DNA of 64,000 nucleotides from a virus: the IMG/VR virus record IMGVR_UViG_3300035070_002905, positions 1 to 64,000 of that record, one strand, 5' to 3'. Position 1 is the stretch's first letter. The number at the start of each line of letters is the position of its first letter. The notes beneath the pieces were generated by a model, which saw only the letters and a list, made by a program, of their open reading frames with translations, had not been told where the DNA came from and did no database searches. Positions 1 to 64,000 of this stretch are shown in pieces. Made by a program: the position numbers and the translations under genes.

Positions 1-174
1 GTTCAGGTTCAGGCCGAGTTCATCCTAGAACAGGTAGGTAGTCTAAAGGACTGTAAAGTCTGGGCCGAAGACTACCAGGTATGCGTTCAGCGTCAAGGCT
101 CTGAACTACCGCTGGTATTCTCAATGACTACCAATCCAAAACTAGTAGTAGATCTACTACTTCCACTTCTTTAG
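1..174 (+). CDS. 3' end of a hypothetical protein
   Basis: This is an open frame from the first base of the window to TAG at 172-174, giving the last 57 residues of a protein that starts upstream. The visible part (VQVQAEFILEQVGSLK...) is mixed alpha/beta in character with no motif I recognise. It is followed after 8 bases by the next gene, so it belongs to the same plus-strand operon. Function unknown. Confidence 0.6.
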   Translation, partial: VQVQAEFILEQVGSLKDCKVWAEDYQVCVQRQGSELPLVFSMTTNPKLVVDLLLPLL

Positions 175-182
175 AGGTACTT

Positions 183-512
183 ATGAAAAAATTATTAGGT
201 TTAGCGATCAGCGCATTCGGTCTTATGGCTGCAAAGAAACTTGTAGACTCTGCGTATGTTAAGAAGATTCCTTCGGATTGTGACTATCCGATCGTCCTGG
301 CGCTTGGCGGTCCTGGCAATATCCTCGGTGTACGTGAGCATGGTACCGGCGTACTGTGCTTCGGCCTAAAGAACATCGACGCCATAGAGTACGCATTCCT
401 TACCGAGTGCGGGTTCGGTGACTCTGTAGAATGTCCGAAGGAAGGAACTCTACTTATCAACCATCCGGAAAGCGACAAGGTCGCAGCAGCAATCAACGCA
501 TTATTTGTATAA
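183..512 (+). CDS. PTS EIIB-like small protein (tentative)
   Basis: 109 residues. The N-terminus (MKKLLGLAISAFGLMAAKK) looks like a hydrophobic anchor or uncleaved signal. Residues 34-107 follow the pattern of glucose-type PTS EIIB domains: IVLALGGPGNI matches the conserved ALGGxxNI start, followed by a TxxLxF/KN strand and a late VAAAINAL helix. The phosphorylated cysteine of EIIB (C-x-T-R-L-R) appears to be replaced by EHGTGV, so if the resemblance is real the domain is probably a regulatory or binding relic rather than a phosphocarrier. The similarity is by eye and could be chance. RBS AGAGGT lies upstream of ATG 183. Confidence 0.5.
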   Translation: MKKLLGLAISAFGLMAAKKLVDSAYVKKIPSDCDYPIVLALGGPGNILGVREHGTGVLCFGLKNIDAIEYAFLTECGFGDSVECPKEGTLLINHPESDKVAAAINALFV

Positions 513-522
513 GGAAATCATT

Positions 523-819
523 ATGTTCACAGTCGTTCCTAAGAGTCAAGCGGTACGTATTCACCAAGAGCGTAACCGTAACAAGATCCGTAAGCTGATG
601 CTGGTCATCGCTACTAAGCAGCCTACGTTCTTTGAGTTCTATCTGCTAGTCGTTCCTATGGGACTCGACGAGACTCTCTGGCCGGTGTGGGCATTGAAAT
701 CTATCTTCGATCAGGCTCAGGGTCAGGTCGTTAATCCTAGCCAGCTGGACATCGAAGATTACACTGGTACCGTTACCGCCTCGTCTGAGGCACATTATTA
801 TGCAAGGGGATATCTATGA
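523..819 (+). CDS. hypothetical protein, 98 aa
   Basis: ATG 523 is chosen because AAGGA sits 8 bases upstream at 511-515; the longer frame from a TTG at 505 would overlap the previous stop and lacks an RBS. The N-terminus is basic (QERNRNKIRKLM) and the middle hydrophobic (FFEFYLLVVPMGL). I recognise no family. It overlaps the next gene by 4 bases (ATGA), indicating translational coupling. Confidence 0.7.
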   Translation: MFTVVPKSQAVRIHQERNRNKIRKLMLVIATKQPTFFEFYLLVVPMGLDETLWPVWALKSIFDQAQGQVVNPSQLDIEDYTGTVTASSEAHYYARGYL

Positions 820-1181
820 GTCAACTTATGATAGGCAAATGTTACTTCTACTTCAGCGCGTTAATCTGCATTACAGATGTCGATGCTGACTTCGTCCACT
901 ATGTCCATGCAGATACTGCAGGTCAGCCGGACTTTAATCGTCCAGGTCGTGCGTGTATCGTACGCTTCCTGGATAACAGCAAGATCTACCACGTTCCTGG
1001 CGTGAGCTTCTGGCATAAAGCCATGGCTCGCATCCACGAACTTCGTGAAGCTATGGGCTTCTGCGTACATCATTACGAAGATGAACTGGAGAAGCATACA
1101 GAGCTTGCAGGCTTTATTAGTGGCGGTGAGATCCTTCAGCGCTGCGTTCGTTGCAACAAGGTAAACCATGTTAAGTACTGA
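816..1181 (+). CDS. hypothetical protein with terminal Cys pair, 121 aa
   Basis: Starts inside the stop of the previous gene. The only visible motif is a C-terminal RCVRCNK (CxxC) plus FCVHHYED, a possible metal-binding set. The start (MIGKCYFYFSALICITDVDADFVHYVH) resembles small beta-rich phage proteins. Function unknown. Its end overlaps the next gene by 14 bases. Confidence 0.65.
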   Translation: MSQLMIGKCYFYFSALICITDVDADFVHYVHADTAGQPDFNRPGRACIVRFLDNSKIYHVPGVSFWHKAMARIHELREAMGFCVHHYEDELEKHTELAGFISGGEILQRCVRCNKVNHVKY

Positions 1182-1377
1182 TTGGTATAAACCGGAGGGC
1201 GGCCTAGATGCCGCTCTACTTCAATTCCTACGTAAAGATCATCGGCTAGCAGACCCGTTGATCACTAAGATCATCGTCCACTCGATTCACATCGCTAGGC
1301 CCTCTACCCTCGAAGTAGAATACTGGCGCACTCTAGCAGGCAACACTCAAGTAAACTTCGCTACTATCACTATCTAG
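1168..1377 (+). CDS. hypothetical protein, 69 aa
   Basis: Small soluble protein whose ATG lies inside the end of the preceding gene. No recognised motif; the C-terminal half (EVEYWRTLAGNTQVNFATITI) looks beta-stranded. Followed by AGGAG at 1377-1381 that serves the 501-residue gene at 1387. Confidence 0.6.
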   Translation: MLSTDWYKPEGGLDAALLQFLRKDHRLADPLITKIIVHSIHIARPSTLEVEYWRTLAGNTQVNFATITI

Positions 1378-1386
1378 GAGATACAC

Positions 1387-2892
1387 ATGTTCAAACCTAA
1401 AGCTGACTTCGATAAATTCCTAATGGAACTACGCTCTAACATCCCTGCCGATCAGCCTATCTTCACTACGGCCGGCGATCACTACGACGTATACCTTGCG
1501 TCTTACCCGCTGCTTGATCGTCAAGAGTACACCTGTAACTGCTGTAAGTCATTCATCCGTAAGTATGCAGGCCTGGTTACAATCGACGAGCAAGGCGCCG
1601 TTACTCCGGTACTATGGCAACTCGGTAAAGACTACGGTTACTTCAACTCGGTAGTCGTAGCGATGAACCATGCAGTACGTCGCTCTGCGGTAAACGGAGT
1701 ATTCCTAACCCGTGATTCGGTACTGGGTACACCTACCGCCGGCGGCTGGTCTCACCTAGCGGTTACTGCTCCTGCAGGCGCTTCAATCGGTGGCTACGAT
1801 CCTGTGAACCAGGTGATCGCCGAGAAGACCGAGAACTACGGTATGGTTAGCCGTGCACTCGATAAGTTCAGCGAAGAGGTAATCCAGCAGGGTTACCAGC
1901 TACTGAATACCGGCTTCCTGCCTCGTTCAGAGATCGGTCTGGGTCCCGTGAAGTTCCTAGCGGATCTTAAAGAGGCCATCAAGTGTGGTAACCGTATGAA
2001 CCTCATCTGGAAGGCGGTAGCGACTGCTCCGAATGGCTTCTGCCATATCAACAGCGGCATGACCGGTTTCCTAATGGAGACGATCGAAGAAGATAGCAAT
2101 GCGGAAGTCGTTAAGCGTAAGTGGTCAGAGAAGGTCGGCGGTCTGGCGTACCAGCGTCCTACTACCGCTCCTGCAGCTCAGAACATTGCGCGCGGCGAGA
2201 AGATCATCGAGCAGGCAGGCTACAAGCCTTCTCTACGTCGTCGTCATGCCACTATGGATGACCTGCGTTTGATCTGGGCGCCTAAGGCAGAAGAGCAATC
2301 TTCCGGCGTATTCGGCCACCTCGTACCGCGCTCTACCAAGCCGGACTTGGATCTAGGTACCCCTGCCGTCGAGATGACATTCTCGAAGTTCGCCCGCACA
2401 ATCCTACCGACTGCCGAGCAGATCCTGGTACACGTACCCGGTAAAGGTCAGTTCTCTGGCTTGACTACTGCGGTAGATCCTACGGCGCCAGGTCTATTCC
2501 AGTGGAATAACCCGGTATGTTGGTACCTGTACAGCGGCGGCTCTACGGCTAACCGTTGGAACCTTACTGCAGCCAGCTGGGTTGAAGTAACCGGTATCAC
2601 TCCGCAGCCTAACATGTGGGAGAACGAGTCGCCTAACACCGGCGAAGCTATCTTCTTCCTATTGAAGGGTTGTTACGATACTCACGATGCCAGCCTCTGT
2701 CTATTCCCTAGCACACTGAAAGGTGATCTGCACGAGATCCGTAAGACGATCGAAGCGTTCTCCAATGCCGGTAAGCTAGAAGGTCGTGGTCCAGGTAATG
2801 CTGCAGGTCTGCGTCTACGCGATAACTCGATCACCGTGAAGGTTATCTGCAAGGGCGTCACTACTAAATACATTCTAGATCGTCTGGAGTAA
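1387..2892 (+). CDS. conserved-type phage protein, 501 aa, N-terminal Cys cluster
   Basis: A large soluble protein preceded by a strong AGGAG RBS. Near residue 50 there is a CNCCKS cluster followed by a FIRKYAGLVTID segment, which could be a zinc site. The rest is mixed alpha/beta without a signal peptide or membrane segment. There is no catalytic motif I can name. Its codon use (CTA, GGT, CGT, GTA) matches the neighbours. It is the largest gene of the left end and lies directly upstream of the envelope operon (2-base gap), so it may be co-expressed with it. Function unknown. Confidence 0.75.
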   Translation: MFKPKADFDKFLMELRSNIPADQPIFTTAGDHYDVYLASYPLLDRQEYTCNCCKSFIRKYAGLVTIDEQGAVTPVLWQLGKDYGYFNSVVVAMNHAVRRSAVNGVFLTRDSVLGTPTAGGWSHLAVTAPAGASIGGYDPVNQVIAEKTENYGMVSRALDKFSEEVIQQGYQLLNTGFLPRSEIGLGPVKFLADLKEAIKCGNRMNLIWKAVATAPNGFCHINSGMTGFLMETIEEDSNAEVVKRKWSEKVGGLAYQRPTTAPAAQNIARGEKIIEQAGYKPSLRRRHATMDDLRLIWAPKAEEQSSGVFGHLVPRSTKPDLDLGTPAVEMTFSKFARTILPTAEQILVHVPGKGQFSGLTTAVDPTAPGLFQWNNPVCWYLYSGGSTANRWNLTAASWVEVTGITPQPNMWENESPNTGEAIFFLLKGCYDTHDASLCLFPSTLKGDLHEIRKTIEAFSNAGKLEGRGPGNAAGLRLRDNSITVKVICKGVTTKYILDRLE

Positions 2893-2894
2893 CA

Positions 2895-3770
2895 ATGAAA
2901 AAACTTCTAGCTCTTTGCCTGTTGCTGACAGGTTGTACAAGCCCTCAGACAGAGAGCTGGAAAGAGGAGGCGGCTTCGGCCGCTTCTTGTCCTGCACCTG
3001 TCACCGTCGAGGTTCCCGTCGAGAAGATCGTCGAGGTCCCTGTTGAAAAAATCGTAAAGGTTCCCGTCGAGAAGATCGTCGAGGTTCCCGTGGAGAAAAT
3101 CGTCTATGTTACCAAAACCGAAACAGCCCAGTGTCCCAGCCCCAAGCCTGCCCCGAGCCCTAGTCCTAAAAAGCCTAAAGCCCCGAAGCCTAAAGCACCG
3201 AGCGAACAGCCATCCATCAAGGCACCAAAGCAGTACAACCACCCGCTAGACGATTCGGATAAGATGGTGTTCATGATGGGCACCGACGACTACGGACGCT
3301 ACCTGTACGGCGAAGGGGCTATCGCTCCTGGAACGTACAAGAAATTCCTTAAGTATGTAGCGTACTATAAAGAGCAGGGTACTCCTGTAAGCCGCTTAAT
3401 GATGAACAGCCCGGGCGGTTCTATGCGAGAGGGTATTCTAATCGGAGAGTACTTACACGAGAACAACTGGACTACCGATAGCGATAAGCATATGAGCTGC
3501 TATTCTTCATGTGGGATTATCTACATGGGGGGCGTTAAGAAACGCATGCAGTCTGGAGCTCAGGTAGGATTCCACCGTCCGTATATGCCGGGACAGGCAG
3601 ATACTCCGGCGTTCATCAAAGATATGTACCATACGTATAAGCCCTATTGGGAGTACGTAAATGGCTCGCCGTTATTGTACGATGAGTTCATGACTAAATA
3701 CGACCGTGATATGATGCTAGTTATCATGGCGGAAACTGCAAGACAATTTATTAATGTTGAGGTATATTAA
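2895..3770 (+). CDS. periplasmic lipoprotein with ClpP-superfamily (COG3904-like) protease domain
   Basis: 291 residues. Residues 1-14 form a lipoprotein signal ending in the lipobox LTGC (Cys14). Residues 37-72 carry four copies of a VPVEKIV heptad-like repeat, then a Pro/Lys-rich linker (about 80-110), then a ClpP/crotonase-fold domain. That domain shows NSPGGSMREG (171-180, oxyanion loop), CYSSCGIIYMGGVKKR (202-217; Ser204 aligns with the nucleophile of the CxSxC motif in COG3904 proteins) and GFHRPY (His227). Such proteins are periplasmic serine proteases or protease-like proteins. The repeat-plus-linker stalk would let an acylated protein reach across the periplasm. It overlaps the downstream membrane gene by one base (TAATG). 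The protease assignment is from motifs; target unknown. Confidence 0.75.
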   Translation: MKKLLALCLLLTGCTSPQTESWKEEAASAASCPAPVTVEVPVEKIVEVPVEKIVKVPVEKIVEVPVEKIVYVTKTETAQCPSPKPAPSPSPKKPKAPKPKAPSEQPSIKAPKQYNHPLDDSDKMVFMMGTDDYGRYLYGEGAIAPGTYKKFLKYVAYYKEQGTPVSRLMMNSPGGSMREGILIGEYLHENNWTTDSDKHMSCYSSCGIIYMGGVKKRMQSGAQVGFHRPYMPGQADTPAFIKDMYHTYKPYWEYVNGSPLLYDEFMTKYDRDMMLVIMAETARQFINVEVY

Positions 3771-5095
3771 TGCGTAATAAACTTAAAGAATTTCTAGGGA
3801 TTACTCTCCCGGAACATCCAATGATGTGGATCACATTGTTGGTAATGGGTGCTCTAGTAGTATCCTTTAACGTGATGGGGTATGATATCCTATTCGCTGC
3901 AGACCCGTGGTTCGGCATTGCCAGCCCGTTCGGAATCATGCTAGGCACCTGTGAGGTAGCCGTGCTCCTCTGGATGTCCTCGGTGATCAGCGAATGGTAT
4001 AAGTCCAGTCGCATCCTAAAGGTCCTAACCATTCCAGTATTCCTGGCGTTCTCCTTCCTATGCTACTCGGGTATTAACAGCTACCTGACGACTCTGGCTA
4101 CCGCCGAGATTCAGAAGGTAGAAGAAGTTAAGCTGCAGACCGGTCATAACGAAGAGTACATGATCAAGCTTACCGATGAGAACCTAGATCTATCTACTAA
4201 GCTAGACGAGGCTCGTACCGTACGTGATCGTCTAGATGCGTCTATCGCTGCAGCCAACGGTAGCATCAAAGACTTAGACTTCAAGATCAGCGAGCGTATG
4301 CTGAAGGTCGCTAAGTGTGACGCAGTAGCCGACTGTCGACGTGCCGTTAAGGGTTTTGCAGATCAGAAGGTACCGTACCAGAAGAGCGTCTCTAATATGA
4401 ACGCCGATCGAGAGCTAGTGAATACTCGTATCGTTCGCATGGAGAAGCAACTTAACGAGAACGCCGACGAGATCCGTACGCTTACTAAGAAGTCGGTAGT
4501 TCAGCTAAACGATCAGGCCGGCACCGAGTCCAACTTCACGATGAAGAAAGATTCATACGAGAAGATCGTTCTATCGGTTACCGGTCTATTCGGCTGGGTT
4601 CCAGAGAATCCCTTCCAGGTATTCATTGGATTCGTCTCGGCGTTGATCTACCCGATCTACTTCTTCCTGAACCTATTCCTAAGCCTAAACAGCGAAGGTA
4701 ATCAAGAAGTACGTCGTAAGCGTCAGTCCGATAAGGAAGCTCGTCTAGGTCTATTCCAAGAGCTGCGTCTCGACCTGGAACACCATAAGCTTAATCAGTA
4801 CCGTAAGGCCGCTAAGTACTTCCGAGTATGGGCTGCCCGTCGTACTAAGATTAAGTCTGTCGAGAAGCTGGTAGAAGTAGAAGTACCTACAGATACCATC
4901 GTAGAGAAGCGTGTAGAGGTCCCTGTTGAAGTCATTAAGATTCAGAAGGTAACCGAGCAGGTAGTTATTAAAGAGCCTGAGGTGATCATCCACGAACGTC
5001 TGGTACCTGTACCGGAGAATGCATCTGCAGCTGAACTTAAGGAGTTACTGAATGAAGAGCCTCGATCTGACGCAACTCAATCAGAGCAATCGTAA
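3770..5095 (+). CDS. inner-membrane protein with long coiled coil and VEVPVE-type repeats
   Basis: 441 residues. Three hydrophobic segments (about 19-41, 50-72, 84-102) are followed by a long coiled coil (about 105-270) and a fourth segment near 283-308. A basic stretch (RRKRQ) after the last segment predicts a cytoplasmic C-terminus, so the coil would be periplasmic. A Cys pair (KCDAVADCRR) in the coil could form a disulfide. Residues 350-415 contain repeats (EKLVEVEVP, EKRVEVPVEVI, ERLVPVPE) like those of the upstream lipoprotein and the downstream protein, suggesting a shared complex. The gene overlaps the next by 44 bases. Function unknown. Confidence 0.75.
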   Translation: MRNKLKEFLGITLPEHPMMWITLLVMGALVVSFNVMGYDILFAADPWFGIASPFGIMLGTCEVAVLLWMSSVISEWYKSSRILKVLTIPVFLAFSFLCYSGINSYLTTLATAEIQKVEEVKLQTGHNEEYMIKLTDENLDLSTKLDEARTVRDRLDASIAAANGSIKDLDFKISERMLKVAKCDAVADCRRAVKGFADQKVPYQKSVSNMNADRELVNTRIVRMEKQLNENADEIRTLTKKSVVQLNDQAGTESNFTMKKDSYEKIVLSVTGLFGWVPENPFQVFIGFVSALIYPIYFFLNLFLSLNSEGNQEVRRKRQSDKEARLGLFQELRLDLEHHKLNQYRKAAKYFRVWAARRTKIKSVEKLVEVEVPTDTIVEKRVEVPVEVIKIQKVTEQVVIKEPEVIIHERLVPVPENASAAELKELLNEEPRSDATQSEQS

Positions 5096-5462
5096 GACGG
5101 CACTCGAAAAGGCTTCTGCACGTGATCGTCAGGAGTCTAACCGAGAGGTGCGCCATGACCTCGTCCAGTACAAGGCCCAGCGTGCCACTACAATCGATAA
5201 GGATAAGCGCCTACTGAAGCGTGTACTCCTTACGATTGGCTGTCTGTTTATCGCCGGATGTGCCGCACTAGCACTGCTATACGGATACATCCACATTACC
5301 ACTACGCCGATCATTGAAGAGGTTCCCGTGGAAGTCGTCCCTGAAGAATGCTCTCAGGTACGTCGTAACGGAAAGATCTACATGAACTGCGATGGCGTTA
5401 AGGTCGATGGGGTTACCACCCTCGGCCCTAACGTCGATAACGTCCCGGAACTATTGGAGTAA
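5052..5462 (+). CDS. bitopic membrane protein, 136 aa
   Basis: The start lies 44 bases inside the previous gene. The N-terminal 55 residues are charged and soluble, one membrane segment spans about 57-80 (LLTIGCLFIAGCAALALLYGYI), and the rest should be periplasmic. Just outside the membrane is EEVPVEVVPEE, a shortened form of the repeat seen in the two preceding proteins, followed by a possible disulfide pair (ECSQVRRNGKIYMNC). It probably belongs to the same envelope complex. Confidence 0.7.
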   Translation: MKSLDLTQLNQSNRKTALEKASARDRQESNREVRHDLVQYKAQRATTIDKDKRLLKRVLLTIGCLFIAGCAALALLYGYIHITTTPIIEEVPVEVVPEECSQVRRNGKIYMNCDGVKVDGVTTLGPNVDNVPELLE

Positions 5463-5465
5463 TTT

Positions 5466-5897
5466 ATGAAAGGCTTTATGAGAAACTCGTTTAACGATCA
5501 AGGTCGCACCGACCGTTCTTACTACTGGCACATTCAGAGTCAGTTCTTGATAATCGGCATGCTACTACTCATGTCATCCTTCGTAGTGGCTGCCAGCTTC
5601 TACGTCCAGGTTACCGATGTAGTACCGTACATCGAGCAGGCCATGTGGTTCCTACGTGGAGTAGTCGCCCTAGGGATTCTAGGCTGGATCGCTACGGCGC
5701 CCGCCCTGATCACTCTTACAGTTCGACGTGCCCGGGACTCGGGTATTAACATCACCTACGCATACATCCTAGGTATCCTGGATGCCCTTAGTATTCTACT
5801 GGGTCCTGTCTGGCTGATCGTCCTACTGCTCAAACTCTTGACTATGACGCATAAGTCTAAGGTCGAGCCTAAACAACTTCCTATACTAGCGGAGTAA
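5466..5897 (+). CDS. DUF805 family inner-membrane protein
   Basis: 143 residues. It has the two signatures of DUF805 (YhaH-type) proteins: GRTDRSYYW near residue 13 (GRxxRxxYW) and RRARDSGIN near 85 (RRxxDxG), separated by hydrophobic helices (about 27-46, 60-80, 97-122). DUF805 proteins are polytopic inner-membrane proteins of unknown biochemical role and are typically bacterial, so it was probably acquired from a host. Three bases separate it from the upstream gene, so it is part of the envelope operon. Confidence 0.7.
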   Translation: MKGFMRNSFNDQGRTDRSYYWHIQSQFLIIGMLLLMSSFVVAASFYVQVTDVVPYIEQAMWFLRGVVALGILGWIATAPALITLTVRRARDSGINITYAYILGILDALSILLGPVWLIVLLLKLLTMTHKSKVEPKQLPILAE

Positions 5898-5900
5898 CTT

Positions 5901-6284
5901 ATGTGGAAATATCTACTTGCACTCGTCCTGAGCTGCGCCTTCGTGACTCATGCAAATGCACACAGTCATTCGCCGACATCTTTCGGTGGTCCTGACAATC
6001 CTCTGGATGCCGTTACGGTAACTGGCGTTCAGACCGTTACGATTACCGTAGGGAACCTCAACTCGTTCCCTCAGTCATACGAGATCTATGTCGACGACGA
6101 ACTAGTAGGTACTACTTCTGAAGTAGCGCCTAACCTGTTCCGTAAGCTGCCAATTCCTGTCAAACTAAGTAAGCCGAATACACCGGAGATTCATAAGGTG
6201 TGTTCTATTAGCGTCGCTAAAGAAGGCGACATGTTCCGTTCTAAGATTTGTACTGAAGCCAAATTATACTGGAGTAAGAAATGA
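5901..6284 (+). CDS. exported protein, 127 aa
   Basis: Residues 1-20 are a clear Sec signal peptide with an AxA-type site (THANA-HSHS). The mature start is His-rich (HSHSPTSFGG), then comes a beta-rich domain (TVTITVGNLNSFPQSYEIYVDDELVGTT) resembling immunoglobulin-like or chaperone-like folds. It contains a Cys pair (KVCSIS, SKICTE). Periplasmic by prediction, function unknown. It overlaps the next gene by 4 bases. Confidence 0.7.
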   Translation: MWKYLLALVLSCAFVTHANAHSHSPTSFGGPDNPLDAVTVTGVQTVTITVGNLNSFPQSYEIYVDDELVGTTSEVAPNLFRKLPIPVKLSKPNTPEIHKVCSISVAKEGDMFRSKICTEAKLYWSKK

Positions 6285-6649
6285 AAAAGATTATCATAGC
6301 AATCCTAGCAGTCTTCACGTTCGCTGCATGTCAACCTGCTGTAGCAGACACAATCCGCACCGCCGATGGCATTAGCTGTTCGTTCGATGCCGACGACTCT
6401 CCTTACGAAGTCGAAACGTATATCGAAAGCGGTAGTGACGATTACAACAATAACTATAACGATGGGTATAGCAATACCGATCGTGATGATCATAAGGTCG
6501 GAGTTAAGCTAACGTACAAGTTCGGCGGCCCTAAGCGTCTGAATTGTGACACGTTATATCAATTAGAGCTCCGTGACAAGAGCGCTAAAGTTAAGCAGCT
6601 AGAAGCAAAGATTAAGATGCTTGAAGCTGCACAAGATATTAAATGGTGA
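6281..6649 (+). CDS. exported coiled-coil protein, 122 aa
   Basis: An N-terminal Sec signal (MKKIIIAILAVFTFAACQPAVA) may be cleaved after AVA or lipidated at Cys17. The middle is very rich in Asp, Asn and Tyr (SGSDDYNNNYNDGYSNTDRDD), suggesting a disordered or cation-binding loop. A KVGVKLTYKF strand and a C-terminal helical stretch (residues 100-120) follow. Two Cys (SCSF, NCDT) could pair. Last exported protein of the left-end operon; function unknown. Confidence 0.65.
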   Translation: MKKIIIAILAVFTFAACQPAVADTIRTADGISCSFDADDSPYEVETYIESGSDDYNNNYNDGYSNTDRDDHKVGVKLTYKFGGPKRLNCDTLYQLELRDKSAKVKQLEAKIKMLEAAQDIKW

Positions 6650-6653
6650 TCCT

Positions 6654-6788
6654 GTGGAATTAGAAACTGTAAAAACCATCTGTGAAATCCTGAACTACGC
6701 TGCAGCATTTGCCGGTCTGGCTCTGTTCGTAGTTCTCATGGGCAAGGCCGATGAAGCCCTGCATAGCAACAACGGTACTATTAATTAA
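6654..6788 (+). CDS. 44-aa single-span membrane protein (GTG start)
   Basis: Reads VELETVKTICEILNYAAAFAG... from GTG at 6654 to TAA at 6786, four bases after the previous stop region. One hydrophobic helix (about 14-30) is followed by a short polar tail. No ATG is available, so GTG is the likely start. The size and context (end of a membrane operon, immediately before a promoter) fit a small accessory membrane protein. Confidence 0.5.
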   Translation: MELETVKTICEILNYAAAFAGLALFVVLMGKADEALHSNNGTIN

Positions 6789-6803
6789 ACATCCTACGCA
6801 GAA

Positions 6804-6826
6804 CTTGTTATAAGTAATGTGTACAG
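6804..6826 (+). promoter_or_regulatory. promoter-like motif upstream of pilin-like gene
   Basis: CTTGTTATAAGTAATGTG is one of five near-identical copies in the window (others near 23111, 33026, 42416, 47046), each shortly upstream of the first gene of a unit. It contains TGtTATAAG, which fits an extended -10 element, and also resembles the T4 late element TATAAATA. Recurrence at operon starts is the evidence; the class is inference. Confidence 0.6.
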
Positions 6827-6862
6827 AGGAATACTCCTCACCCTAACGATCTGGAGATCAAC

Positions 6863-7339
6863 ATGAAAAAATCTATCCTAGCTCTACTTGCTGTTTCTGC
6901 ACTTTCTACTTCTGCTTTCGCTGCTGGTATTAACAAAGGTGACTCTGTCTCTGACGACCTGCGCTTCCAGGAAAAGGTAGTTCGTGTTTGCGGTATCAAG
7001 TCAGCAAGCGATGTAGGCACAATCAAGTTCGGTAATGAAAACGGTACTCAAGAAGCTGCCGCTAAGTTCATCGTAGTTGATAATGGTGCTCATAAGTCTG
7101 ATGGCCAGACTGAAATCTCTATCAATACAAAGCGTATGTCAGAGAACTTAGAGCTGGCAGGTGCGACTGTGAAGTACGCAGTGAACAACATCTACGATCC
7201 GCGTGATAGCATTAACCACGCTCCTGTTTCAGTAGGTGTTACGCAAGAAGTATTCGCAACTGTTGACTCTGATAAAACCCTAGTGAATACTGGCGTTGCA
7301 CGAATCAAAGCAGTTGTAGAAGTACATTGCGGTAACTAA
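6863..7339 (+). CDS. secreted pilin-like protein 1
   Basis: 158 residues with a textbook Sec signal (MKKSILALLAVSALSTSAFA). The mature part has two Cys (RVCGIK near 45, VHCGN at the end), a GTIKFGNENG strand and a C-terminal beta strand, the layout of fimbrial-subunit or spore-coat-U-like Ig folds. RBS GGAG lies 8 bases upstream. It is first of three tandem relatives with the same signal/Cys layout. It could decorate the cell surface or act in the periplasm. The fimbrial fold is inferred from pattern, not proven. Confidence 0.6.
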   Translation: MKKSILALLAVSALSTSAFAAGINKGDSVSDDLRFQEKVVRVCGIKSASDVGTIKFGNENGTQEAAAKFIVVDNGAHKSDGQTEISINTKRMSENLELAGATVKYAVNNIYDPRDSINHAPVSVGVTQEVFATVDSDKTLVNTGVARIKAVVEVHCGN

Positions 7340-7351
7340 GAACCTTGCAAG

Positions 7352-7369
7352 GGGCGTAGAGATGCGCCC
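7352..7369 (+). terminator. weak hairpin between pilin-like genes
   Basis: GGGCG-tagagatg-CGCCC forms a 5-bp GC stem, 12 bases after the stop of the first pilin-like gene. There is no proper T tract (AACTTTAACTT follows), so it is more likely an RNA-stability or attenuating hairpin than a full terminator. Confidence 0.35.
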
Positions 7370-7404
7370 AACTTTAACTTAAATTTAATGATCTGGAGAT
7401 CAAT

Positions 7405-7824
7405 ATGAAAAAGACTATCCTAGCTGTAATCCTTGCTGCAACTTCATTCGGTTCTTTCGCTGCTACTTCTGACAATCTTACATTTACTGCTACCGTTCCT
7501 GCGACGTGTGGCATTGCGATTACCGACGGTGCAGGAACTCTACTCTTTAAGGATGATACCGGTCCTACGGATACAGAGTTCACCCTATCAAGTAATGTAG
7601 CCGACGGTAGAATTAATGTAACGCCTTCTATCACCACGAAAGGTGGTATCGATAAAGACGACGTTGCGTTATCCGTAGCAGGAGGTGGAGTTCTAACTGA
7701 TAGCTCTACTGTCCACCTCGGTGCCGGTGAGTATAAAGCTCGAGCTAGCGTAAATACCTCTAAGAGTAGCGTGGCTGCCGGTGTGGTAGAAGCTGTAGTA
7801 ACTCTAGAAGTAAGCTGTAAATAA
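7405..7824 (+). CDS. secreted pilin-like protein 2
   Basis: 139 residues: signal peptide (MKKTILAVILAATSFGSFA), then TSDNLTFTATVPATCGIAI, the typical start of fimbrial or spore-coat-U-like domains with a first Cys after the opening strand, and a terminal EVSCK Cys. The GAGEYKARASV and VVEAVVTLEVSC strands support an Ig-like fold closed by a disulfide. It has the same leader (GATCTGGAGATCAA) before ATG as gene 1, so the tandem copies include their translation signals. A strong terminator follows. Confidence 0.65.
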   Translation: MKKTILAVILAATSFGSFAATSDNLTFTATVPATCGIAITDGAGTLLFKDDTGPTDTEFTLSSNVADGRINVTPSITTKGGIDKDDVALSVAGGGVLTDSSTVHLGAGEYKARASVNTSKSSVAAGVVEAVVTLEVSCK

Positions 7825-7831
7825 GTAATAT

Positions 7832-7868
7832 CCCCGTAGAACCCTAACCCGGTTCTACGGGGCCTTCT
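7832..7868 (+). terminator. rho-independent terminator
   Basis: A perfect 12-bp stem (CCCCGTAGAACC, 7832-7843) with a 7-base loop pairs with GGTTCTACGGGG (7851-7862) and is followed by a T-rich run. It ends the unit containing pilin-like genes 1 and 2; gene 3 lies 33 bases beyond, so readthrough or another promoter must serve it. Confidence 0.85.
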
Positions 7869-7895
7869 TTATTCTTTTTCTTTTCGGAGATCCAA

Positions 7896-8366
7896 ATGAA
7901 AAAACTAATTCTAGCTACAATCCTAGCTGCGACTTCACTCACTTCTGTTGCAGCAACTGACTCTAAGGGCCTATCCTTCAGCCATGTAGTCGACCCTACT
8001 TGCAGTATAGTCATTGAAAATTCTACTGGCTCTATCGAGTTTAACGACTCGGAAGTAAGAGAAGATACCATGGCTTGGGTGAAAGTACGTAGTAATGTAT
8101 CTAGTCACCTTGTTACTGTAAACATGTCAGAGGGGACTGCGTCAAGTAGTCTACAGGGGATGCCGTTCGACTACAAATTTTCCGGATCCTCTCAGGATAT
8201 AGGTAACGGTGTATACGTGGATGCGGGGGAAGATTTACAGGTTCCTATTAATCAGTATACTGGAGAGACTAGCTTGTGGGTAGCAGCATCAGTTAAAGCA
8301 GACTCGGCCTCTCTAGGTTCTGGTACTCACACTATTACCTCGACAATCACTGCAAACTGTAACTAG
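7896..8366 (+). CDS. secreted pilin-like protein 3
   Basis: 156 residues, signal peptide MKKLILATILAATSLTSVA, then GLSFSHVVDPTCSIVIENSTGSIEF with the first Cys near residue 38 and a terminal ITANCN Cys, matching the layout of the two upstream relatives. A CGGAG RBS precedes ATG. The mature sequences of the three proteins have diverged strongly while signal and disulfide positions are kept, which suggests selection for variation at the surface. Function unknown. Confidence 0.6.
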   Translation: MKKLILATILAATSLTSVAATDSKGLSFSHVVDPTCSIVIENSTGSIEFNDSEVREDTMAWVKVRSNVSSHLVTVNMSEGTASSSLQGMPFDYKFSGSSQDIGNGVYVDAGEDLQVPINQYTGETSLWVAASVKADSASLGSGTHTITSTITANCN

Positions 8367-8374
8367 GAGTTCAG

Positions 8375-8602
8375 ATGAAAGGTCAAGCAAACGGAAACTG
8401 TAACGTTACCGCCTGTCAGAAGCCAGGTGCAATCTACCACAATAGCGTCATGCGTGCGTACTACTGCGAGAGCTGTGCAGTGGAGATCGAAAGATACGCC
8501 GGTGACTCGGTGCTATTCCCGAATCTAAAAGAGAAACGTCTGAAGGCACGTCAGTGCTGGTCGGACGGTCTCGAACCTACCGTGGAGCTAATCGAATGCT
8601 AA
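8375..8602 (+). CDS. small zinc-ribbon-like protein, 75 aa
   Basis: Cys residues are arranged CNVTAC ... YYCESC (residues 9-36), a C-x4-C ... C-x2-C set typical of small zinc fingers. The rest is charged and helical. AGGAG lies just upstream. It may bind nucleic acid or protein; no family recognised. Confidence 0.6.
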   Translation: MKGQANGNCNVTACQKPGAIYHNSVMRAYYCESCAVEIERYAGDSVLFPNLKEKRLKARQCWSDGLEPTVELIEC

Positions 8603-8796
8603 TTAAGCAAAAGCCCTACGGCTTCGAAAAGAAATACCTAGCTATGAAGCATGAGCGTAACATGTGGGCTACGTTCTTCATCTTCATCTCTCTGTCGTCT
8701 ATCGGCCTTATGTTCATGCAGGGTGATCATATAGCTAATCAGGCTACTGCAATCGTCCAGCTACAGGAGCAACTAGATGAGCAGACAGGACTTTAA
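8596..8796 (+). CDS. single-span membrane protein, 66 aa
   Basis: ATG 8596 overlaps the preceding stop by 7 bases and is preferred over an upstream start at 8554 buried in that gene. The protein has a basic N-terminus, one membrane helix (about 22-43, WATFFIFISLSSIGLMFMQ) and a helical, Gln/Glu-rich tail. It overlaps the next small membrane-protein gene by 20 bases. Confidence 0.6.
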   Translation: MLIKQKPYGFEKKYLAMKHERNMWATFFIFISLSSIGLMFMQGDHIANQATAIVQLQEQLDEQTGL

Positions 8797-9085
8797 CGAT
8801 TTCCTAAAGGGACTCACGGCATGCGTACTGATGTTCTCCCTATTCTATGGCTTCGTGTGCCTACTTAGTTACTGGAAGGGCGAAGACCGTAAGGAGGAAT
8901 ACTGTGGTGAGCTGTATGAAGGCCGCCATATCTATGCCCGTGTCACTAAGGAAGTCTTCCTGGAGCACACCGTGGAAGACGGAGATTCACTCGGAGAGAA
9001 GGCTGCTATTAAAGGCTGGAACTCTAAAACATGTGAGCAGTACAACTCTGCTCGCAAAAACTTATCTGTCAAGCTGAGGGATTAA
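8777..9085 (+). CDS. single-span membrane protein, 102 aa
   Basis: Begins 20 bases inside the previous gene. It has one hydrophobic helix (about 10-32, LTACVLMFSLFYGFVCLLSYW), then a charged domain with two Cys (EYCGEL, KTCEQY) that would be periplasmic or cytosolic depending on topology. It ends at the base where the next ATG begins. Function unknown. Confidence 0.6.
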   Translation: MSRQDFNDFLKGLTACVLMFSLFYGFVCLLSYWKGEDRKEEYCGELYEGRHIYARVTKEVFLEHTVEDGDSLGEKAAIKGWNSKTCEQYNSARKNLSVKLRD

Positions 9086-9366
9086 TGGAAAAGCTAACCT
9101 TTGTATCTGTGGAATTCCAATCGCCACTCTCTAATATTATCGATGATGATTCCGCCTTGGATGAACTGTTCGAGTTAGATGGTGGCAGCTTCACTTATTC
9201 TTGTGAAGTAGTAGATGAGATTCACCGCCACTTCATTATGGCTAGCTATGAAGGTGCGCACCAGCGTAACTTCGTAGAGGAACTAGCTAAAATTCTGACG
9301 CTGTTACGTGGATGGTCTGCGTTCGGCGATGTTGTATCTATTCATGTGGAGAAATTAAATGATTAA
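9085..9366 (+). CDS. hypothetical acidic protein, 93 aa
   Basis: Soluble, acidic N-terminal half (IIDDDSALDELFELDGG) and a helical C-terminal half. No motif recognised. It overlaps the neighbours at both ends, as part of a translationally coupled chain. Confidence 0.6.
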   Translation: MEKLTFVSVEFQSPLSNIIDDDSALDELFELDGGSFTYSCEVVDEIHRHFIMASYEGAHQRNFVEELAKILTLLRGWSAFGDVVSIHVEKLND

Positions 9367-9802
9367 TCTATTCGGTTTCTGGACATCAGTCACCCTGATT
9401 ATAATCCCACCGTTCTTCTTCCTGTCGTTCATCGTGATCGGCATTACTGAGACCTACCTAGAAGATGTATCTAATCGAGTCTATAAGGCTAGGCTGGCAC
9501 CGAAGTTCGAGAGCTTCTGCGGGCGAGTTGAAGATACGCTCGGTGGAGGTCTGACCATGACGCTATTCGCAATCGGCCTACTAGGTGCGCTTATGTGGGC
9601 GATCACCTTCGTAGTAGCCGGCCTGGCGTACTTTATGGATGACATCTCTACGGACTTCGTCGGCATGGTTGCCCTCATGGCAGAAGAGATGGCACCCTTC
9701 ACGGCCTGGGCGGTAATCGTCACGTCGGTACTAATCGCCATCCACCTACTACTGAAGAACTTCTTCAAGATCGTTAAGAAAATAGAGGACGCACTAAAAT
9801 GA
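9359..9802 (+). CDS. polytopic membrane protein, paralogue A
   Basis: 147 residues with hydrophobic segments near 6-28, 62-88 and 112-135. It begins MINLFGFW, almost the same as the following gene (MINLLGFW), and both end in a short amphipathic KIxDAL/KLAAL helix, so the two are tandem paralogues. No transport or catalytic motif is visible. Possibly they form a hetero-oligomer in the inner membrane. Confidence 0.65.
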   Translation: MINLFGFWTSVTLIIIPPFFFLSFIVIGITETYLEDVSNRVYKARLAPKFESFCGRVEDTLGGGLTMTLFAIGLLGALMWAITFVVAGLAYFMDDISTDFVGMVALMAEEMAPFTAWAVIVTSVLIAIHLLLKNFFKIVKKIEDALK

Positions 9803-10329
9803 TTAATCTACTTGGTTTCTGGTTCAACGTATCGCTTCTAACTGTAGTTCCAATGGTGATGCTAGCCATCTACCTAATGGAGCCGGCATGGCATCTACTT
9901 AACAAGGCCAGCGAAGGTCGCTATGACTGCGTTAAGATCCGCGAGTTCTACCGCTGGGTATGGATGACGGATGATTACCGCGGCCGCGGCCAGAGATTCC
10001 CTACGGGGTATGATAATAAGTGGGATGACTACTTCGGTCGCTGTATCACCATCGTCCTGAGTTCTCTTGCGGGTATTCTGATGATAGTAGTATCGGTAGT
10101 ACATAATATCGCATATCTGCAAGGTCATAGTATCATGTGGGGCGTCTACTATAAGAGTGCCTCTGCGATGACGGTCGGCTGGGTATCTACTATTGCAGAA
10201 GCCGCGTCTCCCTTCACTGGCTGGGTGGCATTGGCCTTAATGAGTACCGTAGGTGTGTACGGAGCACTTAAACTAGGATTCCGTATGTATTATTCTGTGG
10301 CCGATAAGCTGGCCGCTCTGGAGAAGTAA
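9799..10329 (+). CDS. polytopic membrane protein, paralogue B
   Basis: 176 residues, tandem paralogue of the upstream gene: the same MINLxGFW start, a hydrophobic segment near 6-27, further segments near 88-108 and 125-160, and an added Arg/Tyr/Trp-rich loop (residues 40-75). The first 24 bases of the two genes are nearly identical. Function unknown. Confidence 0.65.
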   Translation: MINLLGFWFNVSLLTVVPMVMLAIYLMEPAWHLLNKASEGRYDCVKIREFYRWVWMTDDYRGRGQRFPTGYDNKWDDYFGRCITIVLSSLAGILMIVVSVVHNIAYLQGHSIMWGVYYKSASAMTVGWVSTIAEAASPFTGWVALALMSTVGVYGALKLGFRMYYSVADKLAALEK

Positions 10330-10725
10330 ATGGAAGGCCTAGCGTATTACCCTAAAGTGGAAGTGCGCTCGGCCCTAGCTAAAGTCGAGAAGCTTAAACT
10401 ACTAGCCGCCGAGTTGGTAGAACGAGCTGAAGATAAGGCTAAGGCCGAGATACAAACCGTAGGATGGATCTTTAAGAACGAGATCTCTCTGTACGACATC
10501 ATGCGCAGCGAACTCGGAGATAGCAATCCGTGTTTCTACAGTCGTATACTATTCGAGAATGGATTGATTACTCAGGACGAGTTCACCATCATCGACTTCG
10601 CGATTAGCGATTGGTTCCGCAGTAATAGCTTCGACCTTAAGCGTGTATTCGCCGATGGCCGTGACTGCTACCTACCGCCTAGTCTATCGAGCTTCATAAC
10701 GTCAGTGGAGAAGTTATGCGATTAG
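10330..10725 (+). CDS. hypothetical protein, 131 aa
   Basis: ATG follows directly on the previous stop. The N-terminal 45 residues form a probable helix rich in Ala, Lys and Glu; the remainder (LYDIMRSELGDSNPCFYSRILFENGL) appears globular. No family recognised. Overlaps the next gene by 10 bases. Confidence 0.6.
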   Translation: MEGLAYYPKVEVRSALAKVEKLKLLAAELVERAEDKAKAEIQTVGWIFKNEISLYDIMRSELGDSNPCFYSRILFENGLITQDEFTIIDFAISDWFRSNSFDLKRVFADGRDCYLPPSLSSFITSVEKLCD

Positions 10726-10934
10726 TAAAAGTACGTCTGCGCAATAAGGAAGGTCAGCAGATCTTCCAGCACTTCCTAAGCACTTCGACTAGTAGCGATA
10801 AGATAAACCAGAAGGTGACTGAGCATTACGCCGAACGTCATCCTTCCTGGTCTATTCGTGAAGTTTATGAGGTCATTCCAGATCCTGAAGATATAATTGA
10901 AGTTTTTGGCGACGACCTCCAAAAGTTGGAGTAA
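10716..10934 (+). CDS. hypothetical protein, 72 aa
   Basis: Small protein with a basic beta-like start (MRLVKVRLRNKEGQQIFQHF) and an acidic end (DPEDIIEVFGDDLQKLE). Last protein gene before the tRNA cluster. Its stop codon TAA forms part of a TAAAATA promoter-like element reading into the tRNAs. Confidence 0.6.
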   Translation: MRLVKVRLRNKEGQQIFQHFLSTSTSSDKINQKVTEHYAERHPSWSIREVYEVIPDPEDIIEVFGDDLQKLE

Positions 10935-10945
10935 AATATAATTAC
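10932..10945 (+). promoter_or_regulatory. TAAAATA-N4-TAC promoter-like motif before tRNA array
   Basis: TAAAATATAATTAC lies immediately upstream of the first tRNA and overlaps the stop codon of the preceding gene. The same TAAAATA-N4-TAC/TAT pattern occurs before several minus-strand spike units. It resembles the T4 late element (TATAAATA). Likely to drive the tRNAs, by inference. Confidence 0.45.
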
Positions 10946-10949
10946 CGAA

Positions 10950-11024
10950 GCGTACTTCGTATAGGGGTTATTACCTCTGCCTTCCAAGCAGATGACGCGG
11001 GTTCGATTCCCGCAGTACGCTCCA
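10950..11024 (+). tRNA. tRNA-Gly (anticodon TCC)
   Basis: Acceptor stem GCGTACT pairs with AGTACGC, TTCGATT T-loop present, anticodon loop CTTCCAA gives TCC, and 3' CCA is encoded. Reads GGA/GGG. Confidence 0.9.
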
Positions 11025-11025
11025 A

Positions 11026-11101
11026 GGCCCCTTAGCTCAGCGGTAAGAGCGCGCGACTCATAATCGTACGGTCCCCAGTTCAAATCTGGGAGGGGCCACC
11101 A
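11026..11101 (+). tRNA. tRNA-Ile2 (anticodon CAT, lysidine type)
   Basis: Anticodon loop CTCATAA gives CAT. The body (GGCCCCTTAGCTCAG start, GACTCATAATCG core, AGGGGCCACCA end) is very like E. coli tRNA-Ile2 rather than a methionine tRNA, so the C34 is probably modified to lysidine by host TilS to read AUA. The outer anticodon stem pair is weak (C-A). Confidence 0.8.
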
Positions 11102-11113
11102 ATAAGGATCTTT

Positions 11114-11290
11114 ATGAGAATCGTAAAGAAGACGAAAGAGTTTATCGTCACGGTGAATAGCAATGGATGCCATCAACGTATTAAACTTGATGAATTAGAC
11201 GAGTATATTAGAAAGCTCGTTGCATCTAAACGAATTGCTCCCGGTACCGTAGACGGTCGCCGAGGAGAATGTCTATGTTCGAAGCCCTAG
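11114..11290 (+). CDS. 58-aa basic protein within tRNA cluster
   Basis: Encodes MRIVKKTKEFIVTVNSNGC... to KP-stop. AAGGA at 11104-11108 precedes the ATG with good spacing. Lys/Arg-rich with a C-terminal CLC; function unknown. It lies between tRNA-Ile2 and tRNA-Arg. Confidence 0.55.
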   Translation: MRIVKKTKEFIVTVNSNGCHQRIKLDELDEYIRKLVASKRIAPGTVDGRRGECLCSKP

Positions 11291-11346
11291 CGTTAATCGC
11301 TTTACTCTGGTTGGTATCAGTTACTATAGCCAGTAAGATGTACTAA
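11275..11346 (+). CDS. 23-aa hydrophobic micro-protein
   Basis: Encodes MFEALALIALLWLVSVTIAS plus KMY. It overlaps the previous ORF by 16 bases, has AGGAG 10 bases upstream (11262-11266), and its TAA overlaps the ATG of the next gene. Almost the whole peptide is one membrane helix. The coupled overlaps on both sides argue that it is translated. Confidence 0.5.
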   Translation: MFEALALIALLWLVSVTIASKMY

Positions 11347-11555
11347 TGAAATACAAGATGCAATTCATGGATGATGAACACGCTGAAAGAGCTTATGACG
11401 AGCTCACTTGTATTAAAGTATTAATGGGATCTGCGATAGCCGTAGACTTCCCGTATAGTTACGGTAACACCGTCAGTGAGATCATCAGTAGACACCGAGG
11501 ATACACCGACCAACTTACCGAACACGATTTAAGCGCCCTTAGCTCAGCTGGATAG
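11346..11555 (+). CDS. 69-aa protein running into tRNA-Arg
   Basis: Encodes MKYKMQFMDDEHAERAYDEL...SSAG. Start is coupled to the upstream stop (TAATG). The last eight codons and the stop lie within tRNA-Arg (11533-11609), so its C-terminus ALSSAG is read from the tRNA acceptor and D-arm sequence. This suggests either truncation by tRNA insertion or deliberate overlap. Function unknown. Confidence 0.55.
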   Translation: MKYKMQFMDDEHAERAYDELTCIKVLMGSAIAVDFPYSYGNTVSEIISRHRGYTDQLTEHDLSALSSAG

Positions 11556-11609
11556 AGCGCATCCCTCCTAAGGATGATGTCGCCAGTTCAACTCTGGCAG
11601 GGTGCACCA
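11533..11609 (+). tRNA. tRNA-Arg (anticodon CCT)
   Basis: Acceptor GCGCCCT pairs with AGGGTGC, anticodon stem CATCC/GGATG with loop CTCCTAA (CCT), T-loop TTCAACT, encoded CCA. Reads the rare AGG codon. Its 5' 23 bases overlap the end of a protein gene. Confidence 0.9.
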
Positions 11610-11776
11610 AATGGCGAGTGCGTGGTCGATCACAAAGTATGACGAAAGGAACAAAGTAGCGTAGGTCCCTCGGGCAGCGAAAGTAACAAAGTAGACGAAA
11701 CGTATCGAGATTCCGCGGCCTTTGCTGTGAGGAATACCATCTAGATCAATAGACTAGTGATACTTACAGCACAAAC
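11610..11776 (+). other. non-coding spacer with imperfect hairpin inside tRNA cluster
   Basis: No ORF with an RBS is visible in these 167 bases. At 11724-11770 GCTGTGAGgaatacc...cTTACAGC forms a long imperfect stem (G-T pairs and bulges) just before tRNA-Lys. It could be a remnant tRNA, a processing signal, or a small RNA. Nothing else recognised. Confidence 0.4.
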
Positions 11777-11851
11777 CGGGGCGTAGCTCAGCGGTAGAGC
11801 AGCTGACTTTTAATCAGTTGGTCGATGGTTCGAATCCATCCGCCCCGACCA
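11777..11851 (+). tRNA. tRNA-Lys (anticodon TTT)
   Basis: Acceptor CGGGGCG/CGCCCCG, anticodon stem CTGA/TCAG with loop CTTTTAA (TTT), GTTCGAAT T-loop, encoded CCA. tRNA-Lys is the target of the PrrC anticodon nuclease, relevant to the RnlA/PseT genes in this window. Confidence 0.92.
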
Positions 11852-11852
11852 T

Positions 11853-11928
11853 CCGAGATTAGCTGAGTTTGGTATAGCGCACCGTTTGGGACGGTGGGAC
11901 GCACGTTCGAGTCGTGCATCTCGGACCA
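11853..11928 (+). tRNA. tRNA-Pro (anticodon TGG)
   Basis: Acceptor CCGAGAT/ATCTCGG, anticodon stem CACCG/CGGTG with loop TTTGGGA (TGG), T-arm GCACGTTCGAGTCGTGC, discriminator A and encoded CCA. Confidence 0.9.
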
Positions 11929-11934
11929 TTTTCT

Positions 11935-12009
11935 AGGGGATTAGCTCAGTTGGTAGAGCAGCGGATTCCAAATCCGTAGGTCAGGCGTTCGAGTCGTCTA
12001 TCCCCTGCC
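11935..12009 (+). tRNA. tRNA-Trp (anticodon CCA), terminal A not encoded
   Basis: Acceptor AGGGGAT/ATCCCCT, anticodon stem CGGAT/ATCCG with loop TCCAAAT region giving CCA. After discriminator G12007 only CC is encoded; the next base (G12010) is the first base of tRNA-Thr. The final A must be added by a CCA enzyme, which the phage itself encodes at 26543. Confidence 0.85.
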
Positions 12010-12085
12010 GCCGTTATAGCTCAGTAGGTAGAGCAGCTCACTTGTAATGAGCAGGTCCCGGGTTCGATTCCTGGTGACGGCACCA
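12010..12085 (+). tRNA. tRNA-Thr (anticodon TGT)
   Basis: Acceptor GCCGTTA/TGACGGC, anticodon loop CTTGTAA (TGT) on stem CTCA/TGAG, T-arm CCGGGTTCGATTCCTGG, encoded CCA. Abuts tRNA-Trp with no spacer. Confidence 0.9.
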
Positions 12086-12086
12086 T

Positions 12087-12161
12087 ATCCCGTTCGTCTA
12101 GTGGTCAGGACACTACCCTTTCACGGTGGTAACACGAGTTCGAATCTCGTACGGGATACCA
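12087..12161 (+). tRNA. tRNA-Glu (anticodon TTC)
   Basis: Acceptor ATCCCGT/ACGGGAT, anticodon stem CTACC/GGTGG with loop CTTTCAC (TTC), T-arm ACGAGTTCGAATCTCGT, encoded CCA. Confidence 0.9.
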
Positions 12162-12162
12162 T

Positions 12163-12237
12163 AGGGGTATCGCCAAGCGGTAAGGCCTCGGCTTTTGATG
12201 CCGATATTCGGTGGTTCGAATCCACCTACCCCTTCCA
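12163..12237 (+). tRNA. tRNA-Gln (anticodon TTG)
   Basis: Acceptor AGGGGTA/TACCCCT, anticodon stem CGGC/GCCG with loop TTTTGAT (TTG), T-arm GGTGGTTCGAATCCACC, discriminator T and encoded CCA. Confidence 0.9.
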
Positions 12238-12322
<85 letters not shown>

Positions 12323-12325
12323 CTT

Positions 12326-12352
12326 TAAAATATCCTTGAGCAATCAAGGAGA
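12326..12352 (+). promoter_or_regulatory. late-type promoter motif plus SD-sequestering hairpin
   Basis: TAAAATA (12326-12332) matches the motif before the spike genes. It is followed at once by a perfect 7-bp hairpin TCCTTGA-GCAA-TCAAGGA (12333-12350) with a GNRA tetraloop. The 3' arm contains the Shine-Dalgarno AAGGAG of the gene at 12358. A readthrough transcript from the tRNAs would have the RBS masked, whereas a transcript starting just after TAAAATA would lack the 5' arm. This is the logic known for T4 late genes such as lysozyme e. Confidence 0.6.
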
Positions 12353-12357
12353 TTTAC

Positions 12358-12738
12358 ATGGCAATAATCTACAATCCACCTGAGTGGACAGCAGGAGATA
12401 CGGAAAGTCTACAGTATAGAATTACCGATGAGTTTGGCGCTGCAATCGACATTACCGGATATACTGGTACAATGCAGGTTCGCAGTACGTTCGACGGTGC
12501 ACTAATCGCTACGTCGACAGGAGTACTTAACGTTGACGATTCGACTATCACGTATACATTCCCTCCGTTACAAACCGCTAACTTCCGTTCGACCGGCGCC
12601 GGCAACTATCTATACGATGCCGAAACCGTTTCACCGGATGGAGTTACAACCACAGACGTCCGAGGTACCATTGCAGTAGTAATGGATATCACTCGAGCAG
12701 CTGCAGCACCGGCCGGAACATTCGGAGGTCCTGTATGA
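12358..12738 (+). CDS. Ig-like virion/tail-associated protein
   Basis: 126 residues, beta-rich: WTAGDTESLQYRITDEFGAAIDITGYTGTMQVRS... then TYTFPPLQTANFRSTGAGNYLYDAETVSPDG. This pattern (polarised strands, alternating Thr/Val, G-Y-Y-D-E in a late strand) is characteristic of BppU-N-like or accessory domains next to phage tail genes. No signal peptide. Expression is probably confined to late infection by the hairpin over its RBS. It lies apart from the other structural genes. Virion role is inferred. Confidence 0.6.
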   Translation: MAIIYNPPEWTAGDTESLQYRITDEFGAAIDITGYTGTMQVRSTFDGALIATSTGVLNVDDSTITYTFPPLQTANFRSTGAGNYLYDAETVSPDGVTTTDVRGTIAVVMDITRAAAAPAGTFGGPV

Positions 12739-12815
12739 TCGTAATCATTCCTCGGGTAAAACAGACAGCAAGTATAATCGTCACGGCTAAACGTCGTGCA
12801 GTAATCATCTCGTGA
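12735..12815 (+). CDS. 26-aa basic micro-protein
   Basis: Encodes MIVIIPRVKQTASIIVTAK plus RRAVIIS, starting in an ATGA overlap with the preceding stop. Short, alternating hydrophobic and basic residues. The coupling suggests translation, but no function is recognised. Confidence 0.4.
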   Translation: MIVIIPRVKQTASIIVTAKRRAVIIS

Positions 12816-12927
12816 TACATCACTGCGTAACGCGACTTGCCGACTGGGCGGTCAGGAATTCCGAGACCAGATGGGTCTTTTGTGTGGAGCGTAAAACAAG
12901 GCTGATGGAATACCATCGAGAATAACT
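12816..12927 (+). other. non-coding spacer with small hairpins
   Basis: No convincing gene. AGACC-agatg-GGTCT followed by TTT (around 12869-12886) looks like a short terminator, and GATGG-aata-CCATC (12903-12916) is a small perfect hairpin. The rest shows nothing I can name. Confidence 0.35.
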
Positions 12928-12953
12928 AAAAGGCTACCTTCGGGTAGCCTTTT
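12928..12953 (+). terminator. rho-independent terminator
   Basis: AAAAGGCTACC (12928-12938), TTCG tetraloop, GGTAGCCTTTT (12943-12953): an 11-bp stem with a T-rich 3' end. It ends the tRNA/virion-protein unit. Confidence 0.85.
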
Positions 12954-12974
12954 CTCGTTCCTGGAGTATAGAAA

Positions 12975-13181
12975 ATGTTATTTGAACAAGCATTAGATAG
13001 AGTAGCAGAGTTATCTGCCGATAAGAAATACCGCGAGTACATGGGAGGCGCTCCTATTGCTCGTGGTTACAACCTAACTGAAGCTGGAGAGATCCTTGCA
13101 GATATCTACGGTTGGGATTCTAAGGAGACTACCGAGGATCTTCAGGCACGTGAAGACAAGCGATTCAAGGAGATGCTATGA
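12975..13181 (+). CDS. hypothetical protein, 68 aa
   Basis: Small helical, charged protein (MLFEQALDRVAELSADKKYREY start). A TGGAG RBS lies upstream after the terminator. It overlaps the following membrane-protein gene by 4 bases. No motif recognised. Confidence 0.6.
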   Translation: MLFEQALDRVAELSADKKYREYMGGAPIARGYNLTEAGEILADIYGWDSKETTEDLQAREDKRFKEML

Positions 13182-13384
13182 TTCCGTTCATCTTTCGTAT
13201 CTTACTGTGTTGCGTAACATATCCCTTGGGATTGGCACTCTTCGTGTTCGTAATATTCGCCTGTGCCATGGCTGGAGAGTTCGGTCCAGGTATTCTAATG
13301 ATGATCCACCCTCGTGCTCACTATGAGTTCAACAAGGAGTGGACTGGTAATGTGTACAATTGGTTTAAAGAGGAAACAAAATGA
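13178..13384 (+). CDS. single-span membrane protein, 68 aa
   Basis: The N-terminal 35 residues are strongly hydrophobic (IFRILLCCVTYPLGLALFVFVIFACAM region), the rest polar (HPRAHYEFNKEW). One or two membrane helices. Function unknown. It overlaps both neighbours by 4 bases. Confidence 0.6.
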   Translation: MIPFIFRILLCCVTYPLGLALFVFVIFACAMAGEFGPGILMMIHPRAHYEFNKEWTGNVYNWFKEETK

Positions 13385-13719
13385 AAGTAATTCTTATAGA
13401 AGATTATGATGAGCACAAAGCAGGCGAGATCTTCTGGGATCTGGGTGCCACTCACTTCGGTCGCCTGGCAGCTCCGATGAGTCAAGTTAACAATGCCATC
13501 ATGGAGAATCTTAACGATGTAGATGAGTTCTACTCGATTCCCGCTCGACATATGAAGGCGTTCCTTCACAACATCATCGAGATTGATGGACGTGATATTG
13601 CCGTTACGGAAGAGCGCCTAGCAGAGATCCAGGCTCACTCCTCCAAAGCCCTATCTCACATGGAGTCTCGCGTCGAGTCTCTTAATGAATTTCAAGATAA
13701 GCTACATGGTGCCGTATGA
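13381..13719 (+). CDS. hypothetical protein, 112 aa
   Basis: Soluble acidic protein. The C-terminal half is a predicted long helix (residues 75-108). It starts in an ATGA overlap and itself overlaps the exported-protein gene that follows. No family recognised. Confidence 0.6.
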   Translation: MKVILIEDYDEHKAGEIFWDLGATHFGRLAAPMSQVNNAIMENLNDVDEFYSIPARHMKAFLHNIIEIDGRDIAVTEERLAEIQAHSSKALSHMESRVESLNEFQDKLHGAV

Positions 13720-14126
13720 AACTATTGATTGCTCTACTCATTCCATTCGCAGCTTCTGCCGGTATCAAAGAAACTCTCCTCGATGCTAATCCCGTGGTAA
13801 TCTGTACGCAGGAGCAGTACGAAGATGCTCGTACCTGGCAGGACTTGTGCGGTACTACTAGTAATAGTATCTCTAACAGCTACTGTACTCTAGTGGCCGT
13901 TAACCGTTACTGTGAACCTGCGACTCGTGTAGACGCCGCCGCTAGAGGTAGCCTGGCTCCCTCATTCCGCTCAGGTGGTACGATGAAGAACACCTATCTG
14001 GAAGCCCGTAAAGATTCAAACTGTGGCGCCGACGAGATCGTCGAAGCGTATAGCCAATGTAAAGTAGCCGGTGGTGAAGACTGCCTGGCTGAAGCGAAGA
14101 AAGTCCAACAACTAATCTGCGAGTAA
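13716..14126 (+). CDS. exported cysteine-rich protein, 136 aa
   Basis: Short Sec signal (MKLLIALLIPFAASA). The mature protein has eight Cys (VICTQ, DLCGT, SYCTL, RYCEP, NCGAD, QCKVA, DCLAE, LICE), an even number suited to disulfides in the periplasm. Helical C-terminal half. Function unknown, but its position directly before the RlmN-like gene is probably just operon packing. Confidence 0.65.
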   Translation: MKLLIALLIPFAASAGIKETLLDANPVVICTQEQYEDARTWQDLCGTTSNSISNSYCTLVAVNRYCEPATRVDAAARGSLAPSFRSGGTMKNTYLEARKDSNCGADEIVEAYSQCKVAGGEDCLAEAKKVQQLICE

Positions 14127-14129
14127 ATT

Positions 14130-15074
14130 ATGTTCGATAAAATTCAAGAAATTAAAGGTTCAGACGATAACGTAATCAAGTATGTCTTCGAGACTACCGG
14201 TGATAGCCCTGCGATCTTCGAAGCGGTACTATACAAGTATCCTACCTACGAAGAGCGTACAGTAATGTGCGTTAGCAGCCAGTCAGGTTGTCCGATGGGT
14301 TGTACCTTCTGTGGTACCGGTAAGTTCTTTAACCGTAACGCTACCGGTGATGAGATCCTAGAGCAGGTCGGCTACATGGCCGCTAAGAATAACATCGCCC
14401 TGCGTGACGTGGAGAAGCTGCAGATCATGGTGATGTCAATGGGTGAACCGGTACTTAACGCCGAGAACCTAGATCATGCCTTCGCTAATATCTACGAAGC
14501 AGTTCCGAATGCACAGCTATTGATCTCTACTGCTGCACCGCGTTCAGATCTCGGCTGGAAGATCATCATGAAGATGTGTGAGCGTATCCCTACGATCGGC
14601 CTACAGTTCAGCGTACACGATTCTACCAATGAAGCCCGTGACCTGATCATGCCGATGCGTGCCAAGTTAACTCTAGAGCAAATCGCCGAGAAGGGTGTAG
14701 AGTTCTACGAGCGTACCGGCCGCCGTCCGTTCTTCAACTACTGTGCACATGCAGGTAATGCTACTGAAGCCGATGCTGCACGATTGGCTACTATGTTCAA
14801 CCCTGAAATCTGGGAGGCCACTATCAGTGTAATCTGTGAAGCCGACGAGACTATGGCCGATGCCGTACAGAACCAGGAAGATATGGTTAACGGATTCTCC
14901 GGCATGCTGGTAGAGCGTGGCTTTAATACCCGTGTATTCAACCCGGCCGGTCAAGATGACATCGGGGGTGGATGTGGGCAACTATGGCAGGTCCAGAAGT
15001 GGGCCGAAGAAAACCCTGAGCTGATGAAGCAGTCGGCTGGTAATAAATGCCTGGAGCGTCGTAATGATTCTTAA
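14130..15074 (+). CDS. rlmN: RlmN/Cfr-like radical SAM RNA methyltransferase
   Basis: 314 residues. It carries the full mechanistic set of RlmN: Cys47-VSSQSG-Cys54 matches the E. coli C118...C125 spacing, Cys54-x3-Cys58-x2-Cys61 binds the 4Fe-4S cluster, GEPVLN (105-110) binds SAM, and DDIGGGCGQL places Cys282 at the position of the methyl-carrying Cys355. RlmN makes m2A2503 in 23S rRNA and m2A37 in some tRNAs; Cfr relatives make C8-methyl A2503. The protein lacks most of the N-terminal accessory domain of bacterial RlmN (384 residues in E. coli). Substrate in the phage is unknown; its own tRNAs are candidates. It overlaps the next gene by 11 bases. Confidence 0.85.
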   Translation: MFDKIQEIKGSDDNVIKYVFETTGDSPAIFEAVLYKYPTYEERTVMCVSSQSGCPMGCTFCGTGKFFNRNATGDEILEQVGYMAAKNNIALRDVEKLQIMVMSMGEPVLNAENLDHAFANIYEAVPNAQLLISTAAPRSDLGWKIIMKMCERIPTIGLQFSVHDSTNEARDLIMPMRAKLTLEQIAEKGVEFYERTGRRPFFNYCAHAGNATEADAARLATMFNPEIWEATISVICEADETMADAVQNQEDMVNGFSGMLVERGFNTRVFNPAGQDDIGGGCGQLWQVQKWAEENPELMKQSAGNKCLERRNDS

Positions 15075-15417
15075 GATTGAAAGTAGCTGTGAATGCGAGC
15101 CTCTCTATCAGCAACACGAAGAAGGCTGGTGGTACTCGGTAGATGCAGGCGACTTGGGTCTTCCCGACCGCCTGGTTAACGCGATAGATGATTGGGCTGG
15201 ACAGCGCTGTATGTTCAACTCCTCTCTGCCATTCGTCGGCGAACTCCTAATGACTGAAAGTCAGCAGAAGGAGATCGACCGTCTGAACGGTATAGCTGCA
15301 GGTATCGCCGAGCTAGTCAAAGCCATCTTCCCTGAGTGGGTGGTATTCTTTAACGATTCAGTAGTTATGGAGGCTGAGTATGACGAGTTACAGGCTCTTC
15401 CGCAACGAAAGCGGTAA
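15064..15417 (+). CDS. hypothetical protein, 117 aa
   Basis: Starts inside the RlmN-like gene. It contains CECEP near the N-terminus and aromatic patches (EEGWWYSVDAG). No recognised domain. It overlaps the next ORF by 38 bases. Confidence 0.55.
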   Translation: MILKIESSCECEPLYQQHEEGWWYSVDAGDLGLPDRLVNAIDDWAGQRCMFNSSLPFVGELLMTESQQKEIDRLNGIAAGIAELVKAIFPEWVVFFNDSVVMEAEYDELQALPQRKR

Positions 15418-15619
15418 GTTTAACATCCAGTATAAGACCCGCTGGTGGCCTTTCTGGAACTTCCTTCGACTGCTGAAGAAGCATAATCGTAAGGTAGATC
15501 CGATGTTCGGTAGCGATATGGACTCCACTAAAGCCGAGGGTACTCGTGAGGAGATGATGGAGATCATCGATAACCTTACTAAAGTTGGTCCAGAGCAGGA
15601 GGTATTCCATGCAAACTAA
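15380..15619 (+). CDS. hypothetical protein, 79 aa
   Basis: Basic, Trp/Phe-rich N-terminal half (TRWWPFWNFLRLLKKHNRK) that could associate with membrane, then an acidic helical tail. Overlaps neighbours at both ends. Function unknown. Confidence 0.5.
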   Translation: MTSYRLFRNESGKFNIQYKTRWWPFWNFLRLLKKHNRKVDPMFGSDMDSTKAEGTREEMMEIIDNLTKVGPEQEVFHAN

Positions 15620-15794
15620 AACGGTGTGCCAGAAGTGCGTCGACGGGTACGGCGATGAAGAGATGATGCTAGGGATGTGCTGCGGCCTTCCCTTGGTTCA
15701 AGTCCCGTGGACTGAAGAGGATTACGAGAATGAGCGTAAGCGCGAAGTAGCTCGTAAGAACATTCTTGAAGCGGCTAAGAAGATGGGCTGGTAA
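15609..15794 (+). CDS. small CxxC protein, 61 aa
   Basis: ATG 15609 is preferred because GGAGG lies upstream at 15599-15603; a start at 15585 would be buried in the previous gene. Residues VCQKC and MCCGL give a possible zinc knuckle; the second half is a charged helix (EEDYENERKREVARKN). Function unknown. Confidence 0.55.
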   Translation: MQTKTVCQKCVDGYGDEEMMLGMCCGLPLVQVPWTEEDYENERKREVARKNILEAAKKMGW

Positions 15795-16216
15795 TGGCTA
15801 AGAAGAAACTGAATCCGATCGCTGCGTATATCGCGCACTGTATCGAATGGGCTCGTATCTGTCGTGAGACGGTTTACGGTAAGAAGATCTTGATTAACGG
15901 TGAAGAGGTCCAGCTGTTTAACTTCGACCTCGATAAAGAGTTCGACTACCACTGCCCTACTCGCTCCGACTCTATCAAGATCAAGGGTGAGTATCGTGGC
16001 TCTGGTACATACAAGGCGTACTATCTCCTTGCCTGTGCCGAGCGTTCAGAGCGTGAAGCAGAACTGCTAGAGCATCAAGGGTTCCTAGAGGAGCTCGAGA
16101 TCCTGGCTATTCGCTGTAACTATAAGGACGGATCTGATCTGATCCGGAAGTCAATGCATTATGATGAAAGTGCTCAAGAGCTTCGCGACAAGCTGTTTGC
16201 GTTGTTTATGCTATAA
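15794..16216 (+). CDS. hypothetical protein, 140 aa
   Basis: Soluble, basic start (MAKKKLNPIAAYIAHCIEWARICRE), mixed charge, long helix near 80-105. No motif recognised. The ATG overlaps the previous TAA. Confidence 0.6.
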   Translation: MAKKKLNPIAAYIAHCIEWARICRETVYGKKILINGEEVQLFNFDLDKEFDYHCPTRSDSIKIKGEYRGSGTYKAYYLLACAERSEREAELLEHQGFLEELEILAIRCNYKDGSDLIRKSMHYDESAQELRDKLFALFML

Positions 16217-16226
16217 GGAAATTCCC

Positions 16227-16460
16227 ATGACACTAGATGAGCTATGGACGGCTCTAGGAAGTCATGACTGGTACTATGATATGTCGGAGGATCCTACCGT
16301 CTATCGTGCCGGTCGTGCAGAAGGAGGTCGCCTGTTCGCGGCCTCTGGACAATCTGAAGAGCATATGCAGATGTATATCGCTTACCAAAAATTCGTATGG
16401 GGCAACGGCCCTGAACCAAAGAGAGAAGACTATGTTTACAGTAACGACTTACTTGCGTGA
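16227..16460 (+). CDS. hypothetical protein, 77 aa
   Basis: ATG 16227 follows AAGGA (16216-16220); the longer frame from 16161 lies within the previous gene. Small acidic, aromatic protein (TALGSHDWYYDMSEDP). Its 3' end overlaps the Prs-like gene by 29 bases, so it is probably coupled to it. Confidence 0.55.
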   Translation: MTLDELWTALGSHDWYYDMSEDPTVYRAGRAEGGRLFAASGQSEEHMQMYIAYQKFVWGNGPEPKREDYVYSNDLLA

Positions 16461-17265
16461 TAATACAATCGTTGAAGAAGTAGAAACCTTCACATTCCCT
16501 GGCGGCGAAGTACAAGTGCGCCTTCCTCTACGTCCGTCAGATGAAGATCCTGTCGAGTGCGTGATCTCTGCTCAGATGATGCGTCCGGAAGATGCGTTCA
16601 CTCTGGCCCTAGTTAAAGGTGCAGTAGAAGCCCGCTACCCTGGCGTAGATATTAGCCTGCGTATGGCTTACGTTCCGTACGCTCGTCAGGACCGTGTATG
16701 CGTTGAAGGTGAGGCTCCGGCTGCACGAGTATTCTGTGAGTTCATTAACTCGTTGAATTTCCGTACGGTTAACATCATGGATCCTCATTCAGATGTAGTC
16801 GGCGCGGTACTAGATCGAGTGGTCATTACCGACCGCAACGATGTAATCCCTGGGACTTCTTTCGGTGAGATGATGCTGCACATCGAAGACGCTGTACTGG
16901 TTAGTCCGGATGCCGGCGCTAATAAGAAGACGTTCGAGCTGGCGTACGATTTAACCGTGCCGATGATTCGTGCCGATAAGAAGCGCTGTGTACGTACCGG
17001 CGATATCCTTGAGACGGAAGTCTTCGGTGATGTAGAAGGTAAGGTCTGCTTCATTGCAGATGATATTGCCGATGGCGGTGCTACATTCATGTTCCTTGCG
17101 CGTGCTCTGAAAGAGAAGGGTGCTGCAGAGGTTCACCTATGGGTTACCCACGGTATCTTCAGCAAGGGCGTAGAGTATCTGTTCGCGGATATCGATACGA
17201 TCCACACAACTAACTCATGGCCTCAAGATGAGATCTCTGGCCTACACGTAGAGGAAATCGTATGA
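16432..17265 (+). CDS. prs: ribose-phosphate pyrophosphokinase-like (Prs or Adps-type)
   Basis: 277 residues from ATG 16432. PRPP-synthetase features: MAYVPYARQDRV (79-89, ATP-binding flexible-loop start), MDPHSD (116-121), SPDAGANKK (158-166), and the PRPP loop CFIADDIADGGATF (206-219). Bacterial Prs makes PRPP from ribose-5-phosphate and ATP; it is about 315 residues, so this is a short form. In the described phage NAD-reconstitution pathway NARP1 a Prs-like enzyme (Adps) instead pyrophosphorylates ADP-ribose, working with a NAMPT-like partner. The NAMPT-like gene one position downstream makes that reading possible. Sequence alone does not settle the substrate. Confidence 0.88.
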   Translation: MFTVTTYLRDNTIVEEVETFTFPGGEVQVRLPLRPSDEDPVECVISAQMMRPEDAFTLALVKGAVEARYPGVDISLRMAYVPYARQDRVCVEGEAPAARVFCEFINSLNFRTVNIMDPHSDVVGAVLDRVVITDRNDVIPGTSFGEMMLHIEDAVLVSPDAGANKKTFELAYDLTVPMIRADKKRCVRTGDILETEVFGDVEGKVCFIADDIADGGATFMFLARALKEKGAAEVHLWVTHGIFSKGVEYLFADIDTIHTTNSWPQDEISGLHVEEIV

Positions 17266-18041
17266 GCCTAGCTAAACTTAAGGAAGCCTTTGGGAACGAC
17301 GGCGATGCACCTCTTAGTAGCCTACTTCGCCATAAGCGTTACATGGAGATCTACCCTTTCATCTATATCGAGAAGGGGTTGGCTCGTAAGGAGTTAGAGC
17401 TTAACATGGTCCTCTGTAAGTCTAAGGAAGACCTTGAGTACAGCGAAGAGCATGGCCATATGATGTACGTCGGGTCTGGTCGTCATGAATTCAAAGTGAC
17501 TACCTGTACGGCAGATGATCAGGCCGAGTTCGACGAGTTCGTAGAAGGCTGGTACAATACGGCCGACCTTCCTCGACCTGATCCTATGGTTCCAGTCGTC
17601 CAGGATATCATCGATCTACCGGTACTCAGTACTCGTACGATCGGCGAGGTAGCTATGGCCTTCGACGACGATGTACTATTCGACATTCAGTACTCGGCTA
17701 CGCAGTCGATCTACGAAGAGCATCCTGATGTTAAGATCGAAAAGATCATGCAGTACACTACTGAGTACGGTAAGTACGGCCAGGAAGTCTACCGTCTAGC
17801 TTACTTCGGTAAGGTGTTCGGATTCCTTACTAGCTCTGGTAAATACCTAGATACATACACTGCGTATATTCTAGACGAGCACACTTATAAGTGTTTCTGT
17901 ACGATGCTCGAAAATGAATACTGGGAGAAAGACGAGTGGACTGGTACCGCTGAACTTACTCCCGACTCTCCACTAACATTCTTAAGCGACCAACTGCTAG
18001 ATGCTCTAGCGGAAGGCGACTCAATCGATCAAACTCATTAA
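17262..18041 (+). CDS. hypothetical protein between Prs- and NAMPT-like genes
   Basis: 259 residues, acidic and soluble, starting in an ATGA overlap with the Prs-like gene and ending 10 bases before the NAMPT-like gene. No motif I recognise. Its position inside a NAD-related operon suggests an accessory or regulatory part in that pathway, which is inference from context only. Confidence 0.7.
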   Translation: MSLAKLKEAFGNDGDAPLSSLLRHKRYMEIYPFIYIEKGLARKELELNMVLCKSKEDLEYSEEHGHMMYVGSGRHEFKVTTCTADDQAEFDEFVEGWYNTADLPRPDPMVPVVQDIIDLPVLSTRTIGEVAMAFDDDVLFDIQYSATQSIYEEHPDVKIEKIMQYTTEYGKYGQEVYRLAYFGKVFGFLTSSGKYLDTYTAYILDEHTYKCFCTMLENEYWEKDEWTGTAELTPDSPLTFLSDQLLDALAEGDSIDQTH

Positions 18042-18051
18042 GGAAATCATC

Positions 18052-20058
18052 ATGGAAATTACACTAGAACAGCTACGCGCAAACTACCTAGAAGCAGCAA
18101 TGGTATTCGAAGTACCTGCAGAAGCAATGACTGACTCTTACAAGATCGGTATGTCTATGCTACACGAACTAAGCATCTTCGGTTGCCTGGTAGAGATCGC
18201 TAACTCGTACTCTAACTTCACTCCTCGTAAGAATGCCTACATGGAATTCTGTGAGCTGAGCGATGAGCACATCGTCGTGTACGGTACTCGTGAGAGCTAC
18301 CAGGTGATCGTCGATATGTGGGACCGTACGTTCTTCAAGGTAGACCAGAAGCTGGCTATGAAGCGTCTGCGTCGTCGTACCCGTAACCACTTCGGTTCAA
18401 TTGCAGAGCACAGTAAGTTCCTGCACGATATGAAGTCGCTGCACGACCTAGGCTACCTGCCGCTTGAAGTCCGTGCGATTGACGAAGGTACTAAGTACCC
18501 GATCGGTCTGCCGGTATTCACCGTTAAGGCTACAGTAGACGGCTACGGCTGGTTGGTGAACTTTACCGAGACGTTATCGTCAGGTCTGATCTGGCCGATG
18601 ATCAACACGGCTACTAAGATCGAGCAGTTCTTCCTACAGGCTAAACACTACGGTGAGCTGTCTGCACCTCAGGAAGTAGTTGACATGTGGCTACCTATCT
18701 GTATCCACGAGTTCGGTATGCGCGGCTACCGTGGTCCTCAGGATCAGATCCGTACATCTTCGTGTCATAACCTGTTCTTCCTCGGTTCAGATACGATCGG
18801 TACAATCGACTTCTTCGAGCACTACTACGGCGCCGACTCGGATACCGCTCCGATTGCCGTAAGTGTACGTGCCTCTGAGCATGCAGATATCAGCCGTATG
18901 CTGAGCCTGTTCCGCCATATCGCACAGAAGGCAATTGACGAAGATGCGATTACCCATAAGTGTGTGGCGGTAATGAAGACTGCAGAGGAGCAGGCTAACT
19001 TCAAGATCTCTACTCTAGGAGAAGGAGAGTGCGTTAAGGGTTACCGTGGAGGTTACTTTGAGAATATCGATGAAGATCCTGCAGAGGTCTTCCCGATCCA
19101 TGTCGATCCTCAGGATGTTCTGGATAATACTGAGTTCTACGTGCTGAAATACTTCGTAGATAATTCTACCGGCATCATGTCGTATGTATCTGATACGGAG
19201 AACTACTACCGCCTGCTTAACGAGTACGGTGCGCAACTTAAGGGTGCTATCGAGAACCGTGAAGCTCGTGAAGACGGTCAACCGCCTATCCTCGTGTTCC
19301 GTCCCGATAGCTCTCGCCATACTCCTCTTAACGTAATCTGTGGTTACCAGATCTTCGAGCATATGAGCGATTACTCTAAGGGTGATTACGTTACGTATGA
19401 TAATCGACATGATGATAACATCGTCGTCAAGAATGGTAAAGGCGAGTACTACCTTGCGAAGTTCAGCGGATGGGCTCCGGGCAAGTATCACTACTTGATC
19501 GGTGAACAGATCACTAAAGAAGAAGCGCAGGGTTCACTGGTAAGCCTATGGAATACCTTCGGTGGTGCAGAAGTGGAAACTCCTGCCGGTCTGATGAAGT
19601 TGATTAATCCTGCAGTAGGCTTGATCTACGGCGAGGCTATCAGCCAGAAGCACCAGAAGGAGATCTACGAGCGCATGATCGAGATGGGCTTCTCTGCAGT
19701 TAACGTATTGATGGGCAAGGGTTCTTATGCTTCGCTTGAGAATTCTACACGTGACCTATTCTCTATGTCGTACAAGCAGACGTTCTCTGAAGCGATCATC
19801 GACGGCGAACGCGTTAACCTTGAGCAGCAGAAGACTCCGATGGGAGACATGAGCAAGAAGTCGGCTAAGGGTCTACTATGTGTACCTTACGTAGATCCGC
19901 TACTAGGGTTCGTCTTAGAGCAGGAAGTTAGCGAAGAGCGTGAGCAGGAAGGTTGCTTGACTCTGCTACTGCGCAACGGCGTATTCTACAAGAACCAGAC
20001 GTTGGATGATATCAAAGCCAACTACGCGTCTAACACTTACTACCACCTGGAGAAGTAA
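18052..20058 (+). CDS. nadV: nicotinamide phosphoribosyltransferase-like (NadV/Namat-type)
   Basis: 668 residues. NAMPT-family hallmarks: NSYSNFTPRKNAY near 48 (substrate-binding start), KIEQF after a PMINTATK segment, HEFGMRGYRG near 219, SVRASEHADISRML near 272, FRPDSSRHT near 416, and GLIYGEAIS near 524 followed by a FSAVNVLMGKGSY glycine loop. These enzymes join nicotinamide to PRPP to make NMN. The protein is about 170 residues longer than usual NadV/NAMPT (460-500). In the NARP1 pathway the NAMPT-like enzyme (Namat) joins nicotinamide to ADP-ribose pyrophosphate to give NAD directly. The AAGGA RBS at 18041-18045 and operon with a Prs-like gene support a joint role. Confidence 0.88.
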   Translation: MEITLEQLRANYLEAAMVFEVPAEAMTDSYKIGMSMLHELSIFGCLVEIANSYSNFTPRKNAYMEFCELSDEHIVVYGTRESYQVIVDMWDRTFFKVDQKLAMKRLRRRTRNHFGSIAEHSKFLHDMKSLHDLGYLPLEVRAIDEGTKYPIGLPVFTVKATVDGYGWLVNFTETLSSGLIWPMINTATKIEQFFLQAKHYGELSAPQEVVDMWLPICIHEFGMRGYRGPQDQIRTSSCHNLFFLGSDTIGTIDFFEHYYGADSDTAPIAVSVRASEHADISRMLSLFRHIAQKAIDEDAITHKCVAVMKTAEEQANFKISTLGEGECVKGYRGGYFENIDEDPAEVFPIHVDPQDVLDNTEFYVLKYFVDNSTGIMSYVSDTENYYRLLNEYGAQLKGAIENREAREDGQPPILVFRPDSSRHTPLNVICGYQIFEHMSDYSKGDYVTYDNRHDDNIVVKNGKGEYYLAKFSGWAPGKYHYLIGEQITKEEAQGSLVSLWNTFGGAEVETPAGLMKLINPAVGLIYGEAISQKHQKEIYERMIEMGFSAVNVLMGKGSYASLENSTRDLFSMSYKQTFSEAIIDGERVNLEQQKTPMGDMSKKSAKGLLCVPYVDPLLGFVLEQEVSEEREQEGCLTLLLRNGVFYKNQTLDDIKANYASNTYYHLEK

Positions 20059-20396
20059 TGGAATTCATCGACGTATGCGGTAAGACAAGCGTCGACGCAA
20101 GCACCGGGGAGCGCTCTACACGCCTCCTGGCGCCTGGCGTCATTCTATATCAAGTAAACGTATTATGGCAGACTCCGAGAGTAGATGAGTTAGAAGTAAT
20201 ACACAGCGATGGTCGAGAGGTTATGCTACGTAACACTTCCACACAGGCTGCTAGTCTGGTCAACTGGAAGAAGATCGTGTTTAACGATACGGCTGCCTGC
20301 TACTTTGCCCACAAGAGCGATGCGTTCTTGATGGCTCTTGAACATTACAAAACTGTAACCGCTAAGGTAGGTATAGCCTGCCAAGAATTGGAGTAA
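20058..20396 (+). CDS. hypothetical protein, 112 aa
   Basis: Starts on the stop of the NAMPT-like gene (TAATG). Soluble, mixed alpha/beta (STRLLAPGVILYQVNVLW), no recognised motif. Probably part of the same transcript. Confidence 0.6.
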   Translation: MEFIDVCGKTSVDASTGERSTRLLAPGVILYQVNVLWQTPRVDELEVIHSDGREVMLRNTSTQAASLVNWKKIVFNDTAACYFAHKSDAFLMALEHYKTVTAKVGIACQELE

Positions 20397-20400
20397 CACA

Positions 20401-20868
20401 ATGAGCCTATACACAACTATTAAAGCAGATCTACTGGCGTCACGTAAAAGCGGTGACACTTCTCGTACAAGCGACTTGATCGGCATCATCGACGGTGCAG
20501 ATAAGCGTCTGGATACTCAGAACGAAGTGATCCGTAAGAAGTGCAAGAAGACTGGCACTGACTTCGCTCCGTTGGTAATGACCGACGAGCTGGTGATCGC
20601 CGAGATCAAGAACCAGGTGAAAAACCTTAACGAATCAATCGATCAGGTGAACAACCCGTACGCTGAAGGTTGCATGTCGGTTACGGTAATTCGTCTGGAA
20701 GAGTACCTTCCGAAGCAACTTACCGAAGCAGAGCTGACGGCTAAGATCTACGGACTGGAGTTCAGTAATATCGGTCAGGGTATGCAGGCAATCGTTAAGC
20801 TTGCCGCTGACGAAGACTTTGACTTCGATAAGGGTATGGCTAGCAAGATCATTCGAGGCAGCCTATGA
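20401..20868 (+). CDS. yqeY: YqeY/GatB-tail family protein
   Basis: 155 residues, the full length of YqeY proteins. The MSLYTTIKADLLASRKSGD start and the VIRLEEYLPKQLTEAELTAKI segment near 97-117 are characteristic. YqeY domains resemble the tail domain of GatB and are thought to bind tRNA; the cellular role is not defined. In a phage with many tRNA genes, a tRNA-linked role is plausible. It overlaps the next gene by 4 bases. Confidence 0.7.
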   Translation: MSLYTTIKADLLASRKSGDTSRTSDLIGIIDGADKRLDTQNEVIRKKCKKTGTDFAPLVMTDELVIAEIKNQVKNLNESIDQVNNPYAEGCMSVTVIRLEEYLPKQLTEAELTAKIYGLEFSNIGQGMQAIVKLAADEDFDFDKGMASKIIRGSL

Positions 20869-21116
20869 GATCCATTAAGCAGCTAGACAAAGAGCGATCC
20901 GAGCTCCATAAGCTAGTAGACGACGCCTATTGGAATAAGCGTCGTGAGCTTCAAGCAGAGTGCCCTCACGATAACGAAGGGCGCTTCAAAGACGATCGCG
21001 ACATCCATCCCCATAACGGAGATGAGATAGGCGATGCCTATTGGATTTGCAGTAACTGTGATCGACATATTATTCTCACCGACGAGCAGTACAGAAATAA
21101 GGTGAAACCGGTATGA
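20865..21116 (+). CDS. small zinc-binding-like protein, 83 aa
   Basis: Residues ECPHDNEG ... HPHN ... WICSNCDRH supply a C/H set (C-x-H, CxxC-xx-H) suggesting a treble-clef-like zinc site. Basic N-terminal helix. Function unknown. Confidence 0.6.
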   Translation: MRSIKQLDKERSELHKLVDDAYWNKRRELQAECPHDNEGRFKDDRDIHPHNGDEIGDAYWICSNCDRHIILTDEQYRNKVKPV

Positions 21117-21175
21117 TTTGGAACTGGGGTGGATTTCCTAACGGCGGCAGCACTAGACCGCCAAAACGTAAGTAA
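21113..21175 (+). CDS. 20-aa micro-protein
   Basis: Encodes MIWNWGGFPNGGSTRPPKRK in an ATGA overlap with the preceding stop. Trp/Gly-rich, then basic. Coupling supports translation; no function recognised. It could also be only a spacer before the next RBS (AAGGA at 21174-21178). Confidence 0.35.
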   Translation: MIWNWGGFPNGGSTRPPKRK

Positions 21176-21184
21176 GGATTAACA

Positions 21185-21424
21185 ATGAGCTTTAAAGCAT
21201 ACGCAGTAGATATCTTCAACGTACTCCGCGGAGTGCAGGTTAAATCTGACGTGGAACTTCAGCACGCCTACCGTACCTATACGATCGATTGTAAGAAAAG
21301 CGATTGGCCGGCAATGGGTTACGACGAATGGTATCTTAGCGGATATCGCAAAGCAATGCACGAGGGCAGGGCCTGCTACCGTGTACCTAACACTAACGAC
21401 ATTCTATTCTACGTGGAGGTGTAA
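21185..21424 (+). CDS. tandem paralogue 1, 79 aa
   Basis: Contains YRTYTIDCKKSD...MGYDEWYLSGYRKAMHEGRACYRVP. The next gene has the same layout (YVLYRKDC...MSYDEFWASGYRRCTWRGRLCY), so the two arose by tandem duplication. Aromatic/basic, one or two conserved Cys; function unknown. Confidence 0.65.
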   Translation: MSFKAYAVDIFNVLRGVQVKSDVELQHAYRTYTIDCKKSDWPAMGYDEWYLSGYRKAMHEGRACYRVPNTNDILFYVEV

Positions 21425-21658
21425 ATGTCATTCATTAAATGGTTAATTGATTATCTAAGCGAAAAGCCTGTAGATACTTCTCATCACGAAGCCGATCTTC
21501 GTGCCCAGTACGTACTGTACCGTAAAGACTGCGCTGCGGTTAACACGGAAGCAATGAGCTACGATGAGTTCTGGGCGAGCGGCTATCGTCGCTGTACATG
21601 GCGTGGCCGTCTGTGCTATGCTAAACCTGGCACAACTGAAGTACTGATGTATGCTTAG
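21425..21658 (+). CDS. tandem paralogue 2, 77 aa
   Basis: Second member of the pair, starting directly after the stop of the first. Conserved features are an N-terminal amphipathic stretch (FIKWLIDYLSEK), a DC motif, MSYDEFWxSGYR and GRLCYxxP. No family known to me. Confidence 0.65.
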   Translation: MSFIKWLIDYLSEKPVDTSHHEADLRAQYVLYRKDCAAVNTEAMSYDEFWASGYRRCTWRGRLCYAKPGTTEVLMYA

Positions 21659-22121
21659 TAGTGAAGCGCAGGCTGAGTGTCTTGCAGGTGAGCGTCAGGG
21701 TTGTCATTCCAGTCGCCACTGGTACAACGTAAGTCGAGTGGCCGTACTTCTGGCTATGCAAAACGGAGGTGACCCTGCGGTCGCCTCTGCCTTCGGCTGG
21801 TACCATGACTGTCGTCGAGAGAATGATAACGAAGATCCCGACCATGGTAATCGTGGCGCTGTACTGGCGATGAAGCACTGGCAGGCCGGCTGGCTGGACC
21901 TTACTAAGGATCAACTGGACGTACTGCTATTCGCATGTCAATGGCATACTGCAGGGCATCTAGACGATGATCCTACCGTCCAAGCCTGTTGGGATGCCGA
22001 TCGCCTAGACCTACCTCGAGTAGGAAAAATCGTAGACCCGTACTACTTAAATACGGACACTGCCAAAGAAATGGTTAAACTAATTGGTACACAATATATT
22101 GGAGTATGTGACTGTGGCTAA
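21651..22121 (+). CDS. HD-domain phosphohydrolase-like protein
   Basis: 156 residues. HSSRHWYNVSRV (His19/His23 region), FGWYHDCRRENDNEDPDHG (HD near 53-54) and later DADRLDLPRVG (third metal-ligand Asp) give the H...HD...D pattern of HD phosphohydrolases, which cleave nucleotides or RNA 2',3' phosphates. Substrate unknown. It overlaps both neighbours and is paired with a CYTH protein, another phosphate-ester enzyme. Confidence 0.7.
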   Translation: MLSSEAQAECLAGERQGCHSSRHWYNVSRVAVLLAMQNGGDPAVASAFGWYHDCRRENDNEDPDHGNRGAVLAMKHWQAGWLDLTKDQLDVLLFACQWHTAGHLDDDPTVQACWDADRLDLPRVGKIVDPYYLNTDTAKEMVKLIGTQYIGVCDCG

Positions 22122-22602
22122 AGAAATCGAAAGCAAGTTCCTGATCGACCTCAAGAAGTTCCCTGCTAATGCAGGTCGCGGCGACTTCATCCGTCAGGGT
22201 TACGTGAGCATGGGCACCAACACCGTCCGTGTGCGTACCCTGGGTAACAAGGGGTATTTGACCGTTAAGAGTCGCGGTCTGGTTGTACGCGATGAATACG
22301 AGTACGAGATCCCGTTCAACGATGCATGTGAAATGCTCGAGAACTGCCTCGACTTGGTAATCGAGAAGTGGCGCTTCACTGTACGTGTAGGCGACTACAT
22401 CTGGGAGATCGACCACTTTAAGAAGGAGCACGAAGGTCTGGTAGTAGCAGAAGTCGAGTTCCAGGATATGGATCATCGTACAGAGTTCTACGAAGATGTA
22501 GAGCGCGGTCTATTCGACTGGATCGTAAGCGATGTAACTGAAGTACCGTACTACACAAACGTAGAGTTGGCTCGTGGTAATATGAGCTGGTTAACTGAAT
22601 AA
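22114..22602 (+). CDS. CYTH/triphosphate tunnel family protein (GTG start)
   Basis: 163 residues if started at GTG 22114, which is 9 bases after GGAG and places the family signature at the very N-terminus: KEIESKF (ExExK). Later strands (NTVRVRTLGNKGYLTVKSRG, EYEYEIP, IEKWRFTVRVGDYIWEIDHF, GLVVAEVEF) alternate charged residues facing a tunnel, as in CYTH (adenylate cyclase/thiamine triphosphatase/inorganic triphosphatase) enzymes. Likely a metal-dependent (tri)phosphatase; substrate unknown. TTG/GTG starts further upstream are possible. Confidence 0.8.
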   Translation: MAKEIESKFLIDLKKFPANAGRGDFIRQGYVSMGTNTVRVRTLGNKGYLTVKSRGLVVRDEYEYEIPFNDACEMLENCLDLVIEKWRFTVRVGDYIWEIDHFKKEHEGLVVAEVEFQDMDHRTEFYEDVERGLFDWIVSDVTEVPYYTNVELARGNMSWLTE

Positions 22603-22616
22603 GAAAGGAGACAAGG

Positions 22617-22871
22617 ATGTCTGTACAATATCATTGCTATGATGGCAAACGTGTAATCGCTACTGTAGCGGTAAAAGAATCTCACCGAGAAGCTATTGAA
22701 GAACTAGTAGCTGCAGTCCTACCTAAACTCGGGCAGTACCTCTATGATGAAGAGGAGACTTCCTGGGCGGTACGTGACTTCATGCGACTGTCTCGAGCTC
22801 CCTACAATAAGCAACAGATCTTGGAGTTCTGCACACTGGACTTCAACATTGTAATCCAAAGGACATATTGA
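22617..22871 (+). CDS. hypothetical protein, 84 aa
   Basis: Preceded by AAAGGAG. Small soluble protein (HCYDGKRVIATVAVKESHREAIEELV) with a beta-beta-alpha feel. No motif recognised. Its TGA overlaps the next ATG. Confidence 0.6.
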   Translation: MSVQYHCYDGKRVIATVAVKESHREAIEELVAAVLPKLGQYLYDEEETSWAVRDFMRLSRAPYNKQQILEFCTLDFNIVIQRTY

Positions 22872-23098
22872 TGACTACAACTGTACATCACACTGAGCAC
22901 GAACAGGGTTGGGGTAGTAAGGTCGAGACGATTCTCGAGTTTAAATACGCCGACGATGCCGAGGCGCATGTCGAGAAGAAGAACGAAGAGTGGTCTAACG
23001 ACTCCTACGAGTACTTCTGGCGTGCTTCAATCGCTCACTGTAACGGTGTTCGTCACGGCGGCAAACCTAACCCTGACGCGTACACATGTATTAAATAA
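22871..23098 (+). CDS. hypothetical protein, 75 aa
   Basis: ATG 22871 overlaps the previous stop (TGATG). His- and Trp-rich (TTVHHTEHEQGWGS...), aromatic core (YEYFWRASIAHCN). Last gene before the promoter and porin. Function unknown. Confidence 0.6.
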   Translation: MTTTVHHTEHEQGWGSKVETILEFKYADDAEAHVEKKNEEWSNDSYEYFWRASIAHCNGVRHGGKPNPDAYTCIK

Positions 23099-23107
23099 AC
23101 AGGGTAA

Positions 23108-23134
23108 ACCTGTTATAAGTTCTTTGAGGTACAA
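23108..23134 (+). promoter_or_regulatory. promoter-like motif upstream of porin
   Basis: CCTGTTATAAGTTC carries the TGTTATAAG core shared with four other sites. The downstream half (TTTGAGGTACAATATG) differs from the other copies, so strength may differ. It lies 60 bases before the porin ATG in the only gap of this stretch. Confidence 0.55.
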
Positions 23135-23169
23135 TATGCCTCATTCAATCCTAGAAAAGAGAGAAAAAC

Positions 23170-24057
23170 ATGAAAAAGATCCTAATCGCTTCTGCTATCG
23201 CACTTGCAACTTCTCCGGCTTTCGCTTCAATCCAGGCTCCTGCTGCAGATCAATTTGTAGTATCTGGTGAACTGGCTGCTGGTGGTTACTCTAACGATGG
23301 TAAAGTGATCAACGATGGTGTAACTGGTATCGAGCTGGGCGTTAGCTATATGAACGGTCCGTTGGTAGGTTACGCTGAGATCGATGCTGATCTTGACAAT
23401 GACTTCGGCGTAGACCATACTGGTTCAGATGCAGTTGACTTGGACAAACTATGGTTCGGCTACCAGACAAAAGTTGGTACTCTATCATACGGTGTGGAAA
23501 ATGATACAGCCCTGGATAAGATCGATGGTGCTGGCGACCAGTCTATCGAGTTCGGCCTAAGCGCGGCGGATGCATCTGATGCATTCAACGTGGTGAAATG
23601 GGAGGGCGGCTACGGTCCTGTAGTATACGGCGTGTCTACTTCTGATACAGGTGATGACGCAGGTGATGACTTCACGTTCAACACTTACGCTGGTATCGAA
23701 GACGGCATTCTTAAGATGTACGTAGGTTACGAGCAACGTGACTCTGACTTCGAAGTTCTGACGGTTACTGGTAACGCTACTCTGGGCGATTTCGTCCTAG
23801 GTGCAAACGTATGGCGTGAAGGTGAAGACCTTGACAAAGACGGTTACTACGTATCTGCAGGCTACCAGATTAACGAACTGTACATCGGTGGTGGTGCTGG
23901 TCGTAAGAGCGAAGACGATAATGGCAACATCGAAGACGTGGCTAACATCGGCGTATCGTACGCGTTCACTGATCAGGTAGAAGGTCTATTCGACTACCAA
24001 CGTGAGATCGACGCAGAGAAGGACAACTTCTTCGCGAAAGTAGCTTACAATTTCTAA
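23170..24057 (+). CDS. phage-encoded outer-membrane porin-like protein
   Basis: 295 residues: Sec signal (MKKILIASAIALATSPAFA), then alternating amphipathic beta strands with many Gly/Asp/Tyr (GVSYMNGPLVGYAEIDADL, LWFGYQTKVGTLSYGVEND, YVSAGYQINELYIGGGAG) and a C-terminal strand ending in Phe (FFAKVAYNF), the recognition signal of the BAM machinery. This is the build of general Gram-negative porins of the marine Vibrio/Shewanella type. Phage porins (for example Lc of PA-2) replace host porins and change phage receptors. It has its own promoter and terminator, so it is a stand-alone unit. Its codon use is more highly optimised than that of the neighbours. Confidence 0.8.
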   Translation: MKKILIASAIALATSPAFASIQAPAADQFVVSGELAAGGYSNDGKVINDGVTGIELGVSYMNGPLVGYAEIDADLDNDFGVDHTGSDAVDLDKLWFGYQTKVGTLSYGVENDTALDKIDGAGDQSIEFGLSAADASDAFNVVKWEGGYGPVVYGVSTSDTGDDAGDDFTFNTYAGIEDGILKMYVGYEQRDSDFEVLTVTGNATLGDFVLGANVWREGEDLDKDGYYVSAGYQINELYIGGGAGRKSEDDNGNIEDVANIGVSYAFTDQVEGLFDYQREIDAEKDNFFAKVAYNF

Positions 24058-24075
24058 GACTCCCTCGGGGGTCGT

Positions 24076-24099
24076 GAGGGTCTTCTGACCCTCTTTTTT
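24076..24099 (+). terminator. rho-independent terminator after porin
   Basis: GAGGGTC-TTCT-GACCCTC (24076-24093) followed by TTTTTT. It isolates the porin gene transcriptionally. Confidence 0.88.
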
Positions 24100-24122
24100 C
24101 TTAGCGGACTATAGGAGAGAGC

Positions 24123-24323
24123 ATGGAATTCTTTCAAATGGCAGCAGTACTAGTGATTCTCACCTGGACGTGGTATCGCTTCACGCAATGTTGTGCATGT
24201 TGTGGAACCAAAATCCAGCATCACGATTATATGGGTAACGGAAAGATTCGTTACCGACTTAAAGGAACCCAGCGCCCCGTGTGTCGGGCTTGTGGAAACA
24301 ATAACCCGGACATGGTGGACTAG
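24123..24323 (+). CDS. small membrane/zinc-ribbon protein, 66 aa
   Basis: One hydrophobic N-terminal helix (FFQMAAVLVILTWTWY) then CCACCGTK ... VCRACGNN, a CxxC ... CxxC zinc ribbon. RBS AGGAGA is 8 bases upstream. Function unknown. Confidence 0.6.
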   Translation: MEFFQMAAVLVILTWTWYRFTQCCACCGTKIQHHDYMGNGKIRYRLKGTQRPVCRACGNNNPDMVD

Positions 24324-24360
24324 GAGAGCAATAGCCTCCAATCATCCCGGGAGACATGGA

Positions 24361-25116
24361 ATGTCTAGAAGAAGACGTAAAAGCAAGATCGCAAAAGTAA
24401 ACCTACGTAAAGCATACAACCTGAGTGGCTTAAAGTGCCCTTACTCGCGGTTCGTCCGTGAGAAGGTCATCCCCGTTATCGGAGAGTCCGCTCTACACCC
24501 TCTACCTCGCCGGAAGGGATCTCGCGAGAACGAGTGGTGGGTGACTAAGAATAACTTCGCGCGAGTTCTGCGTGAACACGATTACCGTCTACCAGCCAAG
24601 GTCAGTACTGAACAGGTAGATGCAGTGACTCAGTTCGTTGCCCAGCATCCCGATGCAGGTGGTACATTGATTCTTAGTCTTGTTGAAATGCTCCGTGAAC
24701 GCGGCGATGAAGACTCGGCGGTTGCGCTAGTGCAACCCAACGAAAACGAGTTGGTTTACTGTATTCCAATTCACCCGTTCTCCAATAACCATCAGTACGA
24801 GTACACACCTCGGGGTTCTGGAGTTCGATGTACCGATAAGTACAATGAGTGGAAGCGAGATGCAGACGCTTTACTAGCAGCGTTAGTTCAAGATGGTGAC
24901 CGTGAGAAGATCGACTGGACGCAACCGGTCCACGTAGATTACCATTTCCGTCATCTAGCGAGATTCGACACGATGAATTTCATCAAGTCAGCACAGGACG
25001 TGCTTGGTCGAGTATTCGCCTTTGATGACAAAAGAGTTAAATCAAGTAATGTATCCGCAGAGGATGCGTCCGGCTATGACGATGGCCATATCCTGTTTAC
25101 AATAAGGCAGAAATAA
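24361..25116 (+). CDS. RusA-like Holliday-junction resolvase with N-terminal extension
   Basis: 251 residues from ATG 24361; an upstream frame to 24193 is rejected because it runs over the previous gene. Residues 1-100 are basic with SRRRRKSKIAK and a possible DNA-binding helical part. The C-terminal half fits RusA endonucleases: strands VYCIPIHPFSNN and VHVDYHFRH, then RFDTMNFIKSAQDVLGRVFAFDDKRV, the D-x2-N-x3-K-x-x-x-D-x-L ... DD motif. RusA-type enzymes cleave four-way junctions during phage recombination and packaging. The fusion to an N-terminal domain is less usual. Assigned by motif. Confidence 0.6.
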   Translation: MSRRRRKSKIAKVNLRKAYNLSGLKCPYSRFVREKVIPVIGESALHPLPRRKGSRENEWWVTKNNFARVLREHDYRLPAKVSTEQVDAVTQFVAQHPDAGGTLILSLVEMLRERGDEDSAVALVQPNENELVYCIPIHPFSNNHQYEYTPRGSGVRCTDKYNEWKRDADALLAALVQDGDREKIDWTQPVHVDYHFRHLARFDTMNFIKSAQDVLGRVFAFDDKRVKSSNVSAEDASGYDDGHILFTIRQK

Positions 25117-25439
25117 TGATCCAATACAACCCGAACGTAGCGATTGCTAATCGCCAGAACGTAGCAGCAATGTTAGAGTACCACGGTCCGTCTACCGCTC
25201 CAGAGATCGCAGAGGTTCTCTGTGAGCAATTCCCCGAGATGGTTAGTACTAAGGCCCGTCGCCTACTCTCGCTTGATCCTACCGATGAAGATCGTGAGAT
25301 TGCAGCGGAAGGTGCTATCGCCCAGGTTACCCAGGAAGTCATCCGCTGTATCTACGATGAAGTCCACGGTCGTAACCGTTACAATATCAACCGAGGTTTT
25401 CCTATCAATCAGCGCATGATCGCGTGGATTGAGGGTTAA
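25116..25439 (+). CDS. winged-helix-like protein, 107 aa
   Basis: The segment NRQNVAAMLEYHGPSTAPEIAEVLCEQF reads as a winged helix (helix, GPSTAPEIAEVL recognition part). The gene at 25698 has a similar N-terminus (PVNIASVLSQMGPITCTHIVDILMRDF), so both may share a DNA- or protein-binding domain. It is followed by a terminator. Confidence 0.55.
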   Translation: MIQYNPNVAIANRQNVAAMLEYHGPSTAPEIAEVLCEQFPEMVSTKARRLLSLDPTDEDREIAAEGAIAQVTQEVIRCIYDEVHGRNRYNINRGFPINQRMIAWIEG

Positions 25440-25444
25440 TCATT

Positions 25445-25472
25445 AGGCGTCCTACGGGGCGCCTCTTTTTTT
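25445..25472 (+). terminator. rho-independent terminator
   Basis: AGGCGTCC-TACG-GGGCGCCT (25445-25464, one G-T pair) followed by CTTTTTTT. Confidence 0.85.
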
Positions 25473-25485
25473 GCTTGGAGGGAAC

Positions 25486-25701
25486 ATGAGCAAGATTACT
25501 AAATTGATTGAACTGTTGAATCAGATGGCTAGTTATCCGGATAATAACGTGGCGGCTGATGCAGTAGAACTTCGTATCGAGATAGAGGAGTTACAGGCCC
25601 GCGCCAAGACTACTCATGGATGCAGTTGCCAGGGTTGGGGTTGTTACTCATGTTGTTCATCGGAAGCTGAGCTCCGTCAGAGACAGGGGACATTCTCATG
25701 A
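25486..25701 (+). CDS. small Cys-rich protein, 71 aa
   Basis: Starts at ATG 25486 after TTGGAGGG. N-terminal helix and then HGCSCQGWGCYSCCSSE, a cluster of six Cys that likely binds metal. Function unknown. It overlaps the next gene by 4 bases. Confidence 0.6.
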   Translation: MSKITKLIELLNQMASYPDNNVAADAVELRIEIEELQARAKTTHGCSCQGWGCYSCCSSEAELRQRQGTFS

Positions 25702-26534
25702 GCATATTCTCAATGGGCACGGTCCGTGTCGAGCAAGAGCATTACCCTGAGTATATCGACAAGCCGCCGATGCATCCAGTTAACATAGCCTCCGTGCTAA
25801 GTCAGATGGGTCCGATTACCTGTACTCATATAGTAGATATCCTGATGAGGGATTTCCCGGATGCCCCTGAAGAGGACCTTCATTTTGATGGTCTTAGACA
25901 GGTACTCGAACAGGGATACTACTCGAGTCTGGAGGGGGACGTTCATTACAATATGAACATACGCAGTATCCAGCCGATAATGGAGGATCATGAACTTACG
26001 CTATACTACCTGTCGTCTTACAGCGAACAGGAAGCAGTGCGATTTGATATACCAGATCTCAACGGGCACTTCTTCCACTCCACTCCCATGGAATACGACG
26101 GTGATCCTACGGGAATTCGAATAGAGGCTCCTACGTCCCCGTTCGTTCTCGGCGGCGAACATCGTATGGATGCATCGGCCTTCGGAGGAATCCGAGTAGA
26201 GCCTAATGACCCTGACCTCCCTAGACTCGTTCCTCGTGGTGTAGTACCTCGCGGACAACGGGCGATAGCCGATGGAGTCGACTCGGTATTCGACGGGGAA
26301 GACTGGGCTCCAGTTGAACCTACCGAGGAGCTGGAAGAGATCGACATGGAAGAAGTTATGCGGCGTGCCCGTGAAATCACTGGGATGGATGACTACACCG
26401 AAACGTACACACGCGAGGCTATAATAGAAGCCACGCAACCATTTGTAGGTCGACCGATGACAGAGGCGACTTTCCTCGAGATGCGAGACACTGTACACAA
26501 TACCGTGCATAGTGTTCTAGAAGGTACACGATAG
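25698..26534 (+). CDS. hypothetical protein with winged-helix-like N-terminus, 278 aa
   Basis: Residues 27-75 resemble the helical domain of the protein at 25116. The middle (residues 110-200) is Pro/Asp/Gly-rich and looks extended; the C-terminus is acidic and helical. No enzyme motif. It could be a virion or DNA-associated protein. It precedes cca by 8 bases. Confidence 0.6.
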   Translation: MSIFSMGTVRVEQEHYPEYIDKPPMHPVNIASVLSQMGPITCTHIVDILMRDFPDAPEEDLHFDGLRQVLEQGYYSSLEGDVHYNMNIRSIQPIMEDHELTLYYLSSYSEQEAVRFDIPDLNGHFFHSTPMEYDGDPTGIRIEAPTSPFVLGGEHRMDASAFGGIRVEPNDPDLPRLVPRGVVPRGQRAIADGVDSVFDGEDWAPVEPTEELEEIDMEEVMRRAREITGMDDYTETYTREAIIEATQPFVGRPMTEATFLEMRDTVHNTVHSVLEGTR

Positions 26535-26542
26535 GAGTTACC

Positions 26543-27775
26543 ATGAAGATATATCTAGTTGGCGGAGCTGTCCGCGACGAGTTGCTTGGCCTGGAGCCTA
26601 AAGACCAAGACTACGTGGTCGTTGGAGCAACACCAGAAGAAATGCTTAACGCAGGCTACAAACAGGTCGGCGCTGAGTTCCCTGTATTCCTACATCCAGA
26701 TAGTGGAGAAGAGTATGCACTTGCAAGAACTGAAGTTAAGAACGGAAATGGGTACCAAGGGTTCAACTGCGCCTTTGGGCCAGAGGTTACTCTCGAAGAA
26801 GATCTCGCACGTCGTGACCTCACGATCAATGCCATGGCTCGAGATGTTATCTCAGGAGAGCTGTATGACCCGTACGGAGGTCAACAAGATCTAGAGGACA
26901 AAGTGCTAAGGCCTACTACAGAAGCCTTCAGAGAGGATCCTGTGCGCGTTCTACGCGTTGCTCGATTCCTTGCTCGATACGATGGCTTCTCGTACAGCGA
27001 TGAGCTATTCGATACGATCGGCAGTATGATTAACTCCGGAGAGCTAGAGCACCTTAAGCCTGAGCGAGTATGGATCGAGACCGAGAAGGCCCTTATGGAA
27101 CCTAAGCCGTCACGCTACTTCAAGTTCCTACGTGGCATGGGGATATTCCCCGAGATCGATAACCTGCAGAAGGTCGAGCAGAGTGAGCGCTGGCATCCCG
27201 AGGGCGACGCCTTTATCCATACGATGATGGTGATCGACGAGGCTGCCCGCCGTGGCTGTGACCTAGAGACTCGCTTCGGCTGTCTGATGCACGACCTAGG
27301 TAAGTGGCCGACATACCAGGAGCGTGGCAATACGCATGGTCATGAGGGTGATGGTGTCGAGCACATCGAAGCCTTCTGCCGTCGCCTGAAGATTCCTAAC
27401 GATCACCGCGAGTTCGCTAAGCTGGTCAGCCGGTATCATACGCATACTCATAAGGCCTTCGAGTTGAAGCCGGCTACCTTGCACGATATGATCGCTGCAG
27501 TTAGTCGTAAGGACTTCTGGTTCGCGCGCTTCCTAGACGTCTGCGTCTGTGATAAGAACGGCCGAGCCGAGCCGGCATGCGATTGGGATTACTTCCAGCC
27601 TGCCTATGTACACGCCTGCGAACACCGTATGCGTCTTACCGATACTAAGCCGATCACCGATCGTATGGCTCCCGGCCCTGCAGTCGGCGAGGCTATTCGC
27701 TCGGCACGCATCGCGTCGATCCGCGGAGTACACAAAGAGTTCTATCAAAGTAAGAATCTTAAGGGAGAGAACTAA
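26543..27775 (+). CDS. cca: CCA-adding enzyme (tRNA nucleotidyltransferase)
   Basis: 410 residues, the length of the E. coli enzyme (412). Nucleotidyltransferase domain: YLVGGAVRDELLG (4-16) and the metal-binding DQD (21-23), RRDLTINAMA near 96-105, YGGQQDLEDKVLR and the EDPVRVLRVARFLAR class II signature near 135. A C-terminal HD domain (CLMHDLGKW near 248) matches proteobacterial Cca. It adds or repairs the 3' CCA of tRNAs, required here because the phage tRNA-Trp gene does not encode the last A. Preceded by AGGAG. Confidence 0.95.
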   Translation: MKIYLVGGAVRDELLGLEPKDQDYVVVGATPEEMLNAGYKQVGAEFPVFLHPDSGEEYALARTEVKNGNGYQGFNCAFGPEVTLEEDLARRDLTINAMARDVISGELYDPYGGQQDLEDKVLRPTTEAFREDPVRVLRVARFLARYDGFSYSDELFDTIGSMINSGELEHLKPERVWIETEKALMEPKPSRYFKFLRGMGIFPEIDNLQKVEQSERWHPEGDAFIHTMMVIDEAARRGCDLETRFGCLMHDLGKWPTYQERGNTHGHEGDGVEHIEAFCRRLKIPNDHREFAKLVSRYHTHTHKAFELKPATLHDMIAAVSRKDFWFARFLDVCVCDKNGRAEPACDWDYFQPAYVHACEHRMRLTDTKPITDRMAPGPAVGEAIRSARIASIRGVHKEFYQSKNLKGEN

Positions 27776-28260
27776 TGAAAGCGTACACATTTATCAACAG
27801 CTACATCTGCGGGATTCAAGTAGGTATTCAAGCCGGTCACTCTATCGTCGAGTTGATGACTAGGTACCGTCCAGAGCCTTGCGAGTCATACCCAGATCCG
27901 ACCGTACAGGAAAAGGTCGTCATGGATTGGGCTGACCATCATAAGACATTCGTCTGGCTGGACGGCGGAGATGCTAAGGCTATGGATACAGTATACGATG
28001 TAGCGCGTAACTCTCGACTTCCGTTTTCTTTCTTCGAGGAACCTGGACTAGGCGGGTACATGACGGCTGTAACTGTACTACTACCTAGTGATCTGGTGGA
28101 TACTGTGAATCTACTACGTAATAATCGCGATGCAGTATACACTGAAGGTATGGAGGGCGAAATCTTCTGGGAGACCGATATGGTGCTCTCTAACGATTGT
28201 ACTAAAAGAGAGGCTCCTTTACTGGAGCTGATCGCTAACTCTCGGAGTAAAAGTCTATGA
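27775..28260 (+). CDS. Pth2-like peptidyl-tRNA hydrolase (tentative)
   Basis: 161 residues, starting on the stop of cca (TAATG). The pattern GIQVGIQAGHSIVEL, VVMDWADHHKTFVWLDGGD, AMDTVYDVARNSRLPFSFFEE, GGYMTAVTVLLPSDLVDTV follows the order of the archaeal/eukaryotic-type Pth2 fold (QxxxGHA, K-V-V, gl.....DaG, TVLAigP). A tRNA-directed enzyme fits the neighbouring cca. The C-terminal 30 residues are extra. The match is by motif order only, and catalytic residues are not certain. Confidence 0.55.
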   Translation: MKAYTFINSYICGIQVGIQAGHSIVELMTRYRPEPCESYPDPTVQEKVVMDWADHHKTFVWLDGGDAKAMDTVYDVARNSRLPFSFFEEPGLGGYMTAVTVLLPSDLVDTVNLLRNNRDAVYTEGMEGEIFWETDMVLSNDCTKREAPLLELIANSRSKSL

Positions 28261-28505
28261 AGCCTCATGTTGAAGTTGCTAAGGGATATCTATTTTACTT
28301 CTCGGAAGATGCAGTATGCAGTCCAGATACTCCCTTGGAAAACAGTCACTTGCACTGGATGCTCTTAGAGATTATCGGTACTGAGATGTCCGATACTAAG
28401 GCTAATTGCTGGCTCGGTTTCGTTCAGGGTATCATGACGTCTAAGGGTTATCTCGACGTTCAGGATGAGCGTAACCGCACTCGTGAAATCTTCAAGGGGG
28501 CCTGA
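28257..28505 (+). CDS. hypothetical protein, 82 aa
   Basis: Starts in an ATGA overlap. Helical soluble protein (LHWMLLEIIGTEMSDTKANCWLGFVQGIM). No motif recognised. Confidence 0.6.
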   Translation: MKPHVEVAKGYLFYFSEDAVCSPDTPLENSHLHWMLLEIIGTEMSDTKANCWLGFVQGIMTSKGYLDVQDERNRTREIFKGA

Positions 28506-28705
28506 TGTCTACTGAAGCACCTATAGATCGAGTGGCCGCCCGAAGGAAGCGTATAGCCGAGCGTTCGGTTGATCTACTTAACGGCGCCGAGGTTAGTCCC
28601 TCGGATCGATGCCTGTACTGTATGAACTACGGGAATTATATAGTTAACACTGATGTGCGATACTGTCGCGAACATATGGAGAAGCGTCATGAAACAAATA
28701 GTTAA
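28505..28705 (+). CDS. small zinc-finger-like protein, 66 aa
   Basis: Basic N-terminus (RVAARRKRIAERS) and C-terminal CLYCMNYGNY...RYCREH (C-x2-C ... C-x2-H). Possibly RNA or DNA binding. It overlaps the RlaP-like gene by 17 bases. Confidence 0.6.
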   Translation: MSTEAPIDRVAARRKRIAERSVDLLNGAEVSPSDRCLYCMNYGNYIVNTDVRYCREHMEKRHETNS

Positions 28706-29729
28706 GCATTATGCAGGGAGCCTGGCATATGGAACGAACCTTCCGACAAGTGATGTGGACTTTCGAGGGATCTACTGTGATCCCCCGCAGGGTATCATTA
28801 CGCCCTGGACCAAGCCTCGTACAGAGGTCTGGAAGGATAAGTCCGAAGAAGATACGGAGTTCTACGAGCTCCACAAGTACATGGGCGGATATATCGACGG
28901 GTCACCGAATATCCTAGAGACTCTCTGGGTTGATCGAGAGGACATCGTCCAGTCTCTTCCTGTGTACGACTACCTACGTGCGCACGCCCCCGATCTGCTC
29001 AGCCGTAAACTCCGCTACACCTTCGGCGGATATGCCCTAGGTCAGATGAAGCGAATCAAAGGCCATAACAAGTGGATTAACAATCCTCAGGAAGAGGCTC
29101 CACCGGTTCGTGCCGATTACTTCAAGTTGATCCAGAACTTCCTCCCGCAGCAGATCTTCGCTAAAGACTTCAGCATCCGTGAGTGTAACGGGCACCATAT
29201 CCTAGTGCCTTACGGTAATGATATCTACGGCGTAGTAGCCTGCCACGGCGGACGCGTCCTGAACGACGACGGTTCTATCCACAAGCTGGACTATAAGAAT
29301 CTCCCGGACGAGATGAAGAAGAAACATCCACAGTTCATCGTTAAGCTGAACGAAGATGTCTTCCAGCACGATCTGGCCAACCATAAGAACTACTGGAAAT
29401 GGAAGAGAGAGCGTAATGAATCACGATCAGACCTCGAAGAGAAACACGGGTACGACACCAAACACGCCATGCACATCGTACGACTTCTTAGAATGGGTGA
29501 GGAAGTTCTTCGGGATGGAGTGGTTAACGTCAAACGACCGGACGCCGCCGAACTACTAGCCATTCGTAATGGCGCTTGGACGTACGAGGAGTTACTCGAA
29601 TGGTCTGAGCATCAGGATAACGAGCTGAATAAGCTTATGCTTACCAGCCCACTCCCCGCTAAGCCTGACTACGAGTTGGCTAAGCGAGTACTAATCAAGG
29701 CAGAGGAGATGTGCCATGAAATTTCTTAG
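28689..29729 (+). CDS. RlaP-like nucleotidyltransferase (COG3541 type)
   Basis: 346 residues from ATG 28689. The N-terminus has the DNA-polymerase-beta-superfamily signature GSLAYGTNLPTSDVDFRG (10-27), where GS and D-x-D bind nucleotide and metal. The rest (GGYIDGSPNILETLWVDRE, KHAMHIVRLLRMGEE) fits the large COG3541/RlaP group. RlaP proteins are predicted to add nucleotides to broken RNA ends in repair systems, which agrees with the nearby ligases and kinases. Activity not demonstrated. Confidence 0.72.
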   Translation: MKQIVKHYAGSLAYGTNLPTSDVDFRGIYCDPPQGIITPWTKPRTEVWKDKSEEDTEFYELHKYMGGYIDGSPNILETLWVDREDIVQSLPVYDYLRAHAPDLLSRKLRYTFGGYALGQMKRIKGHNKWINNPQEEAPPVRADYFKLIQNFLPQQIFAKDFSIRECNGHHILVPYGNDIYGVVACHGGRVLNDDGSIHKLDYKNLPDEMKKKHPQFIVKLNEDVFQHDLANHKNYWKWKRERNESRSDLEEKHGYDTKHAMHIVRLLRMGEEVLRDGVVNVKRPDAAELLAIRNGAWTYEELLEWSEHQDNELNKLMLTSPLPAKPDYELAKRVLIKAEEMCHEIS

Positions 29730-29823
29730 ATTTGATACTGACACCGAGCGCTGCGAAGTATGCGGCCGTATGTACGATCCACTAGGCTACTGCTGTAAGA
29801 AGCTATGCCTAAGGGGGTTATAG
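29716..29823 (+). CDS. 35-aa zinc-knuckle protein
   Basis: Encodes MKFLRFDTDTERCEVCG...LCLRGL, overlapping the previous gene by 14 bases; its TAG abuts the next ATG. CEVCGRMY...YCCKKLC provides four or five Cys in a tiny treble-clef-like arrangement. Confidence 0.5.
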   Translation: MKFLRFDTDTERCEVCGRMYDPLGYCCKKLCLRGL

Positions 29824-30198
29824 ATGTGGACGATCGAGATAGATTATACTACCGGTAACTCCTTCGGGAGTGAACGTGGTACCGAGGAGATCGGCTGCGT
29901 GTTCGAGCATCTGGATGACGCCAAGACGGCTCTAGGCTACATCAAGGAGCATTACGCGGCTGTACAAGCGGAAGAGTGTAGTACTAACTACTACCACCGC
30001 AGTCGAGGACTTAAATTTGATATCGAAGCGTTCAAGTCCCGCCCATGGTATTCTAAAGACTATTGGACAGGATCTCTATTCGTCCCGATCGGTACTGAAG
30101 AGCAGAAGATCTCTGCCTTCTGGACGGGTTACTTTGAGACCCTCCACGGAGCTAAGATTAGAGCTATTGGAGATTCAGATATGGAGTTCACTTTATGA
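29824..30198 (+). CDS. hypothetical protein, 124 aa
   Basis: Soluble. Residues 30-60 are helical (LDDAKTALGYIKEHYAAVQ), and an aromatic segment (RPWYSKDYWTGSLFVPIG) suggests a beta core. No family recognised. Overlaps the next gene by 4 bases. Confidence 0.6.
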   Translation: MWTIEIDYTTGNSFGSERGTEEIGCVFEHLDDAKTALGYIKEHYAAVQAEECSTNYYHRSRGLKFDIEAFKSRPWYSKDYWTGSLFVPIGTEEQKISAFWTGYFETLHGAKIRAIGDSDMEFTL

Positions 30199-30482
30199 TA
30201 ATCCAAATGCCGCAACAGGCTCCTGAGCCGATATTCGATCAGGATGGTAATGAACTGCCGCCGAATATCGCCGAGCAGGAGTTCGTGGAATGGCTGCGAG
30301 GTAAGTTGGATGAATTCATCCCGCACCTCAAAGCTGTCTGCGAGGAAAAGAAGTTATACTTCAAGGAGTTAGGATTCGATCAGATGCAGAATGGTCCAGT
30401 CTTTCAAGTTGAAGATGAAGAGTACGTGATCTACAAAGATGGGTTCACGGTTGGTTGGCGTTATGTAGGGAAAGTAGCATGA
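30195..30482 (+). CDS. hypothetical acidic protein, 95 aa
   Basis: Pro-rich acidic start, helical middle ([21 protein letters not shown]). Its last codons overlap the ATG of nadE, so the two are translationally coupled. No motif recognised. Confidence 0.6.
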
Positions 30483-31291
30483 AACAGCAAATTTTAGCAG
30501 AAATGAAAGTTAAACCAGAGATCCACGTAGACGAAGAAGTACGTAAGCGCGTGGATTTCCTTAAGTACAATCTAACCGAGACGGGTATGAGAACGTTGGT
30601 ACTGGGTATTAGCGGCGGCGTAGACTCCACGGTCTGCGGCAAGTTATGTCAGATGGCCGTCAACGAGCTCGGCAGCGACTACCGCTTCATTGCAGTACGT
30701 CTGCCACACGGCGTCCAGGCCGATGAAGATGATGCTCAGGATGCTCTGAAGTTCATCAACCCGAGCAAGGTCGTTACCATTGACGTCGAGCCTGGTACTT
30801 CAGGTATTCACTTCGCTACCATGAGCGCTCTATGGGCTGCCGGCGAGGAGGGTGTTACTAAGAAGAACATCGACTTCGTTAAGGGTAATGTAAAGGCCCG
30901 CATGCGCATGATCGCCCAGTACGAGATCGCCGGTCTAACCAACGGGCTTGTAGTAGGTACCGATCATTCAGCTGAAGCGGTAGTAGGCTTCTATACCAAG
31001 CACGGCGATGGTGCCTGCGATCTGGCTCCGCTGTTCGGTCTGAATAAGCGTCAGGTTCGTTCGCTGGGCGAGTATCTAGGTGCTCCCGACTACCTATTCA
31101 ATAAGGAGGCTACCGCAGATCTTGAAGAAGATAAAGAGCAGCTTCCCGATGAACAGGCCCTCGGTCTGGACTACGACGAGATCGATGACTTCCTAGAGGG
31201 TCGCGAGGTCTCCGACTCGGCTGACGATACGATCGTCGGCTGGTATCTAACGACGCAGCATAAGCGTCATCCTGCACGAACTCCGGAGTAG
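30479..31291 (+). CDS. nadE: NAD synthetase, ammonia-type
   Basis: 270 residues from ATG 30479, close to E. coli NadE (275). [12 protein letters not shown] (40-51) is the N-type ATP pyrophosphatase P-loop (SGGxDS). [23 protein letters not shown] and [14 protein letters not shown] are strongly diagnostic of NadE, as is [17 protein letters not shown] near the end. It amidates deamido-NAD to NAD. There is no glutaminase domain, so it uses ammonia. With the Prs/NAMPT pair it gives the phage a second entry into NAD synthesis. Confidence 0.93.
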
Positions 31292-31294
31292 ACT

Positions 31295-31927
31295 ATGTAC
31301 AAGAAGTACCCACGTACCTTACACCATCCGATGTCACTATCGGTATCTTCAGATGATAAGATAATCTCGAGCCTAGACGATATGATCGGTCGTGAGTGCT
31401 TCGCCTCTATTAAGATGGACGGTGAGTGTACTACGATCTATCCTAATGCGTACACGCATGCACGCTCTACGGACTCTAAGTACCATCCAAGCCGTACCCA
31501 CCTGCAGTCCTTCGCGGCGAGTATCGCGTACAAGATCCCCGAGGGCCTTCGGGTCTGCGGGGAGAACTGTTATGCCCAGCACAGCCTAGCGTACACCGAC
31601 CTCCGAGATTACTTCCTCGGGTTCAGCGTATGGGACGACGAGAAGGCGCTCTCGCTGGACGATACCCTAGAGCTCTTCGAAGAGCTTGGGGTTACTCCGG
31701 TAGAGATTGTCTGGCGCGGCATACTGACACAAGAGATCATCGACGAGCTATGGGCCGGCGTAGATCCTGAAGTAACTGAAGGCCTGGTCTTCCGCGTAGT
31801 CGACGAGGTTCCTTACGAGGACTTCGGCCGACTGGCGTTTAAGATCGTCCGTGATAACCACGTTCAGACTAATAAACATTGGTCTCACCAAGAGGTAGTA
31901 CCTAATGAACTTGCGAAATCTCGATGA
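31295..31927 (+). CDS. KxDG-type RNA ligase
   Basis: 210 residues. Adenylation motif I ASIKMDGEC puts the nucleophile at Lys40; motif III-like GLRVCGENCYAQHS, then a LGFSVWDD segment, motif IV TEGLVFRV and motif V LAFKIVRDN follow in order. It is a compact nucleotidyltransferase core without a large C-terminal domain, like Rnl2-related ligases next to HD-Pnk in bacteria. It overlaps the HD-Pnk gene by 23 bases, strongly suggesting healing and sealing of the same RNA. Confidence 0.82.
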   Translation: MYKKYPRTLHHPMSLSVSSDDKIISSLDDMIGRECFASIKMDGECTTIYPNAYTHARSTDSKYHPSRTHLQSFAASIAYKIPEGLRVCGENCYAQHSLAYTDLRDYFLGFSVWDDEKALSLDDTLELFEELGVTPVEIVWRGILTQEIIDELWAGVDPEVTEGLVFRVVDEVPYEDFGRLAFKIVRDNHVQTNKHWSHQEVVPNELAKSR

Positions 31928-33020
31928 AGTAATTGAGAAGTACCTGCTGCGATATCCACTGCTAAGACGTATGGAGTACACCGAGCAGGATCCAGTATTC
32001 CACGCCGAGGGTAACGTTAAGATCCACACGCAGATGGTTCTAGACGAAGCCTGGAAGATCATCGACTCCGGCATCCTGACTGACCGAGAGGAGAAGCTAC
32101 TGATCTTCTCTGCGATCTTCCACGATTACGCTAAGTCTATCACTACGACTACCGATGTACGCGGCGGTCGTGAATGCGTAGTATCCCCCGGTCATGAGGA
32201 TGTAGGCGCCGCGCATATTCTACTGCTCCAGGCTCCCGATGAGCTTACTCCCGATGAATGGGTCGACGTAGCCCGTCTGGTTAAGTACCATCAGATGTGC
32301 AAGAAGGCCGTCCGTAAGGAATTTACTCGCGGTCAGTACCTGGAGCTGCAGCGTAATGTAGGCGATATGCACCTGCTGTATCTACTGGAGGTCTGTGATT
32401 TCCGCGGGCGTGACTGTGTGGATATCGAGGAGCAGTTCATGTACCTAGAAGAGTTCTGGGCTCAGTGCTCTGCGTTAGACCTTACTCGTCCGGATGGACT
32501 TACTCCTAAGCAGTATGCCCTAGGATGTACGGCTATGGCTGAAGGTAGAATCTACGACTTGGCCGAGGTGACCAGCCTGCCATTTAACTACGAGGATCGT
32601 CCTGAGGTTACAATCATGTGCGGTCTTCCGGGTTCAGGTAAGAGTACCTACGCAAGTAGCTTCACGGGCACTGTAATCAGCCTAGACGAGATTCGACGAG
32701 CTAACCCTAAGATGGGTAACGATGAAGTCCGTCGCACGGCTATGGACCTCCTGCGAGCTTCTCTGCGTAACAATGAGGAGATCCTCTGGGATGCTACCTG
32801 CTATCGTAAGGACTTCCGACTTAAGGTCCGCGACCTGGCCTGGCAGTACGGAGCGTTCGTACGGATAGTCGTCGTGACTACCGATCTATTCACCTGTATT
32901 ACTAACGATGGGAATCGTCAGGAACCGGTAGGAGCAGAGGTGATCAGCAATCAATATGATCGCTTCCAGATGCCTAGTCAGGACGAGGCAGACGAGCTGA
33001 TTTTCTTCAATAATCAGTAG
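31905..33020 (+). CDS. HD-Pnk fusion: 2',3'-phosphoesterase plus 5'-OH polynucleotide kinase
   Basis: 371 residues. The N-terminal HD domain shows His41, HD at 73-74 (IFHDYAKS), further His near 97 and 129 and D170 region. The C-terminal P-loop kinase has GLPGSGKST (240-248), SLDEIRR, and a lid with WDATCYRKDFR. The same domain order was characterised biochemically in Runella slithyformis HD-Pnk, which heals RNA/DNA ends. Together with the overlapping KxDG ligase it makes a complete end-repair set, separate from the RnlA/PseT set downstream. Confidence 0.82.
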   Translation: MNLRNLDEVIEKYLLRYPLLRRMEYTEQDPVFHAEGNVKIHTQMVLDEAWKIIDSGILTDREEKLLIFSAIFHDYAKSITTTTDVRGGRECVVSPGHEDVGAAHILLLQAPDELTPDEWVDVARLVKYHQMCKKAVRKEFTRGQYLELQRNVGDMHLLYLLEVCDFRGRDCVDIEEQFMYLEEFWAQCSALDLTRPDGLTPKQYALGCTAMAEGRIYDLAEVTSLPFNYEDRPEVTIMCGLPGSGKSTYASSFTGTVISLDEIRRANPKMGNDEVRRTAMDLLRASLRNNEEILWDATCYRKDFRLKVRDLAWQYGAFVRIVVVTTDLFTCITNDGNRQEPVGAEVISNQYDRFQMPSQDEADELIFFNNQ

Positions 33021-33025
33021 ATTCC

Positions 33026-33045
33026 TGTTATAAATAATATGTAAG
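33026..33045 (+). promoter_or_regulatory. promoter-like motif
   Basis: TGTTATAAATAATATGTAAG: the most T4-late-like copy (contains TATAAATA) of the five-copy plus-strand motif. It lies directly after the HD-Pnk stop and 9 bases from AGGAGG of the next gene. Confidence 0.6.
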
Positions 33046-33053
33046 GAGGATTT

Positions 33054-33212
33054 ATGATTATCCTATTGACATTCATTAGAGCTATCATGACCGATAAAAT
33101 CAACACCCGTACCTTAGGTGATGGCGTTATCTTTGGTATCTGGGTTGCAGGTATGGTCGAGATGGTTATGGAATACACATTACTACTTGGAGTAGCTAGC
33201 CAATGTTCGTAA
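33054..33212 (+). CDS. 52-aa membrane protein
   Basis: Encodes MIILLTFIRAIMTDKINTR... ending VASQCS. Strong AGGAGG RBS 4 bases upstream. Hydrophobic start and a second hydrophobic stretch (VIFGIWVAGMVEMVM). Overlaps the rnlA-like gene by 10 bases. Function unknown. Confidence 0.55.
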   Translation: MIILLTFIRAIMTDKINTRTLGDGVIFGIWVAGMVEMVMEYTLLLGVASQCS

Positions 33213-34366
33213 TCGAATATCTAAACAAACACTCTGGTACCGTAGAGGCCCTAGAGAAGCTCAAGGATGAGCTTGGAATTAAGTACTCTATCAACGAGAA
33301 CTATCCCGAGCTTGTAGTGCTCAACTACTGTCAGATAGATTCTCCTAAGCACCATCCGATTACGCTTGAGTGCCGCTCGCTGGTACTCGAGATGCCGATC
33401 TACAGCCATGCAGCTCCGGCTAATTGCTGTAAAGATTGGACGGTGATATCCTCGGCGTTCGACCGCTTCTTTAATCTGCAGGAAATTGACTGCGGATATA
33501 ACATGACGGAACTCCACTCGTACGATAAGGTGGACGGCTCTCTATGCTGTCTGTTCAACTATCACGGCGAGTGGCTCTACCGTACCCGCTCGATGATCAT
33601 GCCTACTGAGTCTATCTTCGGACACGACTACAGCTGGGGTTGGTTCATCGAGACTTGTCTGGGTTGGTCTATGGACTCGCTCAAACTCGATACGGATTAC
33701 ACGTATATCTTCGAGGTCTGCGGACCGGAGAATCGTGTGGTAACTCGTTACACTGAACGTAAGGCCTATCTACTGGCTGCTCGACATGGTAAGCTACGGC
33801 ACTACATGGCGGGTCATAAGGTAGATCAAGTTGCCCGTGAGCATGACTGGCCTCGACCTAAGCGATATACCTTCGAGTCTGTCGCCGAGATTACAGCTGC
33901 TGCACTGGCGCTACGAGACCTCGAAGAAGGTTACGTGATGTACGATCGTCACGAAGAGCCAGTCGTCAAGTGTAAGAACCCTGCCTATGTTGCAGCCCAT
34001 CACCTACGCGGTGAAGGTCCTAAGACGCCTAAGCAGATTATCAATCTGATCATTATCGGAGAAACCGATGAATACCTAGGAATCTTCCCTGAAGATAAAC
34101 CTAGTTTCGATCCTTATCTAGACGGCTGGGAAGTCCTCTGGAATGAAGTAGGCTCTCTCTGGCCTGTCGTTAAGGATATCGAAGATCACAGAGAGTTCGC
34201 TATCTCTATCAAAGATGCGGAGTGTAAGCATATCCTATTCGGAATGCGCAAAGGTCTAACTGGTCGAGAAGCATTCGATCGTTTCCTGGATACAGGTAAA
34301 CGTCGTCTGGTCGAGACATATGCGAGGAATTATGGACAAGCAGAAAGTACTAGAACAACTACGTGA
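33203..34366 (+). CDS. rnlA: T4 RnlA-like RNA ligase 1
   Basis: 387 residues (T4 Rnl1 374). Motif I SYDKVDGSL gives Lys109 as the adenylated residue; CRSLVLEM (58-65) upstream, RTRSMIMPTES motif Ia/III region, TYIFEVCGPENRVV motif IIIa, EEGYVMYD motif IV and VVKCKNPAYV motif V are all in order. A C-terminal helical domain of about 100 residues fits Rnl1, which specialises in tRNA anticodon-loop nicks. It pairs functionally with the PseT-like enzyme at 37880. Confidence 0.9.
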   Translation: MFVIEYLNKHSGTVEALEKLKDELGIKYSINENYPELVVLNYCQIDSPKHHPITLECRSLVLEMPIYSHAAPANCCKDWTVISSAFDRFFNLQEIDCGYNMTELHSYDKVDGSLCCLFNYHGEWLYRTRSMIMPTESIFGHDYSWGWFIETCLGWSMDSLKLDTDYTYIFEVCGPENRVVTRYTERKAYLLAARHGKLRHYMAGHKVDQVAREHDWPRPKRYTFESVAEITAAALALRDLEEGYVMYDRHEEPVVKCKNPAYVAAHHLRGEGPKTPKQIINLIIIGETDEYLGIFPEDKPSFDPYLDGWEVLWNEVGSLWPVVKDIEDHREFAISIKDAECKHILFGMRKGLTGREAFDRFLDTGKRRLVETYARNYGQAESTRTTT

Positions 34367-34469
34367 TGCCATTCAAGATGCCGAGCAATTCGGCCTTGTA
34401 CGCACCGAAGATGGAACTCCGATCACCGGAGTATTGGATGGTCCAGACGGATTCACCCTGGTAGAATAA
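34332..34469 (+). CDS. 45-aa hypothetical protein
   Basis: Encodes MDKQKVLEQLRDAIQDAEQ...FTLVE with GAGGAA upstream, overlapping the end of rnlA by 35 bases. Helix then a GxPITGVLDGPDG turn-rich end. Function unknown. Confidence 0.55.
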   Translation: MDKQKVLEQLRDAIQDAEQFGLVRTEDGTPITGVLDGPDGFTLVE

Positions 34470-34486
34470 CTAATAAAGGAGACTCT

Positions 34487-34618
34487 ATGTCTACTCAAGC
34501 AGAACGCAAAGCCGCATACCTTCAAGTATTTTGTTCAGCTCCACAGTTGAACCCGGGCAACTCAGGCAAGAACTATAAGCGTTCTTACAACAAGACTAAG
34601 AGCAACCGCTCAGAGTAA
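34487..34618 (+). CDS. 43-aa basic protein
   Basis: Encodes MSTQAERKAAYLQVFCSAPQ...SNRSE with AAAGGAG upstream. The C-terminal half is Lys/Asn/Ser-rich and probably disordered. It lies before a hairpin. Function unknown. Confidence 0.55.
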   Translation: MSTQAERKAAYLQVFCSAPQLNPGNSGKNYKRSYNKTKSNRSE

Positions 34619-34623
34619 TCTAC

Positions 34624-34638
34624 GGGGCCTTCGGGCCC
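34624..34638 (+). terminator. GC hairpin without clear T tract
   Basis: GGGCC-TTCG-GGCCC within 34624-34638, followed by TATCTTAAATT. The same hairpin recurs at 36052 after the SPFH gene. It may terminate partially or protect mRNA ends. Confidence 0.55.
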
Positions 34639-34665
34639 TATCTTAAATTCCTAAGAGGAAATCAA

Positions 34666-36045
34666 ATGCAGATCAATCCATTAAATCACCTTGGTAAAAT
34701 CGCACTAGGTCTATTTACGGCTATAGTAGTATTCACTGGTATGGGTTACAACGATTCAGGTGTATCGACACGTGTGCAACAGCCAATGTTCGGTTACAAC
34801 TGGATTACTGAAGAAGGTTACTACTTCAAGCTTCCGCTAGTCAGCCGTGACCGTTCGTACGACCAGATCATTACGGTTGCCGTAACGACTAACGAAGACA
34901 TCTGTAATACTGCATCTGTGTGTATTGCTCCAGATCGTGCAGGTATTCCGTTCGCAGATACTTACCGCATGCAGTTAGAATACCAGATGCGTTTCCGCAT
35001 TCCGGTAATCGAGTCTGGTCTTGACGAGCAGGGTATCCTTAAGGCTATCGGTCTTGAAGAGATGCACGGCGACGTTAAGAGCCTAGAGAACCTGCGTGGT
35101 AACACTCTACTACCATTCGCACAGACTCTGGTAAGCGATACTGCTAACCAAATGCTTGCGACTAAAGTGGCACAGGGTGGCCAGAACGCATTCCGTACTC
35201 GTCTAGCAGATCAGGCTAGTAATGGTATGCTGGTAACTACCGTACAGAAAGTTCCAGTTACAGCTGAAATTGCAGACACTTCAAGTGATCGTGATGCATC
35301 TACTACTAAGATGGGCCAGCAGTTCATCACCCAGGTAGTTGTACATGAAGATGATAAAGGCCTTGCTCTACGTAATCCTACATCTATCTCTGCGTACGGT
35401 GTGACTCTAGTTCCTAACTCTATTCAGATCATTAAGGCTACGCCGGTTGGTCGTCTAGTAACTTACATCGATAACAAGCAGAAGAACATTGCCCTGCAGA
35501 TCGAGCAAGAGGAAACTCAGAAGCTACAACGTCAGAAGGCTAAGACTGCACAGCTTAAAGGTGCTACTGACTTAGTTACTCGTACTAACCAGTTGAACAT
35601 CGAAAAGGCTGAAGCTGTAATCGCCGCTGAGAAGCGTAACGAAGAGGCTGCACTACAGGCCGAGAAAGAGTTGATCGAAGCTAATAAAGTTAAAGACCTG
35701 GCGGTAGTTGACAAGGCTCGTGAACTTGAAATCTCTACGGCTAACCTTGGTATCCAAGAAGCTAACTACAAGTCTACTAAGTTTGAAGCTCAGGCTATCA
35801 AAGAGAAGGGTCTTGCAGAGGCACAGGTTGCTAAAGCTAAACTTGGTGCGAAGAATGCCAACAAAGAGATCTACCTTGCAGAGCTAGACGTTGAGAAGAC
35901 TCGACTAATGGCTGACGCTCTACCTAAGATGCAGATCACTGGTCCTAGCGTAGTAATGGGCGCAGGTGGTAACGGTACTGGTATGGTACAAGATCTACTA
36001 TCTACAAGCTTAGCTAAAGGTCTTCTAGACCCTAAATCTAAGTAA
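34666..36045 (+). CDS. SPFH/band-7 domain membrane protein
   Basis: 459 residues. An N-terminal membrane segment (about 11-28) is followed by a band-7-like beta/alpha domain (YYFKLPLVSRDRSYDQIITVAVTT...; SISAYGVTLVPNSIQIIKATPVG) and a long charged coiled coil (about 270-425) rich in EKAEAVIAAEKRNEEA-type heptads, ending in a Gly-rich tail. Such proteins form ring- or cage-like oligomers on membranes. The gene is flanked by hairpins on both sides and is a stand-alone unit with RBS GAGGAA. Related SPFH proteins are found in other large phages; role unknown, possibly scaffolding at the membrane. Confidence 0.75.
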   Translation: MQINPLNHLGKIALGLFTAIVVFTGMGYNDSGVSTRVQQPMFGYNWITEEGYYFKLPLVSRDRSYDQIITVAVTTNEDICNTASVCIAPDRAGIPFADTYRMQLEYQMRFRIPVIESGLDEQGILKAIGLEEMHGDVKSLENLRGNTLLPFAQTLVSDTANQMLATKVAQGGQNAFRTRLADQASNGMLVTTVQKVPVTAEIADTSSDRDASTTKMGQQFITQVVVHEDDKGLALRNPTSISAYGVTLVPNSIQIIKATPVGRLVTYIDNKQKNIALQIEQEETQKLQRQKAKTAQLKGATDLVTRTNQLNIEKAEAVIAAEKRNEEAALQAEKELIEANKVKDLAVVDKARELEISTANLGIQEANYKSTKFEAQAIKEKGLAEAQVAKAKLGAKNANKEIYLAELDVEKTRLMADALPKMQITGPSVVMGAGGNGTGMVQDLLSTSLAKGLLDPKSK

Positions 36046-36051
36046 TCTAAC

Positions 36052-36095
36052 AGGGCCTTCGGGCCCTATTTAAGGGTCCTGCGGGACTCTTTTTT
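36052..36095 (+). terminator. double-hairpin terminator
   Basis: AGGGCC-TTCG-GGCCCT (36052-36067), then AGGGTCC-TGCG-GGACTCT (36073-36090) followed by TTTTTT. The second hairpin is a full rho-independent terminator. Confidence 0.85.
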
Positions 36096-36109
36096 AGCTG
36101 GAGAATATC

Positions 36110-36982
36110 ATGAATTTTTCTATTGTAGTACCTGGAAACTGTAACGCTACGTGCTCATTCTGTGACTCACACTATATGAGACGTGCACCTGATAACTATC
36201 TAGAGCTTCTCCGTGAGGCTGTAGAATATGCTACCGTAGAGCTAGGTATGCGCGAGTGCTCTATTACCGGCGGAGAGCCGACGATCAGTCCTATGCTACC
36301 AGAGATCCTTGAGATTGCTCGTGAGAGCTTCGAGAAAGTCGTACTGACTACTAACGGTACTCGTCTGGCATCTAATATGGAGTTGATCTGTGAGAATGTA
36401 GATCACGTTAATCTCAGTCGTCATGCCGTAGGGTTCCATGCTAATACTCAAGTATTCCGTACTACTGCTATTCCGGATGATTCAGTTGTCCCCTGCATGA
36501 TTACCGAGTTGAATAAGGCCGGTATAGACGTTACTCTGAACTGTGTCTACGAGGATGACATGGAGGATTCAATAGAATTCCTTCGATACGCTAATACTCT
36601 AGGCGCCAATCGCGTATGCTTCCGTAATGATCATCGTCTGGGTATGGACGAGACTACTCTGGAACGTCGCTGGGCGGACTGGACGGTCATCGAGACGGGT
36701 GGATGTCCTACCTGCCGAAGTTCTACGATCCTAGCGTTCGGTAAGGAGGTTACATTTAAAGCCTCGGTCGAAGAGCCTAGTCGTACAATCGGTAGTGTAT
36801 ATGAGTTAATCTTCCAGCCGGAAGGAAAGCTTACTACGGACTGGGCGGGAGAGATAGAGTACAGTATAGTAGATGCGTCGGATTGGAACTATATACCGAG
36901 CGCCCTGTTCCATGAAAGCGTAGCTGCAGTTACTCGTTCGGGTGGCTGTGGTCGTGTTGAATATAACTCGAGAGGTTGCTAA
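36110..36982 (+). CDS. radical SAM protein (unknown substrate)
   Basis: 290 residues. CNATCSFC (residues 11-18) is the cluster motif CxxxCxxC right at the N-terminus, and SITGGEPTISP near 50 is the SAM-binding GGEP. VLTTNGT and later strands follow a MoaA/NifB-like TIM barrel. C-terminal Cys (GGCPTCRSS near 200, SGGCGRVEYNSRGC at the end) may bind a second cluster or metal. No nearby pathway points to the substrate. Different from the RlmN-like protein, which has the Cys at 282 for methyl transfer. Confidence 0.8.
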   Translation: MNFSIVVPGNCNATCSFCDSHYMRRAPDNYLELLREAVEYATVELGMRECSITGGEPTISPMLPEILEIARESFEKVVLTTNGTRLASNMELICENVDHVNLSRHAVGFHANTQVFRTTAIPDDSVVPCMITELNKAGIDVTLNCVYEDDMEDSIEFLRYANTLGANRVCFRNDHRLGMDETTLERRWADWTVIETGGCPTCRSSTILAFGKEVTFKASVEEPSRTIGSVYELIFQPEGKLTTDWAGEIEYSIVDASDWNYIPSALFHESVAAVTRSGGCGRVEYNSRGC

Positions 36983-37293
36983 TGAACACTATTAAAGTAT
37001 TTGGTTTTGAACACGAGGGAATGCCTAAATGTATCCTTCTATGTGAAGAGTATATAGGTGGTAAGCCTGATATAGGTACCTTCCCGATGGAACTTAAAGA
37101 GGTTCTGTCGGCTACCCTAGTGCGCGGCGGTGCGTATCTAGAGACTAAGGGCTTTAAAGAGTTCTTTGAAGAGCTGCTAGAAGAGCGTTCTCTAGGCGAC
37201 GGCTGGTATACAGACGTTAACGACGATCTCGAGCATAAGGTTCGAGCGGCTATCCAGCTATTAATTAGCGCAGTAGGAGCAGACGTATTATGA
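36982..37293 (+). CDS. hypothetical protein, 103 aa
   Basis: ATG 36982 overlaps the radical SAM stop (TAATG). Helical, acidic protein (FPMELKEVLSATLVRGGAYLETKGFKEFFEELLEE). It may be an accessory to the radical SAM enzyme by position only. Confidence 0.6.
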   Translation: MNTIKVFGFEHEGMPKCILLCEEYIGGKPDIGTFPMELKEVLSATLVRGGAYLETKGFKEFFEELLEERSLGDGWYTDVNDDLEHKVRAAIQLLISAVGADVL

Positions 37294-37883
37294 TTACATT
37301 AACTAAAACTGGCGGAATAATGGTCGGCCATCCTGCAGGTACTCAAATCGTTCCTGCTAATCCGCTTCCCGGCAGAGAGTACGCTATGGATTGCGGCGAG
37401 AAGGTCTTCACCATCCCTTGCGAGAGTAAGGATCCTAGTGATCCGCAGGCGTACGTGTATCTTAAACCTGAGCACTATACAGTGACCAGTCGCTATACCG
37501 AGCAGGTTGAGCGGTGGTCGGACGGCGGTCATTGGATCGAGAAGGACGGAGAGTATATGGATACTTCCGACTGCTTCAATGAGTTACGAGCTCTGGAAAG
37601 CGGCATGCAGCCGTTAATCCCGGTAGTAGCTATCCACGACAGTGACCGATTCAGCGGTTTGTTCTACAGTAAGACTGCGGCACTGGCGTACTTCAATAGA
37701 GTATTCCAGGCGCAAGGTAAGAGCGACCTAGAGTTCCTATCCAGTAGAGATATGGATTCATCTCACGGATGGGCTGGTCAGGCCACCGAGGCTGCCCAAG
37801 TACGATCTACTCGCGTACTGACCGAAGACTCGCTACGAGAAGAAGAGAACATTACGTTAATCGAACAGGGGTTTACAGCATGA
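37290..37883 (+). CDS. hypothetical protein, 197 aa
   Basis: Soluble protein with a beta-rich first half (GREYAMDCGEKVFTIPCESKD) and a helical second half ending TLIEQGFTA. Coupled by 4-base overlaps to both neighbours, including the pseT-like gene. No family recognised. Confidence 0.6.
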   Translation: MITLTKTGGIMVGHPAGTQIVPANPLPGREYAMDCGEKVFTIPCESKDPSDPQAYVYLKPEHYTVTSRYTEQVERWSDGGHWIEKDGEYMDTSDCFNELRALESGMQPLIPVVAIHDSDRFSGLFYSKTAALAYFNRVFQAQGKSDLEFLSSRDMDSSHGWAGQATEAAQVRSTRVLTEDSLREEENITLIEQGFTA

Positions 37884-38767
37884 AAAAACTAGGTATTATT
37901 CTAACGATCGGCATTAGCAACTCAGGTAAGACTACGTTCACGCGTGAGTTCGTTAAAGAGAACCCTATGTACACGGACATCAACCGTGACGATATGCGCG
38001 TGGCATTCTTCTGCGGCGGCGATCAGAGCGAGTATGTCAACTATAAGTTCAGCCAGGGTCGTGAGCAGATGATTACTACGGTAGCTGAGGTACGTGCACG
38101 CTGTGCTATTACTAGCGGCCAGGGCGTGATCATTAGCGATACGAATCTTAACGCTACGACGCGTGATTTCTGGAAGGCATTCGCCGAGGAACATAACGTT
38201 CCTTACGAAGAGAAGATTTTCCCAGTAGATCTGCACGTGGCGCTGGCACGTAACCGCAAGCGTCCTATCACTCTACCGCCTCGCGTAATCCGCCAGCAGT
38301 ACGTAAACTTCCGTAAGTTCATGGGACTTCCGTTCTACGAGCCTAACGAATCTCTACCGGAGGCGGTGATCTGTGATCTAGACGGTACCTTCTGTATCCA
38401 TAATGGACGTACTCCGTTCGAGTATGATAAGGTCTCTACTGATCTACCCGATCAAGACGTCTGGTTCCTACTGGATAGTCTGCGTGATGCCGGTACCGAG
38501 ATCTTATTCTTTACCGGTCGTGAAGATAAAGACGATTGTCGTAAGGATACCTTAGACTGGCTGGCAGAGCGCGGCCATGCTCCTACGGTATTCGAGATGC
38601 GAGAAAGAGGCGACTCTCGACCGGACGTGCAGGTTAAGGAGGAGTTCCTTTGGAAGCATGCAGACGATTATAACATTACGCTGGCGCTGGACGATCGCAA
38701 TCAGGTGGTCGATCTATGGCGTACTCTAGGCATTAAGTGCTGGCAAGTTTCTGAGGGCGATTTCTAA
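37880..38767 (+). CDS. pseT: PseT-like polynucleotide 5'-kinase/3'-phosphatase
   Basis: 295 residues (T4 Pnkp 301) from ATG 37880. The kinase domain has GISNSGKTTF (11-20) and DINRDDMR (33-40, the catalytic Asp region); the lid is near RNRKRP. The C-terminal HAD phosphatase has CDLDGTFCIHNGR (D166 and D168), FFTGRED and ALDDRNQVVDLW. It restores 5'-phosphate and 3'-OH ends at nuclease cuts, so that RnlA can reseal them, as in T4 versus PrrC. Confidence 0.93.
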   Translation: MKKLGIILTIGISNSGKTTFTREFVKENPMYTDINRDDMRVAFFCGGDQSEYVNYKFSQGREQMITTVAEVRARCAITSGQGVIISDTNLNATTRDFWKAFAEEHNVPYEEKIFPVDLHVALARNRKRPITLPPRVIRQQYVNFRKFMGLPFYEPNESLPEAVICDLDGTFCIHNGRTPFEYDKVSTDLPDQDVWFLLDSLRDAGTEILFFTGREDKDDCRKDTLDWLAERGHAPTVFEMRERGDSRPDVQVKEEFLWKHADDYNITLALDDRNQVVDLWRTLGIKCWQVSEGDF

Positions 38768-38974
38768 ATGAGCGCGATACGCAGAGTTTTAGCAGAGAAG
38801 AAGTTGGCCCAGAAGGATTGCTGGGCTATGGGAGAGGCCCAGGACGGGGTTAACGAGGAGCTGTACGCCCCTCATTGGCATAACGAGACTGAGCCTTCGG
38901 ATTTCGAAAAGGCTCGCGCGTATGAAAAGCTTGTGGAGAAAATGAATGACATACGATTTGGAGATCGCAATTGA
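38768..38974 (+). CDS. hypothetical protein, 68 aa
   Basis: Starts directly after the pseT stop. Charged helical protein (VLAEKKLAQKDCWAMGEAQ). No motif. Overlaps the next gene by 29 bases. Confidence 0.55.
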   Translation: MSAIRRVLAEKKLAQKDCWAMGEAQDGVNEELYAPHWHNETEPSDFEKARAYEKLVEKMNDIRFGDRN

Positions 38975-39488
38975 GGAGATAACTCTTCTATGCGAGATTG
39001 AATACGAGCGCCTGAATAAGCTCCCTAGGAAGACTCGATACCGTCCTCGTGGTACTAAGCCGGGAGATATACGCAATGATATCTTAGAGCAGTTCATAGA
39101 GCTTCTCGAGGATCTGTACTTCGAGGAGTTCGAGGACGAGCTCCCTGGGTACAATCGCATCGATAACTTCTCGTCTGTCTGGATGCCCCGCCTATGGGAT
39201 ATCTGCGAGGGTGGATGGGATCAGATGCACCCTAAGTATCTAACACCTGGTATCTGCTGCTGGGTGTTGACCATGAAGGAGAAGGGTAGGTCCTGGTACT
39301 GGATTGTAAATGAAATCTACGAGTGGGAAGCAGAACACCACTGGAACCTTAACGTTACTAAGAGGAAAGAAAATGTCAAGAACATGGCTAATGAGCGACC
39401 CGCACATCGAACATCAACGGATCGGCGTCTTCCGAGATATTCCCGAGGAGTATCTCGAGGCCGCGGACGGGGACGCGGTACTCGCTAA
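38946..39488 (+). CDS. hypothetical protein, 180 aa, extended over next gene
   Basis: Residues 1-140 are an acidic, aromatic globular protein (LLEDLYFEEFEDELPGYN; WYWIVNEIYEWEAEHHW). The last 38 residues are read from the start of the metallophosphoesterase gene in another frame and become Arg/Gly-rich and low-complexity (YSRGVSRGRGRGRGTR). The out-of-frame overlap is 116 bases, far longer than other overlaps in the window. The original stop may have been lost, leaving an extended tail. Confidence 0.6.
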   Translation: MTYDLEIAIEEITLLCEIEYERLNKLPRKTRYRPRGTKPGDIRNDILEQFIELLEDLYFEEFEDELPGYNRIDNFSSVWMPRLWDICEGGWDQMHPKYLTPGICCWVLTMKEKGRSWYWIVNEIYEWEAEHHWNLNVTKRKENVKNMANERPAHRTSTDRRLPRYSRGVSRGRGRGRGTR

Positions 39489-39945
39489 CACACTACATAT
39501 TCGAGCGGATGTATGCCGCTTCGTTCGTCCACGTGATAAGCTACTTATCCTAGGCGATTCTACCTGGTCCGAGAAGGGGATCCTAGAGATCGCCTCTTGG
39601 CCTGGCGATAAGGAGAACTTCGGCGGTAACCACGATGATCTACACGCCGAGATCTACCTTCAAGCCTTCAGCAATATCCGTGGCTGTAAGAAACTCCGTA
39701 AGGGTCGTGGCTGGGCGAGTCACTTCCCGGTACACGAGCAGGAGCTACGCGGCCACTTCTGTAACCACGGGCATGTACATAGCGCTACCATTCCGGACTG
39801 GCGTTATGTTAACCTGTGCTGTGACAACCTGTATAAGGAGACGGGATTCAACCTGATCTCCCTGGAAGATCTTGACGCCACGCACGCACACCGTCGTGAG
39901 CATAAGGATACTCGAATCATTCTAGCACCGAGGAAGGCGAGTTAA
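39373..39945 (+). CDS. calcineurin-like metallophosphoesterase
   Basis: 190 residues from ATG 39373 (AGGAAAG upstream). Metal motifs in order: WLMSDPHIEH (D-x-H), LILGDSTW (GD), NFGGNHDD (GNH), ASHFPVH and NHGHVHS (GHxH). Typical of small phage metallophosphoesterases related to YfcE-like enzymes; substrate could be RNA 2',3'-cyclic phosphate or nucleotides. It follows the RNA-repair genes, which fits but does not prove an RNA role. Confidence 0.82.
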   Translation: MSRTWLMSDPHIEHQRIGVFRDIPEEYLEAADGDAVLANTLHIRADVCRFVRPRDKLLILGDSTWSEKGILEIASWPGDKENFGGNHDDLHAEIYLQAFSNIRGCKKLRKGRGWASHFPVHEQELRGHFCNHGHVHSATIPDWRYVNLCCDNLYKETGFNLISLEDLDATHAHRREHKDTRIILAPRKAS

Positions 39946-40241
39946 CCAGCTAGTCTGCTACAATTATACAAAATGATACAGGAATGATACAGCCTAAAGC
40001 CTTGATTCTAAAGGGTTTACTGCTATTTGTAGCAATGTAGCAAAATAATCGGTAACTATACACATACTAATAGAGAGAGACATATAAGTTTTGCTAAAGT
40101 CTCTTATTAAATTATTATAAAGTATATACCAATATATTATGCTACAATGCTACATAGGGTGCTCAGGCCAGGTGGGATAAGGGCTGAGGCTGTATCATAC
40201 CCCTGCTACACGTTTGCTACAAATGATACAAGGAATGTGAC
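39946..40241 (+). repeat. AT-rich non-coding region with TGCTACA and ATGATACA repeats (origin or regulatory candidate)
   Basis: About 295 bases with no gene, unusual here. TGCTACA occurs at 39956, 40140, 40148, 40204 and 40215, and inverted (TGTAGCA) at 40028 and 40036. ATGATACA occurs at 39973, 39984 and 40223, and inverted at 40191. Pairs are spaced 8 or 11 bases apart. The centre (40042-40140) is very AT-rich. This iteron-plus-AT-rich layout is like replication origins or multi-operator regions. Confidence 0.6.
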
Positions 40242-40661
40242 ATGAAAGAATTTATACTGGACGGTATAGAAGAGATCCGAGATATTACCAGTGAACTACA
40301 CGCTAAGTACTTGGAGTATATCTCGGGAGAGGATCCTATCTGCGAACGCTTCTACGTCTTCCGCGCTGCTCCAGAAGACTGGAAGGAGCACGGCGGCTAT
40401 CTCCGTACCGGTGATGGAATACCTGGATGGGATCATAGGAATATGGACTGGGAGCGCTATCGTAATATCGACTGGGAGTGGATCATCGAGAATATGGCAG
40501 AGAGTAGCGGCAGTGGAGTAGACTGGGATTCTATTCCAGACGATCTCCAGGATAAAGACTGGCTGTACTCGGCTCTGCAGAGATTCCCAGATAGTTTCTT
40601 TGCGCAGGGCGTCGACGCCGTCCTTCAGAAGAACTTAGGCTCATACAAATACGACTGGTGA
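40242..40661 (+). CDS. hypothetical protein, 139 aa
   Basis: First gene after the repeat region; the upstream TACAAGGAATG supplies the RBS. Trp/Asp-rich (NMDWERYRNIDWEWIIENM; GVDWDSIPDDLQDKDWLY). No motif recognised. Confidence 0.65.
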   Translation: MKEFILDGIEEIRDITSELHAKYLEYISGEDPICERFYVFRAAPEDWKEHGGYLRTGDGIPGWDHRNMDWERYRNIDWEWIIENMAESSGSGVDWDSIPDDLQDKDWLYSALQRFPDSFFAQGVDAVLQKNLGSYKYDW

Positions 40662-40665
40662 TTTA

Positions 40666-41229
40666 ATGGCAAAGCTACACTACCACTACAGTGCAATGAA
40701 TGCAGGTAAGTCTTCGCACCTACTACAGGCTGCGTTTAACTACCAGGAGCGCGGCATGAAGGTCGCTCTATTTAACTTCCAAGGAGATACTCGTTTCGGA
40801 GAGGGCGTAATCGCCAGCCGTATCGGTCTGCAAATGCCGGCCGTACCGTTTAACGCCGAGACTGAATTCCTCGAGGAGATCTATAAGTTCGAAGACGTAG
40901 ACTGCATCTTCGTCGACGAGGCGCAGTTCCTGACGAAGGTTCAGGTAGAGTCCCTGACGAACCTAGTAGACCGTTACGATATTCCGGTAATGGCATACGG
41001 ACTTCGTACCGACTTCCTACTGGAACCATTCGAAGGCTCTAAGTATCTATTGGCCTGGGCCGATGAGATCAACGAGATTCCGTCTATCTGTACCTGCGGT
41101 CGTAAGGCCCGTGCAGTAGTTCGTATGGATGACGGTCGCGCGGTGACCTCTGGAGATCAGGTGGTCATCGGAGATTCGAACTACGTGAGTCTATGTCGTC
41201 GCTGCTATAAGGAGGCTATCAATGAGTAG
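40666..41229 (+). CDS. tdk: thymidine kinase
   Basis: 187 residues. P-loop MNAGKSSHL (11-19), DCIFVDEAQFL (85-95, DExQ), AYGLRTDF (substrate loop) and two zinc pairs CTCG (near 144) and CRRCYKE (near 178), all as in class II Tdk. It phosphorylates thymidine for phage DNA synthesis. Length matches family norms. Confidence 0.95.
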   Translation: MAKLHYHYSAMNAGKSSHLLQAAFNYQERGMKVALFNFQGDTRFGEGVIASRIGLQMPAVPFNAETEFLEEIYKFEDVDCIFVDEAQFLTKVQVESLTNLVDRYDIPVMAYGLRTDFLLEPFEGSKYLLAWADEINEIPSICTCGRKARAVVRMDDGRAVTSGDQVVIGDSNYVSLCRRCYKEAINE

Positions 41230-41237
41230 TCACAGAC

Positions 41238-41291
41238 GTCGCCTACGCCTCTCTGCGAGGCGTTAGTACGTCCAGGGAACACTTAGGCGAC
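41238..41291 (+). ncRNA. structured RNA candidate in tdk downstream gap
   Basis: An outer 7-bp stem GTCGCCT/AGGCGAC (41238-41244 with 41285-41291) encloses a perfect 7-bp hairpin ACGCCTC-TCTGC-GAGGCGT (41245-41263), coaxial with it, and a 21-base single-stranded part. The two stems are adjacent, which is typical of folded RNA elements. No T tract follows, so it is not a normal terminator. Confidence 0.45.
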
Positions 41292-41338
41292 ATATCTTAA
41301 TAACCTCTCACAGGGCTACACAGCTCGTAGGATACAGC

Positions 41339-41701
41339 ATGAACATTACAATAGGTAACAAGGAAGTAGGTGAGGCCATTCGTCGATACATCAAATCGGA
41401 GACCGGCATGGATGCCGAGGGTGATATCGCCTGGGATATCGGCGGAGATCATCCCGGCGAGCCACGTATCATTGGCATCCATTCCGAGATCAGGATCGAC
41501 GTTAATGTGGATATAAAAAAGCCTGCGCCCGACTTGAGTAAACCCACACCTCGTAAAATAAATGATCTAGGGGATATCTTTAGGGATAGAGCCATCGAGC
41601 GAGGTCTACCATACCAAGAGCCACAGCCTCGGTGGCAGCACCCTCACTACCAACCGCACACGATATTATGTAAGGGACAACATGTGGATACCAAGGCATA
41701 G
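41339..41701 (+). CDS. hypothetical protein, 120 aa
   Basis: N-terminal half globular (ITIGNKEVGEAIRRYIKSETG; EIRIDVNVDIKKP), C-terminal half Pro/His/Gln-rich and probably disordered. The RBS is weak (TAGGATACAGC). It overlaps the GroES-like gene by 20 bases. Confidence 0.55.
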   Translation: MNITIGNKEVGEAIRRYIKSETGMDAEGDIAWDIGGDHPGEPRIIGIHSEIRIDVNVDIKKPAPDLSKPTPRKINDLGDIFRDRAIERGLPYQEPQPRWQHPHYQPHTILCKGQHVDTKA

Positions 41702-41930
41702 CTACGCTTTAATTCAGGAAGATCCTCCTAAGCGTATCAGCAACATCATCGAAGCAACTATACACGAAGTTCCCTCTGACGAGGGTACTGTCATTCACGG
41801 CGGCGACACCGACCTAGAGATAGGTCAACGTGTTAAATTTAAACGTCATTTCACTACTACTGATATCGACGGCCAACTACTAATTAACGACAAGGATATA
41901 ATCGCATGCTTAGCGCCTACCAAGTCTTAG
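41682..41930 (+). CDS. GroES-like co-chaperonin (tentative)
   Basis: 82 residues. The order of elements fits Cpn10: an initial strand (YALIQED), [20 protein letters not shown] (the G-x-V-xx-G turn), [12 protein letters not shown] (GD-x-V-x-F), then [16 protein letters not shown]. The mobile loop would be [12 protein letters not shown]4 Gp31 and RB49 CocO are phage replacements for GroES. The sequence is shorter than GroES (97), and the match is judged by eye. Confidence 0.5.
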
Positions 41931-42274
41931 ATGCACACGAAGAAGATATGATCGGTTCAATCTGGATCGTAGAAGACGGGACAGCGCGATGCGTTGCCGG
42001 TCGTAAGGATATGGAAGGCCTAGTAGTAGAAGAGTCTGATCTTCTATTCCTAGAGAGCCGACCTGTAGAAGTAAAGACCTGCCCTAAAGTAGAAGGCGGT
42101 CAACACCTCAATGTGAACGTACTGGATCGAGAGACGCTGATGGACGCAGCTGAGAATCCCGAGAAGTACCCTCAGTTAACCATCCGAGTCTCTGGATATG
42201 CAGTGCGTTTTAACTCACTGACTAAGGAGCAACAACAGGATGTCATCAACCGGACCTTCACAGAAGCAGTCTAA
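41906..42274 (+). CDS. grcA: autonomous glycyl radical cofactor (GrcA/YfiD-like)
   Basis: 122 residues. The C-terminal half ([19 protein letters not shown], then [16 protein letters not shown]) is nearly identical to the C-terminus of pyruvate formate-lyase and GrcA; Gly97 in RVSGYAV is the radical site. GrcA replaces the damaged C-terminus of PflB after oxygen exposure. T4 carries a homologue. The N-terminal 60 residues are unlike E. coli GrcA. It would keep mixed-acid metabolism active in an infected, oxygen-fluctuating host. Confidence 0.9.
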
Positions 42275-42386
42275 TCCGGTAGCTAAGTACGCCCGTGACT
42301 TTAACGTCGCGGCCGTACACCGGGACCGTAAGAAAGATAATCGTAAAGGTTATCGCAAACACAAAGGCTCCTACGGGGGCCTTTAA
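42240..42386 (+). CDS. 48-aa basic protein
   Basis: Encodes [20 protein letters not shown]...GSYGGL. AAGGAG lies upstream; it overlaps grcA by 35 bases. Strongly basic ([16 protein letters not shown]), likely nucleic-acid binding. Its last codons and stop form the following terminator stem. Confidence 0.55.
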
Positions 42387-42393
42387 TTTTTTT
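42363..42393 (+). terminator. rho-independent terminator overlapping a CDS end
   Basis: AAAGGCTCC-TACG-GGGGCCTTT (42363-42384, one G-T pair) then AATTTTTTT. The stop codon TAA (42384-42386) sits at the foot of the stem. Confidence 0.85.
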
Positions 42394-42413
42394 AGCTCAA
42401 CTTAAGTCCTAAA

Positions 42414-42436
42414 AATTGTTATAAGTAATATGTAAG
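42414..42436 (+). promoter_or_regulatory. promoter-like motif
   Basis: ATTGTTATAAGTAATATGTA: canonical copy of the plus-strand motif, 30 bases after a terminator and about 38 bases before the next ATG, exactly where a promoter is expected. Confidence 0.7.
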
Positions 42437-42472
42437 GATGTATATTATTTGTCGTAATTAAAGGATATTATT

Positions 42473-43105
42473 ATGAAAAAGCTAATAGCGTTGTTATTTG
42501 TACTTATACTTTCAGGCTGTGCTAATGGAATACCTACTATGAGTTATTCTAGTACTACGCCGGAAGCCCTTGAGAATACTGAAAAACTATTCGTCGGAGT
42601 CCCCGTACTGCTAAGTATGGAAGGTTCTTCTGCACGTCTTAATGAGGACTGGATCGTCACCGTTAAGCACAACTCGCTAATCATGGGTCTACAAGGAGTA
42701 GAATCCTACGAACACCCTACGTGTGATATAGCATTGATTAAATCTAAAGGAGATAACGTAGTACCTACAGGTAAGTTGTATTCAAACGATAAGGTAGTCC
42801 ATGTCGGCTATCCCGTTGGAATGCCCCTGTCTGTGAATGAAGGAGTTTACCTAGGAGATACCTCCGTTCGAGGTTGGGGTGAATGTTCTTACTCTGCTAC
42901 TACCGGAGTCGTAATGAGCGGTATGAGTGGAGGTGGCGTGTATAACGCCGCAGGAGAATTAGTAGGAGTAAACCATGGGTTTGCTACGGGTGAGCTAGTC
43001 TGGCCCGACGGACGCACGGCAGATTCGCCAGCAGTATTCCTATCGCTATTCGCGGTAGAGGATTGGATCGAAGAAGTAACAGGTTTAAAGTTGTATGCTA
43101 ATTAA
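42473..43105 (+). CDS. periplasmic trypsin-like serine protease lipoprotein
   Basis: 210 residues. Lipobox LSGC with Cys16 (MKKLIALLFVLILSGC). A chymotrypsin-fold protease follows with a complete catalytic set: WIVTVKHN (His66), CDIALIK (Asp85) and GVVMSGMSGGGVYN (Ser152, GxSGG). GVNHGF is the usual late strand. Such proteins cut envelope or secreted proteins. It is the second periplasmic protease in the window besides the ClpP-like one. Promoter and RBS are directly upstream, so its expression is independent. Confidence 0.85.
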   Translation: MKKLIALLFVLILSGCANGIPTMSYSSTTPEALENTEKLFVGVPVLLSMEGSSARLNEDWIVTVKHNSLIMGLQGVESYEHPTCDIALIKSKGDNVVPTGKLYSNDKVVHVGYPVGMPLSVNEGVYLGDTSVRGWGECSYSATTGVVMSGMSGGGVYNAAGELVGVNHGFATGELVWPDGRTADSPAVFLSLFAVEDWIEEVTGLKLYAN

Positions 43106-43153
43106 TAACAGAGGGCATTTTCGAGTGTCCTCGATTATTAACTAGGAGATACC

Positions 43154-43579
43154 ATGAGACTACTATTATTATTAATGTCGTTCAGCCTACAGGCGCATCC
43201 ATTAGATGAGCTTGTAGATATATTCGACGAGCTACAGTACGATACCGTAGAGCAGTGCCAGGAGATTATCGATACCAATCCGGTAGCAGTCCCCGAGTCA
43301 CCGCAATGCCAGTACCTAGCAGAGAAGGGTGCGCGAGTCATCGAGGTCATCGCCCTGAGCATGGCCGCCGAGGGGATCCCTGTACATAAAGATAATCGTC
43401 GCGAGCTAATCACTCCGGCGATATTGGAGGTAGGTCTATTCGATGCTACCGTAGTAATAGCTGATGCCATGGACGTCTCGGACGCCTCTGTGTACATCGG
43501 CAAGAATCACCCAGAGATGGTTGAAAAGTATATTCGTCCAGAGATGGTCGACACGTTAACTAAAGCAGGTTTATTATGA
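43154..43579 (+). CDS. exported protein, 141 aa
   Basis: Short signal peptide (MRLLLLLMSFSLQAHP). The mature part is acidic and helical with a Cys pair (EQCQEI, PQCQYL). AGGAG RBS. No motif recognised. Overlaps the HD gene by 4 bases. Confidence 0.65.
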   Translation: MRLLLLLMSFSLQAHPLDELVDIFDELQYDTVEQCQEIIDTNPVAVPESPQCQYLAEKGARVIEVIALSMAAEGIPVHKDNRRELITPAILEVGLFDATVVIADAMDVSDASVYIGKNHPEMVEKYIRPEMVDTLTKAGLL

Positions 43580-44229
43580 AACACTATTATGAATTTTTAT
43601 TAGAACTACCCGTACACCTACTGTCAGATTCATACGAGTACATTAAACGCTCGGATGCCGCTCATAACGAGGAGCATATCCGTGCCGTTGTACGTGCTGC
43701 AGATGATCTGGCAGATCGTTCAGAACTACCCCCGTCTATCCGTCCGCATCTAATGGCGGCGGCGTTGATGCACGACCTAGGCTGTGCCATTCGCGGTGGT
43801 CGAGATATCCACGAGACTCTCTCGGCTCAGATCGCCTACGGCTTACTTAAGGATTGCGGCATGTACCTAGAGCCTAACATCGTTCTACCGGCCATCCGTA
43901 AGCACCGTGCAAGTTACACCGGTGAACGTACCGGTAAGATCGAGAAGATCCTCGCAGCGGCAGATCGTTGCGATACCCTAAACCTAGGCCTGCTGTTCTA
44001 CCGTTCGGCTGTATACGCTATGGATGCCTATGATGTCTGTGAGGATGTCGCAATCGCCCATAGCCATGAGCACATCGCTACTAAGTACAAGTCGACCGGC
44101 CGCGGCTGTCTACTGAATAACTGTATGATGATGGAGTTCTACCCAGAAGAATGCCGCGAGATTACTGCGCGCATGGAAACTATCACCGTCGAAGAAGTAC
44201 GTCAACTAGTTATGGAGTTTAAGAAATGA
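43576..44229 (+). CDS. HD-domain phosphohydrolase
   Basis: 217 residues. AAHNEEHIRAVVR (His29/His33 region), LMHDLGCAIRGG (HD near 71-72), KHRASYTG (His near 115) and AADRCDTLNLG (Asp near 135) give the full H-HD-H-D set of HD hydrolases. Substrate unknown; phage HD proteins include nucleotide and cyclic-nucleotide hydrolases. It is translationally coupled to the Rha-like gene. Confidence 0.78.
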   Translation: MKHYYEFLLELPVHLLSDSYEYIKRSDAAHNEEHIRAVVRAADDLADRSELPPSIRPHLMAAALMHDLGCAIRGGRDIHETLSAQIAYGLLKDCGMYLEPNIVLPAIRKHRASYTGERTGKIEKILAAADRCDTLNLGLLFYRSAVYAMDAYDVCEDVAIAHSHEHIATKYKSTGRGCLLNNCMMMEFYPEECREITARMETITVEEVRQLVMEFKK

Positions 44230-44660
44230 GCTTAGTTACTAATACGCAAAACCTAGCAGTTACTACTAGCCGCAAGATCGCAGATACTTTCGGTAAGCAG
44301 CATAAGCACGTACTTCGCGATATCGAATCGTACCTAGGTATGAAAGATCTTATTCTAAGTCCAGACCTGGACCTAGATTTTTCCGTTAACATTCAAGAAC
44401 TTGAAGGCGGCAATGGACGAGGCAAGGAGTACATCCTATCTGAAAGTGCCTGCACGCTAGTCATTATGTCGTACACCGGACCTCGCGCGATGGACTTTAA
44501 GAAGTCGTACATCCGGGAGTTCAACCGTATGCGCGGCTACTTGACTGCACGAGATTCTGCTCTGGCAGATTATGATGAGGATCGTGAAGATCCTGGAGAT
44601 AAATACGAGTTCGCTCGCATCGATGGTTTCCACGGTGTATTGGAGGACTTAGGGTTATAA
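44226..44660 (+). CDS. Rha family phage regulatory protein
   Basis: 144 residues. NLAVTTSRKIADTFGKQHKHVLRDIE is the pRha signature (TSRxIAExFGKxHKxVLRDI), followed by YILSESACTLVIMSYTG...MDFKKSYIREFNRM as in Rha/ORF6N proteins. In lambdoid phages Rha interferes with infection under certain host states; the DNA- or protein-binding role is inferred by family. Usually Rha sits in temperate phages, so its presence in this genome is notable. Confidence 0.85.
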   Translation: MSLVTNTQNLAVTTSRKIADTFGKQHKHVLRDIESYLGMKDLILSPDLDLDFSVNIQELEGGNGRGKEYILSESACTLVIMSYTGPRAMDFKKSYIREFNRMRGYLTARDSALADYDEDREDPGDKYEFARIDGFHGVLEDLGL

Positions 44661-44673
44661 TTAAGGAGACATT

Positions 44674-44739
44674 ATGAGACGTTCAACTAAACTACGTCAA
44701 CGTAAGCGCCTATGGGCGTTCTATCAAAACAAAAAGTAA
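44674..44739 (+). CDS. 21-aa basic micro-protein
   Basis: Encodes MRRSTKLRQRKRLWAFYQNK plus K with a strong AAGGAG 8 bases upstream and 10 of 21 residues basic. The good RBS favours translation; likely RNA or DNA binding or a host-directed peptide. Confidence 0.5.
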   Translation: MRRSTKLRQRKRLWAFYQNKK

Positions 44740-44747
44740 GGTATCTT

Positions 44748-45320
44748 ATGTACAGCAAAGCGTTAACTGAAATGATGAAGGTGGCTACCGAGCACGGTCT
44801 AACGGCCGATACTCTAGTTATGACTGAAGAGATGTCTGGGGATTGGAAGAGTAAGGTAGGAGAGGCCCTTCCAGAGGACTTCGAAGGCCTGTCTCCAGAA
44901 ACCATGGGCATGCTTAAGATTATCATCCACCCTCTACCGGAGAATCATCTAGTTCTCCAGGAAAGTGAGTACGTCAAGGGCCAGGTAATCTGGGATGGCG
45001 AGAAGGCAGCCTACGCAGGTATCCCTAAGAATCCTACAGATCCTGTAGACGTTCTTAATGATATGATCTATGATAAGTTCGTCAGCTGTGCCAAGATGGA
45101 AGACGGCGAGCGAGTCGCCTTGATCGTCATCACTGAAGCCTGTAAGCCGGCCATGATGAAAGTCTGGGATAAGATCTACACTCCTTACGGCGGGTACCAG
45201 CTCCATATCGTACCTACTGAAGGCTACATCATCTCGTTCGCAGGCCAGAGTACCGATACTCTAGCGTTAATGGACATCTTGGATCCTGAAGTAGTGGAGG
45301 AACTATGCAAGCGTATATAG
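44748..45320 (+). CDS. hypothetical protein, 190 aa
   Basis: ATG 44748 is used because it lies after the micro-protein stop. Soluble acidic protein with a helical start (KALTEMMKVATEHGL) and a beta-rich end (GGYQLHIVPTEGYIISFAGQ). No family recognised. Overlaps the next gene by 16 bases. Confidence 0.6.
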   Translation: MYSKALTEMMKVATEHGLTADTLVMTEEMSGDWKSKVGEALPEDFEGLSPETMGMLKIIIHPLPENHLVLQESEYVKGQVIWDGEKAAYAGIPKNPTDPVDVLNDMIYDKFVSCAKMEDGERVALIVITEACKPAMMKVWDKIYTPYGGYQLHIVPTEGYIISFAGQSTDTLALMDILDPEVVEELCKRI

Positions 45321-45700
45321 ACGGAAGACTAGAACACAGCTGGAGCTGGGTGTATTTCCATGCGGCTCTTAACGATCTGATGGATGAGATACAAGACGCT
45401 CAGTACGCCGCCGGCGAGATTGATCATACCGTTCCGGGAGACCTAGTCTCTGCCGACGTAGATCAGCAGGAGGCTCCCCTCGGAATCTCCCCTGTGAATA
45501 TCCCCAACCCAGATAAAGATGATCCGGGAGAGGAGGAATTCCTTAAAGCCACCCTCTACATGTGGGAGGACGGGAGTACCTCTCGGGGAGTCCAAGGGGA
45601 GTACAACCGACGTCGCGGCTTGATCATTCTAAACGATGACGAGCAGAAACATCACGACTATGCACGTAAGTGTATGGAGGAACGTAAGGGGTCTCTATGA
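45305..45700 (+). CDS. hypothetical acidic protein, 131 aa
   Basis: Acidic with a helical start and a Pro/Asp-rich middle (NIPNPDKDDPGEEEF). The second half (EDGSTSRGVQGEYNRRRGLII) may be beta. Overlaps the next gene by 4 bases. Confidence 0.55.
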   Translation: MQAYIDGRLEHSWSWVYFHAALNDLMDEIQDAQYAAGEIDHTVPGDLVSADVDQQEAPLGISPVNIPNPDKDDPGEEEFLKATLYMWEDGSTSRGVQGEYNRRRGLIILNDDEQKHHDYARKCMEERKGSL

Positions 45701-45915
45701 GTAAACTAGGCGCTGCTGGACATACATTCGATGTCCTTCAGGCCGGCTATGAAATCCATAAGTACCGAAAGGGTAAAATAGGTAAGAGGGCTCTAGCAGA
45801 GAATCTCTCTATTGTTGGAGCCGGAGTAGTCGGCGGTATATTTGGTGGTGTTATCGGAGGCCTTGCAGCGGGAGCTGCAGCTGGTCGTCTGGTAGACCAC
45901 CTCAAGAAGGCTTAG
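45697..45915 (+). CDS. glycine-zipper membrane protein, 72 aa
   Basis: A basic helical start and then IVGAGVVGGIFGGVIGGLAA, a classic Gly-zipper (GxxxG repeats) typical of membrane-inserting or oligomerising helices. Its stop codon lies in the loop of the following terminator. Confidence 0.65.
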   Translation: MSKLGAAGHTFDVLQAGYEIHKYRKGKIGKRALAENLSIVGAGVVGGIFGGVIGGLAAGAAAGRLVDHLKKA

Positions 45916-45926
45916 GCCTTCTTTTT
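45904..45926 (+). terminator. rho-independent terminator overlapping CDS end
   Basis: AAGAAGGC-TTAG-GCCTTCTT (45904-45923) followed by TTT. The tetraloop contains the TAG stop of the Gly-zipper gene. Confidence 0.8.
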
Positions 45927-45942
45927 CGCTTAAGGAAGAAAC

Positions 45943-46200
45943 ATGAACGAGCCAATCAACTCGTACGAAGGCTGGATGATTAATCCGGCGTACTTAACAC
46001 CAGCGCATATGGGTCAGTTCCGGCCTGCGTATAAGGAGAACAAGATGTCATTGAAAGAGAAGGCTCTACGAATCGCTAAGGGTAACGACGGCGAAGTCGA
46101 GAAGGGTGAAGCTAAGAAATTCCATAAGAATATGAAGGATATGAAAGATGACGGCAAACTTAACCGATCAGCGGAGCTTGCAGCTAAAGCGCGCAAGTGA
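45943..46200 (+). CDS. basic protein, 85 aa
   Basis: AAGGAAG RBS. N-terminal part with Pro/Tyr (GWMINPAYLTPAHMGQF), C-terminal part Lys-rich and helical (KKFHKNMKDMKDDGKLNRS). The last 53 bases overlap the next gene in another frame. Confidence 0.55.
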   Translation: MNEPINSYEGWMINPAYLTPAHMGQFRPAYKENKMSLKEKALRIAKGNDGEVEKGEAKKFHKNMKDMKDDGKLNRSAELAAKARK

Positions 46201-47038
46201 TGCTCTAGAGAAGCAGGCGATTCTCGGTGCGGTAACTAGTTACTTCGCTCAGAATGCATATGGCGCCAAGCTAGCTCGTTCGGGTAAGTTCAAGAAGGAG
46301 ATTGCTACTTCAGCCGCCCAGGGTATCCTAGGCAAGAAGGCTCCACGGACCCTTAAGACGGTCGGTAAGGATGCCTGGTATGGAGTGGCCGCTCCGGAAG
46401 TTAACTCTATTAAGAACGAGGCCTATACCCAGGCTCAGCTCTTCCGGAGTAAACATGACGTCGGCGGGATGCTCGGTAAGCTTAGTAAGCGAGATCAGGC
46501 GGTAGCCCGTCTAGCCGCTGCAGGTGATATGGAAGGACTTAAGCGTATCGGTCAGCACAATAACCCGATCATTAAGAAGATCCAGGAGCAGAAGTCTAAG
46601 TATAACGTTCCAGATATCCCTAAGAAGACCATGAAGGAAGTCGGCAAGCTACCCGAGGGTTCTCGTGTACCGTCTAGTAATAAGGCTGCCATTGCCGCTA
46701 ACGTAGCGAGTATTCCAGTACTGGGTACCGGTACCGCCGCGCTGAACGCCGCCAAGCTGGCTGCAGGTACAGAGGCTGCCGGTAAGACTAATCTGATGCA
46801 GAAGGCTAAGGACAAGTTCGTAACGAAGCCGTTGAAGGCTAGCTTTAAGGCCGGTGAGGTAGGCAAGGAGTTTAACGCTAAGAAGTACTGGGCGGAGAGT
46901 CTATCGATGAACCCGTTCACTGCAGAGGCTAATAGGCAGGCTCATAAGGCCGGTTCTACTAGTGGCAAGAACGAAATCGTCCAGCGTGCACGTGCCGCCA
47001 AGGCAGAGGCAAAACGCATGCAGAGTATCAATAAATAG
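46148..47038 (+). CDS. basic Ala/Lys-rich protein, possible internal virion protein
   Basis: 296 residues, very basic and rich in Ala, Lys and Gly throughout, without signal or enzyme motif (FAQNAYGAKLARSGKFKK; ANVASIPVLGTGTAALNAAK). A short hydrophobic Gly/Ala patch lies near 182-205. Such composition resembles DNA-associated internal or ejected virion proteins, an inference. It starts 53 bases inside the previous gene. Confidence 0.55.
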   Translation: MTANLTDQRSLQLKRASDALEKQAILGAVTSYFAQNAYGAKLARSGKFKKEIATSAAQGILGKKAPRTLKTVGKDAWYGVAAPEVNSIKNEAYTQAQLFRSKHDVGGMLGKLSKRDQAVARLAAAGDMEGLKRIGQHNNPIIKKIQEQKSKYNVPDIPKKTMKEVGKLPEGSRVPSSNKAAIAANVASIPVLGTGTAALNAAKLAAGTEAAGKTNLMQKAKDKFVTKPLKASFKAGEVGKEFNAKKYWAESLSMNPFTAEANRQAHKAGSTSGKNEIVQRARAAKAEAKRMQSINK

Positions 47039-47043
47039 GTCCG

Positions 47044-47064
47044 AAATTGTTATAAGTAATATAG
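47044..47064 (+). promoter_or_regulatory. promoter-like motif
   Basis: AATTGTTATAAGTAATATAG: fifth copy of the plus-strand motif, placed 6 bases after the upstream stop and before the GGAGG of the next gene. Confidence 0.65.
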
Positions 47065-47076
47065 AATGGAGGACTT

Positions 47077-47175
47077 ATGGATACTCTACAAGCAGCCGTA
47101 ATTGGCTTAAAAGTATTAGTGATAATTGCCGGTGTCTGCTATGCAGTCTACCATCTAGCTAACGGCTCAACCTAA
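47077..47175 (+). CDS. 32-aa single-span membrane protein
   Basis: Encodes MDTLQAAVIGLKVLVIIAGV then CYAVYHLANGST. GGAGG RBS 5 bases upstream and directly behind a promoter-like motif. The stop lies in the terminator loop, so this can be a self-contained 32-codon transcription unit. Confidence 0.55.
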   Translation: MDTLQAAVIGLKVLVIIAGVCYAVYHLANGST

Positions 47176-47191
47176 TGGTTGGGCCTTTTTT
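47164..47191 (+). terminator. rho-independent terminator overlapping CDS end
   Basis: GGCTCAACC-TAAT-GGTTGGGCC (47164-47185, one G-T pair) then TTTTTT. The loop contains the TAA stop. Confidence 0.85.
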
Positions 47192-47204
47192 ACAGGGTAA
47201 GAAA

Positions 47205-47402
47205 ATGATTCAATCTAAGATCGATGGAATGGCTAAGGCCAAAGCAAAGAAAGTTCTACTGGCTAAAGCTATTGAAGCCGGACTGGATCCTGAACTAATG
47301 ACCGAGAACATTGAAGCTAAGCTCGATGATCTCCTACAAGCTGTACTCGACGATGTCGGTTACGCACAACTAGCGGGCATTGCCCTAAGTAAGATGGACT
47401 AA
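47205..47402 (+). CDS. hypothetical helical protein, 65 aa
   Basis: ATG 47205 follows GGGTAAGAAA. Ala/Lys/Leu-rich, predicted fully helical (AKAKAKKVLLAKAIEAGLD). The next ATG follows directly on the stop. Function unknown. Confidence 0.55.
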   Translation: MIQSKIDGMAKAKAKKVLLAKAIEAGLDPELMTENIEAKLDDLLQAVLDDVGYAQLAGIALSKMD

Positions 47403-47534
47403 ATGTATACTATCTGTCACCGTGAAAACGGGTATATCACCCACTCGTACGTCCTGGCAGATAGTCTGGGCGAAGCCCGAGTGAAAGCCTATGTAAATTA
47501 TTCTACTACAATGAACGTAATGAGGTTCGTATGA
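47403..47534 (+). CDS. 43-aa hypothetical protein
   Basis: Encodes MYTICHRENGYITHSYVLAD...MRFV; starts immediately after the previous TAA and overlaps the next gene by 4 bases (ATGA), a typical coupled arrangement. No motif. Confidence 0.5.
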   Translation: MYTICHRENGYITHSYVLADSLGEARVKAYVNYSTTMNVMRFV

Positions 47535-47737
47535 AAAAACTATTAGTTATTGCCGTCCTGGTTCTTACAGGTTGCGGCGCACAGCCTAACCCTGAAGCCG
47601 AAGCAACGGCTTTAGCTAATAAATGCTTCTCAGGAGTAACCTCGCCGGTTGATTCCATGGAATGGCACAAGAAGTCTGACGACTGGAAAAACTCTTACTA
47701 CATGCACTTTGACGCAATCAACTGCGAGGAAATCTAA
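47531..47737 (+). CDS. small lipoprotein, 68 aa
   Basis: Signal MKKLLVIAVLVLTGC with Cys15 in the lipobox LTGC, residue +2 Gly. The mature part is short with a Cys pair (KCFSG, NCEEI). Function unknown; one of a cluster of exported proteins. Confidence 0.7.
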   Translation: MKKLLVIAVLVLTGCGAQPNPEAEATALANKCFSGVTSPVDSMEWHKKSDDWKNSYYMHFDAINCEEI

Positions 47738-47738
47738 C

Positions 47739-48104
47739 ATGAAATATCTACTTATTATACTAGCGTTATTCTCTCTGGCCGGTTGTGGTAAAACTGAAAC
47801 TGTATGGGGAGCAACTACTGGATTCGATGACTACGGCTTTAAGAGAGCTTCGGTAATCGGAGTCTCTACTGATGGGGATCACTACCTGATGTACTCTTGC
47901 GTAGACCGAGGGGTCGAGCCTACTGTACATACCTTCATCGGGAACAATAAGACTCATAAGGTTATCAAAGGAGTTTCTACTGTAGAGCTGCATGCTGCTA
48001 AATACGGTGGAGATAAATACGCTGAAATAGAATCTATAGAGTTTTCCGTTAGTAATTTCGGTGAGACTATGGATGAAGCCTGGAGCTACTGCAGAGGTAA
48101 GTAA
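47739..48104 (+). CDS. lipoprotein, 121 aa
   Basis: ATG 47739 gives the signal MKYLLIILALFSLAGC (Cys16 in LAGC). Mature beta-rich domain (SVIGVSTDGDHYLMYSCVDRG) with Cys pair. An upstream start at 47649 is inside the previous gene and would bury the signal. Confidence 0.7.
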   Translation: MKYLLIILALFSLAGCGKTETVWGATTGFDDYGFKRASVIGVSTDGDHYLMYSCVDRGVEPTVHTFIGNNKTHKVIKGVSTVELHAAKYGGDKYAEIESIEFSVSNFGETMDEAWSYCRGK

Positions 48105-48325
48105 TGCAAACACATCCTGATCTACGTAAGGTCTTTGAAGACGCGTACAACAATCGTATCCTGACGTTCACCCTGAACGGGATAACTTTCATAGAAGTAT
48201 GGTTTTCCGAAACTAAACATTACGAATACATTCGTGGTACAAACCGAGGCTCGCCGATGAAGTTCTGTGAGTCTGAAGTAAACACTGCACTACTAAACAA
48301 CAAGTTCACCTGGAGAACAAAATGA
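48104..48325 (+). CDS. hypothetical protein, 73 aa
   Basis: Soluble, beta-rich (RILTFTLNGITFIEVWFSET). The start overlaps the previous TAA. No motif. Confidence 0.6.
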   Translation: MQTHPDLRKVFEDAYNNRILTFTLNGITFIEVWFSETKHYEYIRGTNRGSPMKFCESEVNTALLNNKFTWRTK

Positions 48326-49209
48326 AGAAACTATTAGCACTTGCACTATTCACACCTATGGCTTTCGCTATGCCTACCGACCTTGCAGATATCTGTGAGA
48401 ACCCTGTAGTTCTACCTGCAGTAGTCGAGTACGCCGAGTGGAAGTATGCTCAGCCTGAGAACATCACGCTGGATCTATTGGAGAGCCGTCCTGGTGGAAG
48501 CTGGAAGGAGAAGGGTAAGCAACTCTTCAAGGACGTCCGTACCGAGAACGACAAGATCGCGATGCGCCTAGAAGAGTACCTAGATGTAGCCGACTATGAA
48601 GTAGCCGACCGCGTACTCGTTAAATTCGTCAAGATCAACGGTTCGATCCAGGGAGATAAGGAAGTCGAAGAACTATGTAACGTAGTCTACTCGGCCGAGC
48701 AGTTCCGTACCTACCAGGCCCGTCGTGTCGGACAGCTTAACGATGTAAGCTACAAGATCGATCAACTAGTAGTGAACCAGCCGGTTACCGTACACGAGCA
48801 CGCTCAGGTTAAGCGTGCCGAGATCGCGAAGGCCGAGCAGGAACGTAAGGCTAAGGAAGAGGCGGCTATCCGTGAGGAGGCTAAGCAGGAGGCCCTTCGT
48901 CTAGAGGCGGAGATGGCCAAGAAGGAAGCTGCAGCTCGTGTGGCTGCCGAGAAGGCTAGGGCTAAAGATCTGCTGGAAGAGGAAGCCCTGAAGCTTACTA
49001 TGGAGCTCGAGCAGAACTACATGGTGATCGAGAACTCTGCGATTGAAGTAGAGAAACTTGAGCAGATCCGTGCCGAGCTAGTCGAGAAGCTTGACCTAGT
49101 TAATCAAGGCGTGGAAGGCGCTAAGAATCGTGCCGATCAAGCGAGCATGAATGCAAGTGGAATCAAAGTGGTCCTTAAGGGTCTTAAAGCTAAATTGGAG
49201 AAAATGTAA
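48322..49209 (+). CDS. exported coiled-coil protein, 295 aa
   Basis: Signal peptide MKKLLALALFTPMAFA. Residues 17-150 are a globular domain with a Cys pair (ICENP, LCNVV). Residues 165-295 are a long, highly charged Ala/Glu/Lys coiled coil (KAEQERKAKEEAAIREEAKQ) like that of TolA. Such a rod could span the periplasm. It follows two lipoproteins and may work with them. Overlaps the sspB-like gene by one base. Confidence 0.7.
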   Translation: MKKLLALALFTPMAFAMPTDLADICENPVVLPAVVEYAEWKYAQPENITLDLLESRPGGSWKEKGKQLFKDVRTENDKIAMRLEEYLDVADYEVADRVLVKFVKINGSIQGDKEVEELCNVVYSAEQFRTYQARRVGQLNDVSYKIDQLVVNQPVTVHEHAQVKRAEIAKAEQERKAKEEAAIREEAKQEALRLEAEMAKKEAAARVAAEKARAKDLLEEEALKLTMELEQNYMVIENSAIEVEKLEQIRAELVEKLDLVNQGVEGAKNRADQASMNASGIKVVLKGLKAKLEKM

Positions 49210-49766
49210 TGAAATATCGTTTACTAGAAGGTGTACTAAATGCAATTTGTGATGCCGGAAATACGCCTTATGTTAAGTGTTCTAACCTGCACCCTAACTA
49301 CCGTGGGCCTGAAGAATACGCTGTGGCTGGCTTTACCATTCACGCTATAGGTGGCAATGATGTCACTCACTTCGGTCTTGACGAGAACGGGATCTGCTTC
49401 CGTGCGTCATACAAAGGTGTAGCTCAAGACGTAACGCTTCCGCTAGATGGAATCTCTGCGCTCTACGCTAAGGAAGATCCTGAGATGGGTCTGCATTTCG
49501 ATGTAGCCGATGAGTTCCGAGATGTATTCTCAGAGCAGCAGATGGCAGCTGAACAGCAGGCGGTTACCATGTACGCTCACATCCTACAGCTACGCGATAA
49601 GCATGAGTTCTTCATGGAATCCGTAGAGACTCAGGGCGAGCAGCTACACGAGAAGCTGAAGGAGATCGTACGCTCGGCTCCTGCTCCGGCTCCTGCTCCG
49701 GCTCCTGACGAGTCTACCGGTTTCCGTAAGGAAGCTCATGTAGGCTGGAAGCCGCAAGTAGTATAA
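49209..49766 (+). CDS. sspB: SspB-like ClpXP adaptor
   Basis: 185 residues. Residues 2-100 follow SspB: YRLLEGVLNAICDAGNTPYV (helix plus strand start), PEEYAVAGFTIHAIGG, GICFRASYKGVAQDVTLPLDGISALYAKED, matching the SspB substrate-binding fold (FxGxxxxVxVPxxAVxAIYAxE). An acidic, Pro-rich linker (APAPAPAPAPDES) separates a short C-terminal tail (GWKPQVV) that could act like the ClpX-binding tail of SspB. SspB delivers ssrA-tagged proteins to ClpXP. A phage copy could redirect or block host proteolysis. Confidence 0.8.
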   Translation: MKYRLLEGVLNAICDAGNTPYVKCSNLHPNYRGPEEYAVAGFTIHAIGGNDVTHFGLDENGICFRASYKGVAQDVTLPLDGISALYAKEDPEMGLHFDVADEFRDVFSEQQMAAEQQAVTMYAHILQLRDKHEFFMESVETQGEQLHEKLKEIVRSAPAPAPAPAPDESTGFRKEAHVGWKPQVV

Positions 49767-49772
49767 AGCAAG

Positions 49773-49796
49773 AAGGGCACCCGTCTGGGTGCCCTT
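49773..49796. terminator. bidirectional terminator at convergent junction
   Basis: AAGGGCACCC-GTCT-GGGTGCCCTT, a perfect 10-bp stem. On the plus strand it is followed by a loose T-rich stretch, and on the minus strand by TGCTTTATAC. It separates the plus-strand genes from the minus-strand tail block. Confidence 0.8.
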
Positions 49797-49817
49797 CGCT
49801 TACTGCTTCTTTTTTCG

Positions 49818-50348
49818 CTAATGTATACCAATCGACACCGACTTGAATATCACATCGGTTATCGACTGACCGTCGTTCTGTACTATGGCAAAGCGAATCT
49901 TATCGCTCGTGTTAAGTTCCAGCGAGAACTCTACCGACTGAGTGGAATCCCGGTTATTACGCGAGTGTTCGAACATGGTAGGCAGTCCGGCGATACGCCA
50001 GGTTGCTCCACCGTCTCTACTTACGAATGGCGTAATTGCCATCTCTCGGTTGGCCTGGGCTAGGTTAACGATAAACCTGCCGATTATGACGAATGGATTC
50101 ACGGAGAATCCACCTTGATATGTAACAGTGCCGTCTGTGGGATCTACAGTAAACTGATTCCCTTGGACTAGCGTGAACTCTGCAGGGTTGGCTACTTCAA
50201 TCTTAGAGTATAGACTGTAGGTATTCACCGATCCGCCCGAGGTAATCAGGTCGGTTATAGGTGTGGTTACTGCTGTATTCTCCCCGGTCAGCCCGAGGAT
50301 AGTTCGCATGTGTGGACTGGGTGCTCCGATGACCGTTGATAGAATCAT
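49818..50348 (-). CDS. virion protein, beta-rich, 176 aa
   Basis: Hydrophilic, Thr/Val/Ser-rich protein (GNQFTVDPTDGTVTYQGGFS; ITPFVSRDGGATWRIAGL). Its pattern resembles tail-fibre distal or connector jelly-roll-like domains. It ends the minus-strand block before the terminator and starts on the stop of the next gene (TAATG). Exact role unknown. Confidence 0.65.
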   Translation of the reverse strand: MILSTVIGAPSPHMRTILGLTGENTAVTTPITDLITSGGSVNTYSLYSKIEVANPAEFTLVQGNQFTVDPTDGTVTYQGGFSVNPFVIIGRFIVNLAQANREMAITPFVSRDGGATWRIAGLPTMFEHSRNNRDSTQSVEFSLELNTSDKIRFAIVQNDGQSITDVIFKSVSIGIH

Positions 50349-50653
50349 TACACCCCCGAATGAGTGGCCTTTAGGAATATAGGAGCTGCACCATCGTAAT
50401 CCGTTACGGTAACGAATAGCGGGCTCTTGAATCCTAGGACTACTTCAACTGAAAAATCTGTGGTATGTGTACCGCCGACAGGAAGTGTAGTCACAGGAGA
50501 TTTCTCTCCGTTTACTTCCAACTGCGTCTGCAGCTCTACTCGAGTGGTTGTACCCCAATCTCCTAGACAGGTCACGATCTCACGACCGGTAATCGAACTG
50601 TCCAACAACATGAATTCTGATACATCCCCTTCTATTTTTAGCTCTCTTGCCAT
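50348..50653 (-). CDS. small virion-type protein, 101 aa
   Basis: The start is placed at ATG 50653 (MARELKIEGDVSEF...), with GGAG 8-11 bases upstream; a longer frame to 50743 runs over a terminator and is rejected. Beta-rich (TTTRVELQTQLEVNGEKSPV), like phage tail accessory proteins. The terminator hairpin directly upstream implies that its mRNA begins nearby or by readthrough. Confidence 0.6.
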   Translation of the reverse strand: MARELKIEGDVSEFMLLDSSITGREIVTCLGDWGTTTRVELQTQLEVNGEKSPVTTLPVGGTHTTDFSVEVVLGFKSPLFVTVTDYDGAAPIFLKATHSGV

Positions 50654-50666
50654 ATGCTTTCTCCAT

Positions 50667-50692
50667 AAAAGAAAAGGCACCCGAAGGTGCCT
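50667..50692 (-). terminator. minus-strand terminator
   Basis: On the minus strand AGGCACC-TTCG-GGTGCCT (50692-50675) followed by TTTCTTTT. It lies between the end of the 754-residue spike gene and the next gene. Confidence 0.8.
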
Positions 50693-50741
50693 CGATGAGT
50701 GGCCAGCCCGAGGTAAAGGAGGAAATCCCCGAACCGGCGCC

Positions 50742-50756
50742 ATACTCTTATTTTAC
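50742..50756 (-). promoter_or_regulatory. TAAAATA promoter-like motif
   Basis: Minus-strand GTAAAATAAGAGTAT, eight bases after the spike stop. Followed about 55 bases later by a terminator, so it could produce a very short leader RNA before the small virion gene. Confidence 0.4.
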
Positions 50757-50760
50757 TACA

Positions 50761-53025
50761 CTATAAGGGGTATGCAGTAGGTGTACCGTCGGAAGCTACT
50801 CCTAATCGGTACCTGCTCCCGTTAGGTGCAAGCATATCTACTCCATCATACGCGAATATCTCTCGGAATCTATTAGTGACAGAGCCTAGATCGTATGCAT
50901 TATTAGAAGTAGGAGTTACGCTAGTAGTTTCTAGGTTAAGATTCCCGAATCTGCGGCCTGGGCTATAGTCTTGACTTGGGACGTCTGTAAATTTCACACC
51001 CCCTATGGCATTTGCGAATCCAGATACTCTAGCATTATTCTCCGAGTTGTACACTGTAATGAACACTGATGTGTTGGCCCGGAACTGTGCTATGGATACT
51101 TCCTGAGATACAACCTCGTCGGTGTGTAGATTGAATACCGTATCGAAACACTGATCTCTGGTTAGTGACTGAGTTACTAAATGGTTGACGGATCCGATTT
51201 GCTTAATATCAAATGTACACCTATAGGTAGCGAAGCCTTGGTCTGGACTAGATCCGTCATCTTTCCACGAGGTATTGTTATAGAGTGCACTTACCGTAGT
51301 CCCACCCGTCTGATGTTCATAAGTACCCTGGAAGCTTACATTAGTGCATATCCCTTGGATAAAGGAATTGATAGCTACTGTATTGGCATTGTATACATGA
51401 ACGTTAGAGATTACTGCGTTCGCACCTCGGTCGAAACGGATAGGCTGCCTGATGTTGTTGCCTGATACATTAGATATGGTACATGATTGAGAGTCGGCAG
51501 AGTGGGGGTACCCTGCTCCATTACCGAATATAGCTATTAGTTTCTCGCAGTCTGCGCCAACTACGTTAGATACTACTACGTTATTCTTTCTAGATCCGGT
51601 ATACCCATTAATAGCGAATACTGTATCGACCAGCGTACAGTACAATCCGTCTATGATAATATTGGCAGGTGCACCGGTATTACCCTCTACTATAACACCC
51701 CTACCTCCTCCACGTACAGCATCCCAGGATGCGTTGCGTACTACAGTATTATAGACACGTATTTCTGAAGTGTTATCACGAATGATAAACCCTGAGTTGG
51801 CTGCGAAATTACCACAGTCAATATCTAGATCGTGCACGTCGATATTCGTTGCATCCCACGCCATGAATACTGACTCGTATCCCGTAAGAATACCGGTAGC
51901 AATGAATGTACCTCTATTATAAAACTTAGTGTTACTACGGAACTCAAGTGCAGCCGATACATTATAAGTGCCTTCTGGAACAAATATATGTCCTGCCAGA
52001 TCTAGAGCAGCTTGAATAGCAGCTGTATCATCCGCTACACCATCACCTACCGCACCGAAGTCCTTGACGTTCACTACATCGGCAAAACGATCGCCTAGAG
52101 TACGGCTTACTGTAGCGCCGGTAGATGTAACTTCAGCTTCCGTAACGATGTTACTAATGATCTCTACGCGACGATTATACGTCAGAGTAGCTGCGGCACC
52201 GGCAGAGTCTACGGCACTAACCGTCAGAGTATCTCCGACTACATTCCAGCTCTGTACCGTGTAGGTATCAGTCCAGTTATTACCGTACTCCCAGAGGACT
52301 CCTGCAGTCTCTAGGATAGAGTGATTGCCAGTAGTACTTTCGACCATTACACCGTCGGCAAGCGTCCAGCGGTTCAGACGAAGTCCGTTAGCCAGCACCT
52401 GACGCTGACGTCCGGTAGCTTGAATCCAGTAAGCGTAGCTCTCTTGGGTATCACGGAAGCGATCGGATAGAGACTTAGTAGAAGTCCCATCGTTCACTAC
52501 CATCGAGTTCGGATCGACCCATGCCAGACGACCGCCCTGAACGCCCTCTAGGGTGGTTCCAGCCGGGAAGGTATGAGTTAGTCGGATAGACGTCGCAGAG
52601 ATCACTGAGTAGTCTACAGGAGTCTCTAGACGGCCTCGATCGACTAGTGGACCGGAAACGTATACTTCCAGACCGTCGGTCTCGATAGACGTGAAGACTA
52701 TATCAGTCTGTCCGTCGGTTAGCGTATGGCTTTCGCCCTGCGCCTTGTTGAATGGGATCTCGTTCGCCAGTGCACGGCCTACTAGAAGAAGCTCATCGCC
52801 TGCCGTAAGGGCAGTCGTTAGAGTAATCGTCGAGCCTGCAGCATCACGAGTATAATCCTGTGTCGCACCGAATAGTAGGCGGGCACCGTTTAGATAGACC
52901 TCTTCCGCCCCGTCGATGAACGTCAGGTCGAATACAGTCTCGCCGCCTACAGCTACAAACTGCTGGCGGTCGATGATAGAACCGGCGCTAGTATAGTCAC
53001 CGGTAATGTTACTTAGTCTTGCCAT
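50761..53025 (-). CDS. tail spike with pectate-lyase-like beta-helix
   Basis: 754 residues. An N-terminal connector (residues 1-300) contains repeated small beta domains (FVAVGGETVFDLTFIDGAEE; FNKAQGESHTLTDGQTDIVF). At about 315, VNVKDFGAVGDGVADDTAAIQAAL is the pectate-lyase superfamily entry motif, starting a right-handed beta-helix with repeated N-x-I turns (IIDGLYCT, NNVVVSNVVG). The C-terminus (NAYDLGSVTNRFREIFAYDGV) resembles trimeric tip domains. Such proteins recognise or degrade surface polysaccharide. Catalytic residues cannot be assigned by eye. Confidence 0.85.
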   Translation of the reverse strand: MARLSNITGDYTSAGSIIDRQQFVAVGGETVFDLTFIDGAEEVYLNGARLLFGATQDYTRDAAGSTITLTTALTAGDELLLVGRALANEIPFNKAQGESHTLTDGQTDIVFTSIETDGLEVYVSGPLVDRGRLETPVDYSVISATSIRLTHTFPAGTTLEGVQGGRLAWVDPNSMVVNDGTSTKSLSDRFRDTQESYAYWIQATGRQRQVLANGLRLNRWTLADGVMVESTTGNHSILETAGVLWEYGNNWTDTYTVQSWNVVGDTLTVSAVDSAGAAATLTYNRRVEIISNIVTEAEVTSTGATVSRTLGDRFADVVNVKDFGAVGDGVADDTAAIQAALDLAGHIFVPEGTYNVSAALEFRSNTKFYNRGTFIATGILTGYESVFMAWDATNIDVHDLDIDCGNFAANSGFIIRDNTSEIRVYNTVVRNASWDAVRGGGRGVIVEGNTGAPANIIIDGLYCTLVDTVFAINGYTGSRKNNVVVSNVVGADCEKLIAIFGNGAGYPHSADSQSCTISNVSGNNIRQPIRFDRGANAVISNVHVYNANTVAINSFIQGICTNVSFQGTYEHQTGGTTVSALYNNTSWKDDGSSPDQGFATYRCTFDIKQIGSVNHLVTQSLTRDQCFDTVFNLHTDEVVSQEVSIAQFRANTSVFITVYNSENNARVSGFANAIGGVKFTDVPSQDYSPGRRFGNLNLETTSVTPTSNNAYDLGSVTNRFREIFAYDGVDMLAPNGSRYRLGVASDGTPTAYPL

Positions 53026-53060
53026 TTAGGAATTCCTTATGTTATGAGGTCGCGATCCTC

Positions 53061-53075
53061 GTATACATATTTTAG
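53061..53075 (-). promoter_or_regulatory. TAAAATA-N4-TAC promoter-like motif
   Basis: Minus-strand CTAAAATATGTATAC, between the terminator of the S74 fibre gene and the spike gene at 53025. Matches the common pattern before several fibre units. Confidence 0.55.
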
Positions 53076-53081
53076 CAGAAA

Positions 53082-53098
53082 GCCCTCGCGAGGAGGGC
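53082..53098 (-). terminator. minus-strand terminator
   Basis: GCCCTC-ctcgc-GAGGGC stem (53082-53098), followed on the minus strand by TTTCTGC. The hairpin and its flanking GGGTTTA-type sequence recur at 58471, suggesting a shared 3' cassette of fibre genes. Confidence 0.75.
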
Positions 53099-53105
53099 TT
53101 TGGGT

Positions 53106-54569
53106 TTATATACCGAGATGCTCTTTGATACTTGCTATATCTTTAGCTTGACGTTGGATTATCTCCCCTTGAATACCGATGAATTCCTGGTACCCTATAG
53201 TATATACGTCTTCGCCGCCGTTAACTGAGTGATGTTGTAGTCCTGCAAAGTCCACGTTGTGTCGTAGCATGGCCTCCTCTACTTGCTGAGCTATAGCTCC
53301 TATATGGTACCTAGAACCCGACCTAGAGCCGTCTTTATCTACTGCGGTTACAGTGCCATCGGCATCCGTATCCGCGTATGACTCTCGATAATCCATACGG
53401 TATTGTCTCCATTCTATATCCATGAAGAATGCTATATGATCGTCTGTTAAAGACTTAATATCAATCTTATCGCGCCTATCAGAACGATCTTGAACTGCAC
53501 CATACGCGTATGTCGTAGTACCAGTAGTACCTAGTTGTATTTGATCATTACCAGTTACAGTAGAAGCCTGACCTATAGCCGTAGTTCTCGAAAACGCATG
53601 ATTCCTATTAGCCAGGTATCCTAGAGAAGAATTATACGTTCCAGTCAGACCCTCACACGCCTGTCGACCGAAGCCGGTATTGCCCGTCCCTACTCCTACT
53701 CCATATCCTGCACGATATCCCATCAAAGTAAGGTTGCTAGAGTCTATGGCAGAAGAGTCCCCTCTATATGCCGCCTGGTATCCTACTGCCGTATTATTAA
53801 TAGCGTTACTGTTTTCCAAGACTCTAGAGCCTATTGCAACGTTGAAATCAGAAGCAGTCGTGGCATTTCCGAGGGAGTAATCCCCTACCGCAACTTGAGA
53901 GTCTCCGTCAGATCCCAGACCTGCATGATATCCTACGGCAGTCTGGTTAGCGCCGTTACTCTGGTATCCAGATTGCTTACCTATAGATACTTTATTATTA
54001 CCGGTGGCCTGTTCACCTGCCCTCCACCCAATACCTACAGATTCCTCAGAGGTCGTAGTGTTGCCTGAATAGGATCCTACCCAAACACCTCTACCTCCGT
54101 TAAGATGGTTCCCCGTCTCTGCACCTATGGCAACAGTAGAAGATGCTCCCGTAGAGTCGTGCAGAGCTAGTCTGCCTACTCCAACTGAGTAACCAGAGTC
54201 AAAAGTACTAGAGGATATATCTGCATCTTGACCTGCCTGAATACCAACGAACACCCCATTCTCCCCAGTGGATCGATATCCTGCACGATATCCCACTGCA
54301 GTCTTCTGATCCCCTGAAGTTCTATCGGATACTCCGAATAGTCCGTTGTTTACTTGCCCACCATCGGTAGCGCTATATGCCACTGGAGTAGGGTATTCAG
54401 TCGGGTCGATGTACACATAATTCCCATATAAAGCATGTCCCGGCACGCTGTTTCTATAGAGAGTCCCGGGGTTTACAGTGGAATCTACTGTTACTACTCC
54501 ACCCCAAGTTATTCCGAATGAGGAGTCCCCTTCGTCAATCATTCGGTTATTTACTTTTGTTAAAGCCAT
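53106..54569 (-). CDS. tail fibre with C-terminal S74 intramolecular chaperone
   Basis: 487 residues. The N-terminus MALTKVNNRMIDEGDS is a common fibre attachment start. Residues 80-330 are YadA-head-like repeats (AVGYRAG, VGIQAG, VGRLAL, AIGAETG) of about 14-20 residues, suited to a trimeric left-handed beta-roll. The C-terminus has the S74 peptidase/chaperone domain: SDRRDKIDIK near 375 (SDxRxK, catalytic Ser-Lys) and YHIGAIAQQVEEA near 435. The chaperone cleaves itself off after trimer folding. Confidence 0.88.
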   Translation of the reverse strand: MALTKVNNRMIDEGDSSFGITWGGVVTVDSTVNPGTLYRNSVPGHALYGNYVYIDPTEYPTPVAYSATDGGQVNNGLFGVSDRTSGDQKTAVGYRAGYRSTGENGVFVGIQAGQDADISSSTFDSGYSVGVGRLALHDSTGASSTVAIGAETGNHLNGGRGVWVGSYSGNTTTSEESVGIGWRAGEQATGNNKVSIGKQSGYQSNGANQTAVGYHAGLGSDGDSQVAVGDYSLGNATTASDFNVAIGSRVLENSNAINNTAVGYQAAYRGDSSAIDSSNLTLMGYRAGYGVGVGTGNTGFGRQACEGLTGTYNSSLGYLANRNHAFSRTTAIGQASTVTGNDQIQLGTTGTTTYAYGAVQDRSDRRDKIDIKSLTDDHIAFFMDIEWRQYRMDYRESYADTDADGTVTAVDKDGSRSGSRYHIGAIAQQVEEAMLRHNVDFAGLQHHSVNGGEDVYTIGYQEFIGIQGEIIQRQAKDIASIKEHLGI

Positions 54570-54579
54570 TTGTTACTCC

Positions 54580-56775
54580 TTAATCTACTATCTTACCTAC
54601 ACCGAGTATACGCCACACACCCAGGTCGTTATACAGAGTGGCAGATGAATGTGCCCCTGCCTGATTACCTACGGTAAGACCTGTAGATCCAAAATCTTGG
54701 GTAGGAGTATCAGGTAGGCTTACTTGCCAGCTATATCCTATTAAATGTACTATGCGACCGTACTCAACTCCGTCTACGTCTATTTCACATCCAGTCTTAG
54801 CACTAGATCCACCCGTCAATCGATACCTATCGATACCTTGAGTTAGGGATACTACCTGATCATTACTAGTCAGCGATAGAGTGGAATCGTGGAATACTGG
54901 AGGTATTCCACCAGACCCACGTATCGTGTTAGTACCACCATCATATTGGATAGTAGAGGTGTCGTAGAGTCTTACTGGCTCGGTATCTGCAGTAGTAGCC
55001 TGACAATTTGTAACTCTTAACGTAGAACCGCCGCGCAGATATATGATCCTACTGAAAGTAGAGTTATTCATATATAGAGTAGAGCCTTCATTAACTTCTG
55101 CAGGTTCTAAGTCGATATCAAACCAAGTCATAGTCATAGTACCGCCACTAGATACTTCTATACCGTCATTTATCTGTGAACGTACCGTCGAACTTAATCC
55201 GGCACATCTAACCGTCCCTCCTGCACCTACAAATACTCCTAAGCTGCCTGCGCCTGACGAGAACACGTGATTTAACTGAGTTGCGTCAGTCTGTACCATT
55301 TGGATCAACCCGTATAGGCACTGTACGTTTCTGATTAAAGCGCCGCGCAAAGTTGAGTTAGATATAGTAATTACATCACCGTCTGTTAGAGTAACGATAT
55401 TATAATCACAGTTACGTATCTTAGAGTCCTTGGTGATCTCAAGTTGGCCGTTTGACTCAGTGTAGGCTCCGTATGTCGCGAACCCACGCCCATCGATGAT
55501 TGTCTTAAATACGTGAACGTAAGTATCAGTACGATGTGCAACCAGTAATCCAGAAGACTTATTTACTCCGTTACTCTGTATGGTTATACCGTTTATACCG
55601 ATGTTACCCTTCTGAATATATACACCGTATTTGTAATCGGAAGTAGTCTCTATGATTACATTTTCAGGGTTAGTCAGATTGCCACGTATAGTTATTGCAC
55701 CGTCTAACTCATCTCCGTTACTAGATGACCTGTATGCTGTAACCTTACCATATCCATATAGAATGGCAGCCCTAGCTTGACTTGATGCAGGCTCTACGCT
55801 TTCATTGTATAGACCATCGGCTAGTTGAATAGTCTGAGGATGATATATGATTTCAGGGATAGAGTTCCACGCCATTTGAACGGTCTTAAAGGGGTTGGCC
55901 TGAGATCCATCCCCTGCAGTATCGCTACCTGTAGGAGATACATACCAAGTCACTTCTTCAGTAGTCCTTCCTGCCTTTTGAGTAATATCGTATGTCCAAT
56001 TCTCCATGGTACGAGGAGCTATAGACCCTGCAGCTACTGCCAGAGCCTCCGAAACGTCGGTACCCGGTAGCTCGCCTGGAGACACTGGACGGTAGAACGT
56101 TACGCTTACCTGCGCGCCTGCAGGAGGAGCCTCGGTGAACGAGATCTGTCCCGGAGCGGTAGTATAGCTGTCTACTGGAATCTGCACGACGCCGTCTACC
56201 GTTACCAGGAAGCTGGTCGCCGGAGATGAGTCTGCATGCGGTGCGTCGAATGTCGTCTTCGTGCCATCACCTAGTTGTACCGGTTGAAGTACTGGAAGCT
56301 GCTGCTCGGGTACATCTTGGCTAAGACCGGCGAAGCGGCTGTACGGACGGTAGGTTAGTGCACCTGAACCATCTCGTACCTGTACGTCTAGACGATCTCC
56401 TACCGGAGTACCGATTGATACTACCGTGAACGACTCGGTCGCCTCATCGTCCGGCCACCACAGTTGACCGAGGTGGAAGAATGTCGAGGTCTTGCCTGCC
56501 AGATCTACCTGCCAGACACCGGTAGCGTCCTTAGAGAATGGAGCGATTGTGGCACCTACTACGCCGACGGTAGATTTACGCCCGGTCAACGCCTCTTGAT
56601 CGTCCATCTTAGGAACGAATACGTTGCCCGATGGAAGCGGGAAGCCTTCGCTTAGGAAGTCTCCTGTAGCATCGACTACTACGCCGTCGATCAGGGCTGG
56701 GTCCAGAACTCGCACTGGAGTCCCGGTAAGAATACTCGCCAGCTGCAGCTGCGCAAGTGTATTGAATACCTTCAT
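54580..56775 (-). CDS. tail spike with beta-helix domain, 731 aa
   Basis: N-terminal half is a connector with a linker module (LGDGTKTTFDAP...YTTAPGQISFTEAPP...VTFYRPV, about 167-230) that is shared with the spike at 60715. From about 275, TWYVSPTGSDTAGDGSQANPFKTVQ (the DUF1565-type start) leads into a beta-helix with many N/G turns. Lacks the KDFGAVGDG motif of the other spikes, so the receptor-binding part is of separate origin. Ten bases separate it from the S74 fibre gene, so the two are co-transcribed. Confidence 0.83.
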   Translation of the reverse strand: MKVFNTLAQLQLASILTGTPVRVLDPALIDGVVVDATGDFLSEGFPLPSGNVFVPKMDDQEALTGRKSTVGVVGATIAPFSKDATGVWQVDLAGKTSTFFHLGQLWWPDDEATESFTVVSIGTPVGDRLDVQVRDGSGALTYRPYSRFAGLSQDVPEQQLPVLQPVQLGDGTKTTFDAPHADSSPATSFLVTVDGVVQIPVDSYTTAPGQISFTEAPPAGAQVSVTFYRPVSPGELPGTDVSEALAVAAGSIAPRTMENWTYDITQKAGRTTEEVTWYVSPTGSDTAGDGSQANPFKTVQMAWNSIPEIIYHPQTIQLADGLYNESVEPASSQARAAILYGYGKVTAYRSSSNGDELDGAITIRGNLTNPENVIIETTSDYKYGVYIQKGNIGINGITIQSNGVNKSSGLLVAHRTDTYVHVFKTIIDGRGFATYGAYTESNGQLEITKDSKIRNCDYNIVTLTDGDVITISNSTLRGALIRNVQCLYGLIQMVQTDATQLNHVFSSGAGSLGVFVGAGGTVRCAGLSSTVRSQINDGIEVSSGGTMTMTWFDIDLEPAEVNEGSTLYMNNSTFSRIIYLRGGSTLRVTNCQATTADTEPVRLYDTSTIQYDGGTNTIRGSGGIPPVFHDSTLSLTSNDQVVSLTQGIDRYRLTGGSSAKTGCEIDVDGVEYGRIVHLIGYSWQVSLPDTPTQDFGSTGLTVGNQAGAHSSATLYNDLGVWRILGVGKIVD

Positions 56776-56810
56776 GATATCTCCTTGTTAAGCCGGATGC
56801 CTCCGGTTTG

Positions 56811-56824
56811 TATTTATATTTTAG
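56811..56824 (-). promoter_or_regulatory. late-type promoter motif
   Basis: Minus-strand CTAAAATATAAATAC contains both TAAAATA and the exact T4 late octamer TATAAATA. It lies 36-49 bases before the spike ATG. A small CCGGA-ggca-TCCGG hairpin lies in the leader. Confidence 0.65.
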
Positions 56825-56844
56825 AGGCACCAGGATATTTGCAA

Positions 56845-58428
56845 TTAGGCGGCTATAGGACCGAAACCTTTCCACGTACCAGGAGTACCTGCGGTAACGC
56901 ATACCCAACCTTCATACCCACCAGCAGTGACTACTGAAGGGTCTGCATATACCTTATCCCCTACTTTCCACGTTGCCGCAGATCCTGGATTACCTACATC
57001 TGGCGGGTTAAAGTAGAAACCATTGACTATCTGTGCTATGGTCGAGGATCCGTAGTAGGCGAACTGCATATCCTGAGGCAGAGCGTTAGTATCTACTACT
57101 ACTCGCTGCCCGAACTGCTCCCCTTCTGCACTTATAAAAGCTCTACACGCAGTAGAGTTAAACACGGTATTACCTGATATAATACCGAATGAGTTAGCTG
57201 GTAGTGCAGGAGCTCCTGATGCGGTCTGAATGATATGGTTAGTACCACTCCCTAGACCGCATCTCTCGAATGTGTTATTAGAAACATTAAAACTTATAGC
57301 ATTCATGCGTATACCTGCACCTTCTATATTAGATAAAAGATTACCGGATATACTCAGGGTCTTTTGCGTCAGAGATCTGTTGTATAGGATCCCCGCACTA
57401 GATCCTGCATTAGAGTTGATAATAATGTTATCATCAATATTAACGTACTCTCCGCTCGATACTGCTATACCATAGCCGTCATATCCCTCTACAGTGTTAC
57501 CTACAACCTTACAGAATCCTACGTCTTCCATCAGGCATTCTATGCCGTACACACCCGACCCTTTGACCATATTACCTTCTATCAAGTAATCTCGCATATC
57601 CTTAACCCAGATGCCTGATCCGGCAGTAGTCTCTATGAAGTTATTTCGGATTATATGATTGCCATTGGCGTTTAATACCGGAGCGTTACCTGCGTCGAAT
57701 CGTATCCCTCTAGAGCTTGCAGGATTGACTGCATCACCTACTACATTGGTAATATGATTACCTTCTACATGAATCCTCTCAAAGATGTGTCCTACACCTT
57801 CGATGTTAATTCCGCCAGTACCCCAGATATTTACTATAGTATTATCCTGTACCCATATATCCGTGCCTGCAGATATAGCCACTCCATTACCGAAGTTGCC
57901 TATGGGATCGCTAGAGTCACCTATATTATAAATAGTGTTTCCTCGTATACGTACATCTGAAGGTGCCACCCCTACTGTCCCATATCCACAGTAGATACCA
58001 ACTCGATATGCGTCGTGGACTATGTTGTTCTCTATTAATATACGCTTAGATCCAGTGGTCACGTGTATAGGGAATGGGTCTCCTGATGTATAGGAGTACG
58101 CGTCTTTGTTTCCGTCAAACTCCAGCATAGTTATAGTTACGTCTGAAACTGTATCCATACGAAACTGGGCTCTAGATGTAGTAGCCCGTAAGATAGCACC
58201 TTTACCGTATAGACAAGTTAGGCTGGGTACAGCTATCGGATCTGAGTACATGTATACTCCAGGGGGAAATTTTACATGCCCACCGCTACTCACCGCCGCC
58301 TGAATAGCCGCAGTATCATCCGTTACGCCATCTCCTACGGCGCCAAAGTCTTTCACAGAGACGATTCCAGTTGACTCCGGTGTCAGTGCCTGGTAGCCTC
58401 TATCTGCTAGATCACGTGATCTTGTCAT
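56845..58428 (-). CDS. tail spike, pectate-lyase-like beta-helix, 527 aa
   Basis: Short attachment start (MTRSRDLADRGYQALTPEST), then at about 25 VSVKDFGAVGDGVTDDTAAIQ begins a right-handed beta-helix. Coils repeat with N-x-I-x-N patterns (RGNTIYNIGD, VEGNHITNVVGD, IDDNIIINSNAG). The C-terminus WKVGDKVYADPSVVTAGGYEG is a small carbohydrate-binding-like end. The shortest spike of the block. Confidence 0.85.
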   Translation of the reverse strand: MTRSRDLADRGYQALTPESTGIVSVKDFGAVGDGVTDDTAAIQAAVSSGGHVKFPPGVYMYSDPIAVPSLTCLYGKGAILRATTSRAQFRMDTVSDVTITMLEFDGNKDAYSYTSGDPFPIHVTTGSKRILIENNIVHDAYRVGIYCGYGTVGVAPSDVRIRGNTIYNIGDSSDPIGNFGNGVAISAGTDIWVQDNTIVNIWGTGGINIEGVGHIFERIHVEGNHITNVVGDAVNPASSRGIRFDAGNAPVLNANGNHIIRNNFIETTAGSGIWVKDMRDYLIEGNMVKGSGVYGIECLMEDVGFCKVVGNTVEGYDGYGIAVSSGEYVNIDDNIIINSNAGSSAGILYNRSLTQKTLSISGNLLSNIEGAGIRMNAISFNVSNNTFERCGLGSGTNHIIQTASGAPALPANSFGIISGNTVFNSTACRAFISAEGEQFGQRVVVDTNALPQDMQFAYYGSSTIAQIVNGFYFNPPDVGNPGSAATWKVGDKVYADPSVVTAGGYEGWVCVTAGTPGTWKGFGPIAA

Positions 58429-58450
58429 TTTGTTTCTCCTTATGTTCAGT

Positions 58451-58464
58451 ATACCTTATTTTAC
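58451..58464 (-). promoter_or_regulatory. TAAAATA-N4-TAC promoter-like motif
   Basis: Minus-strand GTAAAATAAGGTATAC upstream of the 527-residue spike, just downstream of a terminator. Confidence 0.5.
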
Positions 58465-58470
58465 GAAAAA

Positions 58471-58487
58471 GCCCTCACGAGGAGGGC
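58471..58487 (-). terminator. minus-strand terminator
   Basis: GCCCTC-ctcgt-GAGGGC stem (58487-58471) followed on the minus strand by TTTTTCG. Near-duplicate of the terminator at 53082. Confidence 0.78.
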
Positions 58488-58494
58488 TTGGGGT

Positions 58495-58545
58495 TTAGTC
58501 GACGGACGCGCCGTCAATCATTCTGTTATTTCCTTTTGTTAACAT
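58495..58545 (-). pseudogene. relic of a tail-fibre N-terminus
   Basis: Minus-strand ATG...TAA encodes MLTKGNNRMIDGASVD, matching the fibre start MALTKVNNRMID at 54569 and the common phage continuation DGASVNVKDFGAVGDG. The reading frame stops after 16 codons, just where the receptor-binding part should start, and is followed by a fibre-type terminator. It has its own RBS (GGAGCAATAA). Best explained as the remains of a deleted fibre gene. Confidence 0.65.
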
Positions 58546-58555
58546 TTATTGCTCC

Positions 58556-60715
58556 TTAATCAACTCTGCCGGCAATACGTTTAATCTTAAAAACTGAACC
58601 AGCCTTTAAAACACAATTCGTACTTTGGGTGACGACTTCTAGTCGAACAGTGTTATTCGGGTTGATCTGCCTACGTGTTGATAGCGTAATACTCTGATAG
58701 TCGGCATCAGCCGGGTTTGCGTAAGTACGAGTTAAGTTAGAGTTTACCGATCCAATCTTTAACTCCGCCCATCGTAGGCCGTCACCTAGGAATGAACCAT
58801 TAAACTCCACTTCGTACGTACTAACCATATCTCCATTATCCATGCCTTGAGTGTTGCCCCAAGGAGAGTTGGTTTCTACGGTATTGAACGTTATGATATT
58901 AGCTCCACTCGCTAGTGGAATATCTGTATTACCTACGTAACAAACAGCGTATGGTTCATTAAAAGAGTCGAAGTTAATGTTGGCGAATCCATCGGAATCA
59001 ATACGGTCTGGTATCAGAGGTTGACCAGATGAGACGTATGCATTACGGAAGTCTACTTTAGCGAAGCCCGTGATACTGAAGTATACGCTAGAGTTATCAC
59101 CTCCTGGCAAGGAACAACCTTCGAACGATACATAAGTTCCATCAATATCGTACAATTTCTGATTTGAACTGTTGTCGTAACCAAACAACTTCAGGTTCAT
59201 ACCATTAACTTCCATTGTCTCAGTACCTCTAGCATAAAACAATTTTGCAACAACAACTGATGCGTCAGTAAATAAACTGTTCTCTGCTCCACACGATGTA
59301 AGTGTTGTACCTAAGCAAGTGTTGAAACTGTAAGCATATGGAGTGTCACCTGAAGTCACGCCCCAACCCCAATCATCTACTGTAGCATTTGTAAATGCTG
59401 AGTAAGATAGTCCGAAGAAGCTCCAACCATTTAACACACGAGACGCACCACAGTTGTTAACTGTCAAGCTTGTACCTGAAGCAGTCTTTGTACCGATAGT
59501 GGCGTGGTTGATAATGTGATGAGCATTACGGAAGTCTATTGACTCTAATAGTGTTCTGTAGATATCGTTTGTATGAATACCCGCATTAACATATTGGAAC
59601 TCAATATCACTCAGGTGTGAATGAGCGAAAGATGGCCCATAGATACCGCTAATAGTGTAGTCATCAAACAACGTATCTGGTGTATGACCCTTAACACGGA
59701 AGTCTCGGAATGTCAAACCCCATTGAGCAGTGGCATTAGCTAAGCCTCGGCCTTCATCTAAATCGGCACCATCAGTGGCACTTGCTAGTCGACGAGAAGC
59801 AGCGATCATAAAGATACAGTCTTCATTGTAAGTGTAGCCACGAGTACCTGCTCCGTTTAACGCAGAGAATGTAGCATTAAGCTGTAGGCTGTAGTTATCC
59901 GCGCCTTGGAAGATTGTTGCGTACTTACCAGCACCCTGTATAACGATACCATCACATTCGTACATCTGAATAGCATTAGAGACGATATAGATTCCGGCGG
60001 GGAAGAAAAGCGTGTTACCGTAAGTGATGTTCCCTTTAGTTGTAATGAAATCCACTGCCGCCTGAATAGCCGCAGTATCATCCGTTACGCCATCACCTAC
60101 TGCACCGAAGTCCTTGACGTTCACTACGTCTGCCGCTCGGTCTGCTAGAGTACGTGCAGTAGTTCCTCCGGTCGCCGTCGCATAGCCTAGACTAACGTCT
60201 GTACCTTCAGCTACATCGGTAGTTACCGGTTTGAAGTACGTTACGTCGATCTCGGCTGCAGCTGCAGGAGCTGTAGTAAAGATGATCTGTCCGGGCGCCG
60301 TAGTATAATCAGTACCCGCACGCGAGACTAGCCCGTCGACTACCACGAAGAACGCCTGTGGAAGTTCGGCTGAAGTCCCCGGAGCATCGAAGGTAGTGGT
60401 CGTACCGTCACCGGTCTGACGCGGCTGGATTAGCGGTGTAGCAGTAGCTGCAGTGATCTCACGTGCCCATAGGCCATTACCTAGCTGATAGTCTGCTACA
60501 GCCGTCTGGATTAAATAATCGCTAAGCGGTGAGATTACTTTAACGTAATCCCCTAGTCCTAGCGCCGTGCTGCCTACCATCGCGGCAACATTGTCGAATA
60601 CATTTGTGATTTGACGTTTAGAAGACGTCCACTTTATGCCGTCGTAGGCGTAAGTGAATTGTCCTTCAGTGTACGTCTGTCCAACCACTGGGTTGGACGG
60701 AAACGTTAGTGCCAT
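58556..60715 (-). CDS. tail spike, pectate-lyase-like beta-helix, 719 aa
   Basis: Residues 1-95 (MALTFPSNPVVGQTYTEGQFTYAYDG...) are a fibre attachment domain with a close relative in the next spike (MAISFPTAPIVGQVYEYGDYRYTWDG). The GDGTTTTFDAP...YTTAPGQIIFTTAP...VTYFKPV linker follows. VNVKDFGAVGDGVTDDTAAIQAAV near 205 opens a beta-helix. The remaining two thirds use different codons (more TTT, CCA, GTT) from the N-terminal part. Likely a swapped receptor-binding module. Confidence 0.85.
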   Translation of the reverse strand: MALTFPSNPVVGQTYTEGQFTYAYDGIKWTSSKRQITNVFDNVAAMVGSTALGLGDYVKVISPLSDYLIQTAVADYQLGNGLWAREITAATATPLIQPRQTGDGTTTTFDAPGTSAELPQAFFVVVDGLVSRAGTDYTTAPGQIIFTTAPAAAAEIDVTYFKPVTTDVAEGTDVSLGYATATGGTTARTLADRAADVVNVKDFGAVGDGVTDDTAAIQAAVDFITTKGNITYGNTLFFPAGIYIVSNAIQMYECDGIVIQGAGKYATIFQGADNYSLQLNATFSALNGAGTRGYTYNEDCIFMIAASRRLASATDGADLDEGRGLANATAQWGLTFRDFRVKGHTPDTLFDDYTISGIYGPSFAHSHLSDIEFQYVNAGIHTNDIYRTLLESIDFRNAHHIINHATIGTKTASGTSLTVNNCGASRVLNGWSFFGLSYSAFTNATVDDWGWGVTSGDTPYAYSFNTCLGTTLTSCGAENSLFTDASVVVAKLFYARGTETMEVNGMNLKLFGYDNSSNQKLYDIDGTYVSFEGCSLPGGDNSSVYFSITGFAKVDFRNAYVSSGQPLIPDRIDSDGFANINFDSFNEPYAVCYVGNTDIPLASGANIITFNTVETNSPWGNTQGMDNGDMVSTYEVEFNGSFLGDGLRWAELKIGSVNSNLTRTYANPADADYQSITLSTRRQINPNNTVRLEVVTQSTNCVLKAGSVFKIKRIAGRVD

Positions 60716-60743
60716 TTGTTACTCCTTTGGTTAAGTTCTCTGT

Positions 60744-62633
60744 TTATCTAGCCCTATAGGAAAAAGAGCCGCCAATTATCACGGTCGGTGATGCAGGTAT
60801 ATCTGCATCACTTAGAAGTGTCTGACCGTCAGGTTTGTATAATGTAATTACAGCGCCCCCGCCAGTTAAAGACATAACTCCACTCGTACTCGCAACGCCA
60901 CCAGTAAAGTTTTGATATCTAACTGAGGCATGCGCGTCCTCATCCACATTAATAGGGAATGGCAATCCCTGTATAGTACAAGATCCGGTCTGGGATCCAA
61001 CTGCGTTAACGTACATAGAAAAGTTAACTGTAACCATGTCATCAATTCTACTCCATGTTCCGCTTTGCTTAACATAAGCAATTCCAGAACTAGATCCCCC
61101 AATAAACAACTCAGGGGTCCATTCACCTTGTTGTATCGTTGTTATTAGGTTATCACGTCGATAGTCATGTAATTCAGGGATGATTTCAGTATAGAGGCCA
61201 TTCGGGCCATCATAGGTGTACTTAGACGTACTTGGCTTTGTTACATACATTGACGGAAATCTAAAATAGGTCGGCGGGTTAGTCCAATGAATTTTTGCAT
61301 CATCCTTTAATATCACGGATTCTTTAAAATAATCCACTGGAGATACCAATGGTAAGGGCCTATCCATCTCGCCACTGATAAATGTTATATCATCACCAGC
61401 CATTGCACTAACCATATACACGGGGTGCGTTGGAGTCTGTCTGTTTAAGTCTTGCCACTTGAAAAATGATCTGTGATTTACTACGGTTACTTTGTTATTT
61501 CCCTCGAAGTTGAAATAAATACCCTTCTCGACTGGATAGTTTGCATCAAGAGGGGTTAGCGTAAATCCTTCATTCCCACAGGATACCAGTGTTAAACACG
61601 TTGCATTTCTAAATGTAAAAGCCGCCTTATATGGGATATCACATCCGCAACCAACTATCTCAGAATATGTATGACCGAATATGTATCCGCCTAGGCCACA
61701 CCAAAGGGCCTCACATCCTTTGAAGTTTGTTGTTGTACCGCTCTGTGTCTCTATCGTTCCATACCCCTGAAAGCTTGTAACCTCAGATAACCATGGCTGC
61801 TTCATAAATAGCATCGTGCCTGTATTGTGGCAGCATACGTCCCTAATAAAAACGCTGTCTCCAGTTGAATAGTAAACGCCGTACGTATTCTGTTGCGAGT
61901 CTAATCCACCACCGCTTATATTTGGGTACCCAGTAGATATGTTCCCTCTGAGTGCGATATTTTCTAGTCTTTGATTTCCCGAGTGATATCTAGTTAAATC
62001 AGAAGGGTAATCAGGATGACGCTGATTATTGTGCATTTGAATTATCGAGTCGTTACCAGCTTCATCAAGGTTATTGGTACTTTTCCATATCGTACAAACC
62101 CACTCAGTTGCATCAATAGTTGGAGTCTGGCTACCAATTAGTGATTTATAAGGAGGAAGAATGATCGGATCGTGAATTTCGTAAAGACCCTCTGGAACAA
62201 AGGTAACAGCATGATTCGAGATGCAAGCTCTAAACGCAGGTTCCCAATTATCCCCCACCCTCGAATTCTCATAATCTAAAACATTTCCGATATCTGAAAA
62301 TCTATCGTAAAGTGTTCTAGGCGTATTACTACCTGCCGCCGTCACTAGGATCTCGTTACCTACTGCGTCGACCAGACCCTGAGGAGCATCTTCGACCCAT
62401 TGGCCTTGAGAAGTCCCTTCGTTCACGTGCCAGATATACGTCAGGCCGTTAGAATCGTCAAACCACTGGAGTCCCGGCTCGGGTGCTGCCGGTGGAGTAG
62501 CGCTCTGGATTTTAACGGCAGAGCTACCGTATTTAATAACTGATGTCCACTTAGTACCGTCCCACGTGTAACGGTAGTCTCCATACTCGTAGACCTGCCC
62601 TACGATCGGGGCGGTTGGGAAGCTAATAGCCAT
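60744..62633 (-). CDS. tail spike, 629 aa, foreign-composition C-terminal part
   Basis: Residues 1-100 form the attachment domain (PIVGQVYEYGDYRYTWDGTKW, then LTYIWHVNEGTSQGQWVED). The remainder is a beta-helix type spike (YEIHDPIILPPYKSLIGS; NTYGVYYSTGDSVFIRDVCCHN) without the KDFGAVGDG entry motif. From about 62300 down, codons shift to TTT, TTA, AAA and ATA, unlike neighbours, so this part was probably gained recently. The last 130 residues look like a separate tip domain. Confidence 0.82.
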   Translation of the reverse strand: MAISFPTAPIVGQVYEYGDYRYTWDGTKWTSVIKYGSSAVKIQSATPPAAPEPGLQWFDDSNGLTYIWHVNEGTSQGQWVEDAPQGLVDAVGNEILVTAAGSNTPRTLYDRFSDIGNVLDYENSRVGDNWEPAFRACISNHAVTFVPEGLYEIHDPIILPPYKSLIGSQTPTIDATEWVCTIWKSTNNLDEAGNDSIIQMHNNQRHPDYPSDLTRYHSGNQRLENIALRGNISTGYPNISGGGLDSQQNTYGVYYSTGDSVFIRDVCCHNTGTMLFMKQPWLSEVTSFQGYGTIETQSGTTTNFKGCEALWCGLGGYIFGHTYSEIVGCGCDIPYKAAFTFRNATCLTLVSCGNEGFTLTPLDANYPVEKGIYFNFEGNNKVTVVNHRSFFKWQDLNRQTPTHPVYMVSAMAGDDITFISGEMDRPLPLVSPVDYFKESVILKDDAKIHWTNPPTYFRFPSMYVTKPSTSKYTYDGPNGLYTEIIPELHDYRRDNLITTIQQGEWTPELFIGGSSSGIAYVKQSGTWSRIDDMVTVNFSMYVNAVGSQTGSCTIQGLPFPINVDEDAHASVRYQNFTGGVASTSGVMSLTGGGAVITLYKPDGQTLLSDADIPASPTVIIGGSFSYRAR

Positions 62634-62679
62634 ATATGACTCTCCTTATGTTATGATTGCCGGGTGATCAATCCGGGTG

Positions 62680-62693
62680 TACTACTATTTTAG
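62680..62693 (-). promoter_or_regulatory. TAAAATA-N4-TAC promoter-like motif
   Basis: Minus-strand CTAAAATAGTAGTAC, between a terminator and the spike gene at 62633. Confidence 0.55.
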
Positions 62694-62695
62694 GC

Positions 62696-62720
62696 AAAAA
62701 GAAAGCCGCCCGAAGGTGGC
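62696..62720 (-). terminator. minus-strand terminator
   Basis: Minus-strand GCCACC-TTCG-GGCGGC stem (62720-62705, one G-T pair), followed by TTTCTTTTT. It ends the partial spike gene to the right. Confidence 0.75.
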
Positions 62721-62727
62721 CTTGTTG

Positions 62728-64000
62728 TTAGATTAGTTTCCAGTCTGAGGATCCGGATCCTATAGAGTTAACTACCATGTATGCATTGTTGGCTGTTACA
62801 TCTACGTATACCTGTCCGTAGTAAGTGCCGCTAAACGCAGGAGGAACTGATCCTATCTGAGCAAACGGGCCTAGATTGACGAAGGATGTTACTGTGGCAT
62901 CCTGTCTAATAGAGGTTTGACGGATACCCTTCAGTACCATATCGTTCGTACCCTCTACTAACTCTACCACGGTACCAGCTACTACTATAGATCTAATAGC
63001 TTCTACTCTATCAGAGACTACCTTATTATCAGATATATTTGCAGTCGAGGCATCTTGAACCCATATACCTGCCCTCGAGCTAGTAGGAGAGGTGACGGAG
63101 CAGTATTCGTCTACAATGTTATTTTTAACATCTATACTAGTAGAAGAGGAGTCTCCTCGAACTGATATAGGAGTAACTGAAGTGTTCCGTATGATATTAT
63201 CGGAAACCACTGCATTACCCGTCACCCATGCGTATATACCGTTCTTATCTATAGTAGATTGGAATCTACCGTCGATTATATTATTAGTGATATACGCGTT
63301 GACAGCAGACTGGTTAGACACGGATACTCCACAACCTAGGAAGGTGTTAGATACTATCGATATGTCACTTACAGGAGATCCTGAATCGATCTGTACCAGT
63401 AAGGCTCCTGCCATGGCACTAGCCCCTGCACCTCCATCGAAAGTATTTCCGCTGACAACAATGGAAGTATCCGCAACAGAACCTCGGTTCCTGAGGACTA
63501 CAAGATCCTGCTCTACGTTACCTACAAATCCATTAGCAGTTACTTGATTATCAGTTATACGCAAGACTCCCTTTCGATAAGTATTGGCGTCCCAGTCAGT
63601 GGAGTTACCTCCGGCATCTATAAAAGTACCTCTACCTACCTCTGCATAGAAGCACTGTACGATATTCCCAGATATCGTATGCTCCATACTTATAGGTTCA
63701 GTAATCTTAATAGCTGATGCACCTACCGAGTTACGGATGGTATTATCTATATAAGATATGCGGTGACCGCCTAGAGTACATCCTCCATCGATATAGTTAC
63801 CCTGGAACGTAATGTTCTCTCCATTACCATGAGTATCTACAGCTCCTACTGAAGTAGTACAGATAGAAGTACAGTTCGTAACTTGGCTGTTACGTACTAC
63901 TATAGACCCGTTAGATCCACCTCCTCCATGAGCTATTCCGTGTCGAATAGACTTAAAGAAGCTGTTAGTTAACGTCAGGTCCTGACAGTTACTTACACTA
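62728..64000 (-). CDS. tail spike, 3' part, runs off the window
   Basis: The frame is open from the right edge (64000) to the stop at 62728, about 424 codons; an internal ATG at 63687 is not the true start because the in-frame sequence upstream continues the same repeats (GGHRISYIDNTIRNSVGASAI). It is a right-handed beta-helix with regular coils (ITDNQVTANGF, VSGNTFDGGAG, VSDNIIRNTSV, ISDNKVVSDRV). The C-terminus (YYGQVYVDVTANNAYMVVNS) is a short tip. The N-terminus and attachment domain lie outside the window. Confidence 0.8.
   Translation of the reverse strand, partial: SVSNCQDLTLTNSFFKSIRHGIAHGGGGSNGSIVVRNSQVTNCTSICTTSVGAVDTHGNGENITFQGNYIDGGCTLGGHRISYIDNTIRNSVGASAIKITEPISMEHTISGNIVQCFYAEVGRGTFIDAGGNSTDWDANTYRKGVLRITDNQVTANGFVGNVEQDLVVLRNRGSVADTSIVVSGNTFDGGAGASAMAGALLVQIDSGSPVSDISIVSNTFLGCGVSVSNQSAVNAYITNNIIDGRFQSTIDKNGIYAWVTGNAVVSDNIIRNTSVTPISVRGDSSSTSIDVKNNIVDEYCSVTSPTSSRAGIWVQDASTANISDNKVVSDRVEAIRSIVVAGTVVELVEGTNDMVLKGIRQTSIRQDATVTSFVNLGPFAQIGSVPPAFSGTYYGQVYVDVTANNAYMVVNSIGSGSSDWKLI

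Follow-up and report, generated by a model that had tools for sequence, protein, structure and literature searches.

In E. coli, sspB is linked to sspA. The ssrA tag recognised in the SspB system consists of an SspB half, AANDENY, and a ClpX half, ALAA (PMC8512704). A phage-encoded SspB as such is not new, being known as gp18 of Pseudomonas phage pf16 (2017), as gp39 of Erwinia phage RAY (2023) and from the phiKZ group. In the pf16 paper SspB was described as new to phages, and a competition with RseA was put forward from docking (PMC5587285), and a GFP fusion of RAY gp39 was found diffuse in the cytoplasm (PMC10299810). Our searches recovered further phage SspBs in LucasX, SNUABM_54, Psa21, PA1C, Phabio, NCTB, nACB2 and phiKZ (PHIKZ232) with its relatives, and structural matches in BFVD included Noxifer, phiA8-29, PhiPA3, PA7, 201phi2-1 and VAP7. 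The phiKZ protein gp232 (named only PHIKZ232 in its record; positions 1480-2388 of the stretch examined) matches phage SspB (E = 2e-7 to one phage SspB), is common to many phiKZ-group phages and ends in the ClpX-docking-like sequence TPKLTVIKGGKK. Matches labelled "Acinetobacter phage MD-2021a" and two Salmonella matches were set aside, since they look bacterial (MD-2021a carries an sspA-sspB operon beside rpsI).

An SspB-family protein in a large tailed phage

The window, that is the whole 64-kb stretch of DNA that was analysed, is the first part of a 172,110-base record from a large tailed phage. It contains an ORF whose ATG start overlaps the stop of the upstream gene, with the following features.

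49209..49766, plus strand: SspB-family protein, 185 aa, stop included (profile, PDB and fold matches)
49209..49502, plus strand: SspB substrate-binding domain, residues 1-98 (AlphaFold2 pLDDT mostly >90; SspB crystal structures matched by Foldseek and VIA-align)
49341..49409, plus strand: substitutions within and near the ssrA groove, H45, A46, D51 and S67 against E. coli L53, N54, A59 and R75 (alignment)
49509..49676, plus strand: long helix, residues 101-156 (AlphaFold2 secondary structure; by alignment absent from the D69, pf16 and RAY SspBs)
49677..49706, plus strand: Pro/Ala linker APAPAPAPAP, residues 157-166 (sequence; disordered in the model)
49707..49763, plus strand: C-terminal tail DESTGFRKEAHVGWKPQVV, where the ClpX-docking XB motif would be expected, with no match to the motif
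49772..49797, no strand assigned: hairpin resembling an intrinsic terminator, 11-pair stem, lying between the SspB gene and the tail-fibre genes that converge on it (consensus match only)

The identification of ORF 49209-49766 as an SspB homologue is firmly backed by sequence, profile and fold. The protein matched Pfam SspB (PF04386) with E = 3.4e-8 (33.5-34.1 bits, above the curated cut-off of 27) and PHROG family phrog_8945, "stringent starvation protein Sspb-like", with E = 1.3e-5, while SspB chains were the sole matches with E < 1e-2 when phmmer was run against the PDB; all of these matches lay inside residues 4-145. An AlphaFold2 model, built from an alignment of the phage protein with 26 bacterial and two other phage SspBs, had a mean pLDDT of 84 and comprised an SspB fold (residues 1-97), one helix (101-156) and disorder (157-185). 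The best Foldseek matches of the model were all SspB (1yfn, 1ou8 and 1ox9; TM 0.84-0.88 by target), VIA-align gave Z scores of 17-18 against SspB structures, and both programs placed the SspB-ssrA and SspB-RseA crystal structures among its neighbours; the 16 best PDB matches were SspB or its Agrobacterium/Caulobacter orthologues. By profile and by fold alike, the protein thus belongs to the SspB domain family (PF04386).

An earlier note on this DNA had recognised the substrate-binding fold of SspB over about 100 residues, which is borne out by the Pfam, PHROG and PDB sequence matches and by the model. Structure prediction, which the note had named beforehand as the analysis that might point to a different fold, returned the SspB fold, with Z about 18 over 103 residues against the E. 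coli and H. influenzae proteins (1ox9, 1ou8); relative to these, identity is 22-25%, and the groove-region residues, the dimer-helix Tyr and the XB tail differ. The Pro/Ala linker that it described is present at residues 157-166 as APAPAPAPAP, and the 55-residue helix is a feature that the note did not contain.

The SspB gene closes a plus-strand unit and is preceded there by two lipoprotein-like ORFs, a 73-aa ORF and a gene for a secreted coiled-coil-like protein. The gene directly upstream has a signal-peptide-like start, and with the two lipoprotein-like ORFs ahead this agrees with the previously noted position just downstream of exported proteins. Tail-fibre genes on the minus strand converge on the SspB gene. 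The closest relatives found were the Vibrio phages D69, D181 and D148; about 50 ORFs of the record match the first 100 kb of D69, collinear over much of it. D69 has an SspB-like gene, annotated "hypothetical", at the equivalent spot beside the same trypsin-like lipoprotein family and tail genes, and in both phages the gene ends a transcription unit converging with the tail-fibre genes. Its product in D69, D181 and D148 (VPHD69_0065) thus occupies an orthologous position, is 30-32% identical over the SspB domain, also has Ser at the groove Arg position and also has no canonical XB tail, but it has no 55-residue helix and its tail sequence is another. Many neighbouring genes are 45-77% identical between the two phages, compared with about 32% for SspB, indicating that the gene changes quickly yet is kept; a diverged copy at the same locus argues that it is maintained. 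A nucleotide search for phages with this DNA gave no match, IMG/VR scans for SspB relatives returned only pf16 and one 10-kb phage contig, and an IMG/VR scan with a structural protein of the phage returned one 17-kb contig.

Several other genes of the window deserve mention. A Radical SAM protein at 14130-15074 (Pfam E = 5.8e-7), which looks RlmN-like by sequence and has a CGTGKFFNRN stretch, is a candidate phage rRNA/tRNA methyltransferase. A putative NAD salvage set (16264-20058 and 30455-31291) comprises ribose-phosphate pyrophosphokinase-like, nicotinamide phosphoribosyltransferase-like (66% identical to D69) and NAD synthase (Pfam E = 6.5e-63) genes. The lipoprotein-like ORF at 2895-3770 has SPGGS and VGFHRP motifs resembling those of ClpP/SppA-type serine proteases, with no Pfam match, and at 6863-8366 there are three tandem secreted paralogues, pilin/adhesin-like in sequence and likewise with no Pfam match, which is not the usual cargo of tailed phages.

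Groove region, dimer helix and docking tail

The earlier note had called for a comparison of the ssrA-binding groove and the C-terminal tail with host SspB, and both comparisons were run, against bacterial and phage proteins. The alignment set comprised 80 gammaproteobacterial SspBs, 20 alpha-type SspBs and 14 phage SspBs, the window protein among the 14; the alpha-type set, presumed alphaproteobacterial, was the 20 lower-scoring SspBs of a phylum-wide sample. The Arg of the A-R-F motif (R75 in E. coli, R74 in H. influenzae) was present in 80/80 gammaproteobacterial SspBs and is S67 in the window protein. At E. coli L53, N54 and A59, which probably line the ssrA groove and are each at least 96% conserved among the 80 gammaproteobacterial SspBs, the window protein has H, A and D. 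Judged against these 80 proteins, conserved residues are replaced in the window protein (R75, L53, N54 and A59), and the canonical ssrA-groove residues, the A-R-F Arg included, are not kept.

Loss of the Arg at E. coli position 75 was seen in 9 of the 14 phage SspBs, the window protein included (S, S, A, S, A, S, A, T, T); RAY keeps the Arg, whereas pf16 has Ala. In the alpha-type set this position was R in 13/20 and S in 7/20, so that Arg loss by itself is compatible with function, and such variation between working lineages argues for a change of specificity over plain loss. H. influenzae SspB has one Arg only near position 73, which should therefore be the residue altered in the iLID "micro" variant R73Q; in iLID work, this substitution is said to weaken ssrA binding. 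R73Q has been named Micro (PMC8440521) and iLID micro has been called the weaker version (PMC8993538), but the same review lists R73Q as affinity-improving, as does PMC12774585. In the dimer helix, alignment pairs E. coli Y12 with R4, W20 with A12, L13 with L5 and D23 with D15 of the window protein.

The tail was scored with a position weight matrix built on the 80 bacterial tails, with shuffled sequences as control. The last eight residues of the window protein scored -17 bits compared to a bacterial median of 22, and an LRVVK-type XB motif was not detectable in the tail (best window p = 0.53 against shuffles). The earlier claim of a short tail in the place of the ClpX-binding motif thus holds for position, since DESTGFRKEAHVGWKPQVV occupies that place, but not for sequence, which fails to match the canonical XB motif. 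An LRVVK-like tail end was found in nearly all bacterial SspBs sampled and is kept in about ten of the 14 phage SspBs (nine by score, Psa21 by eye). These include, beside the shared SspB fold, canonical ClpX-docking tails in pf16 gp18 (KPTLRVVK) and RAY gp39 (KPTLTVVK), which the window protein does not have. In the same weight-matrix comparison the tails of D69 and LucasX were likewise without an LRVVK-type motif; the SspB-like protein of Xanthomonas phage LucasX (2953-3519 of the stretch examined) ends in SVSSMADFRARRKPSS, possibly another type of docking tail. A W-K-V pattern common to the window and D69 tails was considered and set aside as evidence. The GFRKE of the window tail, which we took to resemble alphaproteobacterial docking motifs, was dropped as a likeness because most alpha-type SspBs that we retrieved have LR(V/L)VK-like ends instead.

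With its groove changes, its lack of an LRVVK-like tail and its added helix, the protein is a member of the SspB domain family that cannot be classed as a canonical SspB adaptor. A retargeted adaptor, a decoy or some other role in peptide binding would each be consistent with the groove replacements and the missing XB tail.

An ssrA-like tail on a second phage protein

Outside the window, at 72018-72449 (+) of the genome record, a 143-aa protein has the C-terminus HASDENYALGA, identical at 8/11 residues to the ssrA tag AANDENYALAA and differing at positions 1, 3 and 10. Among the 241 ORFs of the 172-kb genome the next best end had 5 identities. With the phage's own composition, an ssrA identity of at least 8/11 would be expected 1.2e-5 times in 241 C-termini, a figure that takes the E. 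coli 11-residue tag as sole target and should be read as a guide rather than an exact probability, since several looser patterns were tried in the first look. An upstream tandem paralogue (71618-72031), overlapping the gene, is 39% identical and ends without the tag, and a hairpin and T-run lie downstream of the gene; on both counts HASDENYALGA is the end of a genuine protein.

ARAGORN detected no tmRNA in the phage, and since the ORF also aligns nearly full length to the upstream paralogue, a hidden tmRNA in place of a protein was ruled out. The pattern DENYA[LF][AG]A-stop had at least 119 other matches in IMG/VR, and among those listed 112 were in ARAGORN tmRNAs, 7 resembled tmRNA pieces and none was an evident protein gene. 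Borrowing from a known tmRNA tag was rejected because DENYA[LF]GA-stop occurred in 0/398 Pseudomonadota genomes; ASDENYA occurred in these genomes once, inside a protein. Searches of phage sequences and of IMG/VR found no relatives of the tagged protein beyond its own paralogue, and its AlphaFold2 model (pLDDT 38) is one for which we claim no fold. The tagged gene lies 22 kb from the SspB gene, in another transcription unit. NYA-x-[AG]A-stop had no match in D69 and seven other SspB phages, indicating that the pairing of SspB with a tag is not conserved.

We found no report in the literature of a built-in ssrA-like tag beside a phage SspB. To our knowledge, the tag systems of mycobacteriophages involve no phage SspB. 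In those integration-dependent phages, integrases and repressors likewise carry built-in ssrA-like degradation tags (PMC9635641), but the tail described here also retains most of the SspB-binding half (ASDENY).

Possible roles of the phage SspB

Our leading interpretation, held tentatively, is a degron-binding protein that has been retargeted and most probably works as an adaptor of ClpXP, docking by a non-canonical tail. The SspB fold would be retained as a peptide-binding domain whose groove, remodelled, would prefer a peptide other than the host AANDENY tag; preferred substrates would be handed to ClpXP through the tail at the end of the flexible linker, which may dock ClpX in its own way. 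The phage's own 143-aa HASDENYALGA protein is a candidate substrate, if the two phage proteins meet. We favour this reading because binding domain, flexible tether and short basic-hydrophobic tail are all retained, arranged as in an adaptor, and because working SspB lineages differ at groove positions; the D69 orthologue at the same locus, at 32% identity, counts for it also, as a fold kept under fast change. What speaks against an adaptor is that a canonical ClpX-docking tail is undetectable in both the window protein and D69, that dimer-helix positions differ (Y12 to R4, W20 to A12), and that the tag pairing is absent from D69 and the seven other SspB phages, with the tagged gene 22 kb off and without relatives in the collections searched. 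The narrower proposal, that an SspB with a re-cut groove and the bespoke HASDENYALGA degron would let the phage set the lifetime of the 143-aa protein through host ClpXP, independently of tmRNA, is rather unlikely. The suggestion in the earlier note that a viral SspB could steer ClpXP to defence proteins gained no support from this analysis.

A shield or decoy that binds degron tails and cannot dock ClpX, thereby hiding the HASDENYALGA protein, tmRNA-tagged products or both from ClpXP, is somewhat doubtful but follows closely behind the adaptor, given that the known docking motif is gone. The XB tail is missing in the window protein and D69 though kept by nearly all sampled bacterial and about ten of the 14 phage SspBs, and substituting alanine for it in P. 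aeruginosa SspB reduces the affinity for ClpX (27 nM before, 179 nM after; PMC13251409); a pure shield would, however, have no use for the retained tether and short tail, and the groove region is changed where binding of the host tag should weaken. Reuse of the fold outside proteolysis, as a peptide- or protein-binding module with the 55-residue helix as its main interaction and no link to ClpXP, is unlikely: the protein departs from canonical SspB in its groove region, its dimer helix and its docking tail, and a long helix has been added, but the fold itself is well kept and most other phage SspBs retain the ClpX tail, so that the role of the family in phages appears tied to ClpX. Least likely of all, and quite improbable, is an ordinary working SspB that, along the lines suggested for pf16 gp18, simply increases the delivery of ssrA-tagged or RseA-type substrates of the host, since beyond its SspB homology and the RseA competition that the pf16 authors proposed from docking (PMC5587285), the residue matching iLID R73 is replaced and the XB tail is absent, whereas pf16 gp18 ends in the canonical KPTLRVVK.

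Phage SspB genes have been noted since 2017, and in the literature that we found none has a tested substrate. What is unusual here is this copy, in which conserved groove-region positions are replaced, the docking tail is undetectable and a helix is added. For a retargeted adaptor, the phage protein with the near-ssrA tail is a concrete candidate substrate, which makes the rewiring of ClpXP by a phage's own adaptor testable with two genes and a GFP reporter. More widely, our alignments suggest that in phage SspBs the ClpX tail is often retained although the otherwise conserved tag-contacting Arg is lost, and this combination predicts a shift in substrate choice across large phages, including the phiKZ group.
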